A DNA stretch of 64,000 bases from Myxococcota bacterium (GTDB taxonomy: Bacteria; Myxococcota_A; UBA9160; SMWR01): assembly GCA_039030075.1 (NCBI GenBank), contig JBCCEW010000008.1, positions 62,001-126,000 of the forward strand, written 5' to 3'. Positions within the stretch are counted from its first letter, which is position 1, and each line of letters opens with the position of its first letter. Positions 1-64,000 of this stretch are shown here, in pieces. A model generated the notes under the pieces. It worked only from the letters and a program-made list of their open reading frames with translations. It ran no database searches and was not told where the DNA came from. The translations under genes were made by a program, and so were the position numbers.

Positions 1-1
1 G

Positions 2-910
2 CAGGGGTTCGGAAAGACCTCCCGCCAGGACGTGTACTTCGACGGCAGCGGCTGTCTCGCCGACTTCCAGCGCTGGTCGGTGGACGCCACGATCGACGCG
101 GAATGGCGGCGCGCGCTGCGTCGGGCCAGTCCGCACCAGCGCGTCGTCGCCCGGATCGAGGGCAACCGGTACACGCCCGGGAACTACCGGCGCATCCTCG
201 CGATCTCGGACCTCGTCCGCGATCAGATCCTCGCGCGCTACGGCTTGCCCTCTGAGGACGTCGAGACGCTCTACCCCGGCGTCGATCTCGAACGCTTCCG
301 GCCCGACGCCGCGCGCGCAGCCGAGGCGCGCCGCAGCCTCGGCCTCTCCGAAGCCACGCCCCTGCTCGCGTTCCTCGGGTCCGACTACCGGCGCAAGGGG
401 CTCCCGGTCTTTCTCGAGACCCTCGCGCGTCTCGAGGGTGTGCACGGTTTCGTGATCGGAAACGAGCGCGCCGAGCGTGTCCGCGCCTTTCAGGAAGACG
501 CGCGGCAGCTCGGCGTGGGAGACCGGGTGCATTGGCTCGGGGTCCAGCCCGAACCTGAGGCCTGGCTCGCGGCGGCGGACGCCTTCCTGTTCCCCACCCA
601 CTTCGACGCGTTCGGGAGCGCGGTGCTGGAGGCCCTGGCGTGCGGAGTGCCGGCGATCGTCAGTCGCGAAGCAGGCGCTGCCGAGTTGGTAGAGCCCGGC
701 AGGACCGGGGACACCCTCGAGCGTACGGCGCCCGTCGCGGCGTGGGCCGAAGCCGCGGCGGAGTGGCTCGTCCGCGAGGGACGCGATCAACGCTGCGCAG
801 ATGCGCGGGCCGCCGCCGAGGCCCATCCCTGGAGCCGACACGTGGGCCGGATTCTCGAGCTGTATCAGGAGCTTGGGAAGTCACCCCCCGTGGTTCCCCA
901 CGGGGGATAG
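2..910 (+). CDS. Glycosyltransferase family 4, WaaG-like (5' end outside window)
   Basis: The reading frame is open to the left edge, so this is the C-terminal ~302 residues of a longer enzyme; the first in-window GTG (base 32) lies inside the conserved region and is not the true start. The part DVYFDGSGC near the beginning and the following helix-rich stretch resemble WaaG, which adds the first hexose to the heptose of the LPS inner core. The GT-B donor half is clear: FLGSDYRRKGLPVF starts the nucleotide-sugar domain and FDAFGSAVLEALACG corresponds to the E-x7-E type donor site, here beginning with Asp rather than Glu. Acts on the cytoplasmic face of the inner membrane if the WaaG assignment is right. 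The family is clear; the exact sugar is not. Confidence 0.85.
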   Translation, partial: QGFGKTSRQDVYFDGSGCLADFQRWSVDATIDAEWRRALRRASPHQRVVARIEGNRYTPGNYRRILAISDLVRDQILARYGLPSEDVETLYPGVDLERFRPDAARAAEARRSLGLSEATPLLAFLGSDYRRKGLPVFLETLARLEGVHGFVIGNERAERVRAFQEDARQLGVGDRVHWLGVQPEPEAWLAAADAFLFPTHFDAFGSAVLEALACGVPAIVSREAGAAELVEPGRTGDTLERTAPVAAWAEAAAEWLVREGRDQRCADARAAAEAHPWSRHVGRILELYQELGKSPPVVPHGG

Positions 911-1004
911 CGCCTCCCGAGGGCCCGTCCCATACTTCCAGGGCATCACCCGCCCGGGCATCCCCCTCGAAGGCCCGGACCGCAGAAGGGAACGGCTGCC
1001 TTCG

Positions 1005-3185
1005 ATGGAGCTGGCTCGGGCCTTCGACACACTGGGTCTCGACCCCGGCGCATCCGTGCAGGAAGTCGAGGCGGCATACCGCCGCCTCTGCGACGACTTC
1101 GACGCGCGGATTGGCCGCGTGACGAGTCTCGCCCTGCGAGACCGCTATGCGGCGGCGCGCGCAGAGCTCGAAGCGGCACGCGCGGCCGCGATCCAGGTGG
1201 CGGGCCAGACCGTCAGAGCCTCCGGGCAGGAGGATCCCCACACCCGCTCCTGGGACGTGCTCGGCCTCCAGGCCGGAGCCTCGCCCCTCGAAGTGGCGTC
1301 GGCCTACGTCTCCCTGTGTGAGGAGCTCGACCGCGAGCTGGATTCGGCACCGACCGAGGCGCTGCGGCGCCGCTGCCTGGAAGCGCGCGCCGAGATCGAC
1401 GCCGCCTATCAACTCTGCGCTGCCGCTCCGCTCGCCGAGTCGGGCGAAGCCCAGACCCCGCCCTCGGGCTACGAGACCCAGATGGCGCCGGCCGCGTTCG
1501 AGGCCCGGCAGCCCGAGCCGCCGCCGGAACCTGCGCCGGCGGCGATCGAGATCGTCACCGATCCGGCCCCGGTCCCGACACGACGCCGGAGGCGTCGGCC
1601 GCTGCGCCGCTTCGGCGCCTTCGCCTTCACGCTGTTGATCGCCTGCGCCGCGACCCTCGGCTACGGCTGGACGACCAAGGCCGAGTGGTTCCAGTTGGTG
1701 AAGCGGGTCCTGCCCTTGCCGCCGGCTCCGGCCCTCGTCGAGGCCCAGAGCGCCGCCGAGTACCTGCGCCGACGAGTGGTCGAGGAGCGCCGCGACATCG
1801 AGCAGCGCGCCGATGTGGCGTCCCAGCGCGTGGATCAGCTCCAGGCCGCTTCCTACGCCGAGACCGAGCCCGAAGCGCGACACCGGGCCGAGGTCGCCCT
1901 CGAACAGGCCCAGTCGCGCACGAACCTCGCGAGCCGCTTGCGCGATCTCACAGAACGACACGTCTTCTCGAGCAGCGCGCTCGCCGAGGCCTACGGTCGC
2001 ATGGAACTCGGGGCCGAGCTGGCCGAGGCTGGCGAGCCCGACCGCGCGATCGCGGCCTATTCGGAAGCGCGCTCTCACCTCGAAGCCACGCTCGAGAGTC
2101 TCGACGAAGCCGAGTCGGCGCTCGGTGTGCGCTCGGAAGCCCTGGCCGCGCGCGATGCCTGGATCGCGCTCGCCGCCTCGGCGGGCCTCGAGCCCGGTGC
2201 GGCGATCCGCGACGGTGGGACGCGCCTGGAAGCCGGCGATCGACTCCTGGAAGAGGGCAATTTCGCCGGGGCGACGCCCGAGCTCCGTTCCGCCTCTCAG
2301 CACTTCCGCACCGCTCTCGACGAGGGACGACGCATCCTCGCCGAAGAGCGCGAGCGCGCCGAGGCCGAGGCGCGCAACGCGCCGCCCGAAGAAGAGGCGG
2401 AACAGCTCGCCAGCAACGGCAGCCCGCCGGAGACGAACGGGAGCCACGGCGGCCGCGAGGCGGTGCTGGCTTCGGTGTCTCCCGGTGAGCGGGCCGACGT
2501 GAAGCTGGTCGCCATTCCGGCCGGCGCCTTTCTCTACGGTTGCAACGGCCTGGTCGAGCAGGACTGCGCCGACTCGGAACCGGCCGGCCGGCGCACCCAG
2601 GTAGACGCCTTCCGCATCGATCGCACGGAGGTCCGCGTCTCCGAGTACAAGCATTGCGTCGATGCCGGCGTGTGCGCGGCCCCCGCGACGGGCGGCGGCT
2701 GCAACTGGGAGAACCCGGGGCGTGGCGACCACCCGGTGAACTGCATCGCCTGGGAGCAGGCCTCGGCCTACTGCGGCTGGGTCGGGAAGCGCCTGCCCAC
2801 GGAGCAGGAGTGGGAGAAGGCGGCGCGCGGCACCGACGGCCGGACCTATCCCTGGGGCAACGTGCGCGCGAGCTGTGAAGTCGCCGTGATGAGCGAAGGG
2901 GGCAGCGGCGGCTGCGGACGCTCGTCGACGGCGCCCGTCGGCAGCCTCGAGCGCGGACGAAGTCCCTACGGCCTCTTCGACATGGCTGGGAACGTCCTCG
3001 AGTGGACGGTCAGCCTGCACGAATCGGGCTCGGGAGCGCGCGTGCTGCGCGGCGGCTCCTGGCAGAACGGAGCGGGCTTCATGCGGTCGTCGCACCGAGA
3101 GGGGGCGTCGCCGAAGCTCCGCCACGAGAGCGTCGGTCTCCGCTGCGCCGAGGGCGCCGTCGTCGCCGAGAACGGCGCCTCCTGA
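1005..3185 (+). CDS. Membrane protein with two J-like repeats, a coiled region and an FGE/SUMF1 domain
   Basis: 726 residues from the ATG at 1005. Residues 8-60 and about 80-140 are two copies of one unit (LGLxxGASxxEVxxAY, then a helix ending in ARAE), a DnaJ-like helical repeat that lacks the HPD tripeptide needed to stimulate DnaK. One transmembrane helix lies at about 200-224. Residues 225-490 are Glu/Ala/Arg-rich and probably coiled coil. Residues 500-720 form a formylglycine-generating-enzyme-like domain (VAIPAGAFLYGC, NCIAWEQASAYC, KRLPTEQEWEKAARG, RVLRGGSW). The cysteine pair that true sulfatase activators carry after RGGS is absent (QNGAGF follows), so sulfatase maturation is unlikely; a structural or binding role fits better. 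With this topology the J-like part would be cytoplasmic and the FGE domain periplasmic. Specific function unknown. Confidence 0.85.
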   Translation: MELARAFDTLGLDPGASVQEVEAAYRRLCDDFDARIGRVTSLALRDRYAAARAELEAARAAAIQVAGQTVRASGQEDPHTRSWDVLGLQAGASPLEVASAYVSLCEELDRELDSAPTEALRRRCLEARAEIDAAYQLCAAAPLAESGEAQTPPSGYETQMAPAAFEARQPEPPPEPAPAAIEIVTDPAPVPTRRRRRRPLRRFGAFAFTLLIACAATLGYGWTTKAEWFQLVKRVLPLPPAPALVEAQSAAEYLRRRVVEERRDIEQRADVASQRVDQLQAASYAETEPEARHRAEVALEQAQSRTNLASRLRDLTERHVFSSSALAEAYGRMELGAELAEAGEPDRAIAAYSEARSHLEATLESLDEAESALGVRSEALAARDAWIALAASAGLEPGAAIRDGGTRLEAGDRLLEEGNFAGATPELRSASQHFRTALDEGRRILAEERERAEAEARNAPPEEEAEQLASNGSPPETNGSHGGREAVLASVSPGERADVKLVAIPAGAFLYGCNGLVEQDCADSEPAGRRTQVDAFRIDRTEVRVSEYKHCVDAGVCAAPATGGGCNWENPGRGDHPVNCIAWEQASAYCGWVGKRLPTEQEWEKAARGTDGRTYPWGNVRASCEVAVMSEGGSGGCGRSSTAPVGSLERGRSPYGLFDMAGNVLEWTVSLHESGSGARVLRGGSWQNGAGFMRSSHREGASPKLRHESVGLRCAEGAVVAENGAS

Positions 3186-3209
3186 GCCGGCTGCGCGCCG
3201 CGGAAGACG

Positions 3210-3953
3210 ATGTTCCCGCTCCGCGATGACAATCCCACCCTCTCCGGGTCCTGGGTGACCTTCGCCTTCATCGGCCTGAACGCCCTGGCCTGGTTCCTGG
3301 TGCAAGGGTTCGGCGGCGATCCGGCGTTCAGTGAGTCGATCTGTTCGCTTGGTGCGATCCCGGCGGCGGTGCTCGGCACGCTGGGTCCCGGCAGCGAAGT
3401 GCCGCTCGGACCACAGCACGTCTGCACCATCGGTGGGAGTACGACCTACACGGTCGTCACCTCGATGTTCATGCACGGGGGCTGGTTCCACATCCTGGGC
3501 AACCTGTGGTTCCTCTACGTCTTCGGCGACAACGTCGAAGACGCGATGGGACCCGTGCGCTTCGCGGTGTTCTACCTGGTGTGCGGGATCGCCGCGACGG
3601 CCGCGCACATTGCTTCGAGCCCCGAGAGCGCCGTGCCCGTCGTCGGTGCATCCGGGGCGATCGGCGGCGTGATGGGCGCCTATGCGTTCCTGTATCCCCG
3701 CGTGTCCGTGCACTTGCTGATCACCCTCGGCTTCTACGTCACGACCACCGTGGTGCCGGCCTGGATGATGCTCGGGTACTGGTTCGTCATTCAGGTCGTT
3801 GGTGGCCTTCCCGCTCTCGCGGGCAGCGGCGGAGGCGTGGCGTTCTGGGCACACGTGGGCGGGTTCCTCGCGGGCGTTGCGTTGCTGCCGCTCTTCCGTG
3901 TACCGGCGCGCGTCGAGGCCCATCGGCGTCACGTCGGTCGCGACCGTTTCTGA
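3210..3953 (+). CDS. Rhomboid family intramembrane serine protease
   Basis: 247 residues. The N-terminus (MFPLRDDNP) and the loop HGGWFHILGNLWFLYVFGDN are typical of bacterial rhomboids that cut transmembrane segments of other membrane proteins. The catalytic serine is S148 in GASG (146-149) and the partner histidine is H215 in AFWAHVGG, so both members of the dyad are present. About six hydrophobic segments are visible. A loop of about 50 residues sits between the first helix and the HGGWFH segment, with Cys45 and Cys72 possibly forming a disulfide. It starts 24 bases after the J-like/FGE gene on the same strand. Contrast with the rhomboid-like protein at 51699-53708, which lacks the catalytic residues. 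Confidence 0.93.
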   Translation: MFPLRDDNPTLSGSWVTFAFIGLNALAWFLVQGFGGDPAFSESICSLGAIPAAVLGTLGPGSEVPLGPQHVCTIGGSTTYTVVTSMFMHGGWFHILGNLWFLYVFGDNVEDAMGPVRFAVFYLVCGIAATAAHIASSPESAVPVVGASGAIGGVMGAYAFLYPRVSVHLLITLGFYVTTTVVPAWMMLGYWFVIQVVGGLPALAGSGGGVAFWAHVGGFLAGVALLPLFRVPARVEAHRRHVGRDRF

Positions 3954-4001
3954 GCCCGCCTATGCTCCCGGCCGCCGCCGTCGTCGGAGGCTGGAGGAAC
4001 C

Positions 4002-4292
4002 GTGGTCACGATCGGAATGAACTACTTCGTCTTGCCGGGGAAGGAGCAGGTGTTCGAGGACGCCTGCGCCCGGGTCGTCGACACGATGAACGGGATCGAC
4101 GGGCACGACGACTCGCACCTCTACAAGCAGATCGACGGCGACCGCCCGGTCTACCTGATCGTCTCGCGTTGGCAGAGCGAGGACGCGTTTCAGGCCTTCG
4201 TGGCTTCCGACGCGTTCAAGAAGGTCACGAACTGGGGGGCCGAGAACATCCTGACTGGCCCGCCCCGGCACACGACCTACCAGGAGGGGTGA
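4002..4292 (+). CDS. Antibiotic biosynthesis monooxygenase (ABM) superfamily protein
   Basis: 96 residues starting at a GTG preceded by GGAGGA (3993-3998). The pattern of a beta strand (MVTIGMNYFVLPGKE), a helix, SHLYKQIDGDRPVYLIVSRW and AFQAFVASDAF is that of the dimeric ferredoxin-like ABM fold, found in heme-degrading and quinone-oxidising monooxygenases and in many uncharacterised small proteins. No heme-ligand signature can be assigned. Its TGA overlaps the GTG of the downstream PfkB kinase (GTGA), so the two are probably translated together. A TATGCT hexamer at 3961-3966 could be the -10 box. Substrate unknown. Confidence 0.8.
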   Translation: MVTIGMNYFVLPGKEQVFEDACARVVDTMNGIDGHDDSHLYKQIDGDRPVYLIVSRWQSEDAFQAFVASDAFKKVTNWGAENILTGPPRHTTYQEG

Positions 4293-5200
4293 GCGCCAAG
4301 CGGGCGACCGTCGTCGGCCTCGGCCTGTGCGTGATCGATCACCTCTACCTGGTCGAGGCGCAGGACCCACGGGCCGAGCGACAGAACTACCGCGACCGCC
4401 GCGTGTCGGTTGGCGGCATGGTGACGAACGCGCTGGCCCAGGTGGCCCGGCTCGGGGCCCGCGCCGAACTGGTCACCCAGCTCGGCGACGATCCCGACGG
4501 GGTGCGTGCGCGACGGGAGCTGCGCACCCTCGGGATCGGAACGCGCAGCGTGCAGGTCTCGCGCGCCATGCCCACCACCGTCGCGGTCGTCTTCGTCGAC
4601 CCGGCGACCGGGGAGCGACGCTTCCTCACCGCTCCGCGCGCGAAGCTCGAAGCGCGCGTGCGCGGTCTGGACCTCGCCGCGATTCGTCCGGGCCGGGTGT
4701 TGCTCGTCGACGGTCACTTCCCGAGCCAGCTGCGTCGGGCCGCTCGCCGGGCCCGCAAGCACGGGGTCCCCGTGGTGGGCGATCTGAGTGATGCCCGTCC
4801 GGCCTACGTCGCACTGCTTCCCTACCTCGATCGGCCGGTCCTACCCGAGGGCTTCGTGCGCGCATGGCATCGGGGAACGCCCTCCGATGCGATTCGCCGA
4901 CTTCACGACGAGTTCGGGGCGGAAGCGGTGGTGACCCAGGGGAGCCGGGGCGGGCTCTACTGGAACGACGGACGGGTCGCGCGCTATCGCTCGCCGCGCG
5001 TGACCGTCCGCGATACCACGGGTGCCGGCGACGCCTTTCACGGGGCCTTCGCGGTCGGTCTGGCCGAAGGGCTGCCGCTCGCCGACAACGTCGCGCGCGC
5101 GGCGCGCGCGGGCGCCACGGCCTGCACCCGCGTGGGTGCGACGGCGAAGTTGCTCGGGCGCAGTGCCTGGGAGCGAGTCCGCGCTACGGCGTCTCGGTGA
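4289..5200 (+). CDS. PfkB/ribokinase family sugar or nucleoside kinase
   Basis: 303 residues from the GTG at 4289, chosen because it overlaps the preceding stop and places the first strand (ATVVGLGLCVIDHL) at the N-terminus as in the family. The substrate-side signature VGGMVTNALAQVARLGA and the C-terminal ATP/anion-hole signature DTTGAGDAFHGAF (about residues 241-253, with the catalytic Asp in GAGD) are both intact, so it should phosphorylate an alcohol group of a small sugar-like substrate using ATP. Closest in layout to sulfofructose/ribokinase-like members, but the substrate cannot be read from sequence. Its 3' end overlaps the convergent BolA-family gene by 17 bases. Confidence 0.88.
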   Translation: MSAKRATVVGLGLCVIDHLYLVEAQDPRAERQNYRDRRVSVGGMVTNALAQVARLGARAELVTQLGDDPDGVRARRELRTLGIGTRSVQVSRAMPTTVAVVFVDPATGERRFLTAPRAKLEARVRGLDLAAIRPGRVLLVDGHFPSQLRRAARRARKHGVPVVGDLSDARPAYVALLPYLDRPVLPEGFVRAWHRGTPSDAIRRLHDEFGAEAVVTQGSRGGLYWNDGRVARYRSPRVTVRDTTGAGDAFHGAFAVGLAEGLPLADNVARAARAGATACTRVGATAKLLGRSAWERVRATASR

Positions 5201-5459
5201 TCAGCCGGTCGATCGCATGGACCGGCGCCGCGTCGCCCGCCATCAGGTGGGCGATCGCGCCGTAGACCCGCTGCTGCTGCTTCACCCGATTCTGATCGGC
5301 GAAGCTCGCGCACACCACGCGCACCGAGAAGTGGCCCGGGCTGTTCGCCGTCACCTCGACGGTCGCCGCGTCCGGGAACACCTCGCGCACCGCCTTCTCG
5401 AGCTGCGGGACCAGGTCTTCGGGCGGATCGCTGGGCGACGAGAGGATCTGCAGGGGCAC
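5184..5459 (-). CDS. BolA/IbaG family protein
   Basis: 91 residues. The core VEVTANSPGHFSVRVV, followed by FADQNRVKQQQRVYGAI and PVHAIDRLITETP, is the BolA-like fold; the conserved histidine in SPGHFSV is the residue that can help ligate a [2Fe-2S] cluster together with a monothiol glutaredoxin. Known family roles are iron-sulfur trafficking and stress response. It lies 29 bases downstream of prc on the same strand and is probably cotranscribed with it. Its tail overlaps the pfkB-family gene on the other strand by 17 bases. Confidence 0.88.
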   Translation of the reverse strand: MPLQILSSPSDPPEDLVPQLEKAVREVFPDAATVEVTANSPGHFSVRVVCASFADQNRVKQQQRVYGAIAHLMAGDAAPVHAIDRLITETP

Positions 5460-5488
5460 GGGGGTCTCCAGGGGCGCGAGCAGCGCGG

Positions 5489-7489
5489 TCAGGATTCCTT
5501 GGCGGTCCGGGTCACGTTCGGGCGGGTCGACGTCAGCGCGACGAGATCGGCCAAGACCTCGAGGGCTTCCTCGACCTGCACGTCGAGCTCGTCGTCTTCC
5601 TCGCCTTCGCTCGATTCGCTGGTGCCGTTCTCTTCCTCGGCCTTCGCCTCTTCGCGCGCCTTCAGGATGTCGGCCAGCTTGATCAGGCCCTCGTTCTCCT
5701 CGGCTTCGCGGAGCTTCTCACGCACCTCCTCGAAGTCCTTGCTCGAGGTGACGCGGGCGGACGAACTCGCGACCAGCTGAGCGACGGTGCTGGCGGGGAC
5801 GCGGCTGCCGCGGTCCGCGGGGCCGAGCGCGTTGGCGTGGCTCCCGAAGAAGGGCGAGATGCGCTCGCCGGCGAGGGCGTAGCGCTGGAAGCGCTCGCCG
5901 AAGTCGTCGGTTGCGAGCAGGGACGGGATCACGACGTCGGCCGAGACGCCGTCGTTCTGGGTCGAGCGTCCGCCGGGCCGGAAGAAGCGCGCGGTCGTGA
6001 TCTTGAGGGCGCCGAGGCCCGGGGGCAGAGGAGTCACGGTCTGGACCGTTCCCTTGCCGAAGGTGTGGTCGTCGCCGGTGATCACCGCGCGTCGATAGTC
6101 CTTCAGGGCACCGGCCAGGATCTCCGAGGCCGAGGCGGACACGCGCGAGACGTGGACCACCATCGGGCCCGAGTAGAGGATGCGCTCGTCCCGATCGCTC
6201 AGCACCGAGAGCTGGCCGCGCGCGTTCTGCACGCCGACGACCTCGCCCTTGCGGATGAAGAAGCCCGAGATCTTGACCGCGTGCTCGAGCAGGCCACCGC
6301 CGTTGCGGGACAGGTCGAGGAGCAGGCCGTCGGCCTTCGCCTCCTCGACTTCCCGGAGCAGCTTCTCGACGTCGTCCGTGCACTGACGCTCGTCGGGATC
6401 CGAATCTCCGTAGAAGGAGGGGAGATCGATGATCGCGAGCTTGTAGGGCTTGCCCTCGCGCTCGCGCATCTCGAAGCGCAGGCTCGCCGCCTGCTCGGCG
6501 AGGTCGATCTTGTCGCGCACGATCGTCAGGGGGAAGCGCAGGGTGTCTTCGCCCTGACGCAGCACGGTCAACGTGACCTTCGTGCCCTTCTTGCCGCGGA
6601 TCAGACTCACGGCCTCGCGGAGGGGCATGTCGATGATGTTGACCGCGTCCTTCCCCTCTTCGGCGACCGCGATGATCTTGTCCTTCGGCACCAGGCCTTC
6701 TTCGAGCGAGTCGGCTGCGCCGCCGGGGATGATCCGCTCGACCACCGAGTAGCCGTCGCGTTCCGAGAGCGCGACGCCGATGCCCTCGAGCGAGAGCGAC
6801 ATCGAGATGCGGAAGTCCTCGACGGCCTGGGGCGACAGATAGTTCGAGTGGGGATCGAGGGCGTTCGCGAAGGAATCGAGGAACACCGCGAAGATCTCGG
6901 ACTCGTCGAGCTCCTGGAAGCGCTTCGTGCGCAGCTCGTAGCGCTTCGCGATCAGGCGTTTCGCCTCTCCGAGCGACTCGCCGGCGCCCAGGTAGTTGGA
7001 CATCTGGAAGTGCACCAGGCGCCGCCACAGTTCGTTGCGGGCGTCCTCGGTGGCCGGGTAGCCACGATCGTCCGGGTCGAGGCGGATCTGGACGCTCTCG
7101 TCGATCGCGAAGTCTTCCTTGCCGACGAGTTCCTTGGTGTAGTCCTCGGCGGCCTTCAGGCGCTGCACGAGGCGGTCCTGCACGGCGCTCGGCTGGGCGC
7201 AGTCGCCGTTCTGCAGACGTTCGAAGACGCCCTGCAGCTCGGCGCGAAGCTCGTTCACCTCCGAGTCGAGGAGCAGGCTCCGCGACGTGTCGAGGCGCCG
7301 CAGGTAGGTGTCGATGGCGCGCGATTCGATCTCGGAGCCCAGGGCGTCCACGCTGACGTGGTGCCGCACGAACTCGCGCGCGAGCTGCGCGATGTTCGGA
7401 CACGCCAGCGCTTCCACCGGGGTGGGAGAGCAGGCGAGTCCGGCCAGCGCGACCGAGAGAGCGAAAAAACCGCGGTAGATCGAGGTCAT
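5489..7489 (-). CDS. prc: Carboxy-terminal processing (tail-specific) protease Prc
   Basis: 666 residues. An N-terminal hydrophobic signal segment (FFALSVALAGLAC) sends it to the periplasm; the cysteine may be lipidated, although the residue at -3 is Gly, not the usual Leu. A PDZ domain follows the helical N-terminal region (SLEGIGVALSERDGYSVV onward). The catalytic Ser lies in VSRVSASASEILAGAL at about residue 450 and the Lys in TFGKGTVQ at about residue 478, the Ser-Lys dyad of Prc/CtpA proteases, which degrade or process periplasmic proteins from the C-terminus. The long C-terminal domain, ending in an acidic EEENGTSESSEGEEDDE tract, matches the Prc subfamily rather than the shorter CtpA. 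A GATAAC hexamer sits 6 bases before the ATG with no Shine-Dalgarno sequence, suggesting a leaderless message. Confidence 0.95.
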   Translation of the reverse strand: MTSIYRGFFALSVALAGLACSPTPVEALACPNIAQLAREFVRHHVSVDALGSEIESRAIDTYLRRLDTSRSLLLDSEVNELRAELQGVFERLQNGDCAQPSAVQDRLVQRLKAAEDYTKELVGKEDFAIDESVQIRLDPDDRGYPATEDARNELWRRLVHFQMSNYLGAGESLGEAKRLIAKRYELRTKRFQELDESEIFAVFLDSFANALDPHSNYLSPQAVEDFRISMSLSLEGIGVALSERDGYSVVERIIPGGAADSLEEGLVPKDKIIAVAEEGKDAVNIIDMPLREAVSLIRGKKGTKVTLTVLRQGEDTLRFPLTIVRDKIDLAEQAASLRFEMREREGKPYKLAIIDLPSFYGDSDPDERQCTDDVEKLLREVEEAKADGLLLDLSRNGGGLLEHAVKISGFFIRKGEVVGVQNARGQLSVLSDRDERILYSGPMVVHVSRVSASASEILAGALKDYRRAVITGDDHTFGKGTVQTVTPLPPGLGALKITTARFFRPGGRSTQNDGVSADVVIPSLLATDDFGERFQRYALAGERISPFFGSHANALGPADRGSRVPASTVAQLVASSSARVTSSKDFEEVREKLREAEENEGLIKLADILKAREEAKAEEENGTSESSEGEEDDELDVQVEEALEVLADLVALTSTRPNVTRTAKES

Positions 7490-7911
7490 GGGGCGGTTAT
7501 CGGAAGACGGCGGACGAGACGGGAGCCCATCTTGCGTACTCTAGCGGCTCCAGACGCTCAGACGCAGGCGTGGTTTGCGGGGCGGCGCGAAGGCTCCGCT
7601 GTCATGGCAGGGGGAGTCCGGCAGAAGCGGCGCGACCCTGGGCCGGAGCGCCCCAATGGGGCGCTCCCCACACACGGGCAGGGCCTGAAACGCGCGCGCG
7701 GAGCGGGCCCGGGGCCCGCTCCGCGGCGGTGTGGGTTTCGGCACACCGAGGCCGGGCCCCGGTGCGGCGACATGCCTGGTTGCCGTCGCGGCTGTCGCCG
7801 CTCGGCGTCTAGGCGGGCCGCCAAGACTTCGTCTTGGCACATCCGCCCAGTTGCGTTCGCCGCCTGTCGGCGGCTCGGCGCAGCCCCAAGCCAGAGGCTT
7901 GGGGCTCCCGC
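7490..7911. repeat. Gene-free 420-bp gap carrying at least five perfect stem-loops
   Basis: No convincing gene. Perfect inverted repeats occur at 7645-7667 (10-bp arms), 7697-7725 (14-bp arms around one base), 7820-7838 (8-bp arms), 7859-7874 (6-bp arms) and 7882-7906 (11-bp arms). Loops are 1-4 bases and none has a T-run on either side, so they are not classical intrinsic terminators. The last one begins 5 bases after the ahcY stop and could still protect or end that transcript. Arms differ between the hairpins, so this is a cluster of structures rather than one repeated element. Confidence 0.7.
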
Positions 7912-9363
<1,452 letters not shown>

Positions 9364-9395
9364 GCGGACTCCTTCTGAGGCGCTCGGCGGCGCCC

Positions 9396-9428
9396 GATAT
9401 ATTTGTTTATGCGGATGAAGTGTTGCAA
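9396..9428 (-). promoter_or_regulatory. AT-rich promoter region of ahcY
   Basis: A short AT-rich island (ATATATTTGTTTAT on the plus strand, 9397-9410) stands out in this G+C-rich DNA. Read on the minus strand, TTGCAA (9428-9423) could be the -35 box, with AAATAT 18 bases further or TATATC 21 bases further as -10. It leaves a leader of about 30 bases containing the ahcY Shine-Dalgarno sequence. No SAH riboswitch core could be matched in the region. Confidence 0.4.
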
Positions 9429-9527
9429 AGGTCTCGGCTTCTGCAAGCCGGGGCCGGGGCGGGGGCGCCGCGAAGTCCCCAAAAGTCCCGTGGTTTCGGG
9501 CAGCTAGCGGACTACCTTGCGGCCGGG

Positions 9528-10394
9528 ATGCCGGTCGTCTGGAACACCATCGTGCCGATCGCGGCGATCGTCGTCGTGGGCTACTGGCTGGCTGGCCGCC
9601 AGAACGTCCACACCGGGACTTTCGCCGAACTGGCGCTCTGGGTGACCTCGCCGGCCCTCCTCTTCAGTGTGCTCGCCGATACGACCCTCGACGCCGAGCG
9701 CTTCCTCGGCCTGGCCGGCGGCACCCTCGCCGTGGCCGCGGGCACCGGCCTGGTCGCGGCGGTCTGGCAGCGCTGGACCGGGGCGGGGCGCGGCTTCCTG
9801 CTGGCATCGATCTTCTTCAATGGCGGCAACATGGGCCTGGCGAGTGCGCGGCTGGCCTTCGGCGAAGCGGGACTCGAAGCGGGCGCCGTGGTGTTCGTGT
9901 CGATTGCCCTGTGCACGTCCCTGGCCGGCATCTGGATCGCCAAGGGCGAGAACGGTCTCGGCGAAGCGCTGCGCCATCCCATGCTCTGGGGCAGTGCCGG
10001 CGGCCTGTTGATGGCGGGCACCGGCACCGAGCTGCCGAAGATGGTGATGGAGCCCATCCACATGCTCGGTGCGATGGCGATCCCGCTGATGCTCTTGAAC
10101 CTCGGTGGGCAGCTGCGGCGGCTCCGCGTCGATGACGTGGGACATTCCTTCGTCGCGGTCGGTATCCGCATGGGCGGCGGCTTCGCGATCGCCTGGGGCT
10201 TCATCAGCCTCGTCGGGATCACAGGGGTCGATCGTCAGGTTCTCCTCTTGATGTCGGCGATGCCGGCCGCCGTGATCAACGCCGTGCTCGCCGAGCAGTA
10301 CGGTACCGACGAGGGCATCGTGGCGTCGGCGATCTTGATCGGGACGGTCTTGAGCCTCGTGGTGATCCCGGTGGTGCTGCTCGTCGTGACCTGA
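9528..10394 (+). CDS. AEC family (auxin efflux carrier-like) transporter
   Basis: 288 residues from the ATG at 9528. About ten hydrophobic segments in two halves, beginning [17 protein letters not shown], with [17 protein letters not shown] in the middle and [18 protein letters not shown] near the end; these match the bacterial AEC/BART-type carriers, some of which export malonate or malate. The substrate is not predictable. A TACCTT hexamer ends 9 bases before the ATG without a Shine-Dalgarno sequence, supporting this start and a leaderless transcript. It runs divergently from ahcY and ends just before the convergent apaG. Confidence 0.88.
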
Positions 10395-10400
10395 GCGCGC

Positions 10401-10790
10401 TCAGTGCACCGCGCGCGGCTCGCGGAGCTCGAAGCGCGCGATCGCGACGTCGAACTCCTGGCCCCCGGCGCCCACCATCTGATAGCTGCCTTCCATCGAG
10501 CCGAAGGGCGTGTCGAGCGGGCAGCCCGACGTGTACTCGAAGCTGTTGCCCGGCTCGAGCACGGGTTGCTCACCGACGACGCCCGGGCCGCGGACCTCCT
10601 CGAGGTTGCCCGTCGCGTTGCGAATCTCCCAATGCCGGGAGATCAGCTGACACGCCTCGCCACCCTCGTTGGTGAGTCGAATCGTGTAGAGGAAGAACCA
10701 CTCGCTGTGGGCCGGATCCGAGTGCTCCGGCGAGAACCGCGCCTCGACCTCCACGCGCACGCCCTCGGTGACCGCCTCGGAGCGCGTCAC
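10401..10790 (-). CDS. apaG: ApaG domain protein (Co2+/Mg2+ efflux protein ApaG)
   Basis: 129 residues if it starts at the GTG at 10790, which overlaps the stop of the upstream SDR gene (GTGA) and gives the usual ApaG length of about 125; an upstream TTG would give an implausible Arg-rich extension. Core motifs are FFLYTIRLTNEGGEACQLISRHW, here split as YTIRLTNEG and LISRHWEI, then GNLEEVRGPGVVGEQP, and FEYTSGCPLDTPFGSMEGSY. The fold is a fibronectin-III/immunoglobulin-like sandwich; the precise biochemical role of ApaG is unsettled. Translationally coupled to the dehydrogenase before it. Confidence 0.93.
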   Translation of the reverse strand: MTRSEAVTEGVRVEVEARFSPEHSDPAHSEWFFLYTIRLTNEGGEACQLISRHWEIRNATGNLEEVRGPGVVGEQPVLEPGNSFEYTSGCPLDTPFGSMEGSYQMVGAGGQEFDVAIARFELREPRAVH

Positions 10791-11683
10791 GTGCTCCACG
10801 TCGTATCTCCGTCTTCGCCTACCCAAGCGCAGCTCTCGCGCCAGAGGCGATCGGCGGCCTCCGCATCGAGGGCGTGAGGGGTGGGTGCCTTCGGCCGAGA
10901 GTCGGCGAAGTAGCCGCCGCTCTGGCCGGCGAGGCTCGCGTCGGTCGCGCAGTAGAGCGAGGTCGCGGCGCCTTCGGTGGGGCTCAGGAAGAACGGGCGC
11001 AGCGCCAGGGTCGTCACCTTTCCCAGCAGCCCGTTGTTCTGGCCGAGTCGCGTCGCGACGGCCCCCGGGTGCAGTGCGTGGGTGGTGATGCCCGTCCCTT
11101 CGAGCCGTCGCGCCAGTGCGGTGTTGAACAGCAGGTTCGCCAGTTTCGACTGGCCGTACACGCGCATCCCGGTCACGAAGCTCGGAAACCCGAATTTGTG
11201 CTCGGACATGGGGTCGTCGAAGTCGAAGGCGCCGGCGAAGCGATGCGCCTCGGACGAAACGTTGACGATCCGCGCGTTCCCCGCGCGCAGCGGGCGTTCG
11301 AGGGAGCGGGTCAGAACGAAGGGCGCGAGGTGATTGACGCCGAGCGTGGTCTCGTGCCCATCGCGGGTCAGCGTCCGCTCGGTCATGACGACGCCTGCGT
11401 TGTTGATCAGCAGATGGATCGCTTCGTGGGCCTTGGTGAGCTCTTCGCCGAGATGGCGCACCGCCTCTAGCGAGGCAAAGTCGGCGAGGGCGACGCTGAT
11501 GCGTTCGCTCCCCGACCGTGCGATCACGTCGGCGCGCGCGGCTTCGGCCCGCGAGGGGTCGCGTCCGATGAGGACGACATCGGCGCCGCGGGCGGCGAGC
11601 CCGACGGCCGTCTCCTGACCGATACCCGATGTCGCGCCGGTCACGACGGCGCAGCGACCGGAGAGGGATTCGTCTCTTTGCAT
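10787..11683 (-). CDS. Short-chain dehydrogenase/reductase, retinol-dehydrogenase-like
   Basis: 298 residues. TGATSGIG (15-22) binds the nicotinamide dinucleotide, NNAG is at 94-97, the catalytic Ser is in VNVSSEAH and the catalytic pair is Y176 and K180 in YGQSK. The acidic-free RDPSR after the second strand suggests NADPH preference. The overall pattern, including HPGAVATRLG and an insertion before the YxxxK segment, is like retinol dehydrogenase/WW-domain oxidoreductase-type SDRs that act on hydrophobic alcohols or aldehydes; the substrate is unknown. A TAGACT hexamer lies 6 bases before the ATG. Confidence 0.9.
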   Translation of the reverse strand: MQRDESLSGRCAVVTGATSGIGQETAVGLAARGADVVLIGRDPSRAEAARADVIARSGSERISVALADFASLEAVRHLGEELTKAHEAIHLLINNAGVVMTERTLTRDGHETTLGVNHLAPFVLTRSLERPLRAGNARIVNVSSEAHRFAGAFDFDDPMSEHKFGFPSFVTGMRVYGQSKLANLLFNTALARRLEGTGITTHALHPGAVATRLGQNNGLLGKVTTLALRPFFLSPTEGAATSLYCATDASLAGQSGGYFADSRPKAPTPHALDAEAADRLWRESCAWVGEDGDTTWST

Positions 11684-11730
11684 GGGGAGAGTCTACGAGG
11701 GCGGCGAGGCTCTCCGCTACGCTGCCGCGC
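11684..11730. promoter_or_regulatory. Compact divergent promoter region between the SDR and ChaC-like genes
   Basis: Only 47 bases separate two divergent start codons. On the minus strand TAGACT (11695-11690) ends 6 bases before the SDR ATG; on the plus strand TACGCT (11718-11723) ends 7 bases before the ChaC-like GTG. Neither gene has a Shine-Dalgarno sequence, so both are probably leaderless, and each promoter's -35 region would lie over the other's start. Confidence 0.5.
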
Positions 11731-12270
11731 GTGGGCGAACCGCTTCCGTGGATCTTCGGGTACGGCTCCTTGATCTGGCGCCCGGCCTTCGCCTTCGAGG
11801 AGCGGCGCCCGGCGCGGATTCCCGACTACGCCCGGCGCTTCTGGCAGGGGTCGCCGGATCACCGGGGGACGCGCGCCGCACCCGGTCGCGTGGTGACCCT
11901 CGCGGCGGAAGCCGGCGCCTGGTGTGGCGGCATGGCCTACCGCGTCTCCGCCCCTGCCTGGGACGCGGTGCTCGCCCAGCTCGATGACCGGGAGAGCGGC
12001 GGCTTCGAGCGCGTGGGGGTGCCCGTCGTCTTCGATGACGCGCCAGCCGTGGCCGGTCTCACCTACGTGGCGCCCGAGGCGAACGGGAATTTTCTCGGAC
12101 CCGCCGAGCCCGAGGAGATCGCGACCCAGGTGTGTCGCAGTCGCGGGATGAGCGGCACGAACACGGAGTATGTTCTGCGGCTGGCCGAAGCGCTGCGGGA
12201 TCTCGGCGAACGGGACGCCCACGTCGAAACGGTCGCTGCCCTGGTCGAACGCTATGGCGGGACGTCGTAG
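11731..12270 (+). CDS. ChaC-like gamma-glutamylcyclotransferase
   Basis: 179 residues from a GTG. FGYGSLIWRP at the N-terminus is the 5-oxoproline-binding loop, and the conserved catalytic-type Glu sits in LDDRESGGFERV. ChaC enzymes act on glutathione, releasing 5-oxoproline and Cys-Gly. TYVAPEANGNFLGPAE and SRGMSGTNTEYV are further ChaC landmarks (the latter is the GxSGxNxEYL motif). A second, AIG2-like cyclotransferase-fold gene occurs at 25515-26033. Start chosen because the TACGCT hexamer lies 7 bases upstream. Confidence 0.88.
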   Translation: MGEPLPWIFGYGSLIWRPAFAFEERRPARIPDYARRFWQGSPDHRGTRAAPGRVVTLAAEAGAWCGGMAYRVSAPAWDAVLAQLDDRESGGFERVGVPVVFDDAPAVAGLTYVAPEANGNFLGPAEPEEIATQVCRSRGMSGTNTEYVLRLAEALRDLGERDAHVETVAALVERYGGTS

Positions 12271-12322
12271 CGCTCGCGACTTTCCCGGATCACCACCCCT
12301 CGACACGCGGAGGTCTTCTTCC

Positions 12323-12751
12323 ATGCGCCTTGCCCTCTCTGGATTCGCCATGCTCCTGCTCCTGGTTCTCTTCCTGCCGGCGTCGATGGCCGCCGAGGGG
12401 CTGAAGATCCGCCCCGGGAAGTGGGTGACCGAGAGCACGATGACGAACTCGATGATGCCGCAGCCCCGGGTCACGACCCGGACGGAGTGCGTGACCGAAG
12501 ACGAGTGGAACGCCGAGGACCTGATGGATTCGGTCGAGGGGTGCACCTGGAAGGATGTCGTCGCGACGGCGACCACCCTCGATTGGAAGGTCGAGTGCAC
12601 GAACCCCGGCGGCCGTATGCAAGGTGATGCGTCCTACCGCTCGGAGGGCGACCGCGGGTCGGGGCAGATGAACATGGCCATGCAGGTGAACGGCATGAAC
12701 ATGACCATGAAGGTCGTCTGGAAGGGCGAGCGCGTCGGCGATTGCGACTAG
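12323..12751 (+). CDS. Secreted DUF3617-type protein
   Basis: 142 residues with a Sec signal peptide (hydrophobic run FAMLLLLVLFLPASMAA, likely cut after AMAAE-like site near residue 24). The mature part begins LKIRPGKWVTESTM, has a pair of cysteines (CVTEDEW and GCTWKD) and two more (VECTNPGG and the final GDCD), and ends in a strand-rich segment, as in the DUF3617 family of small periplasmic proteins. Function unknown. It ends 30 bases from the convergent exporter operon. Confidence 0.75.
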   Translation: MRLALSGFAMLLLLVLFLPASMAAEGLKIRPGKWVTESTMTNSMMPQPRVTTRTECVTEDEWNAEDLMDSVEGCTWKDVVATATTLDWKVECTNPGGRMQGDASYRSEGDRGSGQMNMAMQVNGMNMTMKVVWKGERVGDCD

Positions 12752-12781
12752 TCACTTCCCCGCGCGCGCGGTCCCCGCTGA

Positions 12782-14017
12782 CTAGAAGCTGCGCAATGCC
12801 TCGGCCGGGAGCGTCTGGGCCGCCCGGATCGCGGGGACCACCCCGGCGACGATGCCGACCCCGATCAGCGCGACGGTGAACGCACCGGTCGTGATCGGGT
12901 CGAGCACCGGCGGGCTCTGGTAGGCCGTGCCTTCGGGTAGGAGCAGCGAGATGCCCTGCACGAGGGCGATGCCCGCGGCGGCCCCCGTCACCCCCGAGAC
13001 CGCCGAGACGGCGGTCGCCTCCGCGAGGAACTGGACGAAGATCTCGCGTGACGTGGCGCCGACGGCCTTGCGTACGCCGATCTCCTGGACGCGCTCGCCG
13101 ACGACGACGAGCATGATGTTCATCACGCCGATCGCGCCCACGAAGAGGGTCACGAGGCCAGCCCCCAGCATGAAGATGCGGATCCCGAGGAACATTCCCT
13201 CGATCATCTGCAGCGGCTCCTGGATGTTGAACGCCCACATCGCCGTTTCGATCGAGGGGTCGTAGCCCTCGCGGAGGGCGACGATCTCGCGCACGCGCCG
13301 GATCGCTTCCCAGCTCGCCTCCTTCGTGACGGGCGCGAGGATCAGCTGCTGCACCTCGTCGTTCCGGGCGATCCAGCGCTGGGCGGTCGTGTAGGGGATC
13401 ACCACCTTGAGGTCGTCCCGATCGTTGCTGTTCATCAGCTGCTCGCCCTTCGCGACGAGCGTGCCGATCACGCGGTAGCGCAGGCCGTCGACGAGGATCG
13501 TCCCGCCGATGGGATCGCGTCGACCGAAGAGGCGCTCGCTCGCCTCGGCGCCGAGGACCGCCACGCGCGCGCCGCGCGCCACGTCGAGGGGCGAGAGGTA
13601 GCGACCGCGTTCCATCTCGAAGTTCCGGATGATGTCGGAGCCCGCGTCGAGGCCGGACACCCGGAGCAGCTTCGAGCGCCGTCCCTGGCGCACCGGCAGC
13701 GCCCAGCGGCCGATCTCGGGCGACGCTTCCTCGACCGAGACGAGTTGCTCGGCGCGGTCGGCGTCCTCGGCCTCCAGCTCGACGACCCGGGCGCCGCGGT
13801 CTCCCACCCGGTCCTTCAGGATGGACCCCGGACCCATGAAGACGATGCGCGGACCGAGCTCCTCGAATTCGGCGACGAAGTGGCGCGAGAAGCCCTCCAG
13901 GTTCGAAGACAGGAAGGTCAGCATGAAGGCGCCCCAAGCGATGCCGAGGGAGGTGAGCCCGAAGCGGACCCGGTGCGCCACGATGCTGCGCCAGGTGTCG
14001 ATGACGAGTTCACGCAT
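12782..14017 (-). CDS. ABC transporter permease, MacB/FtsX type (second of two)
   Basis: 411 residues. Topology is one N-terminal helix (about 20-40), a large periplasmic MacB-type core domain (ELGPRIVFMGPGS through the 280s) and three C-terminal helices of the FtsX domain, including GVMNIMLVVVGERVQEIGVRKAVGA, the cytoplasmic coupling loop for the ATPase. Proteins of this class work by mechanotransmission to expel substrates from the periplasm rather than by moving them across the inner membrane. Last gene of the operon, 4 bases after its paralogue. Confidence 0.93.
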   Translation of the reverse strand: MRELVIDTWRSIVAHRVRFGLTSLGIAWGAFMLTFLSSNLEGFSRHFVAEFEELGPRIVFMGPGSILKDRVGDRGARVVELEAEDADRAEQLVSVEEASPEIGRWALPVRQGRRSKLLRVSGLDAGSDIIRNFEMERGRYLSPLDVARGARVAVLGAEASERLFGRRDPIGGTILVDGLRYRVIGTLVAKGEQLMNSNDRDDLKVVIPYTTAQRWIARNDEVQQLILAPVTKEASWEAIRRVREIVALREGYDPSIETAMWAFNIQEPLQMIEGMFLGIRIFMLGAGLVTLFVGAIGVMNIMLVVVGERVQEIGVRKAVGATSREIFVQFLAEATAVSAVSGVTGAAAGIALVQGISLLLPEGTAYQSPPVLDPITTGAFTVALIGVGIVAGVVPAIRAAQTLPAEALRSF

Positions 14018-14021
14018 GCCG

Positions 14022-15260
14022 CTACTCCGCCCGCAGGGTCAGGGCCGGGTCGATCTGCGCGGCCCGCCAGGCCGGTACGACCCCGGCGATGAGTCCGACC
14101 CCTCCCATCACGCCCAGGGCCATGGCGATCACCCGCCACGACAAGACCGGCACGGGGACCACGTCGGGGAGCGTGAGGGACGCCAGGAACAGGCAGCCGC
14201 CCGCGCCGATGGCAGCGCCGGTGAGCCCGCCGAGGCTCACGATCGTGAACGTCTCCAGGAAGAACTGGGCGATGATCTCACGCCGGGTCGCGCCGACGGC
14301 GAGCCGCAGGCCGATCTCACGGCGACGTTCGCGCACGGCGTCGAGCATCATGTTCAGGACGCCGATCCCGCCGATGATCAGCGTGGTGGCGGCGAGCACG
14401 AAGAGCATTCCCGACTGCCGATCCAGGGGCAGCGTCCGCAGCAGGGTCACCGGGCTCCAGACCATGATGGCCTCCCGGTCGGTCGGGCTCACGCCGAGGC
14501 GATCGGCGAGCAGCCGGCGGATCTCGCGCTCGGTTTCGTCGGCGAGGTGCCGACCGGGCATCCGGTAGAGCAGATGCTGGACGACGTTGTCGGTGGTCCA
14601 GTCGTCGGGCCAGCTCGCGAAGTGGGTGGAGAGCGGGATCCAGGCCTGTTCGTCGATCTCGTCGCCGTCGCGGCCGAACTGGGTACCGATTGGTTCGAGG
14701 AAACCGATCACTTCGAACGCGCGTCCGCCAATCCGGATCCGGCTCCCGATCTCGCCACCGGGGCCGAGGATGCGCTCGCGCGCTGTCTGTCCGAGCACGA
14801 CGACGCGTCGGCGGTGGTCGAGGTCGGTCGGTTGGATCTGACGCCCGGCCGCGACCACGACGTTGCGAATCTCGATGCCCACCGGTTCCACGCCGCGCAC
14901 TTCCATGTTGAGCGCGCGCTGTCCCGCAGCCACGGGGAGGTAGTGGCGCCGCTCGGCGCTGACGCGCTCGGCGATGCGGGCACGCCGGCGCACGGCGAGC
15001 ACATCCTCCCAGCTGAACCAGAGCTGGCGTCGATCGACGGCCGGCGTGAAGTCCTCTCCGATCCGGCCGGCCCAGGCCTGGCCCAGGTTCTTGCCGGTCT
15101 TGTCGAAGTTCCGGTCGAGCATCACCCGCAGCCCTTCGCCCCAACCGACGAGGAAGATCACCGCGGCGGTTCCCCAGACGAGCCCGAAGAGGGTGAGGAG
15201 CGAGCGCAGCTTGTGCGCCCAGACGAGGCGGAGCGCCTGTGCGGCGGCTTCGCGGATCAC
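14022..15260 (-). CDS. ABC transporter permease, MacB/FtsX type (first of two)
   Basis: 412 residues with the same layout as the following gene: N-terminal helix (LRSLLTLFGLVWGTAAVIFLVG), periplasmic core, then three helices with GVLNMMLDAVRERRREIGLRLAVGAT as coupling loop. The two permeases are paralogues encoded separately, so the exporter is probably a heterodimer, unlike the MacB homodimer in which ATPase and permease are one chain. Start overlaps the ATPase stop by 4 bases. Confidence 0.93.
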   Translation of the reverse strand: MIREAAAQALRLVWAHKLRSLLTLFGLVWGTAAVIFLVGWGEGLRVMLDRNFDKTGKNLGQAWAGRIGEDFTPAVDRRQLWFSWEDVLAVRRRARIAERVSAERRHYLPVAAGQRALNMEVRGVEPVGIEIRNVVVAAGRQIQPTDLDHRRRVVVLGQTARERILGPGGEIGSRIRIGGRAFEVIGFLEPIGTQFGRDGDEIDEQAWIPLSTHFASWPDDWTTDNVVQHLLYRMPGRHLADETEREIRRLLADRLGVSPTDREAIMVWSPVTLLRTLPLDRQSGMLFVLAATTLIIGGIGVLNMMLDAVRERRREIGLRLAVGATRREIIAQFFLETFTIVSLGGLTGAAIGAGGCLFLASLTLPDVVPVPVLSWRVIAMALGVMGGVGLIAGVVPAWRAAQIDPALTLRAE

Positions 15261-15946
15261 GACCGACGCTCGTCGTCGTCGACCCGGCCGTCGCGGATCG
15301 TCAGGCAGCGGGGGGCCCGCGCGCCGATCTCGGGATCGTGGGTGACGATCACCAGGGTGTTCCCCGCCGCGTGCACCGCGTCGAAGAGCTCGAGCACCTC
15401 CTGACCCGTCCGGGTATCGAGGTTCCCCGTCGGCTCGTCGGCCAGCACCAGCGATGGACGGTTCACGAGCGCGCGCGCCACGGCGACCCGTTGGCGTTCG
15501 CCTCCCGAGATCTCCGCCGGCAGGTGCTCCGCACGTTGCGCCAGGCCCACTCTTTCGAGCGCCTCCTGCGCGCGCTCGCGGCGTTCGCGCCGTGGAGTCC
15601 CCGCGTAGGAGAGGGGAAGCTCCACGTTCTCCACCACCGAAAGGCGGGGCAGAAGGTTGAAGCTCTGGAATACGAAGCCGATCTGGCGGCCGCGCAGACG
15701 GGCGACCGCGTCGGCTTCCATCGCGTCCACCGGCGCGCCGTCGAGTCGGTAGTGGCCTTCGGTCGGACGGGACAGGCAGCCGAGCACCTCGAGCAGCGTC
15801 GTCTTCCCTGAACCCGAGGGCCCCATCACGGTCACGTACTCACCGTGGTCGACGCGCAGGTCGATCCCGCGGAGCGCGTGCACGTCGAGACGGCCGGTGC
15901 GGTAGTGCTTGTGCACTCCGGCGAGCGTGATGACCGGCTCGCTCAC
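15257..15946 (-). CDS. ABC transporter ATP-binding protein (MacB/LolD type)
   Basis: 229 residues, a single nucleotide-binding domain. Walker [10 protein letters not shown] is at 42-50, the Q-loop at Q94, the signature [15 protein letters not shown] around 146-160, Walker B SLVLADEP at 165-172, and the switch histidine is H203. [22 protein letters not shown] is typical of the MacB/LolD subgroup. Overlaps both neighbours by 4 bases, so adaptor, ATPase and permeases are one translational unit. Confidence 0.96.
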
Positions 15947-17001
15947 TGGAGCCGCACCGACTCGCCCGCTTCGAGGCCGGACAAGATCTGAACCTTCGCG
16001 CCGTCGATCAAGCCGATCTCGATGGCACGCTGCTCGGCGCTGCCGTCGCCGTTGCCCACTTCGACGTAGATCTCCTCGCCTCGGTAGCGGAGCGCCGTCT
16101 CGGGCACGAACACCGCGTCTCGCACGACCTCGGTGACGATCTCGGCATCGCCCGACATCCGGGGCCGCAAGAGGGACGCGTCGGCGTCGGTGACTTCGAT
16201 CTTCACCTCGAAGTAGGTCACGTTCTGGACGCGCTGGCCGAGGGGGGCGATCTCACGTACGACGCCTTCGAAGACCCGATCAGCGAAGGCCTCGGTCTGG
16301 ATGCGCGCGGTCTGGCCGATCTCGACGCGCGCCACCTCGTTCTCGTCGACGAGTCCCTCGAGGTGCAGGCGTTCGTTGCCGGCCAGGGTCAGCAGCAGCG
16401 TGCCTCCGTTCACCGACGTGACGGGCGACACAGCGTCCCCGGCCTCGATATGGACCTCGAGCACGCGGCCCGCCAGGGGCGAGCGCACGTCGGCGTAGCC
16501 GAGCTGGGTGGACAGTGTGTCGAGGGCTGCGCGCGCCCGAGCGCGGGCGGCTTTGGCGCGCTCGAATCGGGCCTCGGCGTCGTCGCGCTTCTGGTCCGAA
16601 GAGGCCCCGCTCTTGTTCATCTCGAGCATGCGGTCGACGGCGATCTTCGCGAAGCGACGCTCGACTTCGGCCTCCCGCAGCGCGGCCCGCGCCTCGCGTA
16701 CCCGGGATTCGAGCAGCTCGCGTTCGATCTCGACGAGCACCGTGCCGGGCTCGATGCGGTCGCCCTCCTGGCTGGCGATGCGTTGCACGATGCCGGCGAT
16801 GCGCGGACGGATCTCGACCTCGACCCGCGGCTCGATCGTGCCGGTGGCGATCACCAGCCGCTCGAGGGTGCCGCGCTCGACCTCGGCCTGGGGGACGTTC
16901 TCGGGCGCCTCGCCACCGCAGCCGACGATCGCCAGCCACAGGCATGCGCAGAGGGTGCTGGGCCAGCGCGCGTGGTTTCGACGCGTTCGTTCGATTCGCA
17001 T
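15943..17001 (-). CDS. MacA-like periplasmic adaptor lipoprotein (HlyD/RND adaptor family)
   Basis: 352 residues. The signal segment ends WLAIVGC, a good lipobox with the lipidated cysteine at residue 28. After it come a lipoyl-type half motif (VEIRPRIAGIVQRIASQEGD), a long alpha-helical hairpin (about 95-165), the second lipoyl half (ADVRSPLAGRVLEVHIEAGD), and beta-barrel and membrane-proximal parts. It should link the inner-membrane ABC parts to an outer-membrane channel; no TolC gene is in the window. Heads the exporter operon. A Shine-Dalgarno AGGAGC lies 6-7 bases before the ATG. Confidence 0.92.
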   Translation of the reverse strand: MRIERTRRNHARWPSTLCACLWLAIVGCGGEAPENVPQAEVERGTLERLVIATGTIEPRVEVEIRPRIAGIVQRIASQEGDRIEPGTVLVEIERELLESRVREARAALREAEVERRFAKIAVDRMLEMNKSGASSDQKRDDAEARFERAKAARARARAALDTLSTQLGYADVRSPLAGRVLEVHIEAGDAVSPVTSVNGGTLLLTLAGNERLHLEGLVDENEVARVEIGQTARIQTEAFADRVFEGVVREIAPLGQRVQNVTYFEVKIEVTDADASLLRPRMSGDAEIVTEVVRDAVFVPETALRYRGEEIYVEVGNGDGSAEQRAIEIGLIDGAKVQILSGLEAGESVRLQ

Positions 17002-17062
17002 TGCTTTGCTCCTGGATCCAGGGAGAGACCGCTCTCGGCGGTCCGGGTCCGGAAGGCCTCTT

Positions 17063-17102
17063 CGAACGAAAACGGCCTTCCGAGTGGGACACCCGGAAGG
17101 CC
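17063..17102 (-). terminator. Intrinsic terminator after the 55-codon gene, upstream of the exporter operon
   Basis: On the minus strand GGCCTTCCG (17102-17094), an 11-base loop and CGGAAGGCC (17082-17074) form a perfect 9-bp stem followed at once by GTTTTCG. It begins 28 bases after the small gene's stop. A third copy of the arm, GGCCTTCCGG (17058-17049), follows downstream and could pair with the second arm instead, so readthrough into the exporter operon might be conditional. Confidence 0.65.
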
Positions 17103-17130
17103 GTGACGAGACTGATGGGATTCACGTCCT

Positions 17131-17298
17131 CTAGGGTGTTGGGTCTCCGCGCATGGCGCCCGCCGCACGCGCGCTGCCATTCGGCGGCAGCTGCGACGCG
17201 TTCTGCGGCTGCATCGCGATCCCGTCGAACCGGGTGATCGCGTGAGCAGCGAGGGGCGCGGGATGTCCGTGCGCCGCGCGGGAGCTGAACCACTTCAT
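17131..17298 (-). CDS. Small hypothetical protein, 55 residues, upstream of the exporter operon
   Basis: Not recognised. ATG at 17298, TAG at 17131-17133. It has complete gene architecture: a promoter-like TTGACG...TACGGT pair upstream, a strong Shine-Dalgarno GGAGG (17310-17306) 7 bases before the ATG, and an intrinsic terminator 28 bases after the stop. The peptide begins MKWFSSRAAHGHPAP, is rich in Ala, Pro, His, Gln and Asn, has no hydrophobic segment and no cysteine, and ends GDPTP. It points towards the MacAB-type exporter. It could be an exported peptide, a leader peptide that regulates the operon, or a small cytosolic protein; nothing in it identifies which. Confidence 0.55.
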   Translation of the reverse strand: MKWFSSRAAHGHPAPLAAHAITRFDGIAMQPQNASQLPPNGSARAAGAMRGDPTP

Positions 17299-17333
17299 CT
17301 GTGCTCCTCCCTCGCTGGGAACGTGATGACGCG

Positions 17334-17363
17334 ACCGTACCCTGGCCCGTCGCGCAGCGTCAA
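17334..17363 (-). promoter_or_regulatory. Sigma-70-like promoter of the 55-codon gene
   Basis: Minus-strand TTGACG (17363-17358, five of six consensus bases) and TACGGT (17339-17334, keeping the first two bases and last base of TATAAT) are 18 bases apart, placing the transcript start about 30 bases before the ATG. I see nothing else in the remaining bases up to the LLM-oxidoreductase stop at 17485. Confidence 0.5.
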
Positions 17364-17484
17364 GCAGAAGCTGGGAGGGGAGGGCAGAAGACCGGCCTGG
17401 GCGCCGGGGCGGATTCCGCCCGCGATCCCGCGCCCCGCGTCGCGACGGAGCCGTCTCGCTGCGGTGTTGGCCCGCCGCGTCGGC

Positions 17485-18420
17485 TCAGCCGAAGGCCGGA
17501 GCGACCTTCTCGGCGAACAGCCGCGCGGGCTCCCGGGTGTCCCGGCCGAAGAACTCGATCACGAAGAAGCTCACGCCGAGCTCCCGGTGGCGCTCGATGC
17601 GCTCGATGACGGCGTCGGGCGAGCCCCAGATGCCGTGCTCTTCGAGGGCACCTCCCATATGGCCGCCGTAGATCTTCTTCGCCTTGTCGAGGGCCGCCTG
17701 GGCGGCGGTGTCGTCTTCGGCGAGCACGACGACGCACTGCTGGGAGATCTCGATCGATGAGAAGTCGCGGCCCACCTCGTCGCAACGCCGCTTCAGGGCT
17801 TCGACCTTCTGCCCCAGCTCGGCCTGGAACACCGCCATGTTGTTCCAGATGTCGGCGTGACGGGCCGCGATGCCCATCAGGACCTTCTCGCCACCGCCTC
17901 CGATCAGGATCTCCGGCGGCGTCTCTGGCTTCGGCTCGCAGATCGCATCCTGCACCGAGAAGTGCTGTCCCGAGAAGCTGGCCTTCTCCTCGGTCCACAT
18001 GCGCTTCATGATCTCGGTCATCTCGTCGAGGGCCCGCAGACGCTCTCGCGTGCTCGGGAAGTCGCAGCCGGTCTGTTCGAACTCGGGCTGGAACCAACCC
18101 GCACCGAGGCCCGCGATCACGCGCCCGCCCGAGATGTGATCGAGCGTGGCGATCTGCTTCGCGAGGATCGCGGGGTTGCGGAAGAAGGGCGGCGTCACGA
18201 GCGTGCCGAGCTTCGCGCGTTCGGTGACCGCCGCGACCGACGAGAGCAGGGTCCACGCCTCGAGGATCGGCAGCTGGGGCAGGGGGACGCCGTAGACGTG
18301 ATCGCAGACCCAGAGCGAGTCGTAGCCCATGGCGTCGAGATCGATGGCGCAGCGCCGGGTTTCCTCCCAGGTGCGCTTGATCTGGGGAAGGGTGACGCCA
18401 AAACGAACGGGACGGTCCAT
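17485..18420 (-). CDS. LLM-class flavin/F420-dependent oxidoreductase
   Basis: 311 residues from the ATG at 18420 (GAGGAG Shine-Dalgarno 7 bases away). Luciferase-like TIM barrel: FGVTLPQIKRTWEE at strand 1, GYDSLWVCDHVYGVPLPQ, TLVTPPFFRNPAILAKQIATLDHISGGR split across strands 3-4, and GLGAGWFQPEFEQTGCDFPS, a pattern common in probable F420-dependent members. The cofactor (F420H2 or FMNH2) and substrate are not determined by sequence alone. It diverges from the trmH-like gene. Confidence 0.87.
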   Translation of the reverse strand: MDRPVRFGVTLPQIKRTWEETRRCAIDLDAMGYDSLWVCDHVYGVPLPQLPILEAWTLLSSVAAVTERAKLGTLVTPPFFRNPAILAKQIATLDHISGGRVIAGLGAGWFQPEFEQTGCDFPSTRERLRALDEMTEIMKRMWTEEKASFSGQHFSVQDAICEPKPETPPEILIGGGGEKVLMGIAARHADIWNNMAVFQAELGQKVEALKRRCDEVGRDFSSIEISQQCVVVLAEDDTAAQAALDKAKKIYGGHMGGALEEHGIWGSPDAVIERIERHRELGVSFFVIEFFGRDTREPARLFAEKVAPAFG

Positions 18421-18508
18421 GGGGGGCTCCTCGAGGGCGCGTGCGCGCGCCCGGCATTCTACGCGACGCCGCGCTCCGGTGGCACCGTGCTGGGATACCC
18501 TTCGCCGC

Positions 18509-19336
18509 GTGCATCTCGAGGCGATCTCCACGCTCGACGATCCGCGCGTCGCGGCCTACCGCAACGTGCGCGACGCCGACCTGCGGGCCGGGCAGGGCGG
18601 CTTCCTCGCCGAGGGGCGCCTGAACGTCAAGCGGCTGATCCAGGCGCCTCGCTTTCGCGCGCGCTCGGTGTTCGCGACCCGCGCGGCGGTGGAAGCGCTC
18701 ACCCCGACGCTCGCCGCGCTCGACGAGGAGACGCCCATCTACTGTGCCGAGGCCGCGCTGTTGAAGCGCGTGGTCGGCTACAACCTGCACCGCGGTTGCC
18801 TGGCCGAGGGTGATCGCGGCGTGTGCTCGTCCCCGGACGCGCTGTTGTCGGGTCTGTCGACCGAGCGGCCGGTGACGGTGCTGGTGCTCGAGGACCTTAC
18901 CAACCCCGACAACGTGGGCGGGGTGTTCCGCAACGCCCTCGCTTTCGGGGTGGATGCCGTCCTGTTGACCCAGCGCTGCGCGGATCCGCTTTACCGCAAG
19001 GCGATCCGCGTCTCGATGGGCGCGTCCTTCGCGATCGATTTCACGCGCGGCGTCGACGCAGCCGCGCTCCACGCCGCGCTCGAGACGGCCGGCTTCGAGA
19101 GCGTCGCGCTCGCGACCGGCCCGGATGCGCGGCCGGTGTCGCGCTGGCTTGGCCTGCCGTCCCGGCTCGCCCTGTGGTGCGGGAGCGAAGGCGAGGGGCT
19201 GTCTTCCGCAGCGCTCGCTTTAGCGCGGGAGCGGATCGAGATCCCGATGGTCGACCGCATCGACTCGCTCAACGTGGCGACGGCCAGCGGCATCGCGCTG
19301 CACCAGGTGCGGACCCTGCGCGAGGCCAGCGCGTGA
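18509..19336 (+). CDS. TrmH/SpoU family RNA 2'-O-methyltransferase
   Basis: 275 residues from a GTG 7 bases after a TACCCT hexamer. The N-terminal ~100 residues are a substrate-binding domain (FLAEGRLNVKRLI). The SPOUT trefoil-knot domain carries motif 1 (NPDNVGGVFRNALAFG), motif 2 (LWCGSEGEGL) and motif 3 (IPMVDRIDSLNVATASGIAL), which bind S-adenosylmethionine. It should methylate a ribose in tRNA or 23S rRNA; the exact nucleotide is unknown. Its TGA overlaps the next gene's GTG. Confidence 0.93.
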   Translation: MHLEAISTLDDPRVAAYRNVRDADLRAGQGGFLAEGRLNVKRLIQAPRFRARSVFATRAAVEALTPTLAALDEETPIYCAEAALLKRVVGYNLHRGCLAEGDRGVCSSPDALLSGLSTERPVTVLVLEDLTNPDNVGGVFRNALAFGVDAVLLTQRCADPLYRKAIRVSMGASFAIDFTRGVDAAALHAALETAGFESVALATGPDARPVSRWLGLPSRLALWCGSEGEGLSSAALALARERIEIPMVDRIDSLNVATASGIALHQVRTLREASA

Positions 19337-20058
19337 GTCGGACCTGCATCATCAAGACGGGGACCACGCTCGCGTCGCTGCGTCCGACCCACGGTGACTA
19401 CGACGCCTGGATCGCGGCGGGGCTCGGCTGCGCTCCCGAGACCGTCGACGTCGTCGACGTCCAGGCGGGCGAGACGTTGCCCGATCCGGCATCGCCCGCC
19501 GCGGTCGTCGTCACCGGCTCCGCGGCGAAGGTGAGCGATCGAGAGGGCTGGAGCGAGCTCACCGCGGACTGGCTACGCGAAGTGGTGGCCGGCGGGGTGC
19601 CCACCCTGGGGATCTGCTACGGCCATCAGCTGCTGGCCCACGCCCTCGGCGGCAGGGTTGGAGCGAACCCGCGCGGGCGTGAGATCGGTACGGTCGAGGT
19701 GCGCTTCGAGCCCGCGGCAGCGCTCGATCCGCTGTTCTCGGTGCTGCCGCGCCCGACCCGCTTTCACGCCACCCATGTCGAGACCGTGCTCGCGCTCCCC
19801 GACGGCGCGGAACGCTTCGCCGAGAGCGATCTCGACGCCTGCCAGGCGTTCCGGGTGGGTGAGGCGTCGTGGGGCGTCCAGTTCCATCCCGAGTTCGACG
19901 CGACCGCGATTCGCACCTATCTCGACGAGCGCCGTGCGATCCTCGCCGACGAGGGCCTCGACGCGGACGCCTTGCTGGCCCGGGTGGTGGAGACCCCTTC
20001 CGGGCCACGACTCTTGGAACGTTTCGCCGAGCTGATCGACGCACAGGAGACTTCATGA
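19333..20058 (+). CDS. Class I glutamine amidotransferase (GMP-synthase-like GATase domain)
   Basis: 241 residues. The catalytic triad is complete: C95 in GICYGHQLLAHALGG, H185 and E187 in VQFHPEF. The oxyanion-side VVVTGSAAKVSDR matches the stand-alone GATase group annotated as GMP synthase-like. No synthetase domain is attached, so ammonia must be passed to a partner or the enzyme hydrolyses a different gamma-glutamyl compound. It is translationally coupled on both sides (GTGA with trmH-like, ATGA with the IlvC-like gene), which makes the IlvC-like protein a candidate partner pathway member. Confidence 0.9.
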   Translation: MSRTCIIKTGTTLASLRPTHGDYDAWIAAGLGCAPETVDVVDVQAGETLPDPASPAAVVVTGSAAKVSDREGWSELTADWLREVVAGGVPTLGICYGHQLLAHALGGRVGANPRGREIGTVEVRFEPAAALDPLFSVLPRPTRFHATHVETVLALPDGAERFAESDLDACQAFRVGEASWGVQFHPEFDATAIRTYLDERRAILADEGLDADALLARVVETPSGPRLLERFAELIDAQETS

Positions 20059-21071
20059 CCACGATCTATCACGACGCCGATGCGGATCTCGCGGCCCTCG
20101 ACGGCCAGACCGTCGCGGTGGTGGGCTACGGAAACCAAGGGCGCTCCCAGGCGTTGAACCTGCGCGACTCCGGTGTCTCGGTGGTGATCGGGAACATCCG
20201 CGACGCGGCCCACGAGGCCGCGGAAGCGGACGGGTTCCCGGTGCAACCCATCGGCGACGCCTGTGCCAGCGCCGACGTCGTGATGCTCCTGATACCGGAC
20301 GAGGTGATGCCCGAGGTGTATCGCGAGCAGATCGCGCCGCGCCTGCGTGAGGGCGCCCTGGTCGTGTTCGCTTCGGGCTACAACGTCGCGTTCGGACAGC
20401 TCGAGGTCGACCCGCATCTCGACGTGGCGTTGATCGCGCCGCGCATGATCGGCGTGGGCGTCCGCGACGCCTTCGTGGCCGGTCGCGGCTACCCGGCGTT
20501 CGTCGGCGTGCACCAGGACGCGTCGGGAAGTGCGAAGCCCCGCATGCTGGCCCTGTGCAAGGGGCTGGGCGCCACGCGCGGCGGCTGTATCGAGATGACC
20601 CTGCACGACGAGGCGAGCCTCGACCTCTTCACCGAGCAGGGCTTCGGCCCCGCCTGGGGTCGGGTGCTGATGAGCGCCGCCGAGCTGCTCGTGGAAGCGG
20701 GTTACCCGCCCGAAGCCGTGTTGGTGGAGCTCTACCTCTCGGGTGAGCTCGCCTACACCCTCGAGAAGATCCGCGAGGTCGGCATGACCCGGCAGATGGA
20801 CTTCCACTCGCGCACGAGCCAGTACGGCAGCATCACGCGCGGGGCGCGCTACCTGGGGCTGGACCCGGCCCTGAAGGAGAAAATGGGCGAGGTGCTCGGG
20901 GAGATTCGCGACGGCACGTTCGCGAAGGAATGGTCCGAGCAGCAGGAACAGGCGAGCGCGATCTTCGAGCAGATCCGCGCGGTGCGGGACGAGCTGCCCT
21001 TCACGAAGTGGGAGGCGTCCGCCCGAACGGCCTTCGGGATCGGTTCGTCGGAGCCCGACGGCTCGGCCTGA
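20055..21071 (+). CDS. Ketol-acid reductoisomerase-like (IlvC-like) protein with altered active site
   Basis: 338 residues, the size of class I KARI. Rossmann part: VAVVGYGNQGRSQALNLRDSG (split), then SGYNVAFGQLE. The knotted C-terminal domain retains D190 and E194 of the Mg-binding DLFTEQ. However the hallmark APKGPG loop is APRMIG (Lys to R130), and at the second metal site the pair of Glu four residues apart is E225 and S229, with E231 two residues later. The family reaction is isomerisation plus NADPH reduction of acetolactate in valine/isoleucine synthesis; with these changes a different substrate or loss of the isomerase step is likely. No ilvB/ilvN/ilvD genes lie beside it. A true KARI is presumably elsewhere. 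Confidence 0.8.
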   Translation: MTTIYHDADADLAALDGQTVAVVGYGNQGRSQALNLRDSGVSVVIGNIRDAAHEAAEADGFPVQPIGDACASADVVMLLIPDEVMPEVYREQIAPRLREGALVVFASGYNVAFGQLEVDPHLDVALIAPRMIGVGVRDAFVAGRGYPAFVGVHQDASGSAKPRMLALCKGLGATRGGCIEMTLHDEASLDLFTEQGFGPAWGRVLMSAAELLVEAGYPPEAVLVELYLSGELAYTLEKIREVGMTRQMDFHSRTSQYGSITRGARYLGLDPALKEKMGEVLGEIRDGTFAKEWSEQQEQASAIFEQIRAVRDELPFTKWEASARTAFGIGSSEPDGSA

Positions 21072-21104
21072 GAGGGGCGCCCGCGAGGCGCTACCTTGGA
21101 TGCC

Positions 21105-21575
21105 ATGGTCGAAGCCCCCGCCCCGCAAGTCGCCCCCGAGGTGTTGCCGGTGGATGCGGGCGCACTCCCCGAGCGCCTCGTCCTCTACGACGGGGTCTGT
21201 GGCTTCTGCGATGGTGCCGTCCAGTGGCTCCTCGCGCGCGACCGCGAGGCGCGCCTGTGCTTCGCGCCGCTCCAGGGAACCACCGCCGAGGTCCTGCGCG
21301 CGCGTCATGCGGAGATCCCCGAGGACCTCGAGACCTTCGTCGTGGTGGAACGCGATGCGCGAGGCGAACGCGTCCACCTGCGCTCGGACGCGTTGCTCGC
21401 CGTCCTGGGCCAGCTTCCGACGCCCTGGCCCTGGCTGACGATCGTGCGCTGGGTCCCGCGCGCCGTTCGCGACGCCGCGTACACGGCCTTCGCGACACGC
21501 CGCTACCGCTGGTTCGGGACGCTCGATGCCTGCGCCGTTCCGTCGCCGGACGTGCGCGCGCGCTTCCTCGACTAG
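21105..21575 (+). CDS. DCC family thiol-disulfide oxidoreductase (DUF393)
   Basis: 156 residues from the ATG at 21105. LVLYDGVCGFCDGAVQWLL contains the family's DxxCxxC motif with C32 and C35, and the rest (FAPLQGTTAEVL, RSDALLAVLGQL, WGxVPRxxRDAAY-like RWVPRAVRDAAYTAF) follows the DCC pattern. The family is thioredoxin-like but poorly characterised. TACCTT ends 7 bases before the ATG, which favours this start over an upstream TTG at 21096 that would sit inside the hexamer. It ends 11 bases from the convergent small gene. Confidence 0.9.
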   Translation: MVEAPAPQVAPEVLPVDAGALPERLVLYDGVCGFCDGAVQWLLARDREARLCFAPLQGTTAEVLRARHAEIPEDLETFVVVERDARGERVHLRSDALLAVLGQLPTPWPWLTIVRWVPRAVRDAAYTAFATRRYRWFGTLDACAVPSPDVRARFLD

Positions 21576-21585
21576 GCCCGCGGAG

Positions 21586-21849
21586 CTAGGCGCTCCTCGG
21601 CAACCGCTCCCAGATCGAGCGCCACTCGGCTGCGGCGGTCTGGGCCGCTTCGATCGCCGACTCGCCAACCGCGAAGATCAGCCGTCCGCGCTCGCCTTCG
21701 AAGGCGGGCGTGCGCACGACGGCGACCCAGGCGCCTTTACGGCCCGGGCGCGGGGGGGTGCGATACAGCTCGCCGTCGACCGAGCGCAGCCAGGCGACCG
21801 CTTCGTCGGGCGTGAGGGCGAGGGAATCGAGGGGGGACACGTCTTCCAC
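21586..21849 (-). CDS. Hypothetical protein, 87 residues
   Basis: Not recognised. A GTG at 21849 with GGAG 6 bases upstream is the best start; a second GTG is 9 bases on. The protein is acidic to neutral, with LTPDEAVAWLRSVDGELYRTPP, an Arg/Gly turn, strand-like AWVAVVRTPAF and RLIFAVGESAIEAAQTAAAEWRSIWERL, an alpha-beta-beta-alpha arrangement for a small soluble domain. No signal peptide. Codon usage and frame look genuine compared with other frames here. Confidence 0.6.
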   Translation of the reverse strand: MEDVSPLDSLALTPDEAVAWLRSVDGELYRTPPRPGRKGAWVAVVRTPAFEGERGRLIFAVGESAIEAAQTAAAEWRSIWERLPRSA

Positions 21850-21965
21850 GGGACACTCCGTTGCTTCGGGAGTGCCGGTGCCACCACACGGGGTGACGCG
21901 TGCAGGACGTCGCCGACCGGCAAGACGTCGGCAGTCGCGCGCGGAAGCAGGCGAGGTCGCGGGGC

Positions 21966-22721
21966 CTAGGGCCGTTCCGCCGCCGCTGGCGTCGGTTCCT
22001 TCTCGTCGATCGCCTCGAGAATGCGCTGACGGACGCGTTGGGTGAGTTCTTCGACGCTGTCGCCCGCGAAGCCCGCGTAGGGGATCGGGTCGAGCACGGT
22101 GACGCGAATCGGATGCCGACCCTGCAGGACCACGCCGCGTTTCGGCAGCGCTTCGGCCGTGCCTTCGATGGCGATCGGCAGGATCGGGCGCTTCGCGGTG
22201 AGTGCGATCTCGAAGGCCCCGGGCTTGAAGGCCCGCATCTGCCCGGTCGCCGAGCGGGTGCCTTCGGGAAACATCATGATCGAGTTGCCCTCGGACAGGG
22301 CCTCGAGCGAGGCGCGGATCATCTGGACGACGCTCGCCCGGTCGCCGCGTCGCAAGGCGATGTACCGGTTGAGCCGCATGTTCCAACCGATGAACGGGAT
22401 CCGGAAGTTCTCGAGCTTCGACACCCACTTGTAGTGCACGAACAGCCGAAAGAGCACGAGGATGTCGAGGAGCGAGAGATGGTTGGCGACCATCACGTAC
22501 GCCTCGGACCGATCGATCTTTTCGCGCCCCACCACCTTCACGGGCCAGGCCGGGTTGAACCAGGTGTAGAGGGAGGCCCAGAAGCAGGTGAACTGGTGGA
22601 GCAGGCGAAGCTGCGGATCGAAGAGACGCGTGGTCGCCCAGAGCGCGACAGCGACCGGGAAGAGGGCAACCGAGGTGGCGGTCAGAAAGACCCAGAAGAG
22701 CGTCGAGAACAACACCCGCAT
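21966..22721 (-). CDS. plsC: 1-acyl-sn-glycerol-3-phosphate acyltransferase
   Basis: 251 residues with two N-terminal hydrophobic helices for the inner membrane. Acyltransferase motif I is NHLSLLD (80-86; His and Asp catalytic), motif II covers ENFRIPFIGWNMR, motif III is FPEGTRS (151-157), and the PILPIAIEG block follows. It transfers a second acyl chain to lysophosphatidic acid in phospholipid synthesis. A GATACT hexamer ends 8 bases before the ATG, overlapping the tail of the upstream amidotransferase gene. The 116-base gap after it contains one weak stem-loop (21912-21932). Confidence 0.94.
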   Translation of the reverse strand: MRVLFSTLFWVFLTATSVALFPVAVALWATTRLFDPQLRLLHQFTCFWASLYTWFNPAWPVKVVGREKIDRSEAYVMVANHLSLLDILVLFRLFVHYKWVSKLENFRIPFIGWNMRLNRYIALRRGDRASVVQMIRASLEALSEGNSIMMFPEGTRSATGQMRAFKPGAFEIALTAKRPILPIAIEGTAEALPKRGVVLQGRHPIRVTVLDPIPYAGFAGDSVEELTQRVRQRILEAIDEKEPTPAAAERP

Positions 22722-22727
22722 CGCGCT

Positions 22728-23462
22728 CTAGTATCCCGTGCTTCGCGCTCCGCCACCAGCCGGCGCTTCCCCGCGACAAGCCGCGACGAACGCACCGAAG
22801 AGTGCGCGCCGATGCGCGGGCTCGAGGGTCTCCGGGTGCCACTGGACGCCGAGTGCGAAGCGCGCCTCCGCGACTTCGATCGCCTCGACGACACCATCGT
22901 CCGCGCGCGCCGAGATCCGGGCACTGCCCGGCTCGGCCACGGCCTGATGGTGTCGGCTGTTCACCGCGGTGGCTGCGCGGCCAAGCAGTGCGCCGAGCGC
23001 GGTGCCGGGCTCCACTGCGATCTCGTGACGCTGCTCCGGCGAATCGAACTGATGGGGCCCGCTGCTCGGCTGGTCGGTCGCGAGGTCGTAGTGGAGCGAT
23101 CCCCCGCAGTGTAGGGCGAGGAGCTGCATCCCGTAGCAGATCCCCAGCACGGGAAGGGGCCGGGCGAGGGCCGCCGCGAGCAGTGCGCGATCGAAGTCGA
23201 CCTGACGGCGGGGGGCCAGCTCGAAGGCGACCTCGGGCGGGTAGGGCGTCGGGGGCGCGAAGTCGTCGCCACCCGGGACGAGCAGGCCGTCCAGACGCTG
23301 GACCGCGGCCGCGGGATCGGCGGCTTCCGGCAGATAGAGCGGGATTCCGCCGGCCTCGTGGATCGCGCGGGCGTAGGACGCGTCGATGTAGTGGTACTCG
23401 CGACCGGGCCGCCAGCGGCCGCTCTCGTCGAGGCACGGCGGAATGCCGATGAGCGGGCGCAT
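22728..23462 (-). CDS. Gamma-glutamyl-gamma-aminobutyrate hydrolase family protein (peptidase C26)
   Basis: 244 residues. Class I GATase fold with nucleophile C109 in LGICYGMQLLALHCGG, and H209 and E211 in VQWHPE. LLVPGGDDFAPPTY-like region and VNSRHHQAV are typical of PuuD-type enzymes, which cleave gamma-glutamyl amides such as gamma-glutamyl-GABA. The rest of a putrescine pathway is not seen nearby, so the physiological substrate is open. TATACT sits 7 bases before the ATG. Confidence 0.9.
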   Translation of the reverse strand: MRPLIGIPPCLDESGRWRPGREYHYIDASYARAIHEAGGIPLYLPEAADPAAAVQRLDGLLVPGGDDFAPPTPYPPEVAFELAPRRQVDFDRALLAAALARPLPVLGICYGMQLLALHCGGSLHYDLATDQPSSGPHQFDSPEQRHEIAVEPGTALGALLGRAATAVNSRHHQAVAEPGSARISARADDGVVEAIEVAEARFALGVQWHPETLEPAHRRALFGAFVAACRGEAPAGGGARSTGY

Positions 23463-23506
23463 CGCGCGAAGTATACCCTCCGGCCCGGAGCTGTTCCGGG
23501 GAGGAC
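23463..23506. promoter_or_regulatory. Overlapping divergent promoter between the C26 hydrolase and the epimerase
   Basis: The sequence AGTATACC at 23470-23477 gives TATACT on the minus strand (ending 7 bases before the hydrolase ATG, probably leaderless) and TATACC on the plus strand. The plus-strand message would have a leader of about 22 bases with GGGGAGGAC just before the ATG at 23507. Two polymerases could not use the shared core at once. Confidence 0.5.
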
Positions 23507-24370
23507 ATGGCGCGTATCTTGATCGCCGGCTGTGGCTACGTGGGGAACGCCCTGGCCACGATGCGCGTGTCCCGGGGCGACGACGTGTGGGGGTTGCGAC
23601 GACACCCCGTCGATCTCGCGTCCGGTGTGCAGGCCATCGCCGCGGATCTCGCGGTGGCCCGTTCGCTCGAGGACCTGCCCGCCGACCTCGAGGTGGTGGT
23701 CTACGCGGCCTCGCCCGGCGGACGCGATGATGCGTTCTACCGCACGACCTACGTCGACGGGCTGCGGAACCTGCTCGGAGCCCTCGAGAAGCAGGGCCAG
23801 CGTCCGCGCCGGGTGATCTTCGTTTCGAGCACGGCGGTCTACGGTCAGACGAAGGGGGAGTGGGTCGATGAGGACTCCCCGACCGAGCCCACCCACTTTT
23901 CGGGGCAGCGCCTGCTCGAGGCCGAGCAGGTGCTGCGCGACGGACCCTTCCCCGGCGTCGTGCTGCGGCTCGCCGGCATCTACGGCCCGCGGCGCACGCG
24001 GCTGATCGATCAGGTGCGGCAGGGGCGGGCCACGCTGTCGAAGGGGAAGCGCTACACCAACCGCATTCACCGAGACGACTGTGCCGGTATCCTGGACCGG
24101 CTGATCGACGTCGGCGAGACCGACCCCTGCTACGTCGGGGTGGATCACGCTCCCGAAGAAGAGCGCGTGGTCCTCGATTGGATGGCAGGCATCCTGGGCG
24201 CGCCTCCGCCCCGGGTAGAGCGGGTGGACCAGCGCAAGACACCGCGGGGCGGGAACAAGCGCTGCCGCAACACGCGCATCCTCGACGCAGGCTACCGCTT
24301 CATCTATCCGACCTACCGCGAGGGCTATACGGCGGTCCTTTCCGGACGGGCCCCCGAGCCCAGCGCGTGA
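23507..24370 (+). CDS. NAD(P)-dependent epimerase/oxidoreductase, YeeZ-like extended SDR
   Basis: 287 residues. ILIAGCGYVGNALATM is the nucleotide-binding loop (GxGxxG). VIFVSSTAVYGQTKGEWVDE holds the active-site Ser and the YG segment, but the usual YxxxK is replaced: FSGQRLLEAEQVL has no Tyr-x3-Lys. This is characteristic of YeeZ-like atypical SDRs, whose reactions are mostly undefined. NRIHRDDCAGIL is the conserved late motif. Overlaps the next gene by 4 bases (GTGA). Confidence 0.87.
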   Translation: MARILIAGCGYVGNALATMRVSRGDDVWGLRRHPVDLASGVQAIAADLAVARSLEDLPADLEVVVYAASPGGRDDAFYRTTYVDGLRNLLGALEKQGQRPRRVIFVSSTAVYGQTKGEWVDEDSPTEPTHFSGQRLLEAEQVLRDGPFPGVVLRLAGIYGPRRTRLIDQVRQGRATLSKGKRYTNRIHRDDCAGILDRLIDVGETDPCYVGVDHAPEEERVVLDWMAGILGAPPPRVERVDQRKTPRGGNKRCRNTRILDAGYRFIYPTYREGYTAVLSGRAPEPSA

Positions 24371-25518
24371 GCGAGAAGCCGCCGCTCGCCGGTCCGGCTC
24401 TGGCGATGCCGGGGGCCGTGTTCTCGCCCATCGCCGATCGCCTGCGCAGTGCGCCGCAGGGGGTGTGCCCCCTGCACGTCGGGGACACCTGGCTCGAGCC
24501 CTTCGACGGCGCGCGCATGCAGGATCTCGCCGTCGACAGCCACGCGGGCCTGCACCGTTACTGCGAGACGCGCGGCGTGCCGGAGCTCGTCGAGGCGCTG
24601 ACGGCGAAGCTGCGCGAGCGCAACGGGCTCGATGCCGATCCGACCCGCGTGCTGGTCACGGCCGGCGCCACGGGCGCGCTCTCCTCCGCGTTCGGCGCGA
24701 TCGCGTCGCCGGGAAGCGAAGTCCTGGTGCTGACGCCGTACTGGCCGCTGATCCGGGGCATGATCCAGGCCTTCCACGCGACCCCCATCGAGGTGCCCTT
24801 CTACGATCGGGTGACGAGCGCCGAGGAAGCGGTGGCGGCCGTCTCCGCGCGACGCAGCGCCCGTACGGTCGCCCTCTACGTTTCGTCTCCCTCGAATCCG
24901 ACCGGACGCGTGATTCCCGGGGCGTGGCTCGAAGCGCTGGCAGCCTGGGCGCGGCGGGAGAATCTCTGGCTGTTCTCGGACGAGGTCTACGAGGATCACG
25001 TCTACCGGGGCGACCACGTCTCGCCCGGTCGCTTCGCCCCGGAACGCACACTCTCGGTCTATTCCTTTTCGAAGGCCTACGGCATGGCGGGGAACCGCAC
25101 CGGCTACCTGACCGGCCCCGCCGCGCTCGTGGAGCAGGCGTTGAAGGTCTCGACCCACACCGCCTACCACGCACCCACCGCGGGCCAGGTGGCGGCGATC
25201 CGGGCGCTCGCGTCGGGTGCCGCTTGGCTCGGCGAAGCCCGGGCGCAGTACCAGCGGGTCGGCGATCGCGTGGCCGAGCGTCTCGGTGTCCCCGCACCCG
25301 AGGGTTCGACCTTCCTCTTCCTCGACGTCGCCCCGCAGCTGGACGATCGGGGGCTCTGGGGCTTCCTCGCCGACTGCGTCGACGATGGGGTCGCGCTCAC
25401 CCCTGGACCGTCTTGCGGTGCGGAGTACGAGAGCTGGGTACGGCTCTGCTACACCGCCGCGCCACCGGACGAGGTGCTCGCTGCGGTGGATCGCCTGGCC
25501 GCGCGGTTGGGACGCTAG
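24367..25518 (+). CDS. Fold-type I aminotransferase (class I/II, PLP-dependent)
   Basis: 383 residues from the GTG at 24367. PLP-binding residues are visible: N177 in SSPSNPTGR, D205 in LFSDEVYED, and the Schiff-base lysine K236 in YSFSKAYGMAGNRTGYL; R434-type carboxylate binding is plausible in SWVRLCYT near the C-terminus. This is the aspartate/aromatic aminotransferase subgroup. The amino-acid specificity is not readable. Coupled to the epimerase gene; its end overlaps a convergent gene by 4 bases. Confidence 0.93.
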   Translation: MSEKPPLAGPALAMPGAVFSPIADRLRSAPQGVCPLHVGDTWLEPFDGARMQDLAVDSHAGLHRYCETRGVPELVEALTAKLRERNGLDADPTRVLVTAGATGALSSAFGAIASPGSEVLVLTPYWPLIRGMIQAFHATPIEVPFYDRVTSAEEAVAAVSARRSARTVALYVSSPSNPTGRVIPGAWLEALAAWARRENLWLFSDEVYEDHVYRGDHVSPGRFAPERTLSVYSFSKAYGMAGNRTGYLTGPAALVEQALKVSTHTAYHAPTAGQVAAIRALASGAAWLGEARAQYQRVGDRVAERLGVPAPEGSTFLFLDVAPQLDDRGLWGFLADCVDDGVALTPGPSCGAEYESWVRLCYTAAPPDEVLAAVDRLAARLGR

Positions 25519-26033
25519 CCAGAGCCCGGCGGATCGGGGCGCACCGGCAGCGCCGCGAGCATCGCGCACCAGGCAGGGGGCAGGGCGTGCTCGCGCGCGC
25601 CCTCGGTCATCCAGGCGCGGTAGCGTTCGGTGGCGACGCGATCCTGCGTCTCCAGCGCCGAGAGGTAGGTCTCCGCGGTCGGCCCCGGCGTCTCGGGGGC
25701 CGACGCCCATTCCAGGCGCACCGAGACCCGCTGGTAGCCCCCCTCGTAGCGGTCGAGCTCGGTCCACGCTTCGGGGGCGAGCCGGAACACCACGCCCCAC
25801 ACCTCGGCACCCGCGTCGGGCCGAATATTCGCTTTCGCGGAGCCGTCTCTGCCGGGCTTGTCCAGATGGAACGCGTAGTTCCGCAGGCGGGCCGCGCCGA
25901 GCGGCTGGGCCGAGGCCACGCGCTCCTGGAGACGCCGGGTCGAAAGGTTCGATCCGTAGGCGAAATACAGGTCCCCCGCGGCGCCCGCGGCCGGCTTGAG
26001 TGCCGGAGCGGCGGCGTTACCTTCCGAGACCAC
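25515..26033 (-). CDS. AIG2/GGCT-like gamma-glutamylcyclotransferase family protein
   Basis: 172 residues if started at the GTG at 26033. FAYGSNLSTRRLQERV is the substrate-binding loop of the GGCT fold, WGVVFRLAPEAWTELDRYEGGYQ, here in two parts, includes the family's catalytic Glu in DRYEGGY, and ETYLSALE follows. Such enzymes release 5-oxoproline from gamma-glutamyl compounds or remain uncharacterised. No good Shine-Dalgarno sequence is visible, so the start is uncertain. Divergent from the cyclophilin gene. Confidence 0.82.
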   Translation of the reverse strand: MVSEGNAAAPALKPAAGAAGDLYFAYGSNLSTRRLQERVASAQPLGAARLRNYAFHLDKPGRDGSAKANIRPDAGAEVWGVVFRLAPEAWTELDRYEGGYQRVSVRLEWASAPETPGPTAETYLSALETQDRVATERYRAWMTEGAREHALPPAWCAMLAALPVRPDPPGSG

Positions 26034-26071
26034 GAACGACCGTTTGAGAGAGTGGGGAGGTTTCTTCGACC

Positions 26072-26761
26072 ATGTCGATCTCGCAGATTTCGCGCCCGCA
26101 GGGCTTCGTGCACAGGGCTTCGATCGTCGCCGCCGCGCTGTGCGTCGTGCTCGCATGGGCCGTTCCCGCGGCCAGCAAGGGCAAGCCCGACGCGATGGCG
26201 GCCCTCGAGAGTTTCATTTCGATGCAGGGCATCGACAAGAGCAAGCCGGGCTGGAAGTCGAACCTGCCCGAGCCGATCGAAGCCGACTTCAGCGGCCAGA
26301 AGGTCACCTGGAAGCTGCGCACGAACCTCGGCCCGATCGAGGTGAAGCTGATGCCCGACGTGGCGCCGAAGCACGTGACCAGCACGGTCTACCTCACCAC
26401 CCTCGGCTTCTACGACAACACGCGCTTCCACCGCGTGATCCCGGGCTTCATGGCCCAGGGCGGCGATCCGACCGGGACCGGTCGTGGCGGGCCGGGCTAC
26501 CAGTACTCGGGCGAGTTCGATCCGGAGGTGAAGCACGACAAGGGTGGCCTGCTCAGCATGGCCAACGCGGGTCCGGGTACCGACGGGAGCCAGTTCTTCC
26601 TGACCTTCGTGGCTACCCCGTGGCTCAACAACAAGCACACGATCTTCGGTGAGGTCGTCTCGGGGATGGACGTCCTGAAGAAGATGGAAGAAAAGGGCAC
26701 GCGCAGCGGCCGACCGACCGCCGAACTCAAGATCGAGAAGGCGACGATCCAGTTCGACTGA
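26072..26761 (+). CDS. Exported cyclophilin-type peptidyl-prolyl cis-trans isomerase
   Basis: 229 residues. A Sec signal (SIVAAALCVVLAWAVPAAS) suggests a periplasmic enzyme. The cyclophilin domain (about 85-228) keeps the active-site run FHRVIPGFMAQGGDPTGTG with the catalytic Arg, and MANAGPGTDGSQFFLTF, PWLNNKHTIFGEV. A linker of about 45 residues precedes it. It would speed prolyl isomerisation during folding of exported proteins. GGGGAGG lies 11-17 bases before the ATG; TACCTT at 26018-26023 may be its -10 box, giving a leader of about 48 bases. Confidence 0.93.
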   Translation: MSISQISRPQGFVHRASIVAAALCVVLAWAVPAASKGKPDAMAALESFISMQGIDKSKPGWKSNLPEPIEADFSGQKVTWKLRTNLGPIEVKLMPDVAPKHVTSTVYLTTLGFYDNTRFHRVIPGFMAQGGDPTGTGRGGPGYQYSGEFDPEVKHDKGGLLSMANAGPGTDGSQFFLTFVATPWLNNKHTIFGEVVSGMDVLKKMEEKGTRSGRPTAELKIEKATIQFD

Positions 26762-26777
26762 GCTCGCTTCCGCGCCG

Positions 26778-27326
26778 CTAGCCGTCGATCGCGACGAGCT
26801 CGTAGGGGCCGCCGAGGATCACGTCCTCGAGGCCGCAGCTGCCCGAGTTGAGATCCGCCACGTGGGCTTCTCCTGATCCGGCGACGGTCGGGAAGCTCCG
26901 TGCGTGGCTCTCCCGCGGCAGCACCACCTTGACCTGGGCGCCGGGGACGGCTTCCCCCGTGCCATCGTCGACGACACGGAACGTCACCCAGTGGCGCTGG
27001 GGCGGAGCCGCTTCCTCGGTATCGGACTCTTCCGGCGGCGGCGCCGCGCGCGTGGGCTCCTGGGGGACCGGTCGCGCTTCGACCGGCCACATGCGCAGCG
27101 CTCCCCGCTGCACTCGCGCCGAGATCCGTCGGATCACGTCGGCGTTGTCGCGGCGGGCGTAACCCCCACCGTCCAACGTCACGAGCTGGCGCATGGCCGA
27201 GGGTTCCCATTGGCAGCGCCGCAGGATCCGCTCGGCGGCTGCCGGCTCCAGGGGCGCGTGGTCACCGGCCTCGGCGGCGGGGGCGATCTGGTAGGTCCTG
27301 CCCGCGATGCGAAGGGTGCGCAGCAT
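26778..27326 (-). CDS. Hypothetical protein with C-terminal transthyretin/carboxypeptidase-regulatory-like domain
   Basis: 182 residues from the ATG at 27326 (GAGGAG Shine-Dalgarno). The N-terminal ~85 residues (LRTLRIAGRTYQIAPA, ILRRCQWEPSAMRQLV) are not recognised. A Pro/Glu linker follows, then residues ~112-178 (HWVTFRVVDDGTGEAVPGAQ...SCGLEDVIL) resemble the small beta-sandwich domains often attached to T6SS or other injection-system components and effectors. No signal peptide. Last gene of a four-gene run headed by the LysM-metzincin protein, 11 bases after the lipoprotein gene. The injection-system link is inference from domain type only. Confidence 0.65.
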   Translation of the reverse strand: MLRTLRIAGRTYQIAPAAEAGDHAPLEPAAAERILRRCQWEPSAMRQLVTLDGGGYARRDNADVIRRISARVQRGALRMWPVEARPVPQEPTRAAPPPEESDTEEAAPPQRHWVTFRVVDDGTGEAVPGAQVKVVLPRESHARSFPTVAGSGEAHVADLNSGSCGLEDVILGGPYELVAIDG

Positions 27327-27337
27327 CGGACGCTCCT

Positions 27338-28501
27338 CTAGTTCCCGCGCCCGACCGCGATCGGCGTCGGGGCTGGATCTGCGGCAGCCTGGGCACGGAA
27401 CTCGCCGAGGTGCGCACGGAGGTCGACGGGAATCGGCTCGCCGGCGTCGAAGCGGACTTCGAGGCCGGTCTCCGTGTAGCTCAGCCGGGCCCCGGGGAAC
27501 CCCTCCTCGTGCGCGCGCTCGAGCACCGTGGCCGCGCCGAAGGTCCACTGCTCCCAATCGCGGCGGAGGTATCGGCCCGCGAGCGCGCGGCCCCCGTTCT
27601 CGACACTCAGGACGAGATAGTCGTTGGCCACGGTGCCGGCCTCGTTCTGGGTCACGTCGATCAGACCGACCAGAGCCGCGTCGGCAGGGAAGGACAGTTC
27701 GTCCACCCGGGCGAGTTCCTGCGCGGCGGTGTAGGGCGGCGGGTCGGCCACTTCGAGGACGCGGAGCTTGCCGGCTTCGACGCTCGCGACCCGGTGGCGC
27801 AGCTTCTGCGGGGGCCAGTAGTGCAGCAGTCGGGCCTCGGCGGGTCTATCGCGTGAGGCGAGCTCCGCAATCACCGAGGGGAACTCGGGGTAGAGGCTCG
27901 ACACGAAGACGAGGCGAGGTGTCGGGGAATCGACGAGGACGAGCTGCTGTGTGCGCGGGGCGCCGCTCGCCGGGTGCTCGATGGCGTCGACGGTCCGCTG
28001 TTCGAGGGCGGCGACGGCAAAGGGCACCGGTTCCGAGGCGGTTCCGTCGGGCAGCAGCAGCCGCGCTGAGCACGGCCCGGACGGGAGCGGGCGAAACGCG
28101 TCGAGGGTCTCGAACTCCCCTTCATGGATTCCGCCCGCGTCCAGGGCGAGGGGCTCCGGGTCGTCGCGTCCCTTGTTGCGTCGCGCCTTCGCGCGCTGCT
28201 CGATCGTGAGCGGGTGATCCAGGGTGCGGGTCTGGTGCGTCGTCCCGTCGGGACCCGCGATGGCGAGCTGAACCCGGCGAAGATCCGGGATCGTGTAGGT
28301 CGTCTCCGAATCGTTCACGATGCGGAAGCGCACGGTGAACGGACGATACGGGTCCAGCGGGGTCGCCGGTTCGATCGCCACGATGCTCGCGTTCACGCCG
28401 TCTCTCTCCTCGTCTCGCTCCCGGGCCCCGGATCCGAGCCCACAGGCGACGACACCCAGGAGAATCCACACGCCGGCGACCGCCCGGGTCGCTCGCGCCA
28501 C
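27338..28501 (-). CDS. Lipoprotein, paralogue of the 482-residue cluster protein
   Basis: 387 residues. A signal segment ending LLGVVAC places a lipidated cysteine at C20. The mature N-terminus (FTVRFRIVNDSETTYTIPDL) looks like an immunoglobulin-type beta sandwich. Over long stretches it parallels the protein encoded just upstream: LTIEQRAKAR versus LTIDESLRAR, a shared EP-x-P-then-AG segment, PLPSG versus PLASG, and GKLRVLEV versus GRLRVHRT. So the two are probably diverged paralogues, one lipid-anchored and one without a signal. Function unknown. Gap of 3 bases from the upstream gene. Confidence 0.7.
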   Translation of the reverse strand: MARATRAVAGVWILLGVVACGLGSGARERDEERDGVNASIVAIEPATPLDPYRPFTVRFRIVNDSETTYTIPDLRRVQLAIAGPDGTTHQTRTLDHPLTIEQRAKARRNKGRDDPEPLALDAGGIHEGEFETLDAFRPLPSGPCSARLLLPDGTASEPVPFAVAALEQRTVDAIEHPASGAPRTQQLVLVDSPTPRLVFVSSLYPEFPSVIAELASRDRPAEARLLHYWPPQKLRHRVASVEAGKLRVLEVADPPPYTAAQELARVDELSFPADAALVGLIDVTQNEAGTVANDYLVLSVENGGRALAGRYLRRDWEQWTFGAATVLERAHEEGFPGARLSYTETGLEVRFDAGEPIPVDLRAHLGEFRAQAAADPAPTPIAVGRGN

Positions 28502-28504
28502 CGA

Positions 28505-29953
28505 CTAGACCCTCACGGCGCGCAGCGAAGCGCCGACGTCGTCACCGACGCCCGGCACGAAACGGTAGCCCCGCTGACGCGTCCAGAAGCCGAGCATCGG
28601 TGTTTCGATTTCGGGCTCTCCCACCAAGATGCGCGGATGGTAGCGACGCTCCCCCTGCGACAGCTCGTGCACCCGCTCAGCACCGTCGCGGAAACGAAGC
28701 CGATCGTCTGCCGTCACCCAGAGCGCGACCGGGCCGCCGCGCAGATCGAGGCGGAAGTCCAGCTCGCGAACGACATCGTCCGATGCCTCCAGCGCCAGTG
28801 TGACGGCGCGCACGGCGGGGGCCGGGCCGCGATACGGGGCGAAGCCCGTTTCCACGAGCCCCAGCGCATCGTTCTTCTGCCATGCCGCCCGCACCACGCC
28901 CTCGGCGAGGTTGGCGTAGAGGTGGCACGGAGTGCCTTCACTCGAGTGGAGCGCACGGGTCTGGACCTCCGTGCCGTCGTGGTCGTACAGCGTGTGCGTC
29001 AGCTCTGTGCCGGACTCGAGCACGTGGATGAGGTCGGGGCCTCCGCACACCGCGAGCGGTGCGGGTTCGGGCCCGAGACGGTGGTCCAGGCAAGCTTCTG
29101 GGGCCCCCTCCGCGGGGAGGCGGAACCCGCAGAGGTGTCGTTCGCCCGGGTCGCCCGTGACGCAAAAGACGAACACCGCTTCCTCCGCGGTCCGAAACGC
29201 GAAGGGCAGGAGCGGCGTGGGATTCGGAAGCCGAATCTCGCGCACCGGGGCGTCGCTGCGCCCTGAAAGCGTGCGATGCACCCGGAGCCTCCCTTCGCCG
29301 CAATCCTGGACGAGGACCTTGGTGAGACCCTGCTCCATGTCTTCCGGGTCCCAGAACGCCGCGACGGCGGGTACCCAGCGCCCGGCTTCGGGGGCTTCGA
29401 TCGAGCGGTCGAAGAACGCGGCGCGGGGTTGGTTCAGCCCCAACCAACGGAGCCGCGTCGCCGCCGATCCGTTCGCATCCGTGGCCCGACAGAGTTGGGA
29501 CTGGGTGCCGAAGATCGGGTTCTCGTACCAGACCTGCACTTCGTCGATCTCGACGGCACGACAGCGCAGCGACACCGGGGCATCGCCCGGTCGGGCCGGT
29601 TCGTCCGGCGCAATCGTCACCGATCCGAGTTCGTAGTCGCCGCTGGCAAGCGGGTAGTAGTACTGGGCGAGGTCGAAGACGAGCTCGACGGATTCGCCCG
29701 CCGGGATCTGGACGGGTTGGGGAGGCTCGGCGAGCCCGCGGCTGTAGAGCAGGCGCGCGCGCAGGGACTCGTCGATCGTCAGCACGCACTCGCCCGCAGC
29801 GTCGCGGAGCTCCAGCGCGCAGCGGTGCGTCGCGTGGTCGATCACCACCGGCTCGATGCCCGTGTTGCCTACCTCTACCGTGACGACCGCGGTCTCGATC
29901 GTCGAGAGCTCGGTGCTCGGGGCCACCCCAGTGATCCGCGACGTGAGCGCCAT
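28505..29953 (-). CDS. Hypothetical protein, 482 residues, beta-rich, no signal peptide
   Basis: Starts at the ATG at 29953, two bases after the stop of the LysM-metzincin gene. N-terminal immunoglobulin-like part (TAVVTVEVGNTGIEPVVIDH, then CALELRDAAGECVLTI), followed by many short strands with recurring hydrophobic/charged alternation (VLVQDCGEGRLRVHRT, HLCGFRLPAEGAP, LIHVLESGTELTHTLYDHDG), suggestive of a beta-propeller. Similar in layout and scattered motifs to the lipoprotein encoded next. Without a signal it should remain in the cytoplasm or be carried by a partner. No family recognised. Confidence 0.65.
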   Translation of the reverse strand: MALTSRITGVAPSTELSTIETAVVTVEVGNTGIEPVVIDHATHRCALELRDAAGECVLTIDESLRARLLYSRGLAEPPQPVQIPAGESVELVFDLAQYYYPLASGDYELGSVTIAPDEPARPGDAPVSLRCRAVEIDEVQVWYENPIFGTQSQLCRATDANGSAATRLRWLGLNQPRAAFFDRSIEAPEAGRWVPAVAAFWDPEDMEQGLTKVLVQDCGEGRLRVHRTLSGRSDAPVREIRLPNPTPLLPFAFRTAEEAVFVFCVTGDPGERHLCGFRLPAEGAPEACLDHRLGPEPAPLAVCGGPDLIHVLESGTELTHTLYDHDGTEVQTRALHSSEGTPCHLYANLAEGVVRAAWQKNDALGLVETGFAPYRGPAPAVRAVTLALEASDDVVRELDFRLDLRGGPVALWVTADDRLRFRDGAERVHELSQGERRYHPRILVGEPEIETPMLGFWTRQRGYRFVPGVGDDVGASLRAVRV

Positions 29954-29955
29954 GC

Positions 29956-32574
29956 TCAAGAGCTCGCCGGCAATGCGGCGTTGCCGACCTGCCAACCGCG
30001 CAGGCGCAGGTTGCACTTGCCACAGAAGAGCGGGTTGAACTCTCCCAGCGTCGTGTCCTCCGCGAAGCTGAGGTAGCTCATGATGCAGTTGTGGTCGGCT
30101 CCGTCGTGGTGCTCGGGCGTCTCGGACACCCTGGGAGGGGGTTCGGGGTCGTTGCTGACTTCATGGTGATAGAGGAAGTGGTGATGGCCGAACTCGTGGG
30201 CGAGGACGAAACCGCGTCGATCTCCGTCGCCGAGGTCATAGGTGACGATGCCGTCGGCGAGGCCCATGCTCAGGAACGAGGCGCGATAGTTGGCGGTGTC
30301 GACCTCACCCCGGCGGATCAGGCCTGGCGCCTTGTAGACCGTGACGGGTTCATGAGGCCGGAACGCGACGACGATGTGACCCATCGGGTGCCGGGCGCGG
30401 AGCTTTCGGCTCAGCAACGCCGCCATCGGCTCGGAGAGCTTCGAGACGAAGCCGCGGCTGTTGTCGTAGAAGAGGGAGCGGAGGGCCGCCTTGTACTCGT
30501 TCCCCCCGAGGCGTTTCTGAGCGGGCACATCGCGGCCGAAGAACGCGTCCTTAGTCAGTGAGAACTTGTCGAAGAACCCGAGTGTCTTGCCCGGCTTCGC
30601 GTCTCCCACCACGCGGTTCGCGTCACTCGAGGAGAGTCCTCTCCGTTTGAGCCTGCGCTGAAGTCCTTCCGGGCTCCAGCCGGCAACGAGGGTCCGGTAT
30701 TCCTGCTCGCTGATGACGTCGGTGATGTCCTCGATTGCACCGCCGCCCGGTACGTCGAACTTCACGTAGCACTGCTCGAAGTAGGTGCGGACCCTCTGCA
30801 GCTGGTACTGGCCCGCGGGCACTCCGGGCCACGACACGATCTTCGACCACGGCTGGGCGCGCCAGATCGTGAAGGTGCCGGTCTCGACCTTGCCCGCATC
30901 GCGCCCCTCGGCGTTTGCGCCGTGCCAATCCTTGAGATCGTCCTCATTGGGGAGGCCCGAGAAGTCGAGGTCGGCGATCACCTGGTACGAGTCACCCCCG
31001 ATCTTCGACGGGACGAAGTTCGCGCCGGTGTACCCGAAGAGCTTGTCGTTTCCGCTGTCGACCGAAGCCTCGGAGCAGGGGATCTGATTGCGTTCGACCA
31101 GGGGGAACCCCTTCCACGACAAGAAGAGGTCGGTGAGCTGATCCTTGCCGCCGAAGGTGCCCGGGCAGTTCTTCACGAAGGCGGTGCCGTCGCTATAGGT
31201 GTATCCCGCTCCCTGGATGTGGTTCTGCACCGCTTGCATGTACGCCAGGCGCTGGGTGTCTCGGCTGGCGGCATCCGCGGCGCGGTAGCGCACGTCTTCC
31301 TGGTAGCGGGCGTTCATGCCGGGTTCGGCCGGGTCCACGACGCGCCATCCGACCCGCGCCTTGCCCACCCCCATCGGCGAATGCACGTCCCGGTCCTGGT
31401 GGTCCCGCAGGTAGACCTTCACCTTGATCGGGACGAACGGGTCGTTCACGCGCGCGGCATCCTGGTCGTAGCGGACCTCGCCCGCGAGCTGGAAGTCGTC
31501 TCCCTTGGCGTAGTAGACCAGTGGCACCACGAAGCGCGCGTCCTGCCCGGGGGCGGGGAGGGCGTTCAGGTTCTCGCTCCCATCGCGACGGTTGTGATCG
31601 GCAGCGAGCCGCGTGCGCAGCAGGCCGCCGAACTGTCCGGCCGCGTCGTCGAGGAAGTCGAAGTACGCGGTGCCGTCGGGGTCGGCCTCGACCTGGGCGC
31701 CGTGGTCGTCGACGACGCGGCGTAGGAACTCGCCGTCGTGGCATTTGTACAGCTTGATGGCGCGCTCGCGGCATCCGCGCTGGTACGCCGTTTCCGCCCC
31801 GTCGTCGGTGAAGGGGCCGCCGAAATAGCCCAGCTCGTTCAGCTTCCAGCGGTCCCAGTCGTCGGTGTCCGCGGGAGGCGTGGTTTCGTCGGCGAGCCAG
31901 GCGCCCTTGCTGAGCTCGAGCTTGCCGTAGAGCACCTTGAACTCGCGCTCGTCCTTGAGGCCTCCTGCGGCTTCGATGGTCAACTTGTAGGGGGAGTAGA
32001 GCGGGCTCAGGCAGAGGTCCTGGAGGTCGCCTGCGGCGCAGGTGGTCTCCCCCTGCCAGGCGAAGGCCTTTGCGCGTCCCTTGCGCTTCTGTTCGTCGTC
32101 GAGCTCGTGCTCGAAGATCACGCCGTCGGCGTAGTGGTCGCTGGTCACGCGGATCGTGACCTGCTCTCCTTCCAGGTAGCCGATCGAGAAATGCAGCCCC
32201 GCGTCTTCGGCGCCGGACGCGAAATGGTCGTGGAGCGCGGTGATGCGCAGGAACGGCTTCGGCTCGATCGCTTTGACCCGAACCGTGTAGGTCTTGTCCA
32301 CCGCCATGCCGGACTGCGGTTGAAAGAGGCCGGGTATCTCGAGGGTGCCGGGCGACTCGGTTCCGTCGAACTCGAAGTTCACCCCGTCGGCCGCGAGCGT
32401 CCGACAGCCGACGTAGGTGTAGAGGCACTCGTTGATCTCCCAGGGGCTCGAAACGCCCCAGTTGAAGATCGCGAGCTGCTCGACGCTGAGGCCGGCTCCG
32501 GTCGCGAGACTCTGGAGGGTCTCACCGGCCTGGACCTTGTGGGTCTGTGCCTGCGCACGCGGTTTGAAGAGCAT
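29956..32574 (-). CDS. Large LysM-domain protein with C-terminal metzincin-type metalloprotease
   Basis: 872 residues. Residues ~10-60 are a LysM module (HKVQAGETLQSLATGAG...LAIFNWG) followed by a conserved-looking VGCRTL segment and IPGLFQP. The middle ~700 residues contain several beta-rich regions, unrecognised. The C-terminus carries HEFGHHHFLYH at 793-803, which has the metzincin HExxHxxxxxH spacing (the usual Gly at the eighth position is Phe), then CIMSY with a Met-turn methionine at 832, then a CxxC pair (C851, C854). This is the signature of a zinc endopeptidase of the metzincin clan. There is no N-terminal signal peptide, so delivery by a dedicated machine or co-carriage is more likely than Sec export. 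Heads a tightly spaced four-gene set. Confidence 0.8.
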   Translation of the reverse strand: MLFKPRAQAQTHKVQAGETLQSLATGAGLSVEQLAIFNWGVSSPWEINECLYTYVGCRTLAADGVNFEFDGTESPGTLEIPGLFQPQSGMAVDKTYTVRVKAIEPKPFLRITALHDHFASGAEDAGLHFSIGYLEGEQVTIRVTSDHYADGVIFEHELDDEQKRKGRAKAFAWQGETTCAAGDLQDLCLSPLYSPYKLTIEAAGGLKDEREFKVLYGKLELSKGAWLADETTPPADTDDWDRWKLNELGYFGGPFTDDGAETAYQRGCRERAIKLYKCHDGEFLRRVVDDHGAQVEADPDGTAYFDFLDDAAGQFGGLLRTRLAADHNRRDGSENLNALPAPGQDARFVVPLVYYAKGDDFQLAGEVRYDQDAARVNDPFVPIKVKVYLRDHQDRDVHSPMGVGKARVGWRVVDPAEPGMNARYQEDVRYRAADAASRDTQRLAYMQAVQNHIQGAGYTYSDGTAFVKNCPGTFGGKDQLTDLFLSWKGFPLVERNQIPCSEASVDSGNDKLFGYTGANFVPSKIGGDSYQVIADLDFSGLPNEDDLKDWHGANAEGRDAGKVETGTFTIWRAQPWSKIVSWPGVPAGQYQLQRVRTYFEQCYVKFDVPGGGAIEDITDVISEQEYRTLVAGWSPEGLQRRLKRRGLSSSDANRVVGDAKPGKTLGFFDKFSLTKDAFFGRDVPAQKRLGGNEYKAALRSLFYDNSRGFVSKLSEPMAALLSRKLRARHPMGHIVVAFRPHEPVTVYKAPGLIRRGEVDTANYRASFLSMGLADGIVTYDLGDGDRRGFVLAHEFGHHHFLYHHEVSNDPEPPPRVSETPEHHDGADHNCIMSYLSFAEDTTLGEFNPLFCGKCNLRLRGWQVGNAALPASS

Positions 32575-32603
32575 CGAACGACTCGCCGGCCGGTGACGAC
32601 GCT

Positions 32604-32696
32604 CATCCTAGCAGGATGGGCCACCCGCCCATGCGGGTGAGTCGCGGTCGCGCGCAGAGCCAATACACCCGGGCTTCGCTGCGCTCGGCGTGGCTC
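32604..32696. repeat. Three stem-loops between the TerB-like gene and the LysM-metzincin cluster
   Basis: Inverted repeats CATCCT/AGGATG (32604-32618), CACCCGC/GCGGGTG (32622-32639) and GAGCCA/TGGCTC (32657-32662 with 32691-32696) fill the gap. They follow the minus-strand TerB-like gene and precede the cluster's first ATG, so they may separate the two transcripts. No T-run is seen. Confidence 0.45.
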
Positions 32697-32723
32697 CCGC
32701 GATGAGCGAGCGTGCGCGATCGC

Positions 32724-33287
32724 CTACGCGAAGGGCTTCTCGAGCGCCTGAATCACCCGCTCTTCGGCGTCGGAGATCGAGCCGAGCCCGAGGAAGCCGC
32801 CGGCGGCATCCGCGACGCTGCGGGCCTTGCCGACGATGGCGTCGCGCAGGGCGCGCTTCTCCGCGGCGTCGAGCGCGGCGACCAGCTCGACGGTGTAGCC
32901 GCCCCAGCTCGCGAAGAGCTCGGCGTCGGGGCGCGTCGAGAGCCAGCTCTCGAGCAGCTGGTGGCTCTCGCTGCCGGCCTGGATGCCCTGGTCGGCGGCG
33001 GCGCGCAGGATCGCGTCGCGTTCCTTCGACTGGATCTCGCCATCGGCCCAGGCCACTTCGACCAGGGGGACCAACGACAGGGCCGCCCAGGTCGCCCCAT
33101 CGAGACCCATGTCGACGAGCCGCTCGAGCAGCGCCGTGTTCTTGATGTGGGAGGTCGCCGCGAGCGCCTCGACCGCGGCGGCCTTCTCCCGCTTCTCGCG
33201 GAGCTGGTCGATCAGGTGCTGGTTCTGCTTCGCGAAGAAGGACTCTTCCAGCGCCTTCTTGCGGTTCCCGAGAATCTCTTCCGACAT
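32724..33287 (-). CDS. TerB-like (tellurite-resistance-fold) helical protein
   Basis: 187 residues from the ATG at 33287 (GGAG 5-8 bases upstream). A charged helical N-terminus (KKALEESFFAKQNQHLIDQLREKREK) is followed by a TerB-like helical domain whose first helix pair holds VEVAWADGEIQSKERDAIL, the acidic motif of that family. The C-terminus has GKARSVADAAGGFLGLG. TerB-like domains are linked to stress and membrane-associated complexes; no ter operon partners are nearby. Specific role unknown. Confidence 0.7.
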   Translation of the reverse strand: MSEEILGNRKKALEESFFAKQNQHLIDQLREKREKAAAVEALAATSHIKNTALLERLVDMGLDGATWAALSLVPLVEVAWADGEIQSKERDAILRAAADQGIQAGSESHQLLESWLSTRPDAELFASWGGYTVELVAALDAAEKRALRDAIVGKARSVADAAGGFLGLGSISDAEERVIQALEKPFA

Positions 33288-33343
33288 CGGATCTCCTGGA
33301 GACGAGCACAGCGGGCGCACCGGCGGAAGCGCCGGCTATCGGC

Positions 33344-33814
33344 TCACTCGTGAATCTGCTCCGCGAGATACCGCTCTTTGCCGATTTCGTCCACGATGTG
33401 GAGCTGGGCCTCGAGCCAGTCGGCGCCGCCTTCCTCGCCCTTGAGGATGCTCTCGAGGAGCTCCCGGCTGCCGTTGTCGCCCTTTTCGACGCAGACCGCG
33501 ATGCCCTTGTTGAGGCGCTCGATGGCCTCGGTCTCGACGGCGAGGTCGAGCTTGTGCTGCTCGACGGCGTCCTCGCCGACCCGCACCGGGTTGAGGCGCT
33601 GCATGTTGGGCACGCCGTCCAGGTAGAGGATTCGCTCGATGACGGCGTCGGCGTCCTTCATCTCCCCGATGGATTCTTCGTACTTCTTCTTCGAGAGGCG
33701 CTCGTAGCCCCAGTTCTCGCACATCTTGTGGTGGATGAAGTACTGATTGATCGCGGTGAGTTCCGCAGTCAACACCTCGTTCAAGACTTCGATCACTGCC
33801 GGATCACCGCGCAT
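33344..33814 (-). CDS. bfr: Bacterioferritin with altered ferroxidase ligands
   Basis: 156 residues from the ATG at 33814 (AGGGGG upstream), co-linear without gaps with E. coli Bfr as I recall that sequence. E18, E51, E94 and E127 of the di-iron centre and the heme ligand M52 are present, but the two histidine ligands are not: position 54 is Asp (GEMKDAD) and position 130 is Gly (EEGGADW). A 24-subunit iron-storage shell with heme at the dimer interface is expected; the oxidation centre is either modified or weak, and a second subunit type encoded elsewhere may supply it. The bfd gene lies 135 bases upstream on the same strand. Confidence 0.93.
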   Translation of the reverse strand: MRGDPAVIEVLNEVLTAELTAINQYFIHHKMCENWGYERLSKKKYEESIGEMKDADAVIERILYLDGVPNMQRLNPVRVGEDAVEQHKLDLAVETEAIERLNKGIAVCVEKGDNGSRELLESILKGEEGGADWLEAQLHIVDEIGKERYLAEQIHE

Positions 33815-33949
33815 CGCCAAACCCCCTGATGTCTTTGCCGCCGTCGTTTCGTCGACGCGGGCCGAAATCAGGGCAAGGCTATCCGCCCGCCAGGGTGGTT
33901 CCAGCTAAACGAAATTGAAAATGGAAGTCTGGAGAACGTGGCGCCGCGG

Positions 33950-34150
33950 TCAGCTGGCGGCGGCGAGATCGGCGCTTCCAGCGCGCCGGGTCCCTTCGTG
34001 CTCGATGAGTTCGCGGACCACGGGCACGCAGCCCCCGCACTCGCGGCCTGCCTGACAGGCCATGGCCACCTTGCGCGGTGAGGTGGCACCGCCGCGAACG
34101 GCTTCGCGGATGGTGCGGTCACAGATGGCTTTGCAGTGGCAAACGATCAC
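33950..34150 (-). CDS. bfd: Bacterioferritin-associated ferredoxin
   Basis: 66 residues. The [2Fe-2S] cluster cysteines C4 and C6 (IVCHCKAIC) and C38 and C41 (GRECGGC) match the CxC...CxxC pattern of Bfd, which docks on bacterioferritin and passes electrons to its heme to release stored iron under iron limitation. The neighbouring bfr gene supports this. A Fur-like site lies upstream of its start. Confidence 0.95.
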   Translation of the reverse strand: MIVCHCKAICDRTIREAVRGGATSPRKVAMACQAGRECGGCVPVVRELIEHEGTRRAGSADLAAAS

Positions 34151-34185
34151 GTCGAGCTCCCAACGGGATGCAGTCTACGCGTTTT

Positions 34186-34204
34186 GAAAATGAAGTTCAA
34201 TATC
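34186..34204. promoter_or_regulatory. Putative Fur box upstream of bfd
   Basis: GAAAATGAAGTTCAATATC matches 14 of 19 positions of the E. coli Fur consensus GATAATGATAATCATTATC. It lies 36 bases before the bfd ATG in an AT-rich pocket (34180-34275). A related half-site, TTGAAAATGGAAGTC, occurs at 33915-33929 between bfd and bfr. Iron repression of bfd is the expected logic. The rest of the pocket up to addB at 34306 shows no other recognisable element. Confidence 0.5.
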
Positions 34205-34305
34205 GTTTCCATCGGCCACTCGAGGACGTCGCTGAAGATCCGAAAAGCGTTTTAATTTCAAATATTTGCGGTTTGTGACCGGATTCGTCCCCGGCCCGTT
34301 CTAGG

Positions 34306-37300
34306 ATGCGCAGCGAGGGGGCGATGGGGGACGGCAGCGAGGACACCGGAGGCCACGGCGTCGAGGGCGCCGGGAGCGAAGCGGGCGGTCTGGAGTCCGG
34401 GTCGTTGCTCGCCGGAGTGGGCCGCCGCGAGCGCAAGCCGACGCCGGCACGCGGCGACGGCACTCCCGCCGCGCTGTCGTCAGCGCCAGTCGTGGAGCCA
34501 GGACCGGCCTCGGATCCGGGACCGGTTTTGACGCCGGGGCCAATCTGGGAGGCGGGGCCGCGCGCTCTCGAGGCCCAGTTGCTCGACGACCTGGGCCAGG
34601 CCTTGGACGAGGCTCGGCGCGCAGGCGCCTGGGCGCGCCCGATCCGCGTGCTCGTGCCTTCGGGCAGCCTGCGCGACCACCTGACACGCGCCCTCGTGGC
34701 CCGTGCGGGCCGCGCCCTGCTCGGGTTGCGCGTCCAAACGATGGAGTCGGCGGTCGCCGAGGTCATCGCGTCGGGCGAAGCGACGCTCGGTCCGCCCGCG
34801 CTCTTCGGCGCCCGGGTGCGTGAGGTCTCCGGTCGCGATGCCGTCCTGTCGCGGACCTTGTCCGGGTTGGACGACGGCTTCGGCGCCGTGGTCGGGGTCG
34901 TCGACGACCTCCTCGACGCGGGTTTCATGGGCGCGCACGCCGAAGTGCTGGCCGAGCGGCTGGACGAGCTCGGTGGCGGGGCCGCCCAGGCTCGCGCGGC
35001 CGCGTTGCTGCGCGTGGCGAGCACCGTCGAGGCGCAGTTGGCCGACGGGACGCTCGGGCACCGGTCGGCGCGCCTCGCGATGGCGAGCGAGCAGGTCCAC
35101 GCGTCGCCCGAATGCTGGCCGACCCAGGCGCTGTTCCTGCACGGCTTCGCCGACGCCACCGGAGCCCAGCTGGATTTCCTCGAGGCGCTGATGCGCGCGT
35201 TTCCGTCCCGCATCTACCTCGACGCGTCGCGACTCGGTGCGTTCGGGGCCCGCCTGCGGACACGCCTGGCGCCCGGCGCCGCACCTCCCCTGTCGGCCTC
35301 TCCAGCGCACGTCGCGTCGGTCGAGGTGCACCGCGACCCCGAGGCCGAAGCGCGCGCCGCGGCTCTGTGGGCGCGCGAACGACTCGCCGCGGGCGCGGTG
35401 CCCGAGCGTGTCGCCATCGTGGTGCGGGATCTCGAGAGTCACCGTCTGGCGCTGCGGCGTCAGCTGCGGCGCACCGGCGTCCCGTTCTCGGGAGCCGGCG
35501 AGGCCGGGGGGGCGGGGCGTGATGCGGCGCGCGTGCAGTCGCTCCTCACGCTGCTGCGGGATGGCGGACGCATGCCGTACGAGCGCTGGCTCACCCTGCA
35601 TCCCGAGCTCGTCGCGAGCCCTTCGCGTCTCGCCGACGCGCGCGACGCCGGTCACGTGCTGGGTTGGGTCGCGCTGGCCGACGCCGCGAATGCACCCGCG
35701 GTCCGCGCTGCGGTGCCGCTGCCCGCGCGCCTGGGGCTGGAGGCGAACGAGCCCGGTGTCGTGGCGCGACGCCAGCTCGCCGCACGCGATGCCGAGGGCT
35801 GGGCGAGTCGCGCCCGGGCCAGCCTGGCGGCGTGGCACGCCTGGTCGGCGCGCTGCGGGTTCGACGAGGCGCGGCATCGCCTCGAAACGATCTGGGAGGC
35901 CGTCGGCTGGTCACACGACGAGCCCCTGCGCGTCGCGCTCGAGGCTGCACTTCCCACACCGGTGAGCGTCGGACCGTCGAAGGTCGAAACGGCGGACTGG
36001 ATTCGGCTGCTGGAACGCTCCTTCTCCGAGGTCGGGTTCGAAGCGCTCGGCGGGGCTGGCGGCGGCGTGCAGGTGCTCGGCGTGATGGAAGCCCGGGCGC
36101 GCAGCTTCGATGCCCTGCGTGTCCTCGGGTTGAATCGCGGACAGTTTCCGCGGGCCATCCAGGAAGATGCGCTCCTGTCCGACGCGGTGCGCGCGGCGCT
36201 CCGCGTCGTGTTGCCCGATCTGCCCATCAAGCGCGAAGGGCACGACGAGGAGCGATTCCTCTTCGAGCAGCTGTTGGGGGCCGCATCCCAGGTCGTCCTC
36301 TCCTATGCCGAAGTGCGGGCCGATGGTCGTCCGGCATCCGTCTCACCGCTCCTCGAGCGGGTGATCTCCGAGCAGCGGGGCGCCCCCTCGGCGCTGGAGG
36401 CGGGCGCACCGCCACCCCACGTCGATTGGCTCGCGGCGCTACACGCGCGCACGACTCGCGAGCGGCGCGCGCTCGGCCTGCCGGCTCTCTCCGACGCGGC
36501 GTTGCGCGGCCGCGCGGCCGCGATCGCGGCCCTGGAGTTCCGCGGGCCGCGACGGCAGACGGCGGAGTTGCCGGCATCGTTGGGAGCGGTCGGCCCGGCC
36601 GTCCTCGCTGAGGACCCGCGTCAGGACGCTCCGTTCGTGACCTTCCTCGAGCAGCTCGCAAAGTGTCCCTGGCAGGCGTTCCTGCGCCGCGTTCTACGGC
36701 TCGAGCCCGTACCGGACGCGCGGGGTACGTTGCCGGGGGGGCGCGACGCCCGACTGCTCGGCAACGTGGTACACCGCACCCTCGAGGTGAGCTGCGCGCC
36801 CGATGCCGCGACCTCCTGGCCCACGTCGGTCGATCGCAAGGTCCTGCACGAGTCGGCGCGGCGCGAGCTCCAGCGCGCAGGGGTGGCGCTGCCCGGCTAT
36901 GAGCGCGCGCTCGCGGCCCGCGCCGCCGCGTTCGTGGACGTCGCGCGTCGACTCGACGCTGGCGACCCGGCCCTGGTGCGCGCGGTCGAGCCCGAGCGGA
37001 CGGCCGAGGTGCCGGTGGGCGACGCGACGCGCACGCTGCGCTTCCGGGCGGATCGCGAAGACGCGCTGTCGACCTCGGACGGCTCGAGCGAAGCGCCCCG
37101 CGTGCGCTTCACCGACTGGAAGACCGGGCGCGCGCCCGCGCAGCAGACCCGCGCCGAGTCGCGCCGCGAGGAACACCGGCGCCGCCTGCTGCGCGGCGAG
37201 CTCCTGCAGGCCCACGCCTACGCGCAGCACGGCGAAGGGCGCTTCGTCTACCTCGACCCGGATCTCGACGACGCGCTCCGGGTGCTCGCGGCGGAGCCCG

Positions 37301-37554
37301 AGGGCGCACAGCGCGAGGCCTTCGAGCAGAGCGTTGCCACGCTCTTCGGGGCGTTCGAGCGCGGTGTGTTCTTTCCCCGGCTGCGTCTCCCGGATCGCGA
37401 CGAAGAACCCGGAGCGTGTCGTTTCTGCGACTACAAGCAGGCCTGCGTGCGCGGCGACAGCGGCGCGCGTGCGCAGCTCCAGCGCTGGGCCGAAGCGAGC
37501 GGCTCGACCGAGGGCGCTGCGCTCTGGGCGCTCGCCGCCGCGGACCGCACGTGA
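34306..37554 (+). CDS. addB: AddB-like helicase/nuclease subunit
   Basis: 1082 residues. The first ~90 residues are Gly/Pro-rich and variable, so a later start is possible. The body is the degenerate helicase fold of AddB, with a C-terminal PD-(D/E)XK nuclease domain (VRFTDWKTG around residue 932). Four cysteines for an iron-sulfur cluster are present: one in LAKCPWQAFLRR (about 787) and three in CRFCDYKQAC (about 1037-1046). With AddA it resects double-strand breaks for RecA. Its TGA overlaps the GTG of addA. Confidence 0.88.
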   Translation: MRSEGAMGDGSEDTGGHGVEGAGSEAGGLESGSLLAGVGRRERKPTPARGDGTPAALSSAPVVEPGPASDPGPVLTPGPIWEAGPRALEAQLLDDLGQALDEARRAGAWARPIRVLVPSGSLRDHLTRALVARAGRALLGLRVQTMESAVAEVIASGEATLGPPALFGARVREVSGRDAVLSRTLSGLDDGFGAVVGVVDDLLDAGFMGAHAEVLAERLDELGGGAAQARAAALLRVASTVEAQLADGTLGHRSARLAMASEQVHASPECWPTQALFLHGFADATGAQLDFLEALMRAFPSRIYLDASRLGAFGARLRTRLAPGAAPPLSASPAHVASVEVHRDPEAEARAAALWARERLAAGAVPERVAIVVRDLESHRLALRRQLRRTGVPFSGAGEAGGAGRDAARVQSLLTLLRDGGRMPYERWLTLHPELVASPSRLADARDAGHVLGWVALADAANAPAVRAAVPLPARLGLEANEPGVVARRQLAARDAEGWASRARASLAAWHAWSARCGFDEARHRLETIWEAVGWSHDEPLRVALEAALPTPVSVGPSKVETADWIRLLERSFSEVGFEALGGAGGGVQVLGVMEARARSFDALRVLGLNRGQFPRAIQEDALLSDAVRAALRVVLPDLPIKREGHDEERFLFEQLLGAASQVVLSYAEVRADGRPASVSPLLERVISEQRGAPSALEAGAPPPHVDWLAALHARTTRERRALGLPALSDAALRGRAAAIAALEFRGPRRQTAELPASLGAVGPAVLAEDPRQDAPFVTFLEQLAKCPWQAFLRRVLRLEPVPDARGTLPGGRDARLLGNVVHRTLEVSCAPDAATSWPTSVDRKVLHESARRELQRAGVALPGYERALAARAAAFVDVARRLDAGDPALVRAVEPERTAEVPVGDATRTLRFRADREDALSTSDGSSEAPRVRFTDWKTGRAPAQQTRAESRREEHRRRLLRGELLQAHAYAQHGEGRFVYLDPDLDDALRVLAAEPEGAQREAFEQSVATLFGAFERGVFFPRLRLPDRDEEPGACRFCDYKQACVRGDSGARAQLQRWAEASGSTEGAALWALAAADRT

Positions 37555-40500
37555 GTCGCGTCGTCGAGCGGCGCAACGAAGACGCCGCGTGCCGCGCTCT
37601 CGCCACCCGCGAGTTCCTGCGTCCCCTGGTGGTCGAGGCCGGTGCGGGTACGGGAAAGACTGCGACGCTGGTGGCGCGCATCCTGTCCTGGTGTCTCGGC
37701 CCGGGTTGGGAACGCGCCGCTGCCTCCGAGCCCGACGCGACGGCCGAAGCCCTCGGCGAACGCGTGCTGCGCGGCGTCGTCGCCATCACCTTCACCGAAG
37801 CGGCGGCCGCGGAAATGGACGCGCGGACCGACGCCGCTCTCGCCTTGCTCGCCAAGGGGGAGTCTCCCATCGGCTTCGAGGGCGACGCGCCGCCCGAGCG
37901 CATCGTGGCGTTGCGCGCCGGCCTGGATCACCTCTCGATCCAGACCATCCACGGCTATTGCCGCCGGTTGCTGGCGGGCCACCCGCTCGAGGCCGGACTC
38001 CACCCCCGCTTCGAGGTCGATGCCGACGGCCGCGCCCTGGCCACCGTCGCGCGCGAGGTGCTTCGCGAAGCGGCCTCGCGTGCCTATGCCGCCGATGACG
38101 CGGACTGGCTGTTTCTCGCCGAGCGCGGCATCGGTCCCCAGGAACTCGAGGCCGAGGTCGTGCGGCTGCGCAGCGCCGGCGTCGACCCGGGCGCACTCGC
38201 GGCGGATCCGCTGGCGCCCGACCGCGTGGGGAGCCTCACGGAGCGGATCGCCGCTGCCCGCGGCGATCTGCGCGCAGCCCTCGGTGACCTCGACGCGTCG
38301 GGGGGGCGACTGCGCAAGGCGCGCGCGGTGGTCGAGGCCCTGGCGGTGGATCCGACTCCGCTGGGTGCAGCGGGCGCAGGCCTGTCCGAAGGGCTCGACG
38401 AGATCGCATCGCTCTGGTCTGCCTCCGCGCGCAATGCGGTGACCGACTGGTCGCGCGGGCGCTTCAGTGCAGCCGAGCGTGAGGCCCTGGGGAGCCGCTG
38501 CCCAGAGGTTCAGGCGGCGGCGCGCGGTTTCGCCGCGTTGCTCAAGCACGTCGAGCGTCTCGATCCGCCCATGCTCGTGCACGCCGGCCGCGTTCTGTCG
38601 GGCCTCCTGACGCGGGTGGACGCGGAGCTGCATCGCACCGGGCGTCTCGGCTTCGAAGACCTGCTGACGCGCACCGCCGCCTTGTTGAGGGATTCGCCCG
38701 GCGTCGCCGCGCGTCTGCGCACGGGAATCGATCAGCTGCTGGTCGACGAGTTCCAGGACACGGATCCGCGTCAATGCGCCATCGTCGAAGCACTCGCGCT
38801 GTCGGGACCGGCGGGTGACCGACCCGGTCTGTTCCTGGTCGGCGATCCGAAGCAGTCGATCTACGGGTGGCGCAGCGCGGACCTCGCCGCATACGAGGCG
38901 ATGCTCGCGAAGGTCGACGCGTCGAGCGGCTTGCGTGGCCGGTTGAGCGTGAACTTCCGCTCGGTGCCGGCGGTGCTCGACGAAGTCGAATGCGTCATGG
39001 AGCCGCGTATGCAGCGCGAGCCCGGCGTCCAGCCTGGGTTCGAAGGGCTGGCACCGCGACCCGGAGCCGAAGCGGCACCGGGCTTCACCACGCCCGACCA
39101 CGCACCGATCGAGTACTGGGTCACGGCTGGCAGAGACGCCGAAGGAGGCCTGGCACGGATCCGTGCGACCGATGCCGCGCGTATCGAGGCGGATGCACTG
39201 GCTGCCGACCTGCGCGCGCTGCACGACGAACACGGCGTCGCCTGGCGCGACGTCGGCGTGCTGTTCCGCAGCCGCGGCGAGTGGGACGTGTACCTGGGAG
39301 CGCTGCGAGCGGCGGGGGTGCCGTTCCGTGTGGAAGGGGACCGCACCTACTACCGACGCCGCGAGGTCATCGACGCGAGCGCGCTGGTGGCGGCGGTGCT
39401 CGACCCGAACGACGGCATCGCGGCGGTAGCCACCCTGCGCTCTTCGCTCGCTGCGGTGCCCGATGCGGCGTGGTTGCCGCTGTGGGCGGGCCGCTTTCCG
39501 GCGCTGTGGGCACGGCTCGGCGAGGATCCCGAGGCGCTCAGCGACGCGCGCGATCTGGTACGACGGGTGGGCGCCGAAACGTCGTCCGGGTCCGCATGGG
39601 CGGCGGCGGCGGAAGCGCTGCTCGAGACGTTGGCCGCGCTGCGCCGGTCGCTCGCCGTCGAGGCGGGGGACGTGTTCGTGGAGCGGCTGCGCTCGGCCAC
39701 CGGCTTCGAGTGCAGCGAGGCTGCGCGCTTCCTCGGGCATTGGCGGGTCGCGAACCTCGAACACTTCTTCGACGGGCTCGCGTCTCGGCTCGCCGATCCG
39801 ACCACGACGCTCGCGGACGTGCTCCGTGAACTGCGTCGCGGTGTTGCCGAGGAAGAGAGCCCGAGCGTGGAGCCTGCGCCGCTCGACACCCGCGACGCCG
39901 TGAGTGTCGTGACCCTGCACGGAGCGAAAGGGCTCGATTGGGACCACGTCTATCTGATGCAGCTTCACAAGGGCGAAGCCTCGGCCGCGAACGCGACGGA
40001 GATCGGGCGCGTCGACGACGCGCTGGAGGCCTGCTGGTTCGACGCGCCCACCCTAGGCTACGACCGGCTGATCGAGCGTCGCCGACGTGTGACCGAAGCG
40101 GAACGGGTCCGAACGCTCTACGTCGGCATGACCCGCGCGCGGGAGCGGTTGGTTCTGTGCGGCGCCTGGCCCGAGACCCTCCAGCGGAGTGCGCCCTCGT
40201 CGCACGTGGCCCTGCTCGAGGGACGGCCGCCGGGGGCGCTCGCCTTCGCCGATGCGATGCGCGAGGCCACAGCCGGGGAGGGGTTCCTCGACGCCGGAGG
40301 CGCTCGCTGGCGATTCCTCGTGGCGGGTGAGGTCACCGCGCTGCAGAGCACGAACGCCCCGGAAGCGACGCTCTTCGACCCCGAGCCGGCGCCGTGTGCC
40401 GTCTCGCCCGCGCGCGCGGAGCGGAAGGCGCGGATCGGTGTCACGGAAATGGCAGCTCGACGCGCCGGCGTGGTTCCCCTCGTGTCTTCCGAGGCCCAGG

Positions 40501-41069
40501 AAACGCCGGGGGTCGCGCTGGGCATTGCGGTCCACGCCGCGTTGGCGGAGCTGACGCTGGATGCCGAGAACCGCAGCGACTGGTCGGCGGAATGGTCGAC
40601 GCGAGGCGAGACGGTGACCCGGATCCTGCGTCAGCGCGGGCGCAGTCAGGAGGAGGAGCGCGCGGGTGCCGCATTCTGGGATGCCCTGGGCGAGGGACCG
40701 CTCGCGGATCGCTTGTTCGAACGACGGTCCCAGGTGGCCGCCCGTGAACTCTCGTTGATGCTCCCGGCCGAGGGCGACCCCGCCGACGTCGCCGTGGGCA
40801 GCATCGACCTGCTGCTCGACGACCCGGACGTGGGTCTCGTCGTCGTCGACTACAAGACGGATCGCGCGGATTCCCAGGGCATCCCTGCGCGCTATCGGGA
40901 GCAGCTGCGACTCTACGGGGCCGCGGTCCACGAGGCGCTCGGGCTCGCACAGCCGCCGCGCCTGGAGATCTGGTGGCTCGGCACGGGGGAGATCGACCGC
41001 CTGGACCCTGCGGGCGCGGACGACCGCGCGCCGCTTCCCGCACAGCTCTCGCTCCTACCCACCGCCTGA
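37551..41069 (+). CDS. addA: AddA-like UvrD-family helicase/nuclease subunit
   Basis: 1172 residues from the GTG overlapping the addB stop. Superfamily 1 helicase motifs: Walker A EAGAGTGKT (about 28-36), VVAITFTEAAAAEM (Ia), LLVDEFQDTDP (II, about 396-405), LVGDPKQSIYGWRSAD (III), and VVTLHGAKGLDWDHVYL plus TLYVGMTRARERL (V/VI). The C-terminal nuclease has GSIDLLLDDPDVGLVVVDYKTD, in two parts (Asp and DYK catalytic residues near 1100). It acts with AddB in end processing. Confidence 0.95.
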   Translation: MSRVVERRNEDAACRALATREFLRPLVVEAGAGTGKTATLVARILSWCLGPGWERAAASEPDATAEALGERVLRGVVAITFTEAAAAEMDARTDAALALLAKGESPIGFEGDAPPERIVALRAGLDHLSIQTIHGYCRRLLAGHPLEAGLHPRFEVDADGRALATVAREVLREAASRAYAADDADWLFLAERGIGPQELEAEVVRLRSAGVDPGALAADPLAPDRVGSLTERIAAARGDLRAALGDLDASGGRLRKARAVVEALAVDPTPLGAAGAGLSEGLDEIASLWSASARNAVTDWSRGRFSAAEREALGSRCPEVQAAARGFAALLKHVERLDPPMLVHAGRVLSGLLTRVDAELHRTGRLGFEDLLTRTAALLRDSPGVAARLRTGIDQLLVDEFQDTDPRQCAIVEALALSGPAGDRPGLFLVGDPKQSIYGWRSADLAAYEAMLAKVDASSGLRGRLSVNFRSVPAVLDEVECVMEPRMQREPGVQPGFEGLAPRPGAEAAPGFTTPDHAPIEYWVTAGRDAEGGLARIRATDAARIEADALAADLRALHDEHGVAWRDVGVLFRSRGEWDVYLGALRAAGVPFRVEGDRTYYRRREVIDASALVAAVLDPNDGIAAVATLRSSLAAVPDAAWLPLWAGRFPALWARLGEDPEALSDARDLVRRVGAETSSGSAWAAAAEALLETLAALRRSLAVEAGDVFVERLRSATGFECSEAARFLGHWRVANLEHFFDGLASRLADPTTTLADVLRELRRGVAEEESPSVEPAPLDTRDAVSVVTLHGAKGLDWDHVYLMQLHKGEASAANATEIGRVDDALEACWFDAPTLGYDRLIERRRRVTEAERVRTLYVGMTRARERLVLCGAWPETLQRSAPSSHVALLEGRPPGALAFADAMREATAGEGFLDAGGARWRFLVAGEVTALQSTNAPEATLFDPEPAPCAVSPARAERKARIGVTEMAARRAGVVPLVSSEAQETPGVALGIAVHAALAELTLDAENRSDWSAEWSTRGETVTRILRQRGRSQEEERAGAAFWDALGEGPLADRLFERRSQVAARELSLMLPAEGDPADVAVGSIDLLLDDPDVGLVVVDYKTDRADSQGIPARYREQLRLYGAAVHEALGLAQPPRLEIWWLGTGEIDRLDPAGADDRAPLPAQLSLLPTA

Positions 41070-41215
41070 GCGCGGACGCGTGTGACCGACCCAGCGCGGG
41101 TGCATCCAACCCACCTTGGATCCCCCCGGCTCCGTCTCGACACGCAACCCGCGCGTCGAGGCGACCGATCCGCGGCGCCCTCGGCGGACGTCGCTTTGCG
41201 TAGGAGGCGACCCGC

Positions 41216-42862
41216 ATGAAGGCATCGGATCTGTTCGTTCGCTGTTTGGAAGCGGAGGGCGTCACGCAGATCTTCGGTGTGCCCGGTGAGGAGAACGCGG
41301 ATCTGATGTTGTCGCTCGAGGATTCTCCGATCGAGTTCGTTCTCACGCGTCACGAGCAGGGCGCGGCATTCATGGCCGAGGTGCACGGGCGCCTGACCGG
41401 TGAGCCCGGCGTCTGCCTGGGGACGCTCGGACCCGGTGCGACGAATCTCATGACGGGGGTGGCCGACGGCAACATGGATCGCGCACCGCTCGTGGTGATC
41501 ACCGGGCAGGCGGATCTGGAGCGCCAGCACAAGGAGAGTCACCAGCACATGGATGTGGTGGCGATGATGCGGCCGGTCACCAAGTGGGCACAGACGATTT
41601 CGCACCCGAACAACATTCCCGAGGTCGTGCGCAAGGCGTTCAAGCTGGCGCGCGCCGAGAAGCCGGGGGCCACGCACATCGAACTGCCCGAAGACATCGC
41701 GAAGCTGGAGGCGAGTGAAACACCGATCCCGGCCGAGCCGGTTCGGCGCGCCGTGCCCGACGACAAGATCGTCGATCGCGCCTTCGAGCTCCTGCGCGCC
41801 GCGCGTCGCCCGGTGATTCTCGCGGGAAACGGGACGATTCGGAAGCGGGCGAGCCGTCAGCTGCGCCGATTCGCGGCGGCGACGGGGATCGGCGTCATCA
41901 ATACGTTCATGGCCAAGGGCTCCGTCGACCGGGACGATCCCCAGTGTCTGTTCACGATCGGCCTTCAGGCGAAGGACCTCGTGGCGTGCGCGATCGACGC
42001 CGCGGACCTCGTGATCAGCCTCGGCTACGACATGGTCGAGTATCCCCCGAGTCTCTGGAATCCCAGGCGCGACAAGCGGATCCTCCACATCGACTTTCTG
42101 CCCGCCGAAGTCGACGGGCACTACCGCGCCGAGGTCGAAGTGGTGGGAGATCTCGCGCACACGCTCTGGATGCTCAACGAGCGGGTGGCCGCCCATCCCG
42201 TGTCGTTCGATGCGACCGAGCAGGCCGCGGTGCGTCGCGACATGCTCGCCGACTTCGCGATCCACAAGGAGGACGACACCCGCGGAACGATTCGTCCGCA
42301 GAAGGCGCTCTGGGACGCACGCGAGGTGCTCGGGCCCGAGGACGTCCTGCTCTCGGACGTCGGCGCGCACAAGATGTGGATCGCGCGTTACTACCAGTGC
42401 CACGAACCGAATACCTGCCTGATCCCGAACGGCTTCTGTTCCATGGGGTTCGCGCTGCCCGGCGCGATCGCCGCCGCCCGCGCGCGTCCCGGCCGCCGCG
42501 TGCTCGGCATCAGCGGGGATGCGGGCTTCCTGATGAACGTGCAAGAGATGGAGACCGCGAAGCGGCTGAACAGCCCGATCGCGCTGTTCGTCTGGGAGGA
42601 TCACGCCTATGGGCTCATCGCGTGGAAGCAGGAGACCCAGTTCGGACGCCACACGGATCTGTCCTTCGGCAACCCCGACTTCGTGGCACTCGCCGAGGCC
42701 TTCGGCTGGCACGGGCATCGCGTCGAGAACAGCGCCGAACTCCGGGGGACGCTCGAGACGGCGCTCGCCGAAGAGGGCCCGAGTCTCGTCGTGGTGCCGA
42801 TCGACTACCGAGAGAACGCGTTGTTGACCGAGCGTCTGGGCCAGATCGCCTGTCCGATCTGA
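41216..42862 (+). CDS. ThDP-dependent enzyme, acetolactate synthase large-subunit family
   Basis: 548 residues, with AGGAGG 8 bases before the ATG. Three-domain ThDP fold: the cofactor-activating Glu is E47 in TRHEQGAAFMAE, and the C-terminal metal/ThDP motif is ISGDAGFLMNVQEM with GDA in place of the usual GDG, continuing to EDHAYGLIAWKQ. It resembles biosynthetic-type AHAS catalytic chains that lack an ilvN partner. The next gene is an aldehyde dehydrogenase, so the pair may condense or decarboxylate a 2-oxoacid and oxidise an aldehyde; this is inference. The 146-base gap before it holds no gene. Confidence 0.88.
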   Translation: MKASDLFVRCLEAEGVTQIFGVPGEENADLMLSLEDSPIEFVLTRHEQGAAFMAEVHGRLTGEPGVCLGTLGPGATNLMTGVADGNMDRAPLVVITGQADLERQHKESHQHMDVVAMMRPVTKWAQTISHPNNIPEVVRKAFKLARAEKPGATHIELPEDIAKLEASETPIPAEPVRRAVPDDKIVDRAFELLRAARRPVILAGNGTIRKRASRQLRRFAAATGIGVINTFMAKGSVDRDDPQCLFTIGLQAKDLVACAIDAADLVISLGYDMVEYPPSLWNPRRDKRILHIDFLPAEVDGHYRAEVEVVGDLAHTLWMLNERVAAHPVSFDATEQAAVRRDMLADFAIHKEDDTRGTIRPQKALWDAREVLGPEDVLLSDVGAHKMWIARYYQCHEPNTCLIPNGFCSMGFALPGAIAAARARPGRRVLGISGDAGFLMNVQEMETAKRLNSPIALFVWEDHAYGLIAWKQETQFGRHTDLSFGNPDFVALAEAFGWHGHRVENSAELRGTLETALAEEGPSLVVVPIDYRENALLTERLGQIACPI

Positions 42863-42924
42863 CGCGCACGGGCGATCCGGTTCGGCGCCGATACCGGCTC
42901 CGCGCGCAGCGAAGGGAGAACGTC

Positions 42925-44355
42925 ATGCTTGCGGATTCCTACCCGCTCTATCTGGGAGGCGAGGCGGTCGCGCCCAACCGCGACCTGGTCGTCACCGACA
43001 AGTACACGGGCGAAGCGGCGACCCGGGTCGCGCTCGCCGATGCGGCCTGTATCGACCGCGCGATCGAGCTCGCTGCGGTCGCCGTTCCCGCGTTCGCGGC
43101 CTGGCCAGCCTACGAGCGCCAGCGCGTATTGCATCACTGCGTGCGGCGCTTCGAGGAGCGCTTCGACGAGTTCGCCTTCGCGCTTTGCGTCGAGGCGGGG
43201 AAGCCGATCCGAGACGCGCGCGGCGAGGTGACACGGCTCATCGACACCTTCCGGGTGGCAGCCGAAGAGGCGGTTCGGATGACGGGAGAGGTGCTGCCGC
43301 TCGACATCAGCCCGCGCGCCCGCGACTACCGTGGCATGTGGAAGCGCGTCCCGATCGGTGCCTGCTCGTTCATCTCCCCGTTCAATTTCCCGCTGAACCT
43401 CGCGGCACACAAGGTCGCGCCCGCGCTCGCCGTGGGCTGCCCTTTCGTGCTGAAGCCGGCGAGCCTCACGCCGGTCGGCGCGCTGCTGATCGGCGAGGTG
43501 CTGGCGGAGACCGATTTGCCCCCCGGTGCGTTCTCGATCCTGCCGGCGCGCCGCGACGGGGCAGACCTGTTCACCACCGACGAGCGCCTGAAGCTCCTGT
43601 CTTTCACCGGGTCGCCGGGGGTCGGCTGGGATCTCAAGGCGCGCGCGGGAAAGAAGAAGGTGGTGCTCGAGCTCGGTGGGAACGCCGCCGTGATCATCGA
43701 TGCGGACACCGACCTCGACGACGCGGTGGAGCGGGTCGTGTTCGGGGCGTTCTACCAGTCGGGCCAGAGCTGCATCGGAGTGCAGCGCATTCTGGTGCAT
43801 GCCGACATCTACGACGCCTTCCGCGAGCGCATGGTCGAAGCGACGCGGGCCCTGCGTTCGGGGGACCCGAAGGACGAAGACACCTTCATCGGGCCGATGA
43901 TCTCGGAGCGGGAGGCCCAACGGCTCGAGGAATGGATTCGCGCCGCTGAGGCTGCGGGCGGCACGCTCCTGTGTGGAGGTACGCGGGATGGGGCGATGCT
44001 GGACGCCACCCTGCTCGAAGACGTTCCCGCAGGCCAGGACGTGGTGCGCCTCGAAGCCTTTGGTCCCGTGGCCGTACTCTCCAGGTTCGAGGATTTCGAT
44101 CGCGCCCTCGAGTCGGTCAACGACAGCGCGTTCGGACTGCAGGCTGGGATCTTCACCCGCGACCTCTACAAGGCTCAGGCAGCCTGGGACACGCTCGAGG
44201 TGGGCGGCGTGGTGATCGGCGACGTGCCGTCGTGGCGCGTCGATCACATGCCCTACGGAGGCGTGAAGGACTCGGGGCTGGGCCGCGAGGGGATCCGTTT
44301 CGCCATGGAAGACATGACCGAGATCCGGCTGCTGGTCGTACGCACGCCCCAATAG
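42925..44355 (+). CDS. Aldehyde dehydrogenase family protein
   Basis: 476 residues. NAD-binding ISPFNFPLNLAAHKVAPALAVG and FTGSPGVGWDLK, the general base Glu in LELGGN (about 249) and the nucleophile Cys in FYQSGQSCIGVQRI (about 282) are all intact. The subgroup resembles lactaldehyde/glyceraldehyde-3-phosphate (non-phosphorylating) dehydrogenases. It follows the ThDP gene by 62 bases with its own GAAGGGAG ribosome site and is probably cotranscribed. Confidence 0.93.
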   Translation: MLADSYPLYLGGEAVAPNRDLVVTDKYTGEAATRVALADAACIDRAIELAAVAVPAFAAWPAYERQRVLHHCVRRFEERFDEFAFALCVEAGKPIRDARGEVTRLIDTFRVAAEEAVRMTGEVLPLDISPRARDYRGMWKRVPIGACSFISPFNFPLNLAAHKVAPALAVGCPFVLKPASLTPVGALLIGEVLAETDLPPGAFSILPARRDGADLFTTDERLKLLSFTGSPGVGWDLKARAGKKKVVLELGGNAAVIIDADTDLDDAVERVVFGAFYQSGQSCIGVQRILVHADIYDAFRERMVEATRALRSGDPKDEDTFIGPMISEREAQRLEEWIRAAEAAGGTLLCGGTRDGAMLDATLLEDVPAGQDVVRLEAFGPVAVLSRFEDFDRALESVNDSAFGLQAGIFTRDLYKAQAAWDTLEVGGVVIGDVPSWRVDHMPYGGVKDSGLGREGIRFAMEDMTEIRLLVVRTPQ

Positions 44356-44466
44356 GCCCCGCACGGAAAGGCCCCGCTACGGAAGGCGCCCGCGCGCGTC
44401 CGGCGCAGCAAACGCCGTTCGGAAGTGCCGCGAAGCCGCGGCTTCACCGAAAAGACATCGCGGTTC

Positions 44467-44480
44467 GTGACGGCCGTCAC
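44467..44480. promoter_or_regulatory. Perfect 14-bp palindrome with a CRP-like core (GTGA-N6-TCAC)
   Basis: GTGACGGCCGTCAC lies in the 279-base gene-free stretch between the aldehyde dehydrogenase and the FG-GAP protein. GTGA-N6-TCAC is the core of CRP-family operators. A GATGCT hexamer (44494-44499 region) lies downstream, consistent with an activator site at about -40. The site could regulate the secreted-protein/exosortase genes. The rest of the gap has no recognisable gene. Confidence 0.35.
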
Positions 44481-44634
44481 CAGCACGGAGCGCACGATGC
44501 TCTAGCGTGCGCCTCGCCCACACCCGCTCTGGCTCTCGCGTCCTGGTGACGCTGCTGCTTCTGATCACGGTCCTGGAACACGGCGGCGTGTACCCCCGAT
44601 ACATGCCGGAACAGAACAGCGGGTGGGAGGTTTC

Positions 44635-45888
44635 ATGCGTATGCCGTGCGGGCGCTGGGGGCGCTTGCGCGACCGGATCCTTGTGGCTTCGGTCGGTTTC
44701 TGGGCGGGGATCATCGCGACGTCGGTCGAAGCGGCCGTCGAGTATCGCACCGGCGTGGACGCCGTGTCGTTCGCTTGGGACGAAGCCAGCGGGGAGCCCG
44801 ATGGCTACCTCGTCTCGGTGTCGCGCAACGATGCCACGCCGCTTCGCGAGTCGTTCAGCACGACGCCGAGCGTGACGATTCCCGTCGTACCGGGCGAGCG
44901 CATCGCCGTTTCCGTCCAGGCGTTTCGCTACGAACCGAACGGGACGTTCAGCGTGGGGCCCGAGTCGGTGCTTTCCGACCAGCTGGTGATCCTGGCTGCG
45001 CCGCAGTTCGATGCCGGCGGCAGCTGGCTGCTCTACTGCTGGACGTGCGCAGGGCTGGAACGGCGACCCGTGGCGCGCGCGGATACCGTCGCGACTTCGG
45101 TCACGGTCCCGGCGCCGCCCTGGTGGCCGATCGGTCGCGCGGATCTGGGGCCGGGCGGGGAGCATCTCGTCTGGCGCAACCTCGCGACGGGCGAGTTCGA
45201 CGTCTGGGACGCGAACAGCCTCGAGCCCGTGCCGGGCGGACGAGCCTCGGGGCCGGTCGATGCACGCTTCGGCGGCGCGGCGGACGTCGATGGCGATGGT
45301 CGCGACGAACTCTTCTGGCAGGATCTCTCCGCGGGCCGCGTCGAGGTGTGGGGATGGGAGCAGGGTCGGCTCGTCCGCGAAGCGACCTGGCCCGCGGCGT
45401 ACAACGCCTTGCTCGAAGCGGTCGTGGACCTCACGGGAGATGGCGTCGCCGAGCTCGTCTGGTTCGATCGCTACGGCAATCGACGCCGCATCACGGCGTG
45501 GGAGCTCGACGGTCTCGACGGGCCGCGGAGCGGTTTCGTGATCACGGCGGGGTTCGACTCGGCCTGGACCCTGCCCGACGTCGCGGACTACGACGGAGAT
45601 GGCGATCCGGACCTGCTGCTCGAGCGCGCCGGGGGGCTCTGGGTGGCGTTCCTGCGAGCCGGGCGCGCCGAGGCCTACCGCGCGCTTCCCGCCTCTCCCG
45701 GAGACGAAGACCGGCAGGTCGTCGGGTCGATGGACCTGCTCGGAGGGCCAGGGGTCGAGATCGTGCTCCAAGACCCCACCTCGAGTGAGATCCAGGTGCT
45801 GTTGCCCGAGGTGATGGACGCTCCCGCCCGGGTCTCCGTCCTGCACCCCGGGCCGGCCTGGCAGGTGATCGACGTCCAACCCTTCTGA
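44635..45888 (+). CDS. Secreted FG-GAP/VCBS-repeat protein
   Basis: 417 residues from the ATG at 44635, 4 bases after GGGAGG. A signal peptide (ILVASVGFWAGIIATSVEA) is followed by a fibronectin-III-like part (about 38-105: EYRTGVDAVSFAWDEASGE, then VSVQAFRYEPNG) and four repeats with calcium-binding-type loops: DVDGDGRDEL, DLTGDGVAEL, DYDGDGDPDL and a degenerate DLLGGPGVEI. Such repeats form integrin-like beta-propellers in exported proteins. It has no C-terminal sorting tail, so it is not an obvious substrate of the exosortase encoded next. Confidence 0.85.
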   Translation: MRMPCGRWGRLRDRILVASVGFWAGIIATSVEAAVEYRTGVDAVSFAWDEASGEPDGYLVSVSRNDATPLRESFSTTPSVTIPVVPGERIAVSVQAFRYEPNGTFSVGPESVLSDQLVILAAPQFDAGGSWLLYCWTCAGLERRPVARADTVATSVTVPAPPWWPIGRADLGPGGEHLVWRNLATGEFDVWDANSLEPVPGGRASGPVDARFGGAADVDGDGRDELFWQDLSAGRVEVWGWEQGRLVREATWPAAYNALLEAVVDLTGDGVAELVWFDRYGNRRRITAWELDGLDGPRSGFVITAGFDSAWTLPDVADYDGDGDPDLLLERAGGLWVAFLRAGRAEAYRALPASPGDEDRQVVGSMDLLGGPGVEIVLQDPTSSEIQVLLPEVMDAPARVSVLHPGPAWQVIDVQPF

Positions 45889-45992
45889 TCCTCCCAGCGC
45901 GCGAGAGCGCTGCGTTCGGGCGCCTGGCGGCCCGTTCGCGGCGGCTCGCGATCCGTCTCCGCGCCCCGGACCGGGACCGGTATGCTGTTCCC

Positions 45993-46541
45993 GTGCTGGA
46001 AAGGTCGTTGGAACGTCTGCGCGAATCCTGGGGGGCGCCGCGCGTGGCCCTGGCAGGCTTCGTGTTGCGCTTCCTGTTCTTCCTCTGGGTCTTCTCCACG
46101 GCCGTGCTGCGCATTCCCGACGCGGTGCACCTGAAGCTCCAGGAAGGCACGGCGATCCTGGAGTACGGGTTGATGTCGCTCTTCACCGACCGGGTGACCC
46201 GCCACTCGAACGTCTTGATCTATGACGGGTTCGGCGTCGAGATCGTGGCGGAGTGCTTCGGGCTGCTCGAGATGGCGATCTACTCGGCCGCGGTGCTCGC
46301 CTTCGCCACTACCTGGCGGAAACGCGCGATCGGTATCGGCGTTGGCGTTCCCATCATCTTCTTCTTCAACTTCACCCGCATCCTGATGCTCGTGATCGTG
46401 GGCCGCTACTCGCGCGCGCTCTTCGACTTCGCGCACCTGTACTTCTGGCAGGCCACCCTGATCGTGGTGATCACGGCACTCTGGCTGCTCTGGGTTCGCT
46501 ACGTGGTGCGCGATGAAACGGGCCCTGTGGTTCACGCTTAA
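45993..46541 (+). CDS. Short exosortase/archaeosortase family transpeptidase (XrtH-like)
   Basis: 182 residues from a GTG 6 bases after TATGCT. About five to six transmembrane helices. The catalytic residues of the family are all visible: C88 in VAECFGLLEM, R129 in FFNFTRILML and H148 in FDFAHLYFW. Exosortases cut C-terminal PEP-CTERM-type signals in the inner membrane and attach proteins to envelope polysaccharide. Short length and a small membrane protein directly downstream resemble the XrtH arrangement; the subtype is an inference. Ends 29 bases inside the next gene. Confidence 0.85.
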   Translation: MLERSLERLRESWGAPRVALAGFVLRFLFFLWVFSTAVLRIPDAVHLKLQEGTAILEYGLMSLFTDRVTRHSNVLIYDGFGVEIVAECFGLLEMAIYSAAVLAFATTWRKRAIGIGVGVPIIFFFNFTRILMLVIVGRYSRALFDFAHLYFWQATLIVVITALWLLWVRYVVRDETGPVVHA

Positions 46542-46980
46542 GTTCCTGGCCATCACGATCCCCATGACCTGGCTGTGGTGGATCGGCGGCAAGGAGTACT
46601 ACGGGCGCTTCTTCAGCCTGACGGCGAATTGGATCTACGAGGGCGTCGGCCTCGAGAGCATTCGCGGAGTCGCGCGCGAGCGGTACATCAACTACGTGCC
46701 GTTCATCGCGCTGATGATTCTCACGCCCGGCTTGGAGCTCGCGCGGCGCTGGGGACGGCTCGGCCTGGGCGTGGTGCTGATCTACGTCTCGCACCTGGTG
46801 GTAAACGCGTTGGGGCCGAGGCAGGGGCCCGACTGGAGCCTGCCCACGAGTCTCGCGATCGTCTGCGACGCGCTGCCCTTCGTGCTGTGGGCGATTCTCG
46901 CGCGCGAGTTCGTGGGGAACGCCGTGCTGCGCGCCTTGGGGGAAACCCCGGAGGAGCCCGAGGCGCCTGACTCGGCCTGA
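46513..46980 (+). CDS. Small membrane protein, likely exosortase partner
   Basis: 155 residues. N-terminal helix ([21 protein letters not shown]), a periplasmic stretch ([20 protein letters not shown]), then three more helices ([50 protein letters not shown]). The 29-base overlap with the exosortase gene implies coupled translation, and exosortase loci of the H type are known to carry such a partner. No catalytic motif is visible. The C-terminus is acidic. Confidence 0.72.
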
Positions 46981-47030
46981 TCTCGCCTCGCCTCGGCACG
47001 GCGGATATGCTGGCGCGAGGGGGACGAGAG

Positions 47031-48422
47031 TTGAGCGAAGTCGTTTCGGTGAAAGGGGTGCTGGGACGCGAGGCCGCTGGCGGCACCGTTCGTGTGCAGG
47101 GCTGGCTCCGCACAACCCGCCACTCGAAGGGAGTGTCGTTCCTGGAAGTGAACGACGGCTCGTGCATGGCCGGGCTCCAGGTGGTGGCCGAACCCGGCCT
47201 CGCCAACTACGAGAGCGAAGTGCGCACGCTCGGCACTGGCTGCGCCGTCGAAGTCGAGGGAGAGGTCGTCGACTCCCCGGGAAAGGGGCAGCGCTTCGAG
47301 CTCCACGCCCGCGAGGTGCGGCTCGTCGGAGCGGTCGAAGACGGCTATCCGCTCCAGAAGAAACGGCATTCCTTCGAGTTCCTGCGGACGATCGCCCACC
47401 TCCGCCCGCGCACGAACACCCTGGGAGCGGTACTGCGCGTACGCAACGCCGTCTCTCACGCGATTCATGGCTTCTTCCAGGAGCGCGACTTCGTCTACCT
47501 CCACACGCCGATCGTCACCACCTCGGATGCGGAAGGGGCCGGCGAGCTGTTTCGCGTGTCGACGCTCGATGCGAAGAACCCGCCGCGCGACGACGCCGGA
47601 GACGTCGATTGGTCCGAGGATTTCTTCGGGCGACAGGCGTTTCTCACGGTGTCGGGTCAGCTCGAAGCCGAGATCGGCGCGCTGGCCCTGAGCCGCGTCT
47701 ACACCTTTGGTCCGACCTTTCGCGCCGAGAACTCGAACACGAGCCGGCACCTCGCCGAGTTCTGGATGGTCGAGCCCGAGATGGCTTTCTGCGATCTCCA
47801 GGGCGACATGGACCTCGCCGAGGCGTTCCTGAAGCACGTTCTCGCGGAAACCCTCGATCGCTGCGCGGAGGACTTCGCCTTCTTCAACCAGCGCATCGAC
47901 GACACGGTGCTGCCGACGCTCGAGCACATCATCGACTCGCCCTTCGAGCGCATGACCTACACCGAGGCGATCGACGTCCTCGAGCGATCAGGGAAGGACT
48001 TCGAGTTCCCGGTGAAGTGGGGTGTCGATCTCCAGAGCGAGCACGAACGCTATCTGGCCGAGGAGCACGTCGGACGGCCACTAATCGTCACCGACTATCC
48101 GGCGAGCATCAAGGCGTTCTACATGTACCGGAACGACGACGAGAAGACGGTGCGGGCGATGGACGTGCTGGTGCCCAAGGTGGGCGAGATCATCGGCGGC
48201 TCGCAGCGGGAGCACCGAACCGACGTCTTGCGTGATCGCATCGTCGCGTCCGGGCTCGATCCGGCGGACTACGGCTGGTACCTGGATCTGCGTCGTTACG
48301 GAAGCGTGCCCCACGCGGGTTTCGGGCTCGGCTTCGAGCGCGTCGTCCAGTTCATGACGGGGATGAAGAACATCCGCGATGTGATTCCGTTCCCGCGCGT
48401 TCCGGGCTACGCCGAGTTCTGA
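47031..48422 (+). CDS. asnS: Asparaginyl-tRNA synthetase
   Basis: 463 residues if started at the TTG at 47031, which aligns with the normal N-terminus ([10 protein letters not shown]) and has GAGGGGGA upstream. The in-frame ATG at 47007 lies inside a probable -10 box (TATGCT, 47006-47011) and is less likely. An OB-fold anticodon-binding domain ([21 protein letters not shown]) precedes the class II catalytic core: motif 2 [19 protein letters not shown] and motif 3 [17 protein letters not shown]. It charges tRNA-Asn directly. Confidence 0.95.
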
Positions 48423-48534
48423 GCTAGCAGGTTGCTGAAGAATCCTGGACCGAGCCACGCGAGCGTGTTCCGGGAACGAAGAAGGCGGCCGGAAGACGCC
48501 GCGTGTCGGCGGGAATGGGTCCTTCGCCAGTCGG

Positions 48535-49548
48535 CTAGGCGGCGCAAACGAAGTCCGCGCCCTCCCGCCACCCGGCGCGCGCCAGGAAGGCGCGAATCCG
48601 GGCACGCGCCTCGGCTCCAGCGACCGAAACGATCAGGGGCAGGCGCCCTGGCGGGCCCAACCGCGCGGGAGCCACGACCGGCGCGTCTGCGATGCGTTGA
48701 CCCAGGCGCCTGGGGTGGATGTCGACGATGCGTTCCGGGCGCCGCCCGCATTCCGCGAGTGCGCGGGCGAGGTCGCGACCGGTTCCGCCATACCCCCACA
48801 AGAGGTAGGTCTGGCCGCGCGCGAGGAAGCCGTCGGCGAGGAAGCGGGCCTTGCAGGCCGTGAAGCGCGCCGCCGTGTAGCGGACGTCGGTCTGCGACAA
48901 GCGCTCTGGACCGTGGCGCCAGCCGAGCAGTCGTCGCGGCACGATGCCGAGGGTGTGCCCCGCTGCCAGCAGGCGGAGCACGAGGTCGTAGTCTTCCGGC
49001 CAGCCGCGGTCGCGGTAGCCGAAGTCGCGCAGCAGCCCGGTGCGCAACAGCAGACTCGGATGGGGCAGGGGGCACTCGACGGTGGATTCGCGGCGCACGT
49101 CTTCGGGCGTGCAAATCGCCGAAAGCCATTCCTCGTAGGCGCGCATCCCGGGGCCGAGCGCGCGGCGCGGGAACAATCGGACGTGGCAGCCGACGCCCGC
49201 CCAGCCTGGCGCCCCGTCGAGGGTGTCGCATTGGAGGCGCAGGCGCGCGCGGTGCATCCAGTCGTCGGCGTCCAGGCGCGCGACGAGGGGGGCACGGCAG
49301 GCGTCGAGCCCCCGATTGAGCGCCGGCGTGATGCCCTCGCGAGGGCCGCGCAGCGACCGGATCCGGGGATCGCTCCGCGCGAAGTCGGCGACGATGTCGG
49401 CACTGGCGTCGCTGCTGCCGTCATCGACCACGACGCATTCCCAGTTGGCTTCGGTCTGGCGCTGCACGCTTCGCAAGCAGCTTCCGAGGGTCGGGGCCGC
49501 GTCGCGCACCGGAATCAGCACCGACACCCGCGGCGTGCTCGCGGTCAC
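48535..49548 (-). CDS. GT2 glycosyltransferase with C-terminal Rossmann-like domain
   Basis: 337 residues from a GTG overlapping the upstream stop. The GT-A part has VSVLIPVRDAAPTLGSCL, VVVDDGSSDASADI, and the metal-binding DAD in VARLDADDWM, then GYRDRGWPEDYDLVLRL. Residues from about 245 (TYLLWGYGGTGRDLARALAE...IVDIHPRRLGQRI) form a separate GxGxxG domain like the C-terminal part of sugar C-methyltransferases, an unusual fusion. The substrate is unknown; surface glycan synthesis is likely. Confidence 0.85.
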   Translation of the reverse strand: MTASTPRVSVLIPVRDAAPTLGSCLRSVQRQTEANWECVVVDDGSSDASADIVADFARSDPRIRSLRGPREGITPALNRGLDACRAPLVARLDADDWMHRARLRLQCDTLDGAPGWAGVGCHVRLFPRRALGPGMRAYEEWLSAICTPEDVRRESTVECPLPHPSLLLRTGLLRDFGYRDRGWPEDYDLVLRLLAAGHTLGIVPRRLLGWRHGPERLSQTDVRYTAARFTACKARFLADGFLARGQTYLLWGYGGTGRDLARALAECGRRPERIVDIHPRRLGQRIADAPVVAPARLGPPGRLPLIVSVAGAEARARIRAFLARAGWREGADFVCAA

Positions 49549-51554
49549 GAGGCGTCGACGAAGATCGGGCTCGACCAGGCCGCGCCGCCGTCGACCTGCA
49601 CGACGCGCACGTAGAGGTACTCCCCTTCGCGCAGCCCTTCGAGGGGTCGGTGGACACGGGCCTCGCGCTCGCCTTCCGGCAGGTCGAGGCGGTCGTACAC
49701 CACGCCACTGCGAATGAGATCGATGTGCTCGAGCGGGGCGGTCCCGATCACTTCGACGTAGAGCGATGCCTCGGTTCCCAAGCGACCGAGGGAATGGGTT
49801 CTGCCCATGCCCGTCCCGCCGAGTGCGGCGCGCAGGACGATGCGCGGCCCATTCGTGGCGTAGACGCGCCGCTCGCGCAGGGCCCGCAGGACCGACGGGC
49901 GCGTGCGTTCCTCGGCGAGGATCGCGGCGACACCGCCGTTCACCGGGTCGCGCTCGAAGGTCCCCGGGTGGCCGTCGTGGCGATCGCCGCTGCCGACGAA
50001 GCCGAGCCGGTAGCCCCGATCGAGGGCGTCCCGCGCGAAGTGTCCCTCGCGGGCGTTGCGGATCAGGCCGGGGCTGTCCGCGGCTTCGCTGCTGCCGTGG
50101 ACCGAAACGATCTCGACCAGGGTCTCGAAGCGCGGGTCCGGCGGAATCGTCCAGTCGATCGGGACGGGCCCGCCCGCCGGGTGGTGCGCCACCGTCATGG
50201 TGGTTTCGGGATCGAGCGCCTCCCAGAGTTCTCCCGGCTCGTCGGTCTTCTCGTCGACCGAGTCGACCAGAAAGCCGGTGTCTTCGAAGAACAACACGTG
50301 ACGGTGCCCGAAGATCCAGTTGGTCCACTCGAAGCCGAGCAGGGTCACGAAGCGGCCGGGGTCGTGGAACCGCTTCGTTTGGGCCTGGATCTCCTGCCAG
50401 TGATCCGGCGACTCGACCAGCGGCTCCATGCCCCAGTGGTCGTGGTCGGTGAGCGAGACGACATCGAGGCCAGACACGTCCCGGGCGTAGCGGAAGTACT
50501 CGTCGGGTCGGCCCGTGCCGTCGGAGAAGTTCGAGTGTCCGTGGAGGTCGCCCCAGAGAATGCGCGGGCCGCTCTCCGCGACGATCAGCGGGTTGCTCCA
50601 GGCTTCGATCTCTTCGAAGCGGACGTGGAGGCGGTAGGTGCCCGCCGTGCGAGCGCGGCCCTCCACGCGCACCACGCCCCGATCCGCGTCGCGGAACACC
50701 GCGCGTTCCGGCAGCTCGAGGCCCGTCGGCGTCGTGACGAAGTGCACCGGCCCGCTCGCTTCGACGCCCGCGTTGTCCGCGCCATCGAGCAACGCCAACC
50801 GGACGGGAAACGCTTCGCCCGGGCGCACGACCGAAGGCACCGTCACCCGGAGCCGGGCCACCGCAGCAGCGCGGACGTCGATGGTCGGCGAATCGACGAT
50901 CAGCTTGCGAACCCCGTCGCCATCCCCGTCGACGCCGAACCAGAAGGTCGACGCGCGTTCCGCGTAGCGATCGGGGAGGGCGGCTCCGGTCTCCGCGCCG
51001 TAGTCGATTTCCAGCCGGTCACCGGGGGCGAGGGCGCGTCCCGTGATGGTGATCGAGAGCAGGCCCTCTCCGGCGGTCTCCGCGCGCACGCGCAGGGTGT
51101 CGGGAACCGTTCGAATCACCGTGTATCCCGGCAACGACGGGTAGTCGACCTGGGGCGTGCTCCAGCCCCAGTACGGTGAAACCTGGAGCAGGACGGCACC
51201 GCCGGTGGCGATGCCGAGCGGACCCGCCTCGTAGATCAAACGGAAGCGTTCCGGGGTTCCTACCCGGGCATAGGGCGGTGTCTGTTCGTCCCGCTCGAGT
51301 CGAGCGGTTCCGCCCCCGTCGGACGGATGAAAGCGGGCGCGAGCGTCCACGCCCTCACGCAGCACTTCCACGACGTCCCAACGGGCGCCGGGCGGGCCCT
51401 CGCGGACGAGCGGGGTCGCCTCGCCGGACGGGGGCCCAGCGGTCGGCGGAGGGGCCGTCTCGTTCGAGCAGCCAAGAACGCAGCAGAGGGCCAGCGCCAG
51501 ACGGACGCGGCGGACGATCGGAGCGCCCGGGCGGTGGGCAGGGCAGGGGGGCAT
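49545..51554 (-). CDS. PHP-domain (DUF3604-like) lipoprotein
   Basis: 669 residues. Lipobox CCVLGC puts the lipidated cysteine at about 29. The first ~330 residues are beta-rich (two or three immunoglobulin-like parts). The catalytic half begins ILWGDLHGHSNFSDG and continues LTDHDHWG, FEWTNWIFGHRHVLFF, VAHHPAGG and GSGDRHDGHPG, the metal-binding histidines and aspartates of a PHP-type phosphoesterase. So it is a periplasmic or surface metallo-hydrolase of unknown substrate, perhaps a phosphodiester in a glycan. Coupled to the GT2 gene downstream. Confidence 0.85.
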   Translation of the reverse strand: MPPCPAHRPGAPIVRRVRLALALCCVLGCSNETAPPPTAGPPSGEATPLVREGPPGARWDVVEVLREGVDARARFHPSDGGGTARLERDEQTPPYARVGTPERFRLIYEAGPLGIATGGAVLLQVSPYWGWSTPQVDYPSLPGYTVIRTVPDTLRVRAETAGEGLLSITITGRALAPGDRLEIDYGAETGAALPDRYAERASTFWFGVDGDGDGVRKLIVDSPTIDVRAAAVARLRVTVPSVVRPGEAFPVRLALLDGADNAGVEASGPVHFVTTPTGLELPERAVFRDADRGVVRVEGRARTAGTYRLHVRFEEIEAWSNPLIVAESGPRILWGDLHGHSNFSDGTGRPDEYFRYARDVSGLDVVSLTDHDHWGMEPLVESPDHWQEIQAQTKRFHDPGRFVTLLGFEWTNWIFGHRHVLFFEDTGFLVDSVDEKTDEPGELWEALDPETTMTVAHHPAGGPVPIDWTIPPDPRFETLVEIVSVHGSSEAADSPGLIRNAREGHFARDALDRGYRLGFVGSGDRHDGHPGTFERDPVNGGVAAILAEERTRPSVLRALRERRVYATNGPRIVLRAALGGTGMGRTHSLGRLGTEASLYVEVIGTAPLEHIDLIRSGVVYDRLDLPEGEREARVHRPLEGLREGEYLYVRVVQVDGGAAWSSPIFVDAS

Positions 51555-51698
51555 CTCGGACTCAGCAGGATAGCGTCGGGAAGCCGGCCCAGAGTCGCTC
51601 GCCGGCCACTTCGAGCTTCCGAAAACCTCAAGTGATACGTGAGGATGGCCGTTGTCCTAGCGTATCCGCATCTTCCCCCGGTGCGGCCAGGGAGCCTC

Positions 51699-53708
51699 AT
51701 GGCGGCGGACCAGAACACGCCTGCGAGAAACGCGACACCGATTCCGTGGTTCACGGGGTTGGCGGTGATCGCGTGCCTGGGTTTCTCGATCCACGCGAAG
51801 CTCCAGCAAGAAGTCGTGACCGCCGAGGCGAGCCAGGCGCTCGACACAGCGGTCGAGTACTGGACGCAGCACCCCTACCTCGAACCCGGCTCGGTCCTGC
51901 TCACGCGCATCGACCGTGCGTGGCTCGAGCGCGCCCGCGACGACTACGAACAGCGCCGCGCGCAACAGGGGTGGACCGATACGCCTCCCGCGATCCTGTT
52001 GCGGCGCCAGAAGATTCTCGACGATCACGTCGCCACGGGATTGCGCGGCGTTCGCGCGCTTCCGGCGCAGGGCGTGGCCGTCGTGCCGGATGACGGGCCC
52101 GCACCCTCCTGGCTCCTCCACCCCGGGCTCCATCCCAGCCTCGCGTTCCTGGCGGGCAACGCCTTCCTGTTGATCTTCCTCGGGCTCTACCTCGAACGGT
52201 CGCTCGGCCCCGCGCTCTACCTGACGAGCCTGGCGGGGATCACCGCGGCCGGAGCCGCCGCCTGGTGCTTCGCCTTCGAAGAGGTGGTGGGCTGGGGTCT
52301 CGTCGGGACCGCACCCCTGTGTGCGGGGCTGCTCGCCGCGTTCGCCGTGCGCTACGCCGATCGCGCACGCGACGGCTTCTACCCGGTCGGCCTCGTCTTG
52401 GGCACTGCCTGGTTGGTGTTGCCGCCGTGGCTGGGCAGCGATGCCTCGTTCACGTCGGTCGATGTGCTCACGAAGACCGCCGCGCCGGCGAGTACGGACG
52501 TGTACTGGGCCCTGCTCGGCGCCGCGGTGGCCGGTGTGACCTTCGCAATCGTCGCCCGCTTCGCGAAGGTCGACGGGGTCCGGACCGAAGTGTCCGGCTC
52601 GGTCGCCATGCGCCACCCGCTCTTCCGGCGCGCCCTGCGCGCCCAGGAAGGCGGACGTCCCCGCGAAGCCCTCGAACTCCTCGAGGAGCTGGTCCGAGAG
52701 GAGCCCGACCACTACGAGGGCGCTGTCCTGCTCTCGGATCTCTTGCGCGAGCTCGGGCGCCCCGAGGCGCCTTCTGCACTCCTGCACGTGATTCGCATCG
52801 AGCTGAAGCAGCACCACGCGACCTCGGCGATCGATCACTGGCGTGAACTCACCCAGCACGGTATTCCCGGCGAGATCAAGCCCGCCTTCCTCGTGTCGAT
52901 GGCGCTCTTGCTGCGCGAGAACAAGGAGCAGGAGGCGGCGATCACCGCGCTTCGCTGCGCGCTCGAGCGTTCCGACGACAGCGTCTCGCGCCACGTCGCG
53001 GCCCGCATCGCGCGGGCCGCCCGCGGCATCGACCACGAAGTGGCGGAAGTCGCGGCCTGGCGTGCGCTCGGCAGCATCGAGTTGGGTCTGCGGGAGCGTC
53101 AGGCCCTCGAGAGCCTGCTCGCCGAGGTCCTGCCCGCGCGCAAGGAGGAAGTGGCCCGGGCCGCGACGGTCGCGCCGCCCACGCCTGCGGCGAGTGCCCC
53201 CGACGCCGAGACGGGTGAAGCGGCGGCGCCCCGACCGGCGCCGATGAACGACGCGATCGATCTCGACCTTCCCGATCGAGGGATCGACGCGATCCTCGCC
53301 GTCCCCGTCGAGCTACGCGACGAGGGCCTCCAGATCCAGACGGCAGAGGGTCAGAAGAAGCTCGTGCGCTTCGATCGGATGGAAGCCATCGCCGTCGCAG
53401 CGGTCTCCGAGCTCGGACAGAAGCCGGTGATCCTGGTGGATGTGGTGCTCAACTGGATGACCACCGCGAACGAGACGCTGCGGGTGATCCGCCTGCGCGC
53501 GGATCGCTTCGATCCGCTGCGGCTGGTCGAGGCGCCTTCGCGGGTCGACGCGCTGCGCGAGACGGTGAAGCGGATGCTGGCGGCCTCGGGGGCGTTGCCG
53601 CTGCCCGACGAGCACGCCGCCCTGGGACGTCCCTTCGCCTCGTTCAGCGATCTCGAGACCTACCACCGCACGGTGCTGATGGTCGAGTCCGAAACCGCCA
53701 GCGACTAA
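51699..53708 (+). CDS. Rhomboid-like pseudoprotease fused to a TPR-like and a C-terminal beta domain
   Basis: 669 residues from the ATG at 51699 (AGGGAG 6 bases upstream). Residues ~138-290 follow the rhomboid plan: HPGLHPSLAFLAGNAFLLI (histidines and Asn of helix 2), GLYLERSLGPALYL, then GTAPLCAG at 203-210 where an active enzyme has GxSG. The Ser is thus missing, and the helix-6 His is not found (VYWALLGAAVAG). Residues ~305-480 are helical repeats (RALRAQEGGRPREALELLEEL) of TPR type. A Pro/Ala linker and a C-terminal ~130-residue strand-rich domain follow. It probably binds rather than cuts membrane clients. Confidence 0.82.
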   Translation: MAADQNTPARNATPIPWFTGLAVIACLGFSIHAKLQQEVVTAEASQALDTAVEYWTQHPYLEPGSVLLTRIDRAWLERARDDYEQRRAQQGWTDTPPAILLRRQKILDDHVATGLRGVRALPAQGVAVVPDDGPAPSWLLHPGLHPSLAFLAGNAFLLIFLGLYLERSLGPALYLTSLAGITAAGAAAWCFAFEEVVGWGLVGTAPLCAGLLAAFAVRYADRARDGFYPVGLVLGTAWLVLPPWLGSDASFTSVDVLTKTAAPASTDVYWALLGAAVAGVTFAIVARFAKVDGVRTEVSGSVAMRHPLFRRALRAQEGGRPREALELLEELVREEPDHYEGAVLLSDLLRELGRPEAPSALLHVIRIELKQHHATSAIDHWRELTQHGIPGEIKPAFLVSMALLLRENKEQEAAITALRCALERSDDSVSRHVAARIARAARGIDHEVAEVAAWRALGSIELGLRERQALESLLAEVLPARKEEVARAATVAPPTPAASAPDAETGEAAAPRPAPMNDAIDLDLPDRGIDAILAVPVELRDEGLQIQTAEGQKKLVRFDRMEAIAVAAVSELGQKPVILVDVVLNWMTTANETLRVIRLRADRFDPLRLVEAPSRVDALRETVKRMLAASGALPLPDEHAALGRPFASFSDLETYHRTVLMVESETASD

Positions 53709-55270
53709 GGACGCAGCGGGTAGCTGCGCGGCCCCCGTTCCACCGCGAGCGCGGTCTGGATCTCTTCGACCCATCCACACAGGTGGGGACGGGTCTCCCG
53801 GGGATCCAGGAGGTCGTGGACGCCGAAGCCCTCGGCCCGCGGAAACGGCGAACGCGCCTGGGCGAACTGGGCTTCGAGCTCGCGACGCCGCGCGTCCGGG
53901 TCGGGGGCGTTCTCGATCTCCCTTCGGAAGGCCACGGCCACGCCTCCTTCGATGGGCAGCGCCCCGCCTTCGGCGGAAGGCCAGGCGTAGATGCGGGCGT
54001 CGGGCGCGAAGTGGGCCGCGGCCGCGACGCCGTAGGTCTTGCGCACGATGACCGACGCCCAGGGCACGGTCGATTGCACCACCGCGAACATGGCCTCGGC
54101 GCCATAGCGGATCGTGCCCGCCTGCTCGGCGTCACTGCCGATCATGAAGCCGGGCTCGTCCACGAAGGCGACCACGGGTAGGCCGAAGCTGTCACACAGC
54201 TCGACGAAGCGGCGCACCTTGCGCGCGCCGTCGGCCGTCATCGACCCCGCATAGAAGCGCGGGTCGTTCGCCCACACGCCGACGGGTTGACCGGCGAGCC
54301 GGGCGAGCAGGGTCACTTGTGACCGCCCGTAGCCCGCGCCCAGCTCGAGGGTGGAGTCGCGGTCGACCACGGAACGCACGAGCTTGCGCGCGTCGTAGAT
54401 CTTGCGGCGATCGCGCGGGATCCAGCCGAGCAGCGATTCCTCGATGCGGTTCGGATCGTCGTCGCAGGCCACCCGCGGCGCGCTCTCCCATACGTTCGTC
54501 GGCAGGTAGGACAGGAAGCGTCGGATCACCTCGAAGGTCTCGGCTTCGTCCTTCGCCACGTAGTCGACGACACCGCTGCGCGCGTGGACCTTCGCGCCAC
54601 CGAGGGTCTCCTTGTCACGCTTCTCGCCCAGGGCGCGCTCTACCAGGGCCGGCCCCGCGACCAGCACCTGGGAGGTGTCCTTCGTCATCACCGCGAAATG
54701 GGAGGCGACCAGGCGTGCCGCGGGCAAACCCGCGACCGCACCCAGCGCGGCCGACACGACCGGCGCCTGGGCCATGCAATCGGCGATCGACTTGAAGCGG
54801 TGCCGGGCGCTGGCCATGCCTTCGCCTCCGCCGCCGCGCTTCGGTCCCTTGCCGCGGGTCCCGGCGACGCTGCCGCCGCCGCCCTGCAGCAAGCGGATCA
54901 GGGGCACGCGCTGACGAAGCGCGAGATCTTCGGCGAATACGCTCTTGCGCAGACCGGCCGGCGAGGGTGAACCGCCGCGTTGGGTGAAGTCCTCGCCGCC
55001 GACCACGCAGGGCCGCGATTCGATCCGGGCGCTCCCGAGCACGTAGTTCGCCGGCGCGAAGTCGCGCAGCTGGCCGCGTTCGTCGAGCTCGGCGTGCCCG
55101 GCGATCGGCCCCTGTTCTCGGAAACTGCCCGCGTCGACGAGTGCATCGATGCGTTCGCGAACCGTCCAGCGGCCGAGCGCGTGTTGCTTCGCGACCGCTT
55201 CCGTGCCGCCCAGCTCCAGGGCCCTCCGGCGGCGTTCTCGAATGGCATCGACTTCGGGTTCCCACGACAT
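53705..55270 (-). CDS. Acyl-CoA carboxylase carboxyltransferase (beta) subunit
   Basis: 521 residues. Two crotonase-fold halves: the N-terminal half with RIDALVDAGSFREQG and the Gly-rich LLQGGGGSVAGTRGKG acyl-CoA oxyanion region, and the C-terminal half with GVWANDPRFYAGSMTADGA, FVDEPGFMIGSDAE and KTYGVAAAAHFAP. It transfers carboxyl from biotin to an acyl-CoA such as propionyl- or methylcrotonyl-CoA; no alpha/biotin subunit is nearby, so specificity is open. TATCTT ends 7 bases before the ATG. The stop overlaps the convergent pseudorhomboid gene. Confidence 0.92.
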   Translation of the reverse strand: MSWEPEVDAIRERRRRALELGGTEAVAKQHALGRWTVRERIDALVDAGSFREQGPIAGHAELDERGQLRDFAPANYVLGSARIESRPCVVGGEDFTQRGGSPSPAGLRKSVFAEDLALRQRVPLIRLLQGGGGSVAGTRGKGPKRGGGGEGMASARHRFKSIADCMAQAPVVSAALGAVAGLPAARLVASHFAVMTKDTSQVLVAGPALVERALGEKRDKETLGGAKVHARSGVVDYVAKDEAETFEVIRRFLSYLPTNVWESAPRVACDDDPNRIEESLLGWIPRDRRKIYDARKLVRSVVDRDSTLELGAGYGRSQVTLLARLAGQPVGVWANDPRFYAGSMTADGARKVRRFVELCDSFGLPVVAFVDEPGFMIGSDAEQAGTIRYGAEAMFAVVQSTVPWASVIVRKTYGVAAAAHFAPDARIYAWPSAEGGALPIEGGVAVAFRREIENAPDPDARRRELEAQFAQARSPFPRAEGFGVHDLLDPRETRPHLCGWVEEIQTALAVERGPRSYPLRP

Positions 55271-55288
55271 GCGCGGGAAGATACGCGA

Positions 55289-57595
55289 TCAGCCTTCGTC
55301 GGGTTCCGGGCTCGCGTCTCCCTCGGCGACGCGCGTCTCCCCGCTCCAGAGTGCGATCCCGGTCTCGGGCCAGTCGGTCTCCACCTGGGTCAAGTTGGCG
55401 ATCACGCGCGCCATGCCGCGCAGGTTCGGCTGGCCCGGAGCGCGGCCGACCGGAACGCCCTCGCCCTGGGCGACGAAGAGGGCGGGACGGTCGTGCTCCA
55501 TCGCGGTGCGGATGCCGTGGTCCGAGGCGACGATCAGCACGTCGTCGGCGTCGAGGGTGGGGAGCAGCGCGCCGAGGCGCCCATCGATGTAGCGGTAGAC
55601 GGAGAAGAGCAGGGCGTTCCCGTCGTCCTGGCCCGCGCGGACGGCTTCTCCGAAGTGGGCGTGGGTCAGGAGATCGAGCGGTTCGATCCGCATCGCGAGT
55701 ACGTCGAGGCGGCCTTCCCGCAGGAGTGATTCCGCGGCGTCGAACTCGGCCGCGATCGTCTCCACGTGATGCAGGTCCGAGCCATCGAGGGAGGCGAGGG
55801 TCGGGAAGCGAGCACGCTCGTCGGCCCGGAGCGGCCGACGCGAAGCGCCCAGGGCCAGTGCTTCGGTACGGCCCTCGGGTCCCGTCACGATGCCGTGTCG
55901 ACCGGCGCGAACCCCGCCGTGGGCGAGCAACAGGTTGGCGACGCGGAGTTCTCCCGCGCCGAGCGTCTCGAAGAGGTCGCGGCTCTCGGGCAGGAACCAG
56001 CCGAGCGGTTCGAAGGGATTCGTCCCGATGGATTCGAGTCCGGCGAGTTCGACGCCGTACCGGTAGACCGTGCCGACCAGCGAGGTCTCGTTGCGACGTC
56101 CCGGCCACACCAGCGCTTCGAGGGCGGCCGCCGTGAGCGGGGGATCGCTGTCGAGCACTGCGCGATGGCCGCCGGCGAGCAGGGAATCCCAGACCGGCAG
56201 GTCGCCGCGCGTCCGCAGGTATTGGCTGATGGCCCAGTCCCCGCAGTCGAGCAGCAGGAGCGCAACCCGACGTCGTCCGTCGCGCCCGCGCGCGCGTTCG
56301 GGCACGTCGGGAGGCGAAGGGGCAGACGCCATCGTCTCGACGCGCACGCCCAGGGTGTCGCCCGGGCGAGGGACGAGGGTGCCCGACGCGCGGGTGTGAC
56401 CCTCACGATCGCGCGCCACCCAGCGGGTCGGCGCGAGTGCGAGCGGTCGCTCGACGCGGATCTGTACACCGGCCTGGATCCCTCGCGCTTCGTAGTCCGC
56501 GTCGGGCGCTGCGCCCGGGGCGGGGCTCACGAGCAGCGTGCCGCCGGCGAGTTCCGCGGGGAGCGTGAACTGGAGACGTCCCGCACGCGCCTCTTCGGGC
56601 GCTTCCGAGAGTCGCCGACCGAGGTCGGCCCGTTCGATCTCGTCGCGGCTGACGCCGTCGAGGGGGACGTGACCGGCCAGGGCGTCGTAGGTGGCGAGGG
56701 CTTCCTGGGCTCGATCCGCGGCGACGAGGGTGTAGAGCAGGCGCACGGCCAGAGACTCGGCGAGGGCTGCGTCGGCCTGGATCCTCGGGTCGGCGAGCGC
56801 CGTCCGAAACGCCGCCAGCAGGTCGATCTCGGTGTCGTGCAGGCCCGAGGTGCTGAGTGCCAACAGGTAGCGCGCCGAGATCTCGGCCGGATCGCCGCCG
56901 GCGGCGCGCCAGGCGTCGTAGGCGCGCTGGGTGCCCGGGAGATCGTCGTTCATGGCGTGGGCCGTGCCCAGGGTGTCGTGCCACAGCCCGAGGGCGTTCT
57001 CGGCTTCGGGGGGGAACGGTCCGGACAGCAGGGCGATGGCCGAGGGAGCATCGCCGCGCATCAGGTGGCGCTGGGCGATCAGAACGCGCGTGCGCGCGGC
57101 GGCGTTTCCGCGTTCGGGAAGTCGCGACTGGAGGTCGGCGAGCACCTTCGCTTCGGGTTCGAGGACGACACGCGCCTCGAGCTCTCGCTGCAGCAGGAAG
57201 GGCTCTTCCGGGTGGGCGCGTGCGAGTGAGATGGCGAGACTCCGCGCCTCCTCGTGTCGACCGACTTCCCCCCACCGCTGCAAGAGCAGATCGCTCAGGC
57301 CCGGCTGGGGAATCCAATCCTCGGGGTCGTCCACGAGGGTTTCGAGGAGCGCGATGCAGGCCTCGGTGTCGCCCGCGCGCAGCAGCGCGTGGCAGCGACA
57401 CTCGCCGGCGGCGCGCCCGGTGTCGTCGGATCCGACCCGCTCCTCGGTCAGTGCGAGGGCGTGCTCGATCCGTCCCTGCTGCGCGGCTTCGCAGGCCTCG
57501 ATCACGATCCACTGCTCCCGCGCGCGTTCGACGGAGACGAAACCGATTCCGGCGGCCGTGAGGAAGACGCCGATGGCGAGCGCGACGCGCTTCAT
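55289..57595 (-). CDS. Membrane-anchored protein with TPR-like repeats and an alkaline-phosphatase-superfamily domain
   Basis: 768 residues from the ATG at 57595, overlapping the preceding stop (ATGA). A single N-terminal helix (VALAIGVFLTAAGIGFVSV) is followed by ~330 residues of helical repeats (ALALTEERVG, SLAISLARAHPEEPFLLQREL), a short beta domain, then from about residue 440 a phosphatase/phosphodiesterase-type fold: VALLLLDCGDWAISQYL (with the metal-binding Asp of the first strand), and ADDVLIVASDHGIR, the superfamily's Asp-His motif. The nucleophile Thr/Ser is not obvious, so activity is uncertain. Related domains act on nucleotides or phosphoglycans. Confidence 0.72.
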   Translation of the reverse strand: MKRVALAIGVFLTAAGIGFVSVERAREQWIVIEACEAAQQGRIEHALALTEERVGSDDTGRAAGECRCHALLRAGDTEACIALLETLVDDPEDWIPQPGLSDLLLQRWGEVGRHEEARSLAISLARAHPEEPFLLQRELEARVVLEPEAKVLADLQSRLPERGNAAARTRVLIAQRHLMRGDAPSAIALLSGPFPPEAENALGLWHDTLGTAHAMNDDLPGTQRAYDAWRAAGGDPAEISARYLLALSTSGLHDTEIDLLAAFRTALADPRIQADAALAESLAVRLLYTLVAADRAQEALATYDALAGHVPLDGVSRDEIERADLGRRLSEAPEEARAGRLQFTLPAELAGGTLLVSPAPGAAPDADYEARGIQAGVQIRVERPLALAPTRWVARDREGHTRASGTLVPRPGDTLGVRVETMASAPSPPDVPERARGRDGRRRVALLLLDCGDWAISQYLRTRGDLPVWDSLLAGGHRAVLDSDPPLTAAALEALVWPGRRNETSLVGTVYRYGVELAGLESIGTNPFEPLGWFLPESRDLFETLGAGELRVANLLLAHGGVRAGRHGIVTGPEGRTEALALGASRRPLRADERARFPTLASLDGSDLHHVETIAAEFDAAESLLREGRLDVLAMRIEPLDLLTHAHFGEAVRAGQDDGNALLFSVYRYIDGRLGALLPTLDADDVLIVASDHGIRTAMEHDRPALFVAQGEGVPVGRAPGQPNLRGMARVIANLTQVETDWPETGIALWSGETRVAEGDASPEPDEG

Positions 57596-58797
57596 CGATG
57601 CACCGCGGCTGCGACCGGCGGCGGGTTCGCCGTGCGGAGCGAGAGCCCGATCTGCACGCCGTCCTCGGCGCGTTGGAGTTCGAGTTCGGCGTGCTCCCAG
57701 GGCCAGTCGAGCGGGGTCGGTGCTCCCTCGACGCCGCTCGCGCGCGCCAGCAGCGCGTCGGTCGTCTCGATGGCGCGCAGATCGAGCGACGCGCGGCCGA
57801 CATCCCGAGACGCGGTGGTGGACGCGGGCGTCGCGATCGCCTGGCGCAGACTCGCCGGATTCCAGGACACCCAGAGCGCCTCTTCTCCGGTGACGTAGCA
57901 AGGAGCGAACTCGGGGAGCAGCCGCAGTCCGAGCAGGCAGGCGCCGTCGCCCTGCGGTGTCGAGAGGGGGCTGGGCGTCACCGACCAGGTGGTGCGGAGG
58001 TCCGCGACGAAGCGTTCGACGGCGGGCGCGGCCGTCGCGCGCGAACGGATGCCCAGCGCGATCGCCACCCGCGGAGCGTCGCCGTCGGACTCGGGCTCAT
58101 AGATCGCCGCCTCGAAGTCGCCGGCCAGGATCGCGGCCGCGAACAGCCCACTCCGCAGACGGAAGAGCCGATCGCCCTGGCTGCCCGGCGGTGCGAGGGC
58201 CGCGAGATCGAGTCCGCCTTCGGGCCGCATGCGCAGGTGCACGAGCCGTCCCGACGCCGCCAGGCGATCGGGCCCGGGTGCGCGGGTGCTGGGAACGAGC
58301 AGCGCGAGGGGACCCGCGCTCGGCGGGTCCTCCCAACGCGCTTCGAACTTCCAACCCTCGGCGTCGCGCACGCCGCGGCCACGCAGACGCCAGGCGGGCG
58401 ACTGGGCCCACTGGAAGACCAGGGCCGCGTCGGCGACCTCCTGGCCGAGCGGATCGTCGGGCGCGAGGCAGGCCAGCGCTTCGAGACCGGGGACGGGATC
58501 GCCGGCGGGCGCCCGCGCGCCGAGCACCGGGCAGTCGGGCAGCGCGCCGAGTGCGGTGCGGGCCTCGCGCGCGATCCGTGTGTCCGAGAGCGTCGCGAGC
58601 TCCTCGAGGAACGCGACGAGGGCCGGGCGCGACGCGGCCCAGGCGCTCTCGTGCCAACGCGTTTCGGGCTCGGCAGGGGCGCAGGCGATCGACGCCACAC
58701 ACGCGACGACGACCCAGCACCCGGGGCCGCGGGCCTTCCCGTGCGGCGGCAACGTTCGAGCAAGAACGGACACGCGGCTCCTCTCTGAGACCCTCAT
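57592..58797 (-). CDS. Hypothetical lipoprotein, partner of the phosphatase-superfamily protein
   Basis: 401 residues from the ATG at 58797 (a GTG two codons earlier is possible). The hydrophobic CWVVVACVASIAC suggests a signal peptide with a possible lipidated cysteine, although the -3 residue is Ser. The rest is a mixed alpha/beta protein (ALVFQWAQSPAWRLRG, LAALAPPGSQGDRLFRL, PSLSTPQGDGACLLGL-like region) without recognised motifs; the pattern of averaged, Ala-rich strands is reminiscent of DUF3352-type proteins, but I cannot confirm this. Coupled to the downstream gene. Confidence 0.6.
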   Translation of the reverse strand: MRVSERSRVSVLARTLPPHGKARGPGCWVVVACVASIACAPAEPETRWHESAWAASRPALVAFLEELATLSDTRIAREARTALGALPDCPVLGARAPAGDPVPGLEALACLAPDDPLGQEVADAALVFQWAQSPAWRLRGRGVRDAEGWKFEARWEDPPSAGPLALLVPSTRAPGPDRLAASGRLVHLRMRPEGGLDLAALAPPGSQGDRLFRLRSGLFAAAILAGDFEAAIYEPESDGDAPRVAIALGIRSRATAAPAVERFVADLRTTWSVTPSPLSTPQGDGACLLGLRLLPEFAPCYVTGEEALWVSWNPASLRQAIATPASTTASRDVGRASLDLRAIETTDALLARASGVEGAPTPLDWPWEHAELELQRAEDGVQIGLSLRTANPPPVAAAVHR

Positions 58798-58880
58798 CGG
58801 CACCGACGGGCGAGGCTTTAGGCAACCTGCCTGCGTGTTCGTGAGTACAGACGGGGGGCATTCGCACCGATGAACACGGT

Positions 58881-59747
58881 ATGGACCCCGTCGAGGAACC
58901 CATCGAACCGGTCGGCCCCGCGCTCGAGCGCAACGGGGACACGCAGGACCGGGAGCGAAAGCCCGAGCGCGGTGCGCGCCCGGCTGCGCGTGGCCATCGC
59001 CACCTGCTCGGCATGCGCGTCGACGCGACCGACTACCTCGAGGCGACCGAACGCATTCTCGAGATGGCCGAGACGGGCGGCGGCATGAGCTGCATCGCGA
59101 ATGTCCACATGGTGATGGAAGCCTGGGACGACCCGGGCTTTCGCCGCGTCGTGAACGACGCCGAACTGGTCACACCCGACGGGGTGCCCCTCGTGTGGTC
59201 GCTGCGCGCCCTCGGCATTCCCGATGCGAGTCGCGTGTACGGCCCGGACCTCACTCCCGTCGTTTGCGCCGAAGCCGAGCGCCGCGGCGTTCCCGTCGGG
59301 TTCCTGGGCGGCACGCCCGCCGTGCTGGAGACCCTCTGCCAGGAGTTGAAGCAGCGCTTTCCCGCCCTCGAGATCGCTTTCGCCCACAGCCCGGCCTGGG
59401 CGCCGGCGCCGACCGCTCCCGACACGGAACTGGTGCAGGACATCGAGGACTCGGGCGCGCAGGTGCTCTTCGTCGGCCTCGGCTGTCCGAAGCAGGAGCG
59501 CTGGATGTCCGTGTATCGCGAGTCCCTGTCCTGCGCCCTGGTCGGTGTCGGGGCCGCCTTCGACTTCCTCGCCGGGGAGAAGGCCCAGGCTCCGGCGTGG
59601 CTCCAGCGTGCGGGCCTCGAATGGGCCTTCCGCCTGGCCTGCGAGCCGCGCCGGCTCTGGCGTCGCTACCTCTGGCACAACCCGCGCTTCGCCTGGCGGA
59701 TCTCCCAGCAGCTGCGCCGCGCGCGTGCAGAAGTCTCCCGCGCCTGA
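58881..59747 (+). CDS. WecB/TagA/CpsF family glycosyltransferase
   Basis: 288 residues; the first ~40 are charged and variable. The family core begins HLLGMRVDATDYLEA and includes SCIANVHMVMEAWDDPGFR, the acid-containing DAELVTPDGVPLVWSLR, VYGPDLTP, and LFVGLGCPKQERWM. Enzymes of this group add N-acetylmannosaminuronic acid, ManNAc or related sugars to a lipid-linked primer. First gene of the surface polysaccharide run. Confidence 0.92.
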   Translation: MDPVEEPIEPVGPALERNGDTQDRERKPERGARPAARGHRHLLGMRVDATDYLEATERILEMAETGGGMSCIANVHMVMEAWDDPGFRRVVNDAELVTPDGVPLVWSLRALGIPDASRVYGPDLTPVVCAEAERRGVPVGFLGGTPAVLETLCQELKQRFPALEIAFAHSPAWAPAPTAPDTELVQDIEDSGAQVLFVGLGCPKQERWMSVYRESLSCALVGVGAAFDFLAGEKAQAPAWLQRAGLEWAFRLACEPRRLWRRYLWHNPRFAWRISQQLRRARAEVSRA

Positions 59748-59853
59748 GCCGTCAGCCCGAAATTCCTCGCAGGAACGGGGGGTTCCCGGCCCCCCTGCCT
59801 CAAGCCGAGGGGCTGGCTGGCCGATGCGCGTAGCGACGTCTCGCGGGGGAACG

Positions 59854-61236
59854 ATGAAGCTGGGGTTGCGCGAAGTGCGGGTGCTGCACGTCGCGACCGA
59901 TGCGCTGCTGGTCTCGGTGAGCTGGCTGGCCGCATGGGCCGTGCGGTCGGCGCTCGACGATTCGCTCGGGCGACCGATCAACGCCTTTGGCGACTACCTC
60001 CGCGCCTTGCCGCTGGTGGTGCTGCCCTGGCTCGCGACCTGCTGGTGGTTCGGCATCTACAAGAGTTCGCGCCTCAGCACCGGCGTCGACGAGTTCCAGA
60101 AGCTCCTGCGCGGCGCCGCGCTCGGTCTGCTCGTCCTCGCCTCGACGTCCTTCTTCATGAAGGAGCTCCACTTCGGGCGTCTGGTCGTGCTCACCAGCGC
60201 GGCGTTCAACCTGGCGCTGCAGGGTTGGAGCCGCTGGTTCTTCCACCGCCTCGAGCGCGGGCTGCGGGGCTCCGGGGATCAGGACCTGCGCGTACTGATC
60301 GTCGGGACGGGCGTCCCGGCGATCCGGTTGCTCCAGAAGCTCCAGGACCATCCCGAGGACGGCTACGACGTCGTCGGTTTCCTCGGCCGCGAGGAGGTTC
60401 CCGGGGAGAAGGACGTCGCCGGCCGCCCGGTGCTGGGTCACATCGACGACGTCCGCAGCGTCGCCGTCGGCCATCGCATCGACGAGATCCTCGTCGCCGA
60501 GCCCTCGCTCGGGCACTCGCGGATGCTGTCGCTGGTGCTCGCCTGCGAGGACCTCGGCATCACGTTCCGCGTGGTCACGAACCTCTTCGAGGTGCTCACG
60601 GCCGGAACCCAGCTCGACCTGATCGACGATCTGCCGCTCGTGCGCCTGGGGCGCGAGCGCGTACACGCCGGATACGCACCCTTGAAGCGCGCCTTCGACG
60701 CAGTCGGCGCCACGTTGGGGCTGCTGGCCGCTGCCCCGATCCTTGCCTGGGCCGTCCTGCGCCTGCGCGGCGAAGGCGTGCGATCGCCCTGGTTCGTCCA
60801 CGAGCGGGTCGGTCAGGACGGTCGACGCTTCCAGCTCTGGAAGCTGCGCACCCTCGCCGAGGACGCAGAGCCCTACGCGGTCGCCCCGCGCGACGCGGAC
60901 GACACCCGCATCACCGATTTCGGTCGTTGGCTCCGCGCCACGAGCATCGACGAGCTGCCCCAGCTCTGGAACGTGCTGCGCGGGGAGATGTCCCTGGTGG
61001 GCCCGCGACCCGAGATGCCCTTCGTGGTCGAACAGTACGACGAGTGGCAGGAGCGGCGACTGACGGTGAAGCCCGGCATCACCGGCCTCTGGCAGATCCT
61101 CGGGCGCAAGGATCTGCCGATGCACGAGAACCTCCAGTACGACTTCTACTACATCCGCAACCGCTCGCTGGCGCTCGATGCTTCGATCCTGCTGCGCACC
61201 GTCGGCGCGGTGTGGTCGCGGCGGGGGGCGTTTTAG
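59854..61236 (+). CDS. Polyprenyl-phosphate sugar-1-phosphate transferase (EPS initiating enzyme)
   Basis: 460 residues from the ATG at 59854 (GGGGGA 4 bases upstream; an in-frame ATG at 59824 is less well placed). Four N-terminal helices and a central Rossmann-like CoA-binding-type domain (LRVLIVGTGVPAIRLLQKL) are followed by the PglC/WbaP catalytic region: FVHERVGQDGRRFQLWKLRT, RITDFGRWLRATSIDELPQLWNVL (in parts) and SLVGPRPEMP, then the KPGITGLWQI motif. It starts glycan assembly by moving a sugar phosphate onto undecaprenyl phosphate. Confidence 0.95.
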   Translation: MKLGLREVRVLHVATDALLVSVSWLAAWAVRSALDDSLGRPINAFGDYLRALPLVVLPWLATCWWFGIYKSSRLSTGVDEFQKLLRGAALGLLVLASTSFFMKELHFGRLVVLTSAAFNLALQGWSRWFFHRLERGLRGSGDQDLRVLIVGTGVPAIRLLQKLQDHPEDGYDVVGFLGREEVPGEKDVAGRPVLGHIDDVRSVAVGHRIDEILVAEPSLGHSRMLSLVLACEDLGITFRVVTNLFEVLTAGTQLDLIDDLPLVRLGRERVHAGYAPLKRAFDAVGATLGLLAAAPILAWAVLRLRGEGVRSPWFVHERVGQDGRRFQLWKLRTLAEDAEPYAVAPRDADDTRITDFGRWLRATSIDELPQLWNVLRGEMSLVGPRPEMPFVVEQYDEWQERRLTVKPGITGLWQILGRKDLPMHENLQYDFYYIRNRSLALDASILLRTVGAVWSRRGAF

Positions 61237-62447
61237 TGGAGCGACTGCGGGTCGCGGTGTTTCACAATCGCTATCTCCACCGTGGCGGCGAGGACACGGC
61301 AGTCGACACCGAGGTGCGTCTCCTGCAGGAAGCGGGTCACGAGGTTCGCACCTGCTTCGTCGACAACCGGGACGAGATCGGCGGACGCACGGGTGGGGCG
61401 CTCCGGGCGGCCGCGCGTGCCCGCTGGAATCCCGAGAGTGAACGGCGCGTCGCCGCGATGCTCAGGTCGGGGCCCATCGACGTCGCCCACGTGCACAACT
61501 TCTTTCCGGTGTTCTCGGGGGCGCTGCATACCGCTCTCCACCGACGCGGTGTCCCGGTCGTCCAGACACTCCACAACTATCGCCTGGCCTGCGGGAACGG
61601 ATTCCTGCTCCGGGACGGTCGCGTCTGTGAGGACTGCGTCGGGAATCGCGCCTGGAACGCGGTCCGCCACGGCTGCTACCGGGGGTCGCGCCTGCAAACG
61701 GCGGTCTGGGCCGAAGCGACCCAGCTGCATCGTCGGCTCGGAACCTGGGACACCCGGGTCGACCGCTACGCTCTGCCCACGGCCTTTGCTCGCGATCGAC
61801 TCGTGGCCACCGGAGTCGATCCGACCCGCGCCGACGTCGTGCCCTACGTCGTCGAGGATCCGGGGCCGCCGTCGCCGCCGGGCACGGGAGCGGCCTACAT
61901 CGGCCGGCTCTCTCCCGAGAAGGGGGTCGACCTGCTGATCGACGCGTGGCGATCGCTCGACGCGCCCCTGTGGATCGCCGGCGACGGCCCCGCGCACGAG
62001 GCGCTTCGCGAGCGCGCGAAGTCGCTGGGACACGTCCAGTTGCTCGGTCGGCGCTCGCGCGACGAGGTGAAGGAGCTGCTGCGTCGGGTGGCCTTCGTCG
62101 TCGTGCCCTCGCGCTGGTACGAGATCTCGCCCTTCGCGGCGGTCGAGGCGCTGGCGGCGGGACGGCCCGTCGTCGCCTGGGACGGCGGGGCGATGCGTGA
62201 ACTCATCGGCGACGGCGGCGTGCTCTATTCCGCGTGTGCGCCCGACGCGGTCGCGGGCGCGTGTCGCCGACTCCTGGAGTCGAGAGAAACCCTGCTCGCA
62301 TGCGGAACGGCCGCACGAAAACGCTACCTCGAGCGTCACGCTCCGGCCCGCGGACGGGAGCGTCTCGAGGGCCTGTATCGCGCCGCGATGCAGCAGCGCC
62401 GCGCGGCGGCGAGACCGTCAGAAGATCGCGCCGAAGCAGCGACCTAG
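61236..62447 (+). CDS. Glycosyltransferase family 4
   Basis: 403 residues from the GTG that shares its first base with the preceding stop. GT-B fold: HNRYLHRGGEDTAVDTEV near the N-terminus, HVHNFFPVFSGAL, a cysteine-containing CGNGFLLRDG...CEDCVG...GCYRG region typical of one GT4 subgroup (possible zinc site), then AYIGRLSPEKGVDLLIDAW and the donor site SRWYEISPFAAVEALAAGRPVVA, here in two parts, with the E-x7-E spacing. Extends the EPS repeat unit. Ends 30 bases inside the convergent GT2 gene. Confidence 0.92.
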   Translation: MERLRVAVFHNRYLHRGGEDTAVDTEVRLLQEAGHEVRTCFVDNRDEIGGRTGGALRAAARARWNPESERRVAAMLRSGPIDVAHVHNFFPVFSGALHTALHRRGVPVVQTLHNYRLACGNGFLLRDGRVCEDCVGNRAWNAVRHGCYRGSRLQTAVWAEATQLHRRLGTWDTRVDRYALPTAFARDRLVATGVDPTRADVVPYVVEDPGPPSPPGTGAAYIGRLSPEKGVDLLIDAWRSLDAPLWIAGDGPAHEALRERAKSLGHVQLLGRRSRDEVKELLRRVAFVVVPSRWYEISPFAAVEALAAGRPVVAWDGGAMRELIGDGGVLYSACAPDAVAGACRRLLESRETLLACGTAARKRYLERHAPARGRERLEGLYRAAMQQRRAAARPSEDRAEAAT

Positions 62448-63317
62448 GCCCGTGCTCACCCTGCGCAGGGCGCGCGCGCGTTCTCCCAGGGGCGCGGGGT
62501 AGGGTGCGATCGCCCGCGCCGCGTTCCAGCCCGCGCGCAGCAATCCTCCGTAGAACGCCTCGAGGCGGGACGCTCCCTCGTACCAGCGCGCGACGCGCGC
62601 CAGGGCGACCCCCTCACGCCAACCGCGTCGCAACATGCCGCGCCACGAAACCCGGTTCGGCGTCACGGACTCCTGCACGAAGGCCTCGCGCGACCAGACG
62701 ATCGTTGCGCCGCCCTTCACCAGCGAGCGAAACAGGGCGACGTCTTCTCCGCTGGGGAGTCGCTCGTCGAACCAGGGTCCGATCGGTCCGAGCCGTGCGG
62801 CGCGGACGAGGGTGTTGTGGGTATACGCGACGCTGCGGACGCTTCCTTCGGGATGCTCCGGTGTGTCGTGGAAACCGGCATCGCTCCACCATCGCGGCGG
62901 AGGATGGGCGTAGACCGCGCGCACCGGACCGGTCACGACGTCGGCCTGGGTCGACGTCTGGGTCGCGCACAGGGCGGCGATCCAGTGGCCGGGCACGATC
63001 TCGTCGTCGTCGACGAAGACGATCCAGTCGACCTTCCCCGCCACCGGAGACAAGGACGCGTTGCGCGCCATCGGGATTCCCGGGCGCGGCTCGTGCACGT
63101 AGCGAAGCGGGTATCCGAGCCAGCGCGTCGCGTCGTCGCAGACGTCTCGGGCGGAGCCCCTCTCGTCGTTGTCTGCGACCACGACGAGAAGTTCCGTCGT
63201 CGCGTCGTCGATCTCGAGGGCGGCGATCGAGGTCAGCAGGGTCTGCAGCGACTCGGGTCGTTCACGGGTGGCGATGCAGATCGCCACCGACTGGCGCTCG
63301 GGCTTCGCGGCGTTCAT
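62418..63317 (-). CDS. Glycosyltransferase family 2
   Basis: 299 residues. SVAICIATRERPESLQTLL starts the GT-A domain, VVVADNDERGSARDV and VFVDDDEIVPGHWIAAL give the metal-binding DDD, and FDERLPSGEDVALFRSLV is the conserved ED motif. C-terminal amphipathic and Arg-rich segments suggest membrane association. ATGA overlap with the methyltransferase gene upstream. Antisense overlap of 30 bases with the GT4 gene. Confidence 0.9.
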   Translation of the reverse strand: MNAAKPERQSVAICIATRERPESLQTLLTSIAALEIDDATTELLVVVADNDERGSARDVCDDATRWLGYPLRYVHEPRPGIPMARNASLSPVAGKVDWIVFVDDDEIVPGHWIAALCATQTSTQADVVTGPVRAVYAHPPPRWWSDAGFHDTPEHPEGSVRSVAYTHNTLVRAARLGPIGPWFDERLPSGEDVALFRSLVKGGATIVWSREAFVQESVTPNRVSWRGMLRRGWREGVALARVARWYEGASRLEAFYGGLLRAGWNAARAIAPYPAPLGERARALRRVSTGLGRCFGAIF

Positions 63318-64000
63318 GCGCTGGGGCCCGCGGCGCGACGCGCAGTCATGATGAGGTCTCCGTCGAGCCCGGCGAAGCGCAAGAGCCGCTGCACCACGCG
63401 TCGCGCTGGTCCGTGGTGGGGATAGTCGACGGGAAGGGAGACCCGGCGGATCTGGTCGAGGCCTGCGGACAGCAGCAGCGCCCTCAGGGAGGTCGCGTCG
63501 AGATAGTAGAGGTGGGTCGGGTTCGTCCGATTCTCCCAGCGCTCTTTCAGCAGGCGCGCCTTGAGTCCGCGCGCGTTCGGCGTCCCGATCAGCAGCTCGC
63601 CGCCTTCGGTCAGAAGGTCGCTCAGGGAGGCGAGGGTCTTCCAGGGCATGCGCAGGTGCTCGATGACCTGCCACAGGACGATGACATCGAAGCGCGCGGA
63701 GCCCTCTGTGGCGCGCAGTGCGTCCAGCGTCTCATGGACGACGGCCTCCGCAGCGTGCTCCGCGAACTCGCGGGCCACACCATCGGCCTCGACGCCCAGC
63801 ACCTCGTACCCGGCTTCGCGCGCGGCGCGCAGCAGCCGCCCCGTGCCGCAACCGAAGTCGAGGAGCGTTCGGCCAGCGCGCTGGGGTCGTCGTCCCAGGT
63901 GTCGTGAGAGACTGCGGACCACGGCGTCGGGGCTGTCTTCGATGAGCCCGGTGCCGCTCTCGGGGTAGTAGAGGGTTCGGTAGTGCGCGTCGAGCGCCGC
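63314..64000 (-). CDS. Class I SAM-dependent methyltransferase (5' end outside window)
   Basis: The frame is open to the right edge, so at least 228 C-terminal residues are present and the true start is further right. LLDFGCGTGRLLRAAREAGYEVLGVEAD is the S-adenosylmethionine site (in parts: FGCGTGR and GVEAD), FDVIVLWQVIEHLRMPW is the family's post-II region, and GGELLIGTPNARG motif III. The upstream residues HYRTLYYPESGTGL read as genuine coding. Methyltransferases of this type modify sugars or lipids in surface glycan loci. Confidence 0.9.
   Translation of the reverse strand, partial: AALDAHYRTLYYPESGTGLIEDSPDAVVRSLSRHLGRRPQRAGRTLLDFGCGTGRLLRAAREAGYEVLGVEADGVAREFAEHAAEAVVHETLDALRATEGSARFDVIVLWQVIEHLRMPWKTLASLSDLLTEGGELLIGTPNARGLKARLLKERWENRTNPTHLYYLDATSLRALLLSAGLDQIRRVSLPVDYPHHGPARRVVQRLLRFAGLDGDLIMTARRAAGPSA

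Follow-up and report, generated by a model that had tools for sequence, protein, structure and literature searches.

A putative leader-peptide transcription attenuator upstream of a MacAB-type exporter operon in a Myxococcota bacterium and its counterparts before other efflux and acetyltransferase genes

The stretch of DNA analysed here (64,000 nt of Myxococcota bacterium contig JBCCEW010000008.1, positions 62,001 to 126,000; hereafter the window) carries a 55-codon gene that appears to be a leader-peptide transcription attenuator of a MacAB-type exporter operon, i.e., an element through which the ribosome translating the leader would control transcription into the exporter genes. Based on the sequence and on modelled folds, we put the probability of this reading at roughly 0.83. 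Sequence and folding establish the parts of the element, their order, the two mutually exclusive hairpins and the conservation of this arrangement. The initial annotation had listed a leader peptide controlling readthrough into the exporter as one of several options, and this option is strongly supported by the conserved layout and by an antiterminator in which the end of the leader, stop codon included, takes part. That annotation contained neither the antiterminator with its position across the stop nor the family of loci that share it; both are added by this analysis.

All parts of the element are located on the minus strand. The promoter (17334..17363) consists of TTGACG at 17363-17358, an 18-nt spacer and TACGGT at 17339-17334, and was identified from its sequence and from equivalents in homologous loci. 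GGAGG precedes the leader ORF (17131..17298), which starts with an ATG at 17298 and, after 55 codons, ends with a TAG at 17133-17131. The ORF is followed by an intrinsic terminator (17064..17104), which comprises a stem at 17104-17072 and the T-rich tail TTTCGTTC, and whose sequence is conserved in the order. When the coordinates were rechecked in the sequence, promoter, GGAGG, frame and terminator were found in the order and on the strand given in the initial annotation. The terminator stem had been described as 9 bp but actually contains 15 pairs (one G-U) closed by a 3-base loop (-27.7 kcal/mol). No other stem that exceeds 6 pairs and has a T-rich tail was found in 19 kb. Downstream, at a distance of 65 nt from the terminator, the gene for a MacA-like periplasmic adaptor, presumed to be the first regulated gene (15943..17001, with its start at 17001; HlyD/RND_mfp profiles), is followed on the same strand by genes for a MacB-type ABC ATPase (15257..15946; profile search) and two MacB-type permeases (14022..15260 and 12782..14017; both with MacB_PCD and FtsX profiles), which agrees with the exporter type first proposed. 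Upstream of the leader, a gene for an F420-dependent LLM-class oxidoreductase (TIGR03560) is found at 17485-18531 on the minus strand; since the genes upstream of the leader vary among relatives, it was placed outside the attenuator unit.

When the RNA was folded with the terminator 3' arm not yet made, starting shortly ahead of the stop codon and finishing where the 5' arm ends, it yielded an antiterminator with an MFE of -19.9 kcal/mol (z -2.87) in the window. The 5' strand of this antiterminator, ACACCC (17134..17139, minus strand), represents the last two leader codons (ACA CCC) and abuts the TAG. In the MFE fold, it pairs with GGGTGT at 17094-17089 (17089..17094, minus strand), which lies within the terminator 5' arm and is common to both exclusive hairpins. 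The same fold contains a second helix between GAGG (17128..17131) and CCTT (17100-17097), as well as an inner hairpin (17102..17126) between CGTGA at 17126-17122 and TCACG at 17106-17102, which overlaps the base of the terminator; both are on the minus strand.

An antiterminator fold was predicted in all 24 loci that share the element, with 10-19 pairs per locus that join the side of the stop codon to that of the terminator and with z values that were negative throughout (mean -3.3; weakest -1.4, in L114). The general fold consists of a GCACCC:GGGUGC helix, for which the window has the variant ACACCC:GGGUGU, a small internal loop in which the U-A from the stop codon is usually found, another short helix of the GGAAG:CUUCC type (absent in L043) and an inner helix. 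The strand that includes the stop codon is, in many loci, similar to the terminator 3' arm with UA inserted. The pairing survives sequence change; an A-U pair replaces G-C in the window, and CCCCGA:UCGGGG, GCCCUAGA:UCUGGGGC and GGAGCUUCC:GGAAGCUCC are found in L082, L054 and L061, respectively. Moreover, complementarity between the stop region and the terminator arm was greater than at 17 control gene ends, of which at least two are themselves leaders (p 5e-4). Since the strand hardly varies, covariation between columns is weak; 76.9% of cells are paired, against 26-48% after sliding, but shuffles also reach 76.9%. RNAalifold found nothing on a MAFFT alignment in which the divergent rows misalign. 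An additional competitor hairpin further upstream, comparable to the anti-antiterminator of bmrB, was rejected, as the stop-codon strand showed no excess pairing with the upstream leader (mean z +0.36).

For the direction of switching, the kinetics and the inducer of this attenuator, we infer the following. RNA polymerase would start just downstream of 17334 and make the leader RNA, followed by a ribosome that translates the 55 codons. A ribosome that reaches the stop codon in time would cover ACACCC-UAG and leave the terminator 5' arm to pair only with its own 3' arm; the terminator would then form, transcription would end near 17064 and the exporter would be off. Without a ribosome, or with one that is slowed or has stalled within the leader, ACACCC(UA)GAGG could pair with CCUU..GGGUGU once this is made, and the resulting antiterminator would block the terminator and allow the polymerase to continue into macA-macB, switching the exporter on. 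A point against this scheme is that the terminator (-27.7 kcal/mol) has the greater stability of the two hairpins at equilibrium (antiterminator, -19.9 kcal/mol). Equilibrium folding therefore favours the off state, and kinetics, i.e., the order of synthesis, must matter.

The element was also found outside the window genome, which carries a single copy. Matches from a DNA search of 60 relatives cover the final leader codons and the terminator, not the whole gene, and in these relatives the element precedes an ABC exporter related to the cyanophycin-associated type and then a DUF1854 protein, not MacAB; an orthologue of this ABC exporter was not found in the window's genome, which is 95% complete. 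Among 20 genes for this exporter, which were collected from the class and the phylum by a protein search with the N-terminal domain and without use of the RNA, 19 have a leader ORF and an alternative hairpin upstream. L082, which comes from another class and has a wholly different sequence, still shows both. The one locus with no recognisable leader ORF is L055 (G067:C379), where the promoter is close to the terminator and GCACCTC:GGGGTGC complementarity is still present. Four further leaders, identified with a covariance model, are found in other gene settings, namely before an HlyD-type adaptor (L114), before an adaptor and an AcrB-type pump (L116) and before GNAT acetyltransferases (L113 and L117). 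The layout is common to the 24 loci, and the downstream genes encode exporters or GNAT acetyltransferases. Weaker model matches (L115, L118-L124, L130-L134) were rejected as they resembled ordinary terminators or unrelated sequence, and outside the class the model matched ordinary terminators only.

Conservation of the leader together with MacAB was considered and rejected; MacA orthologues of relatives (50-63% identical) do not have the element, and the window has the only MacAB with the element among the loci compared. The window genome is therefore the only one known to link the element to MacAB, presumably as a result of a transfer or rearrangement that involved the leader. Rfam 15 covariance models gave no match to 16900-17600 up to E = 1, and a literature search, which was partial and does not prove absence, turned up no account of leaders of this kind in Myxococcota or upstream of macAB.

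Promoter and terminator both recur beyond chance. The -10 hexamer of the window promoter is poor (3/6 consensus matches), and a consensus promoter scan missed this promoter. Of the 24 homologous loci, however, 16 have a TTG..-N16-19-.A...T pair no more than 90 nt before the leader start, vs 1% of random windows. Among 80 genomes of the order, 11 contained a strict terminator pattern, with 12 occurrences in total and none in the reversed control, and each of these 12 occurrences represents the leader-terminator element. A scan of ~85,000 species genomes with a strict pattern gave five matches only, on contigs named as 'Myxococcota' or 'Deltaproteobacteria' MAGs and, in one case, just as 'bacterium'. 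The idea that the pattern is a general-purpose terminator sequence of these genomes was rejected, as there are no more than 1-2 copies per genome and every one of them is the element.

A T-rich tail is present in most loci and absent in four (L058, L060, L061 and L082). When these four were folded at full length, the bases just 3' of the leader stop paired with the ribosome site or the start region of the exporter; the same bases otherwise lie within the antiterminator. Since the bases that hide the exporter ribosome site also sit in the antiterminator, the antiterminator can be read as the on state. The output of these four loci is predicted to be translational, with an off fold that masks the ribosome site or the start region.

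The leaders range from 35 to 88 codons, and frame and stop position are kept across the 24 loci, while the peptide sequence is not; dN/dS values of 0.8, 1.8 and 0.47 in three close pairs indicate no purifying selection on it. Relatives thus keep both the stem-loops and the frame, rather than the stem-loops alone as the initial annotation had considered, and only the amino-acid sequence drifts. A peptide ending of AP or TP before the stop is shared because of the RNA pairing. Two candidates were rejected on these grounds: a conserved small protein, as only the end is shared and the RNA pairing accounts for that end, and a C-terminal PAP-stop arrest motif, as it is lost in L049, L054 and L061, whose pairing strand is not within the final codons. 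None of the 24 leaders, that of the window included, has a run of one regulatory codon. Since the peptide drifts but the frame, the position of the stop and the RNA pairing do not, the leader probably measures translation speed over its whole length and does not rely on one arrest sequence. Such whole-length sensing would suit induction by ribosome-targeting inhibitors, and the likeliest inducers would be ribosome inhibitors or other causes of slowed translation, which are favoured over one specific amino acid. The codons of the window leader, the only leader for which this comparison applies, are less preferred than ~97% of 55-codon stretches in neighbouring genes and may slow the ribosome.

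It is possible, if rather unlikely, that the same attenuator senses one specific condition, such as a shortage of charged tRNA (perhaps for cysteine) or a ligand under which one particular nascent peptide stalls. Cys codons in 17 of the 24 leaders, often in a G-[GAS]-x-C-like context, would fit such a sensor, as would the Thr-rich leaders before asd in L125 and L126, which suggest that amino-acid attenuators exist in the class. However, the window leader has no Cys, runs of a single codon are lacking, the peptide sequence drifts (dN/dS 0.5-1.8) and the targets are pumps and acetyltransferases, not biosynthesis genes. The Cys residues of the other leaders are mostly near the middle (GGVC, GGAC, GAC, GSC; e.g., L044, L045, L051 and L058) and could be due to chance or represent a sensing residue. 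L125 (G003:C61:29582-29645, minus) and L126 (G062:C184:25380-25451, minus) are short leaders (e.g., MYFAPTTPTATTTSIPGVTTKERL followed by a stop) with a terminator behind them, directly upstream of aspartate-semialdehyde dehydrogenase, and are probable classical threonine attenuators. At L128 (G065:C407:1854-1924, minus), a hairpin that resembles a terminator lies a short distance before a panB-like gene and is possibly part of another attenuator.

The complete expression signals, together with GC by codon position and codon usage that are best in the annotated frame, could also indicate an ordinary small-protein gene with its own terminator, next to an exporter that is transcribed from another promoter and does not depend on readthrough. 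This is improbable; the peptide is unconserved even among close relatives, the gap between terminator and exporter is merely ~20-110 nt across loci, and in 24 of 24 loci the alternative pairing links the stop codon to the terminator 5' arm. Still less probable is a stand-alone small RNA, as which the initial annotation had also considered the transcript. The promoter and a conserved 3' sequence with a T-rich tail, which would be its 3' end, are sRNA-like, but an efflux or acetyltransferase gene lies just downstream on the same strand in every clear case, the reading frame ends at the pairing strand in 24 of 24 loci, four loci have no T-run and Rfam gave no match; the attenuated leader could act additionally as an sRNA. 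The exported peptide proposed at first, a secreted or signalling product of a gene that adjoins its pump, is the least credible, given sequences that are unrelated between loci and without a match to Pfam/NCBIfam profiles, an AP or TP end that is explained by RNA pairing and lost in three loci, and two targets that are acetyltransferases and not exporters.

The attenuator reading suggests that uncultured Myxococcota-like bacteria switch exporter and acetyltransferase genes on when ribosomes slow. Whether it extends to a class-wide portable attenuator, with its own stop codon in the antiterminator, a near-free peptide of 35-88 codons that reads translation speed, interchangeable transcriptional and translational outputs and attachment to unrelated efflux and acetyltransferase genes, so as to form a ribosome-stress regulon without a protein regulator, we regard as an even bet. 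If true, this conserved modular version would show that one RNA switch is reused for unrelated pumps in uncultured bacteria, would account for why these leaders can do without a conserved peptide and would provide a sequence signature for ribosome-stress-responsive genes, i.e., candidate resistance genes, in metagenomes.

To our knowledge, leader-peptide control of efflux pumps has been described for only a few systems. By analogy, the window element seems closest to bmrB-bmrCD in purpose and to PA5471.1-armZ in logic. In Bacillus subtilis, a small ORF and alternative stem-loops are found upstream of the multidrug ABC exporter BmrCD; translation of the bmrB leader is required, and lincomycin and other 50S drugs induce (PMC4191407). 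Both systems have a small ORF before an ABC exporter and a strand common to terminator and antiterminator, but the bmrB terminator lies inside the ORF and an anti-antiterminator has been described, whereas the window element has its terminator after the ORF, no third hairpin was found, its antiterminator includes the stop codon and similar leaders precede genes that are unrelated to one another. In Pseudomonas aeruginosa, also a Gram-negative organism, complete translation of the PA5471.1 leader leads to termination, while impaired translation leads to armZ (mexXY) expression and more efflux, and deletion of the leader raises expression (PMC13041342). The logic inferred for the window element is the same; however, PA5471.1-armZ controls an anti-repressor and not the pump directly, the third and fourth codons matter there (PMC13041342), and no shared sequence is known. 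The predicted translational output of L058, L060, L061 and L082 resembles the ermC and cat-86 translational attenuators (per PMC4191407), which differ in having a conserved arrest peptide; in the present family, the switching strand overlaps the leader stop and most members terminate transcription. A leader ORF, a terminator, an alternative hairpin and ribosome-polymerase coupling are shared with the classical trp and thr attenuators, from which the family differs in its lack of regulatory-codon runs, its leaders of 35-88 codons and its efflux and acetyltransferase targets. Compared to bmrB-bmrCD and PA5471.1-armZ, the window element and its counterparts differ in the absence of a third hairpin, the embedded stop codon, the near-free peptide and the reuse of the element before unrelated genes.
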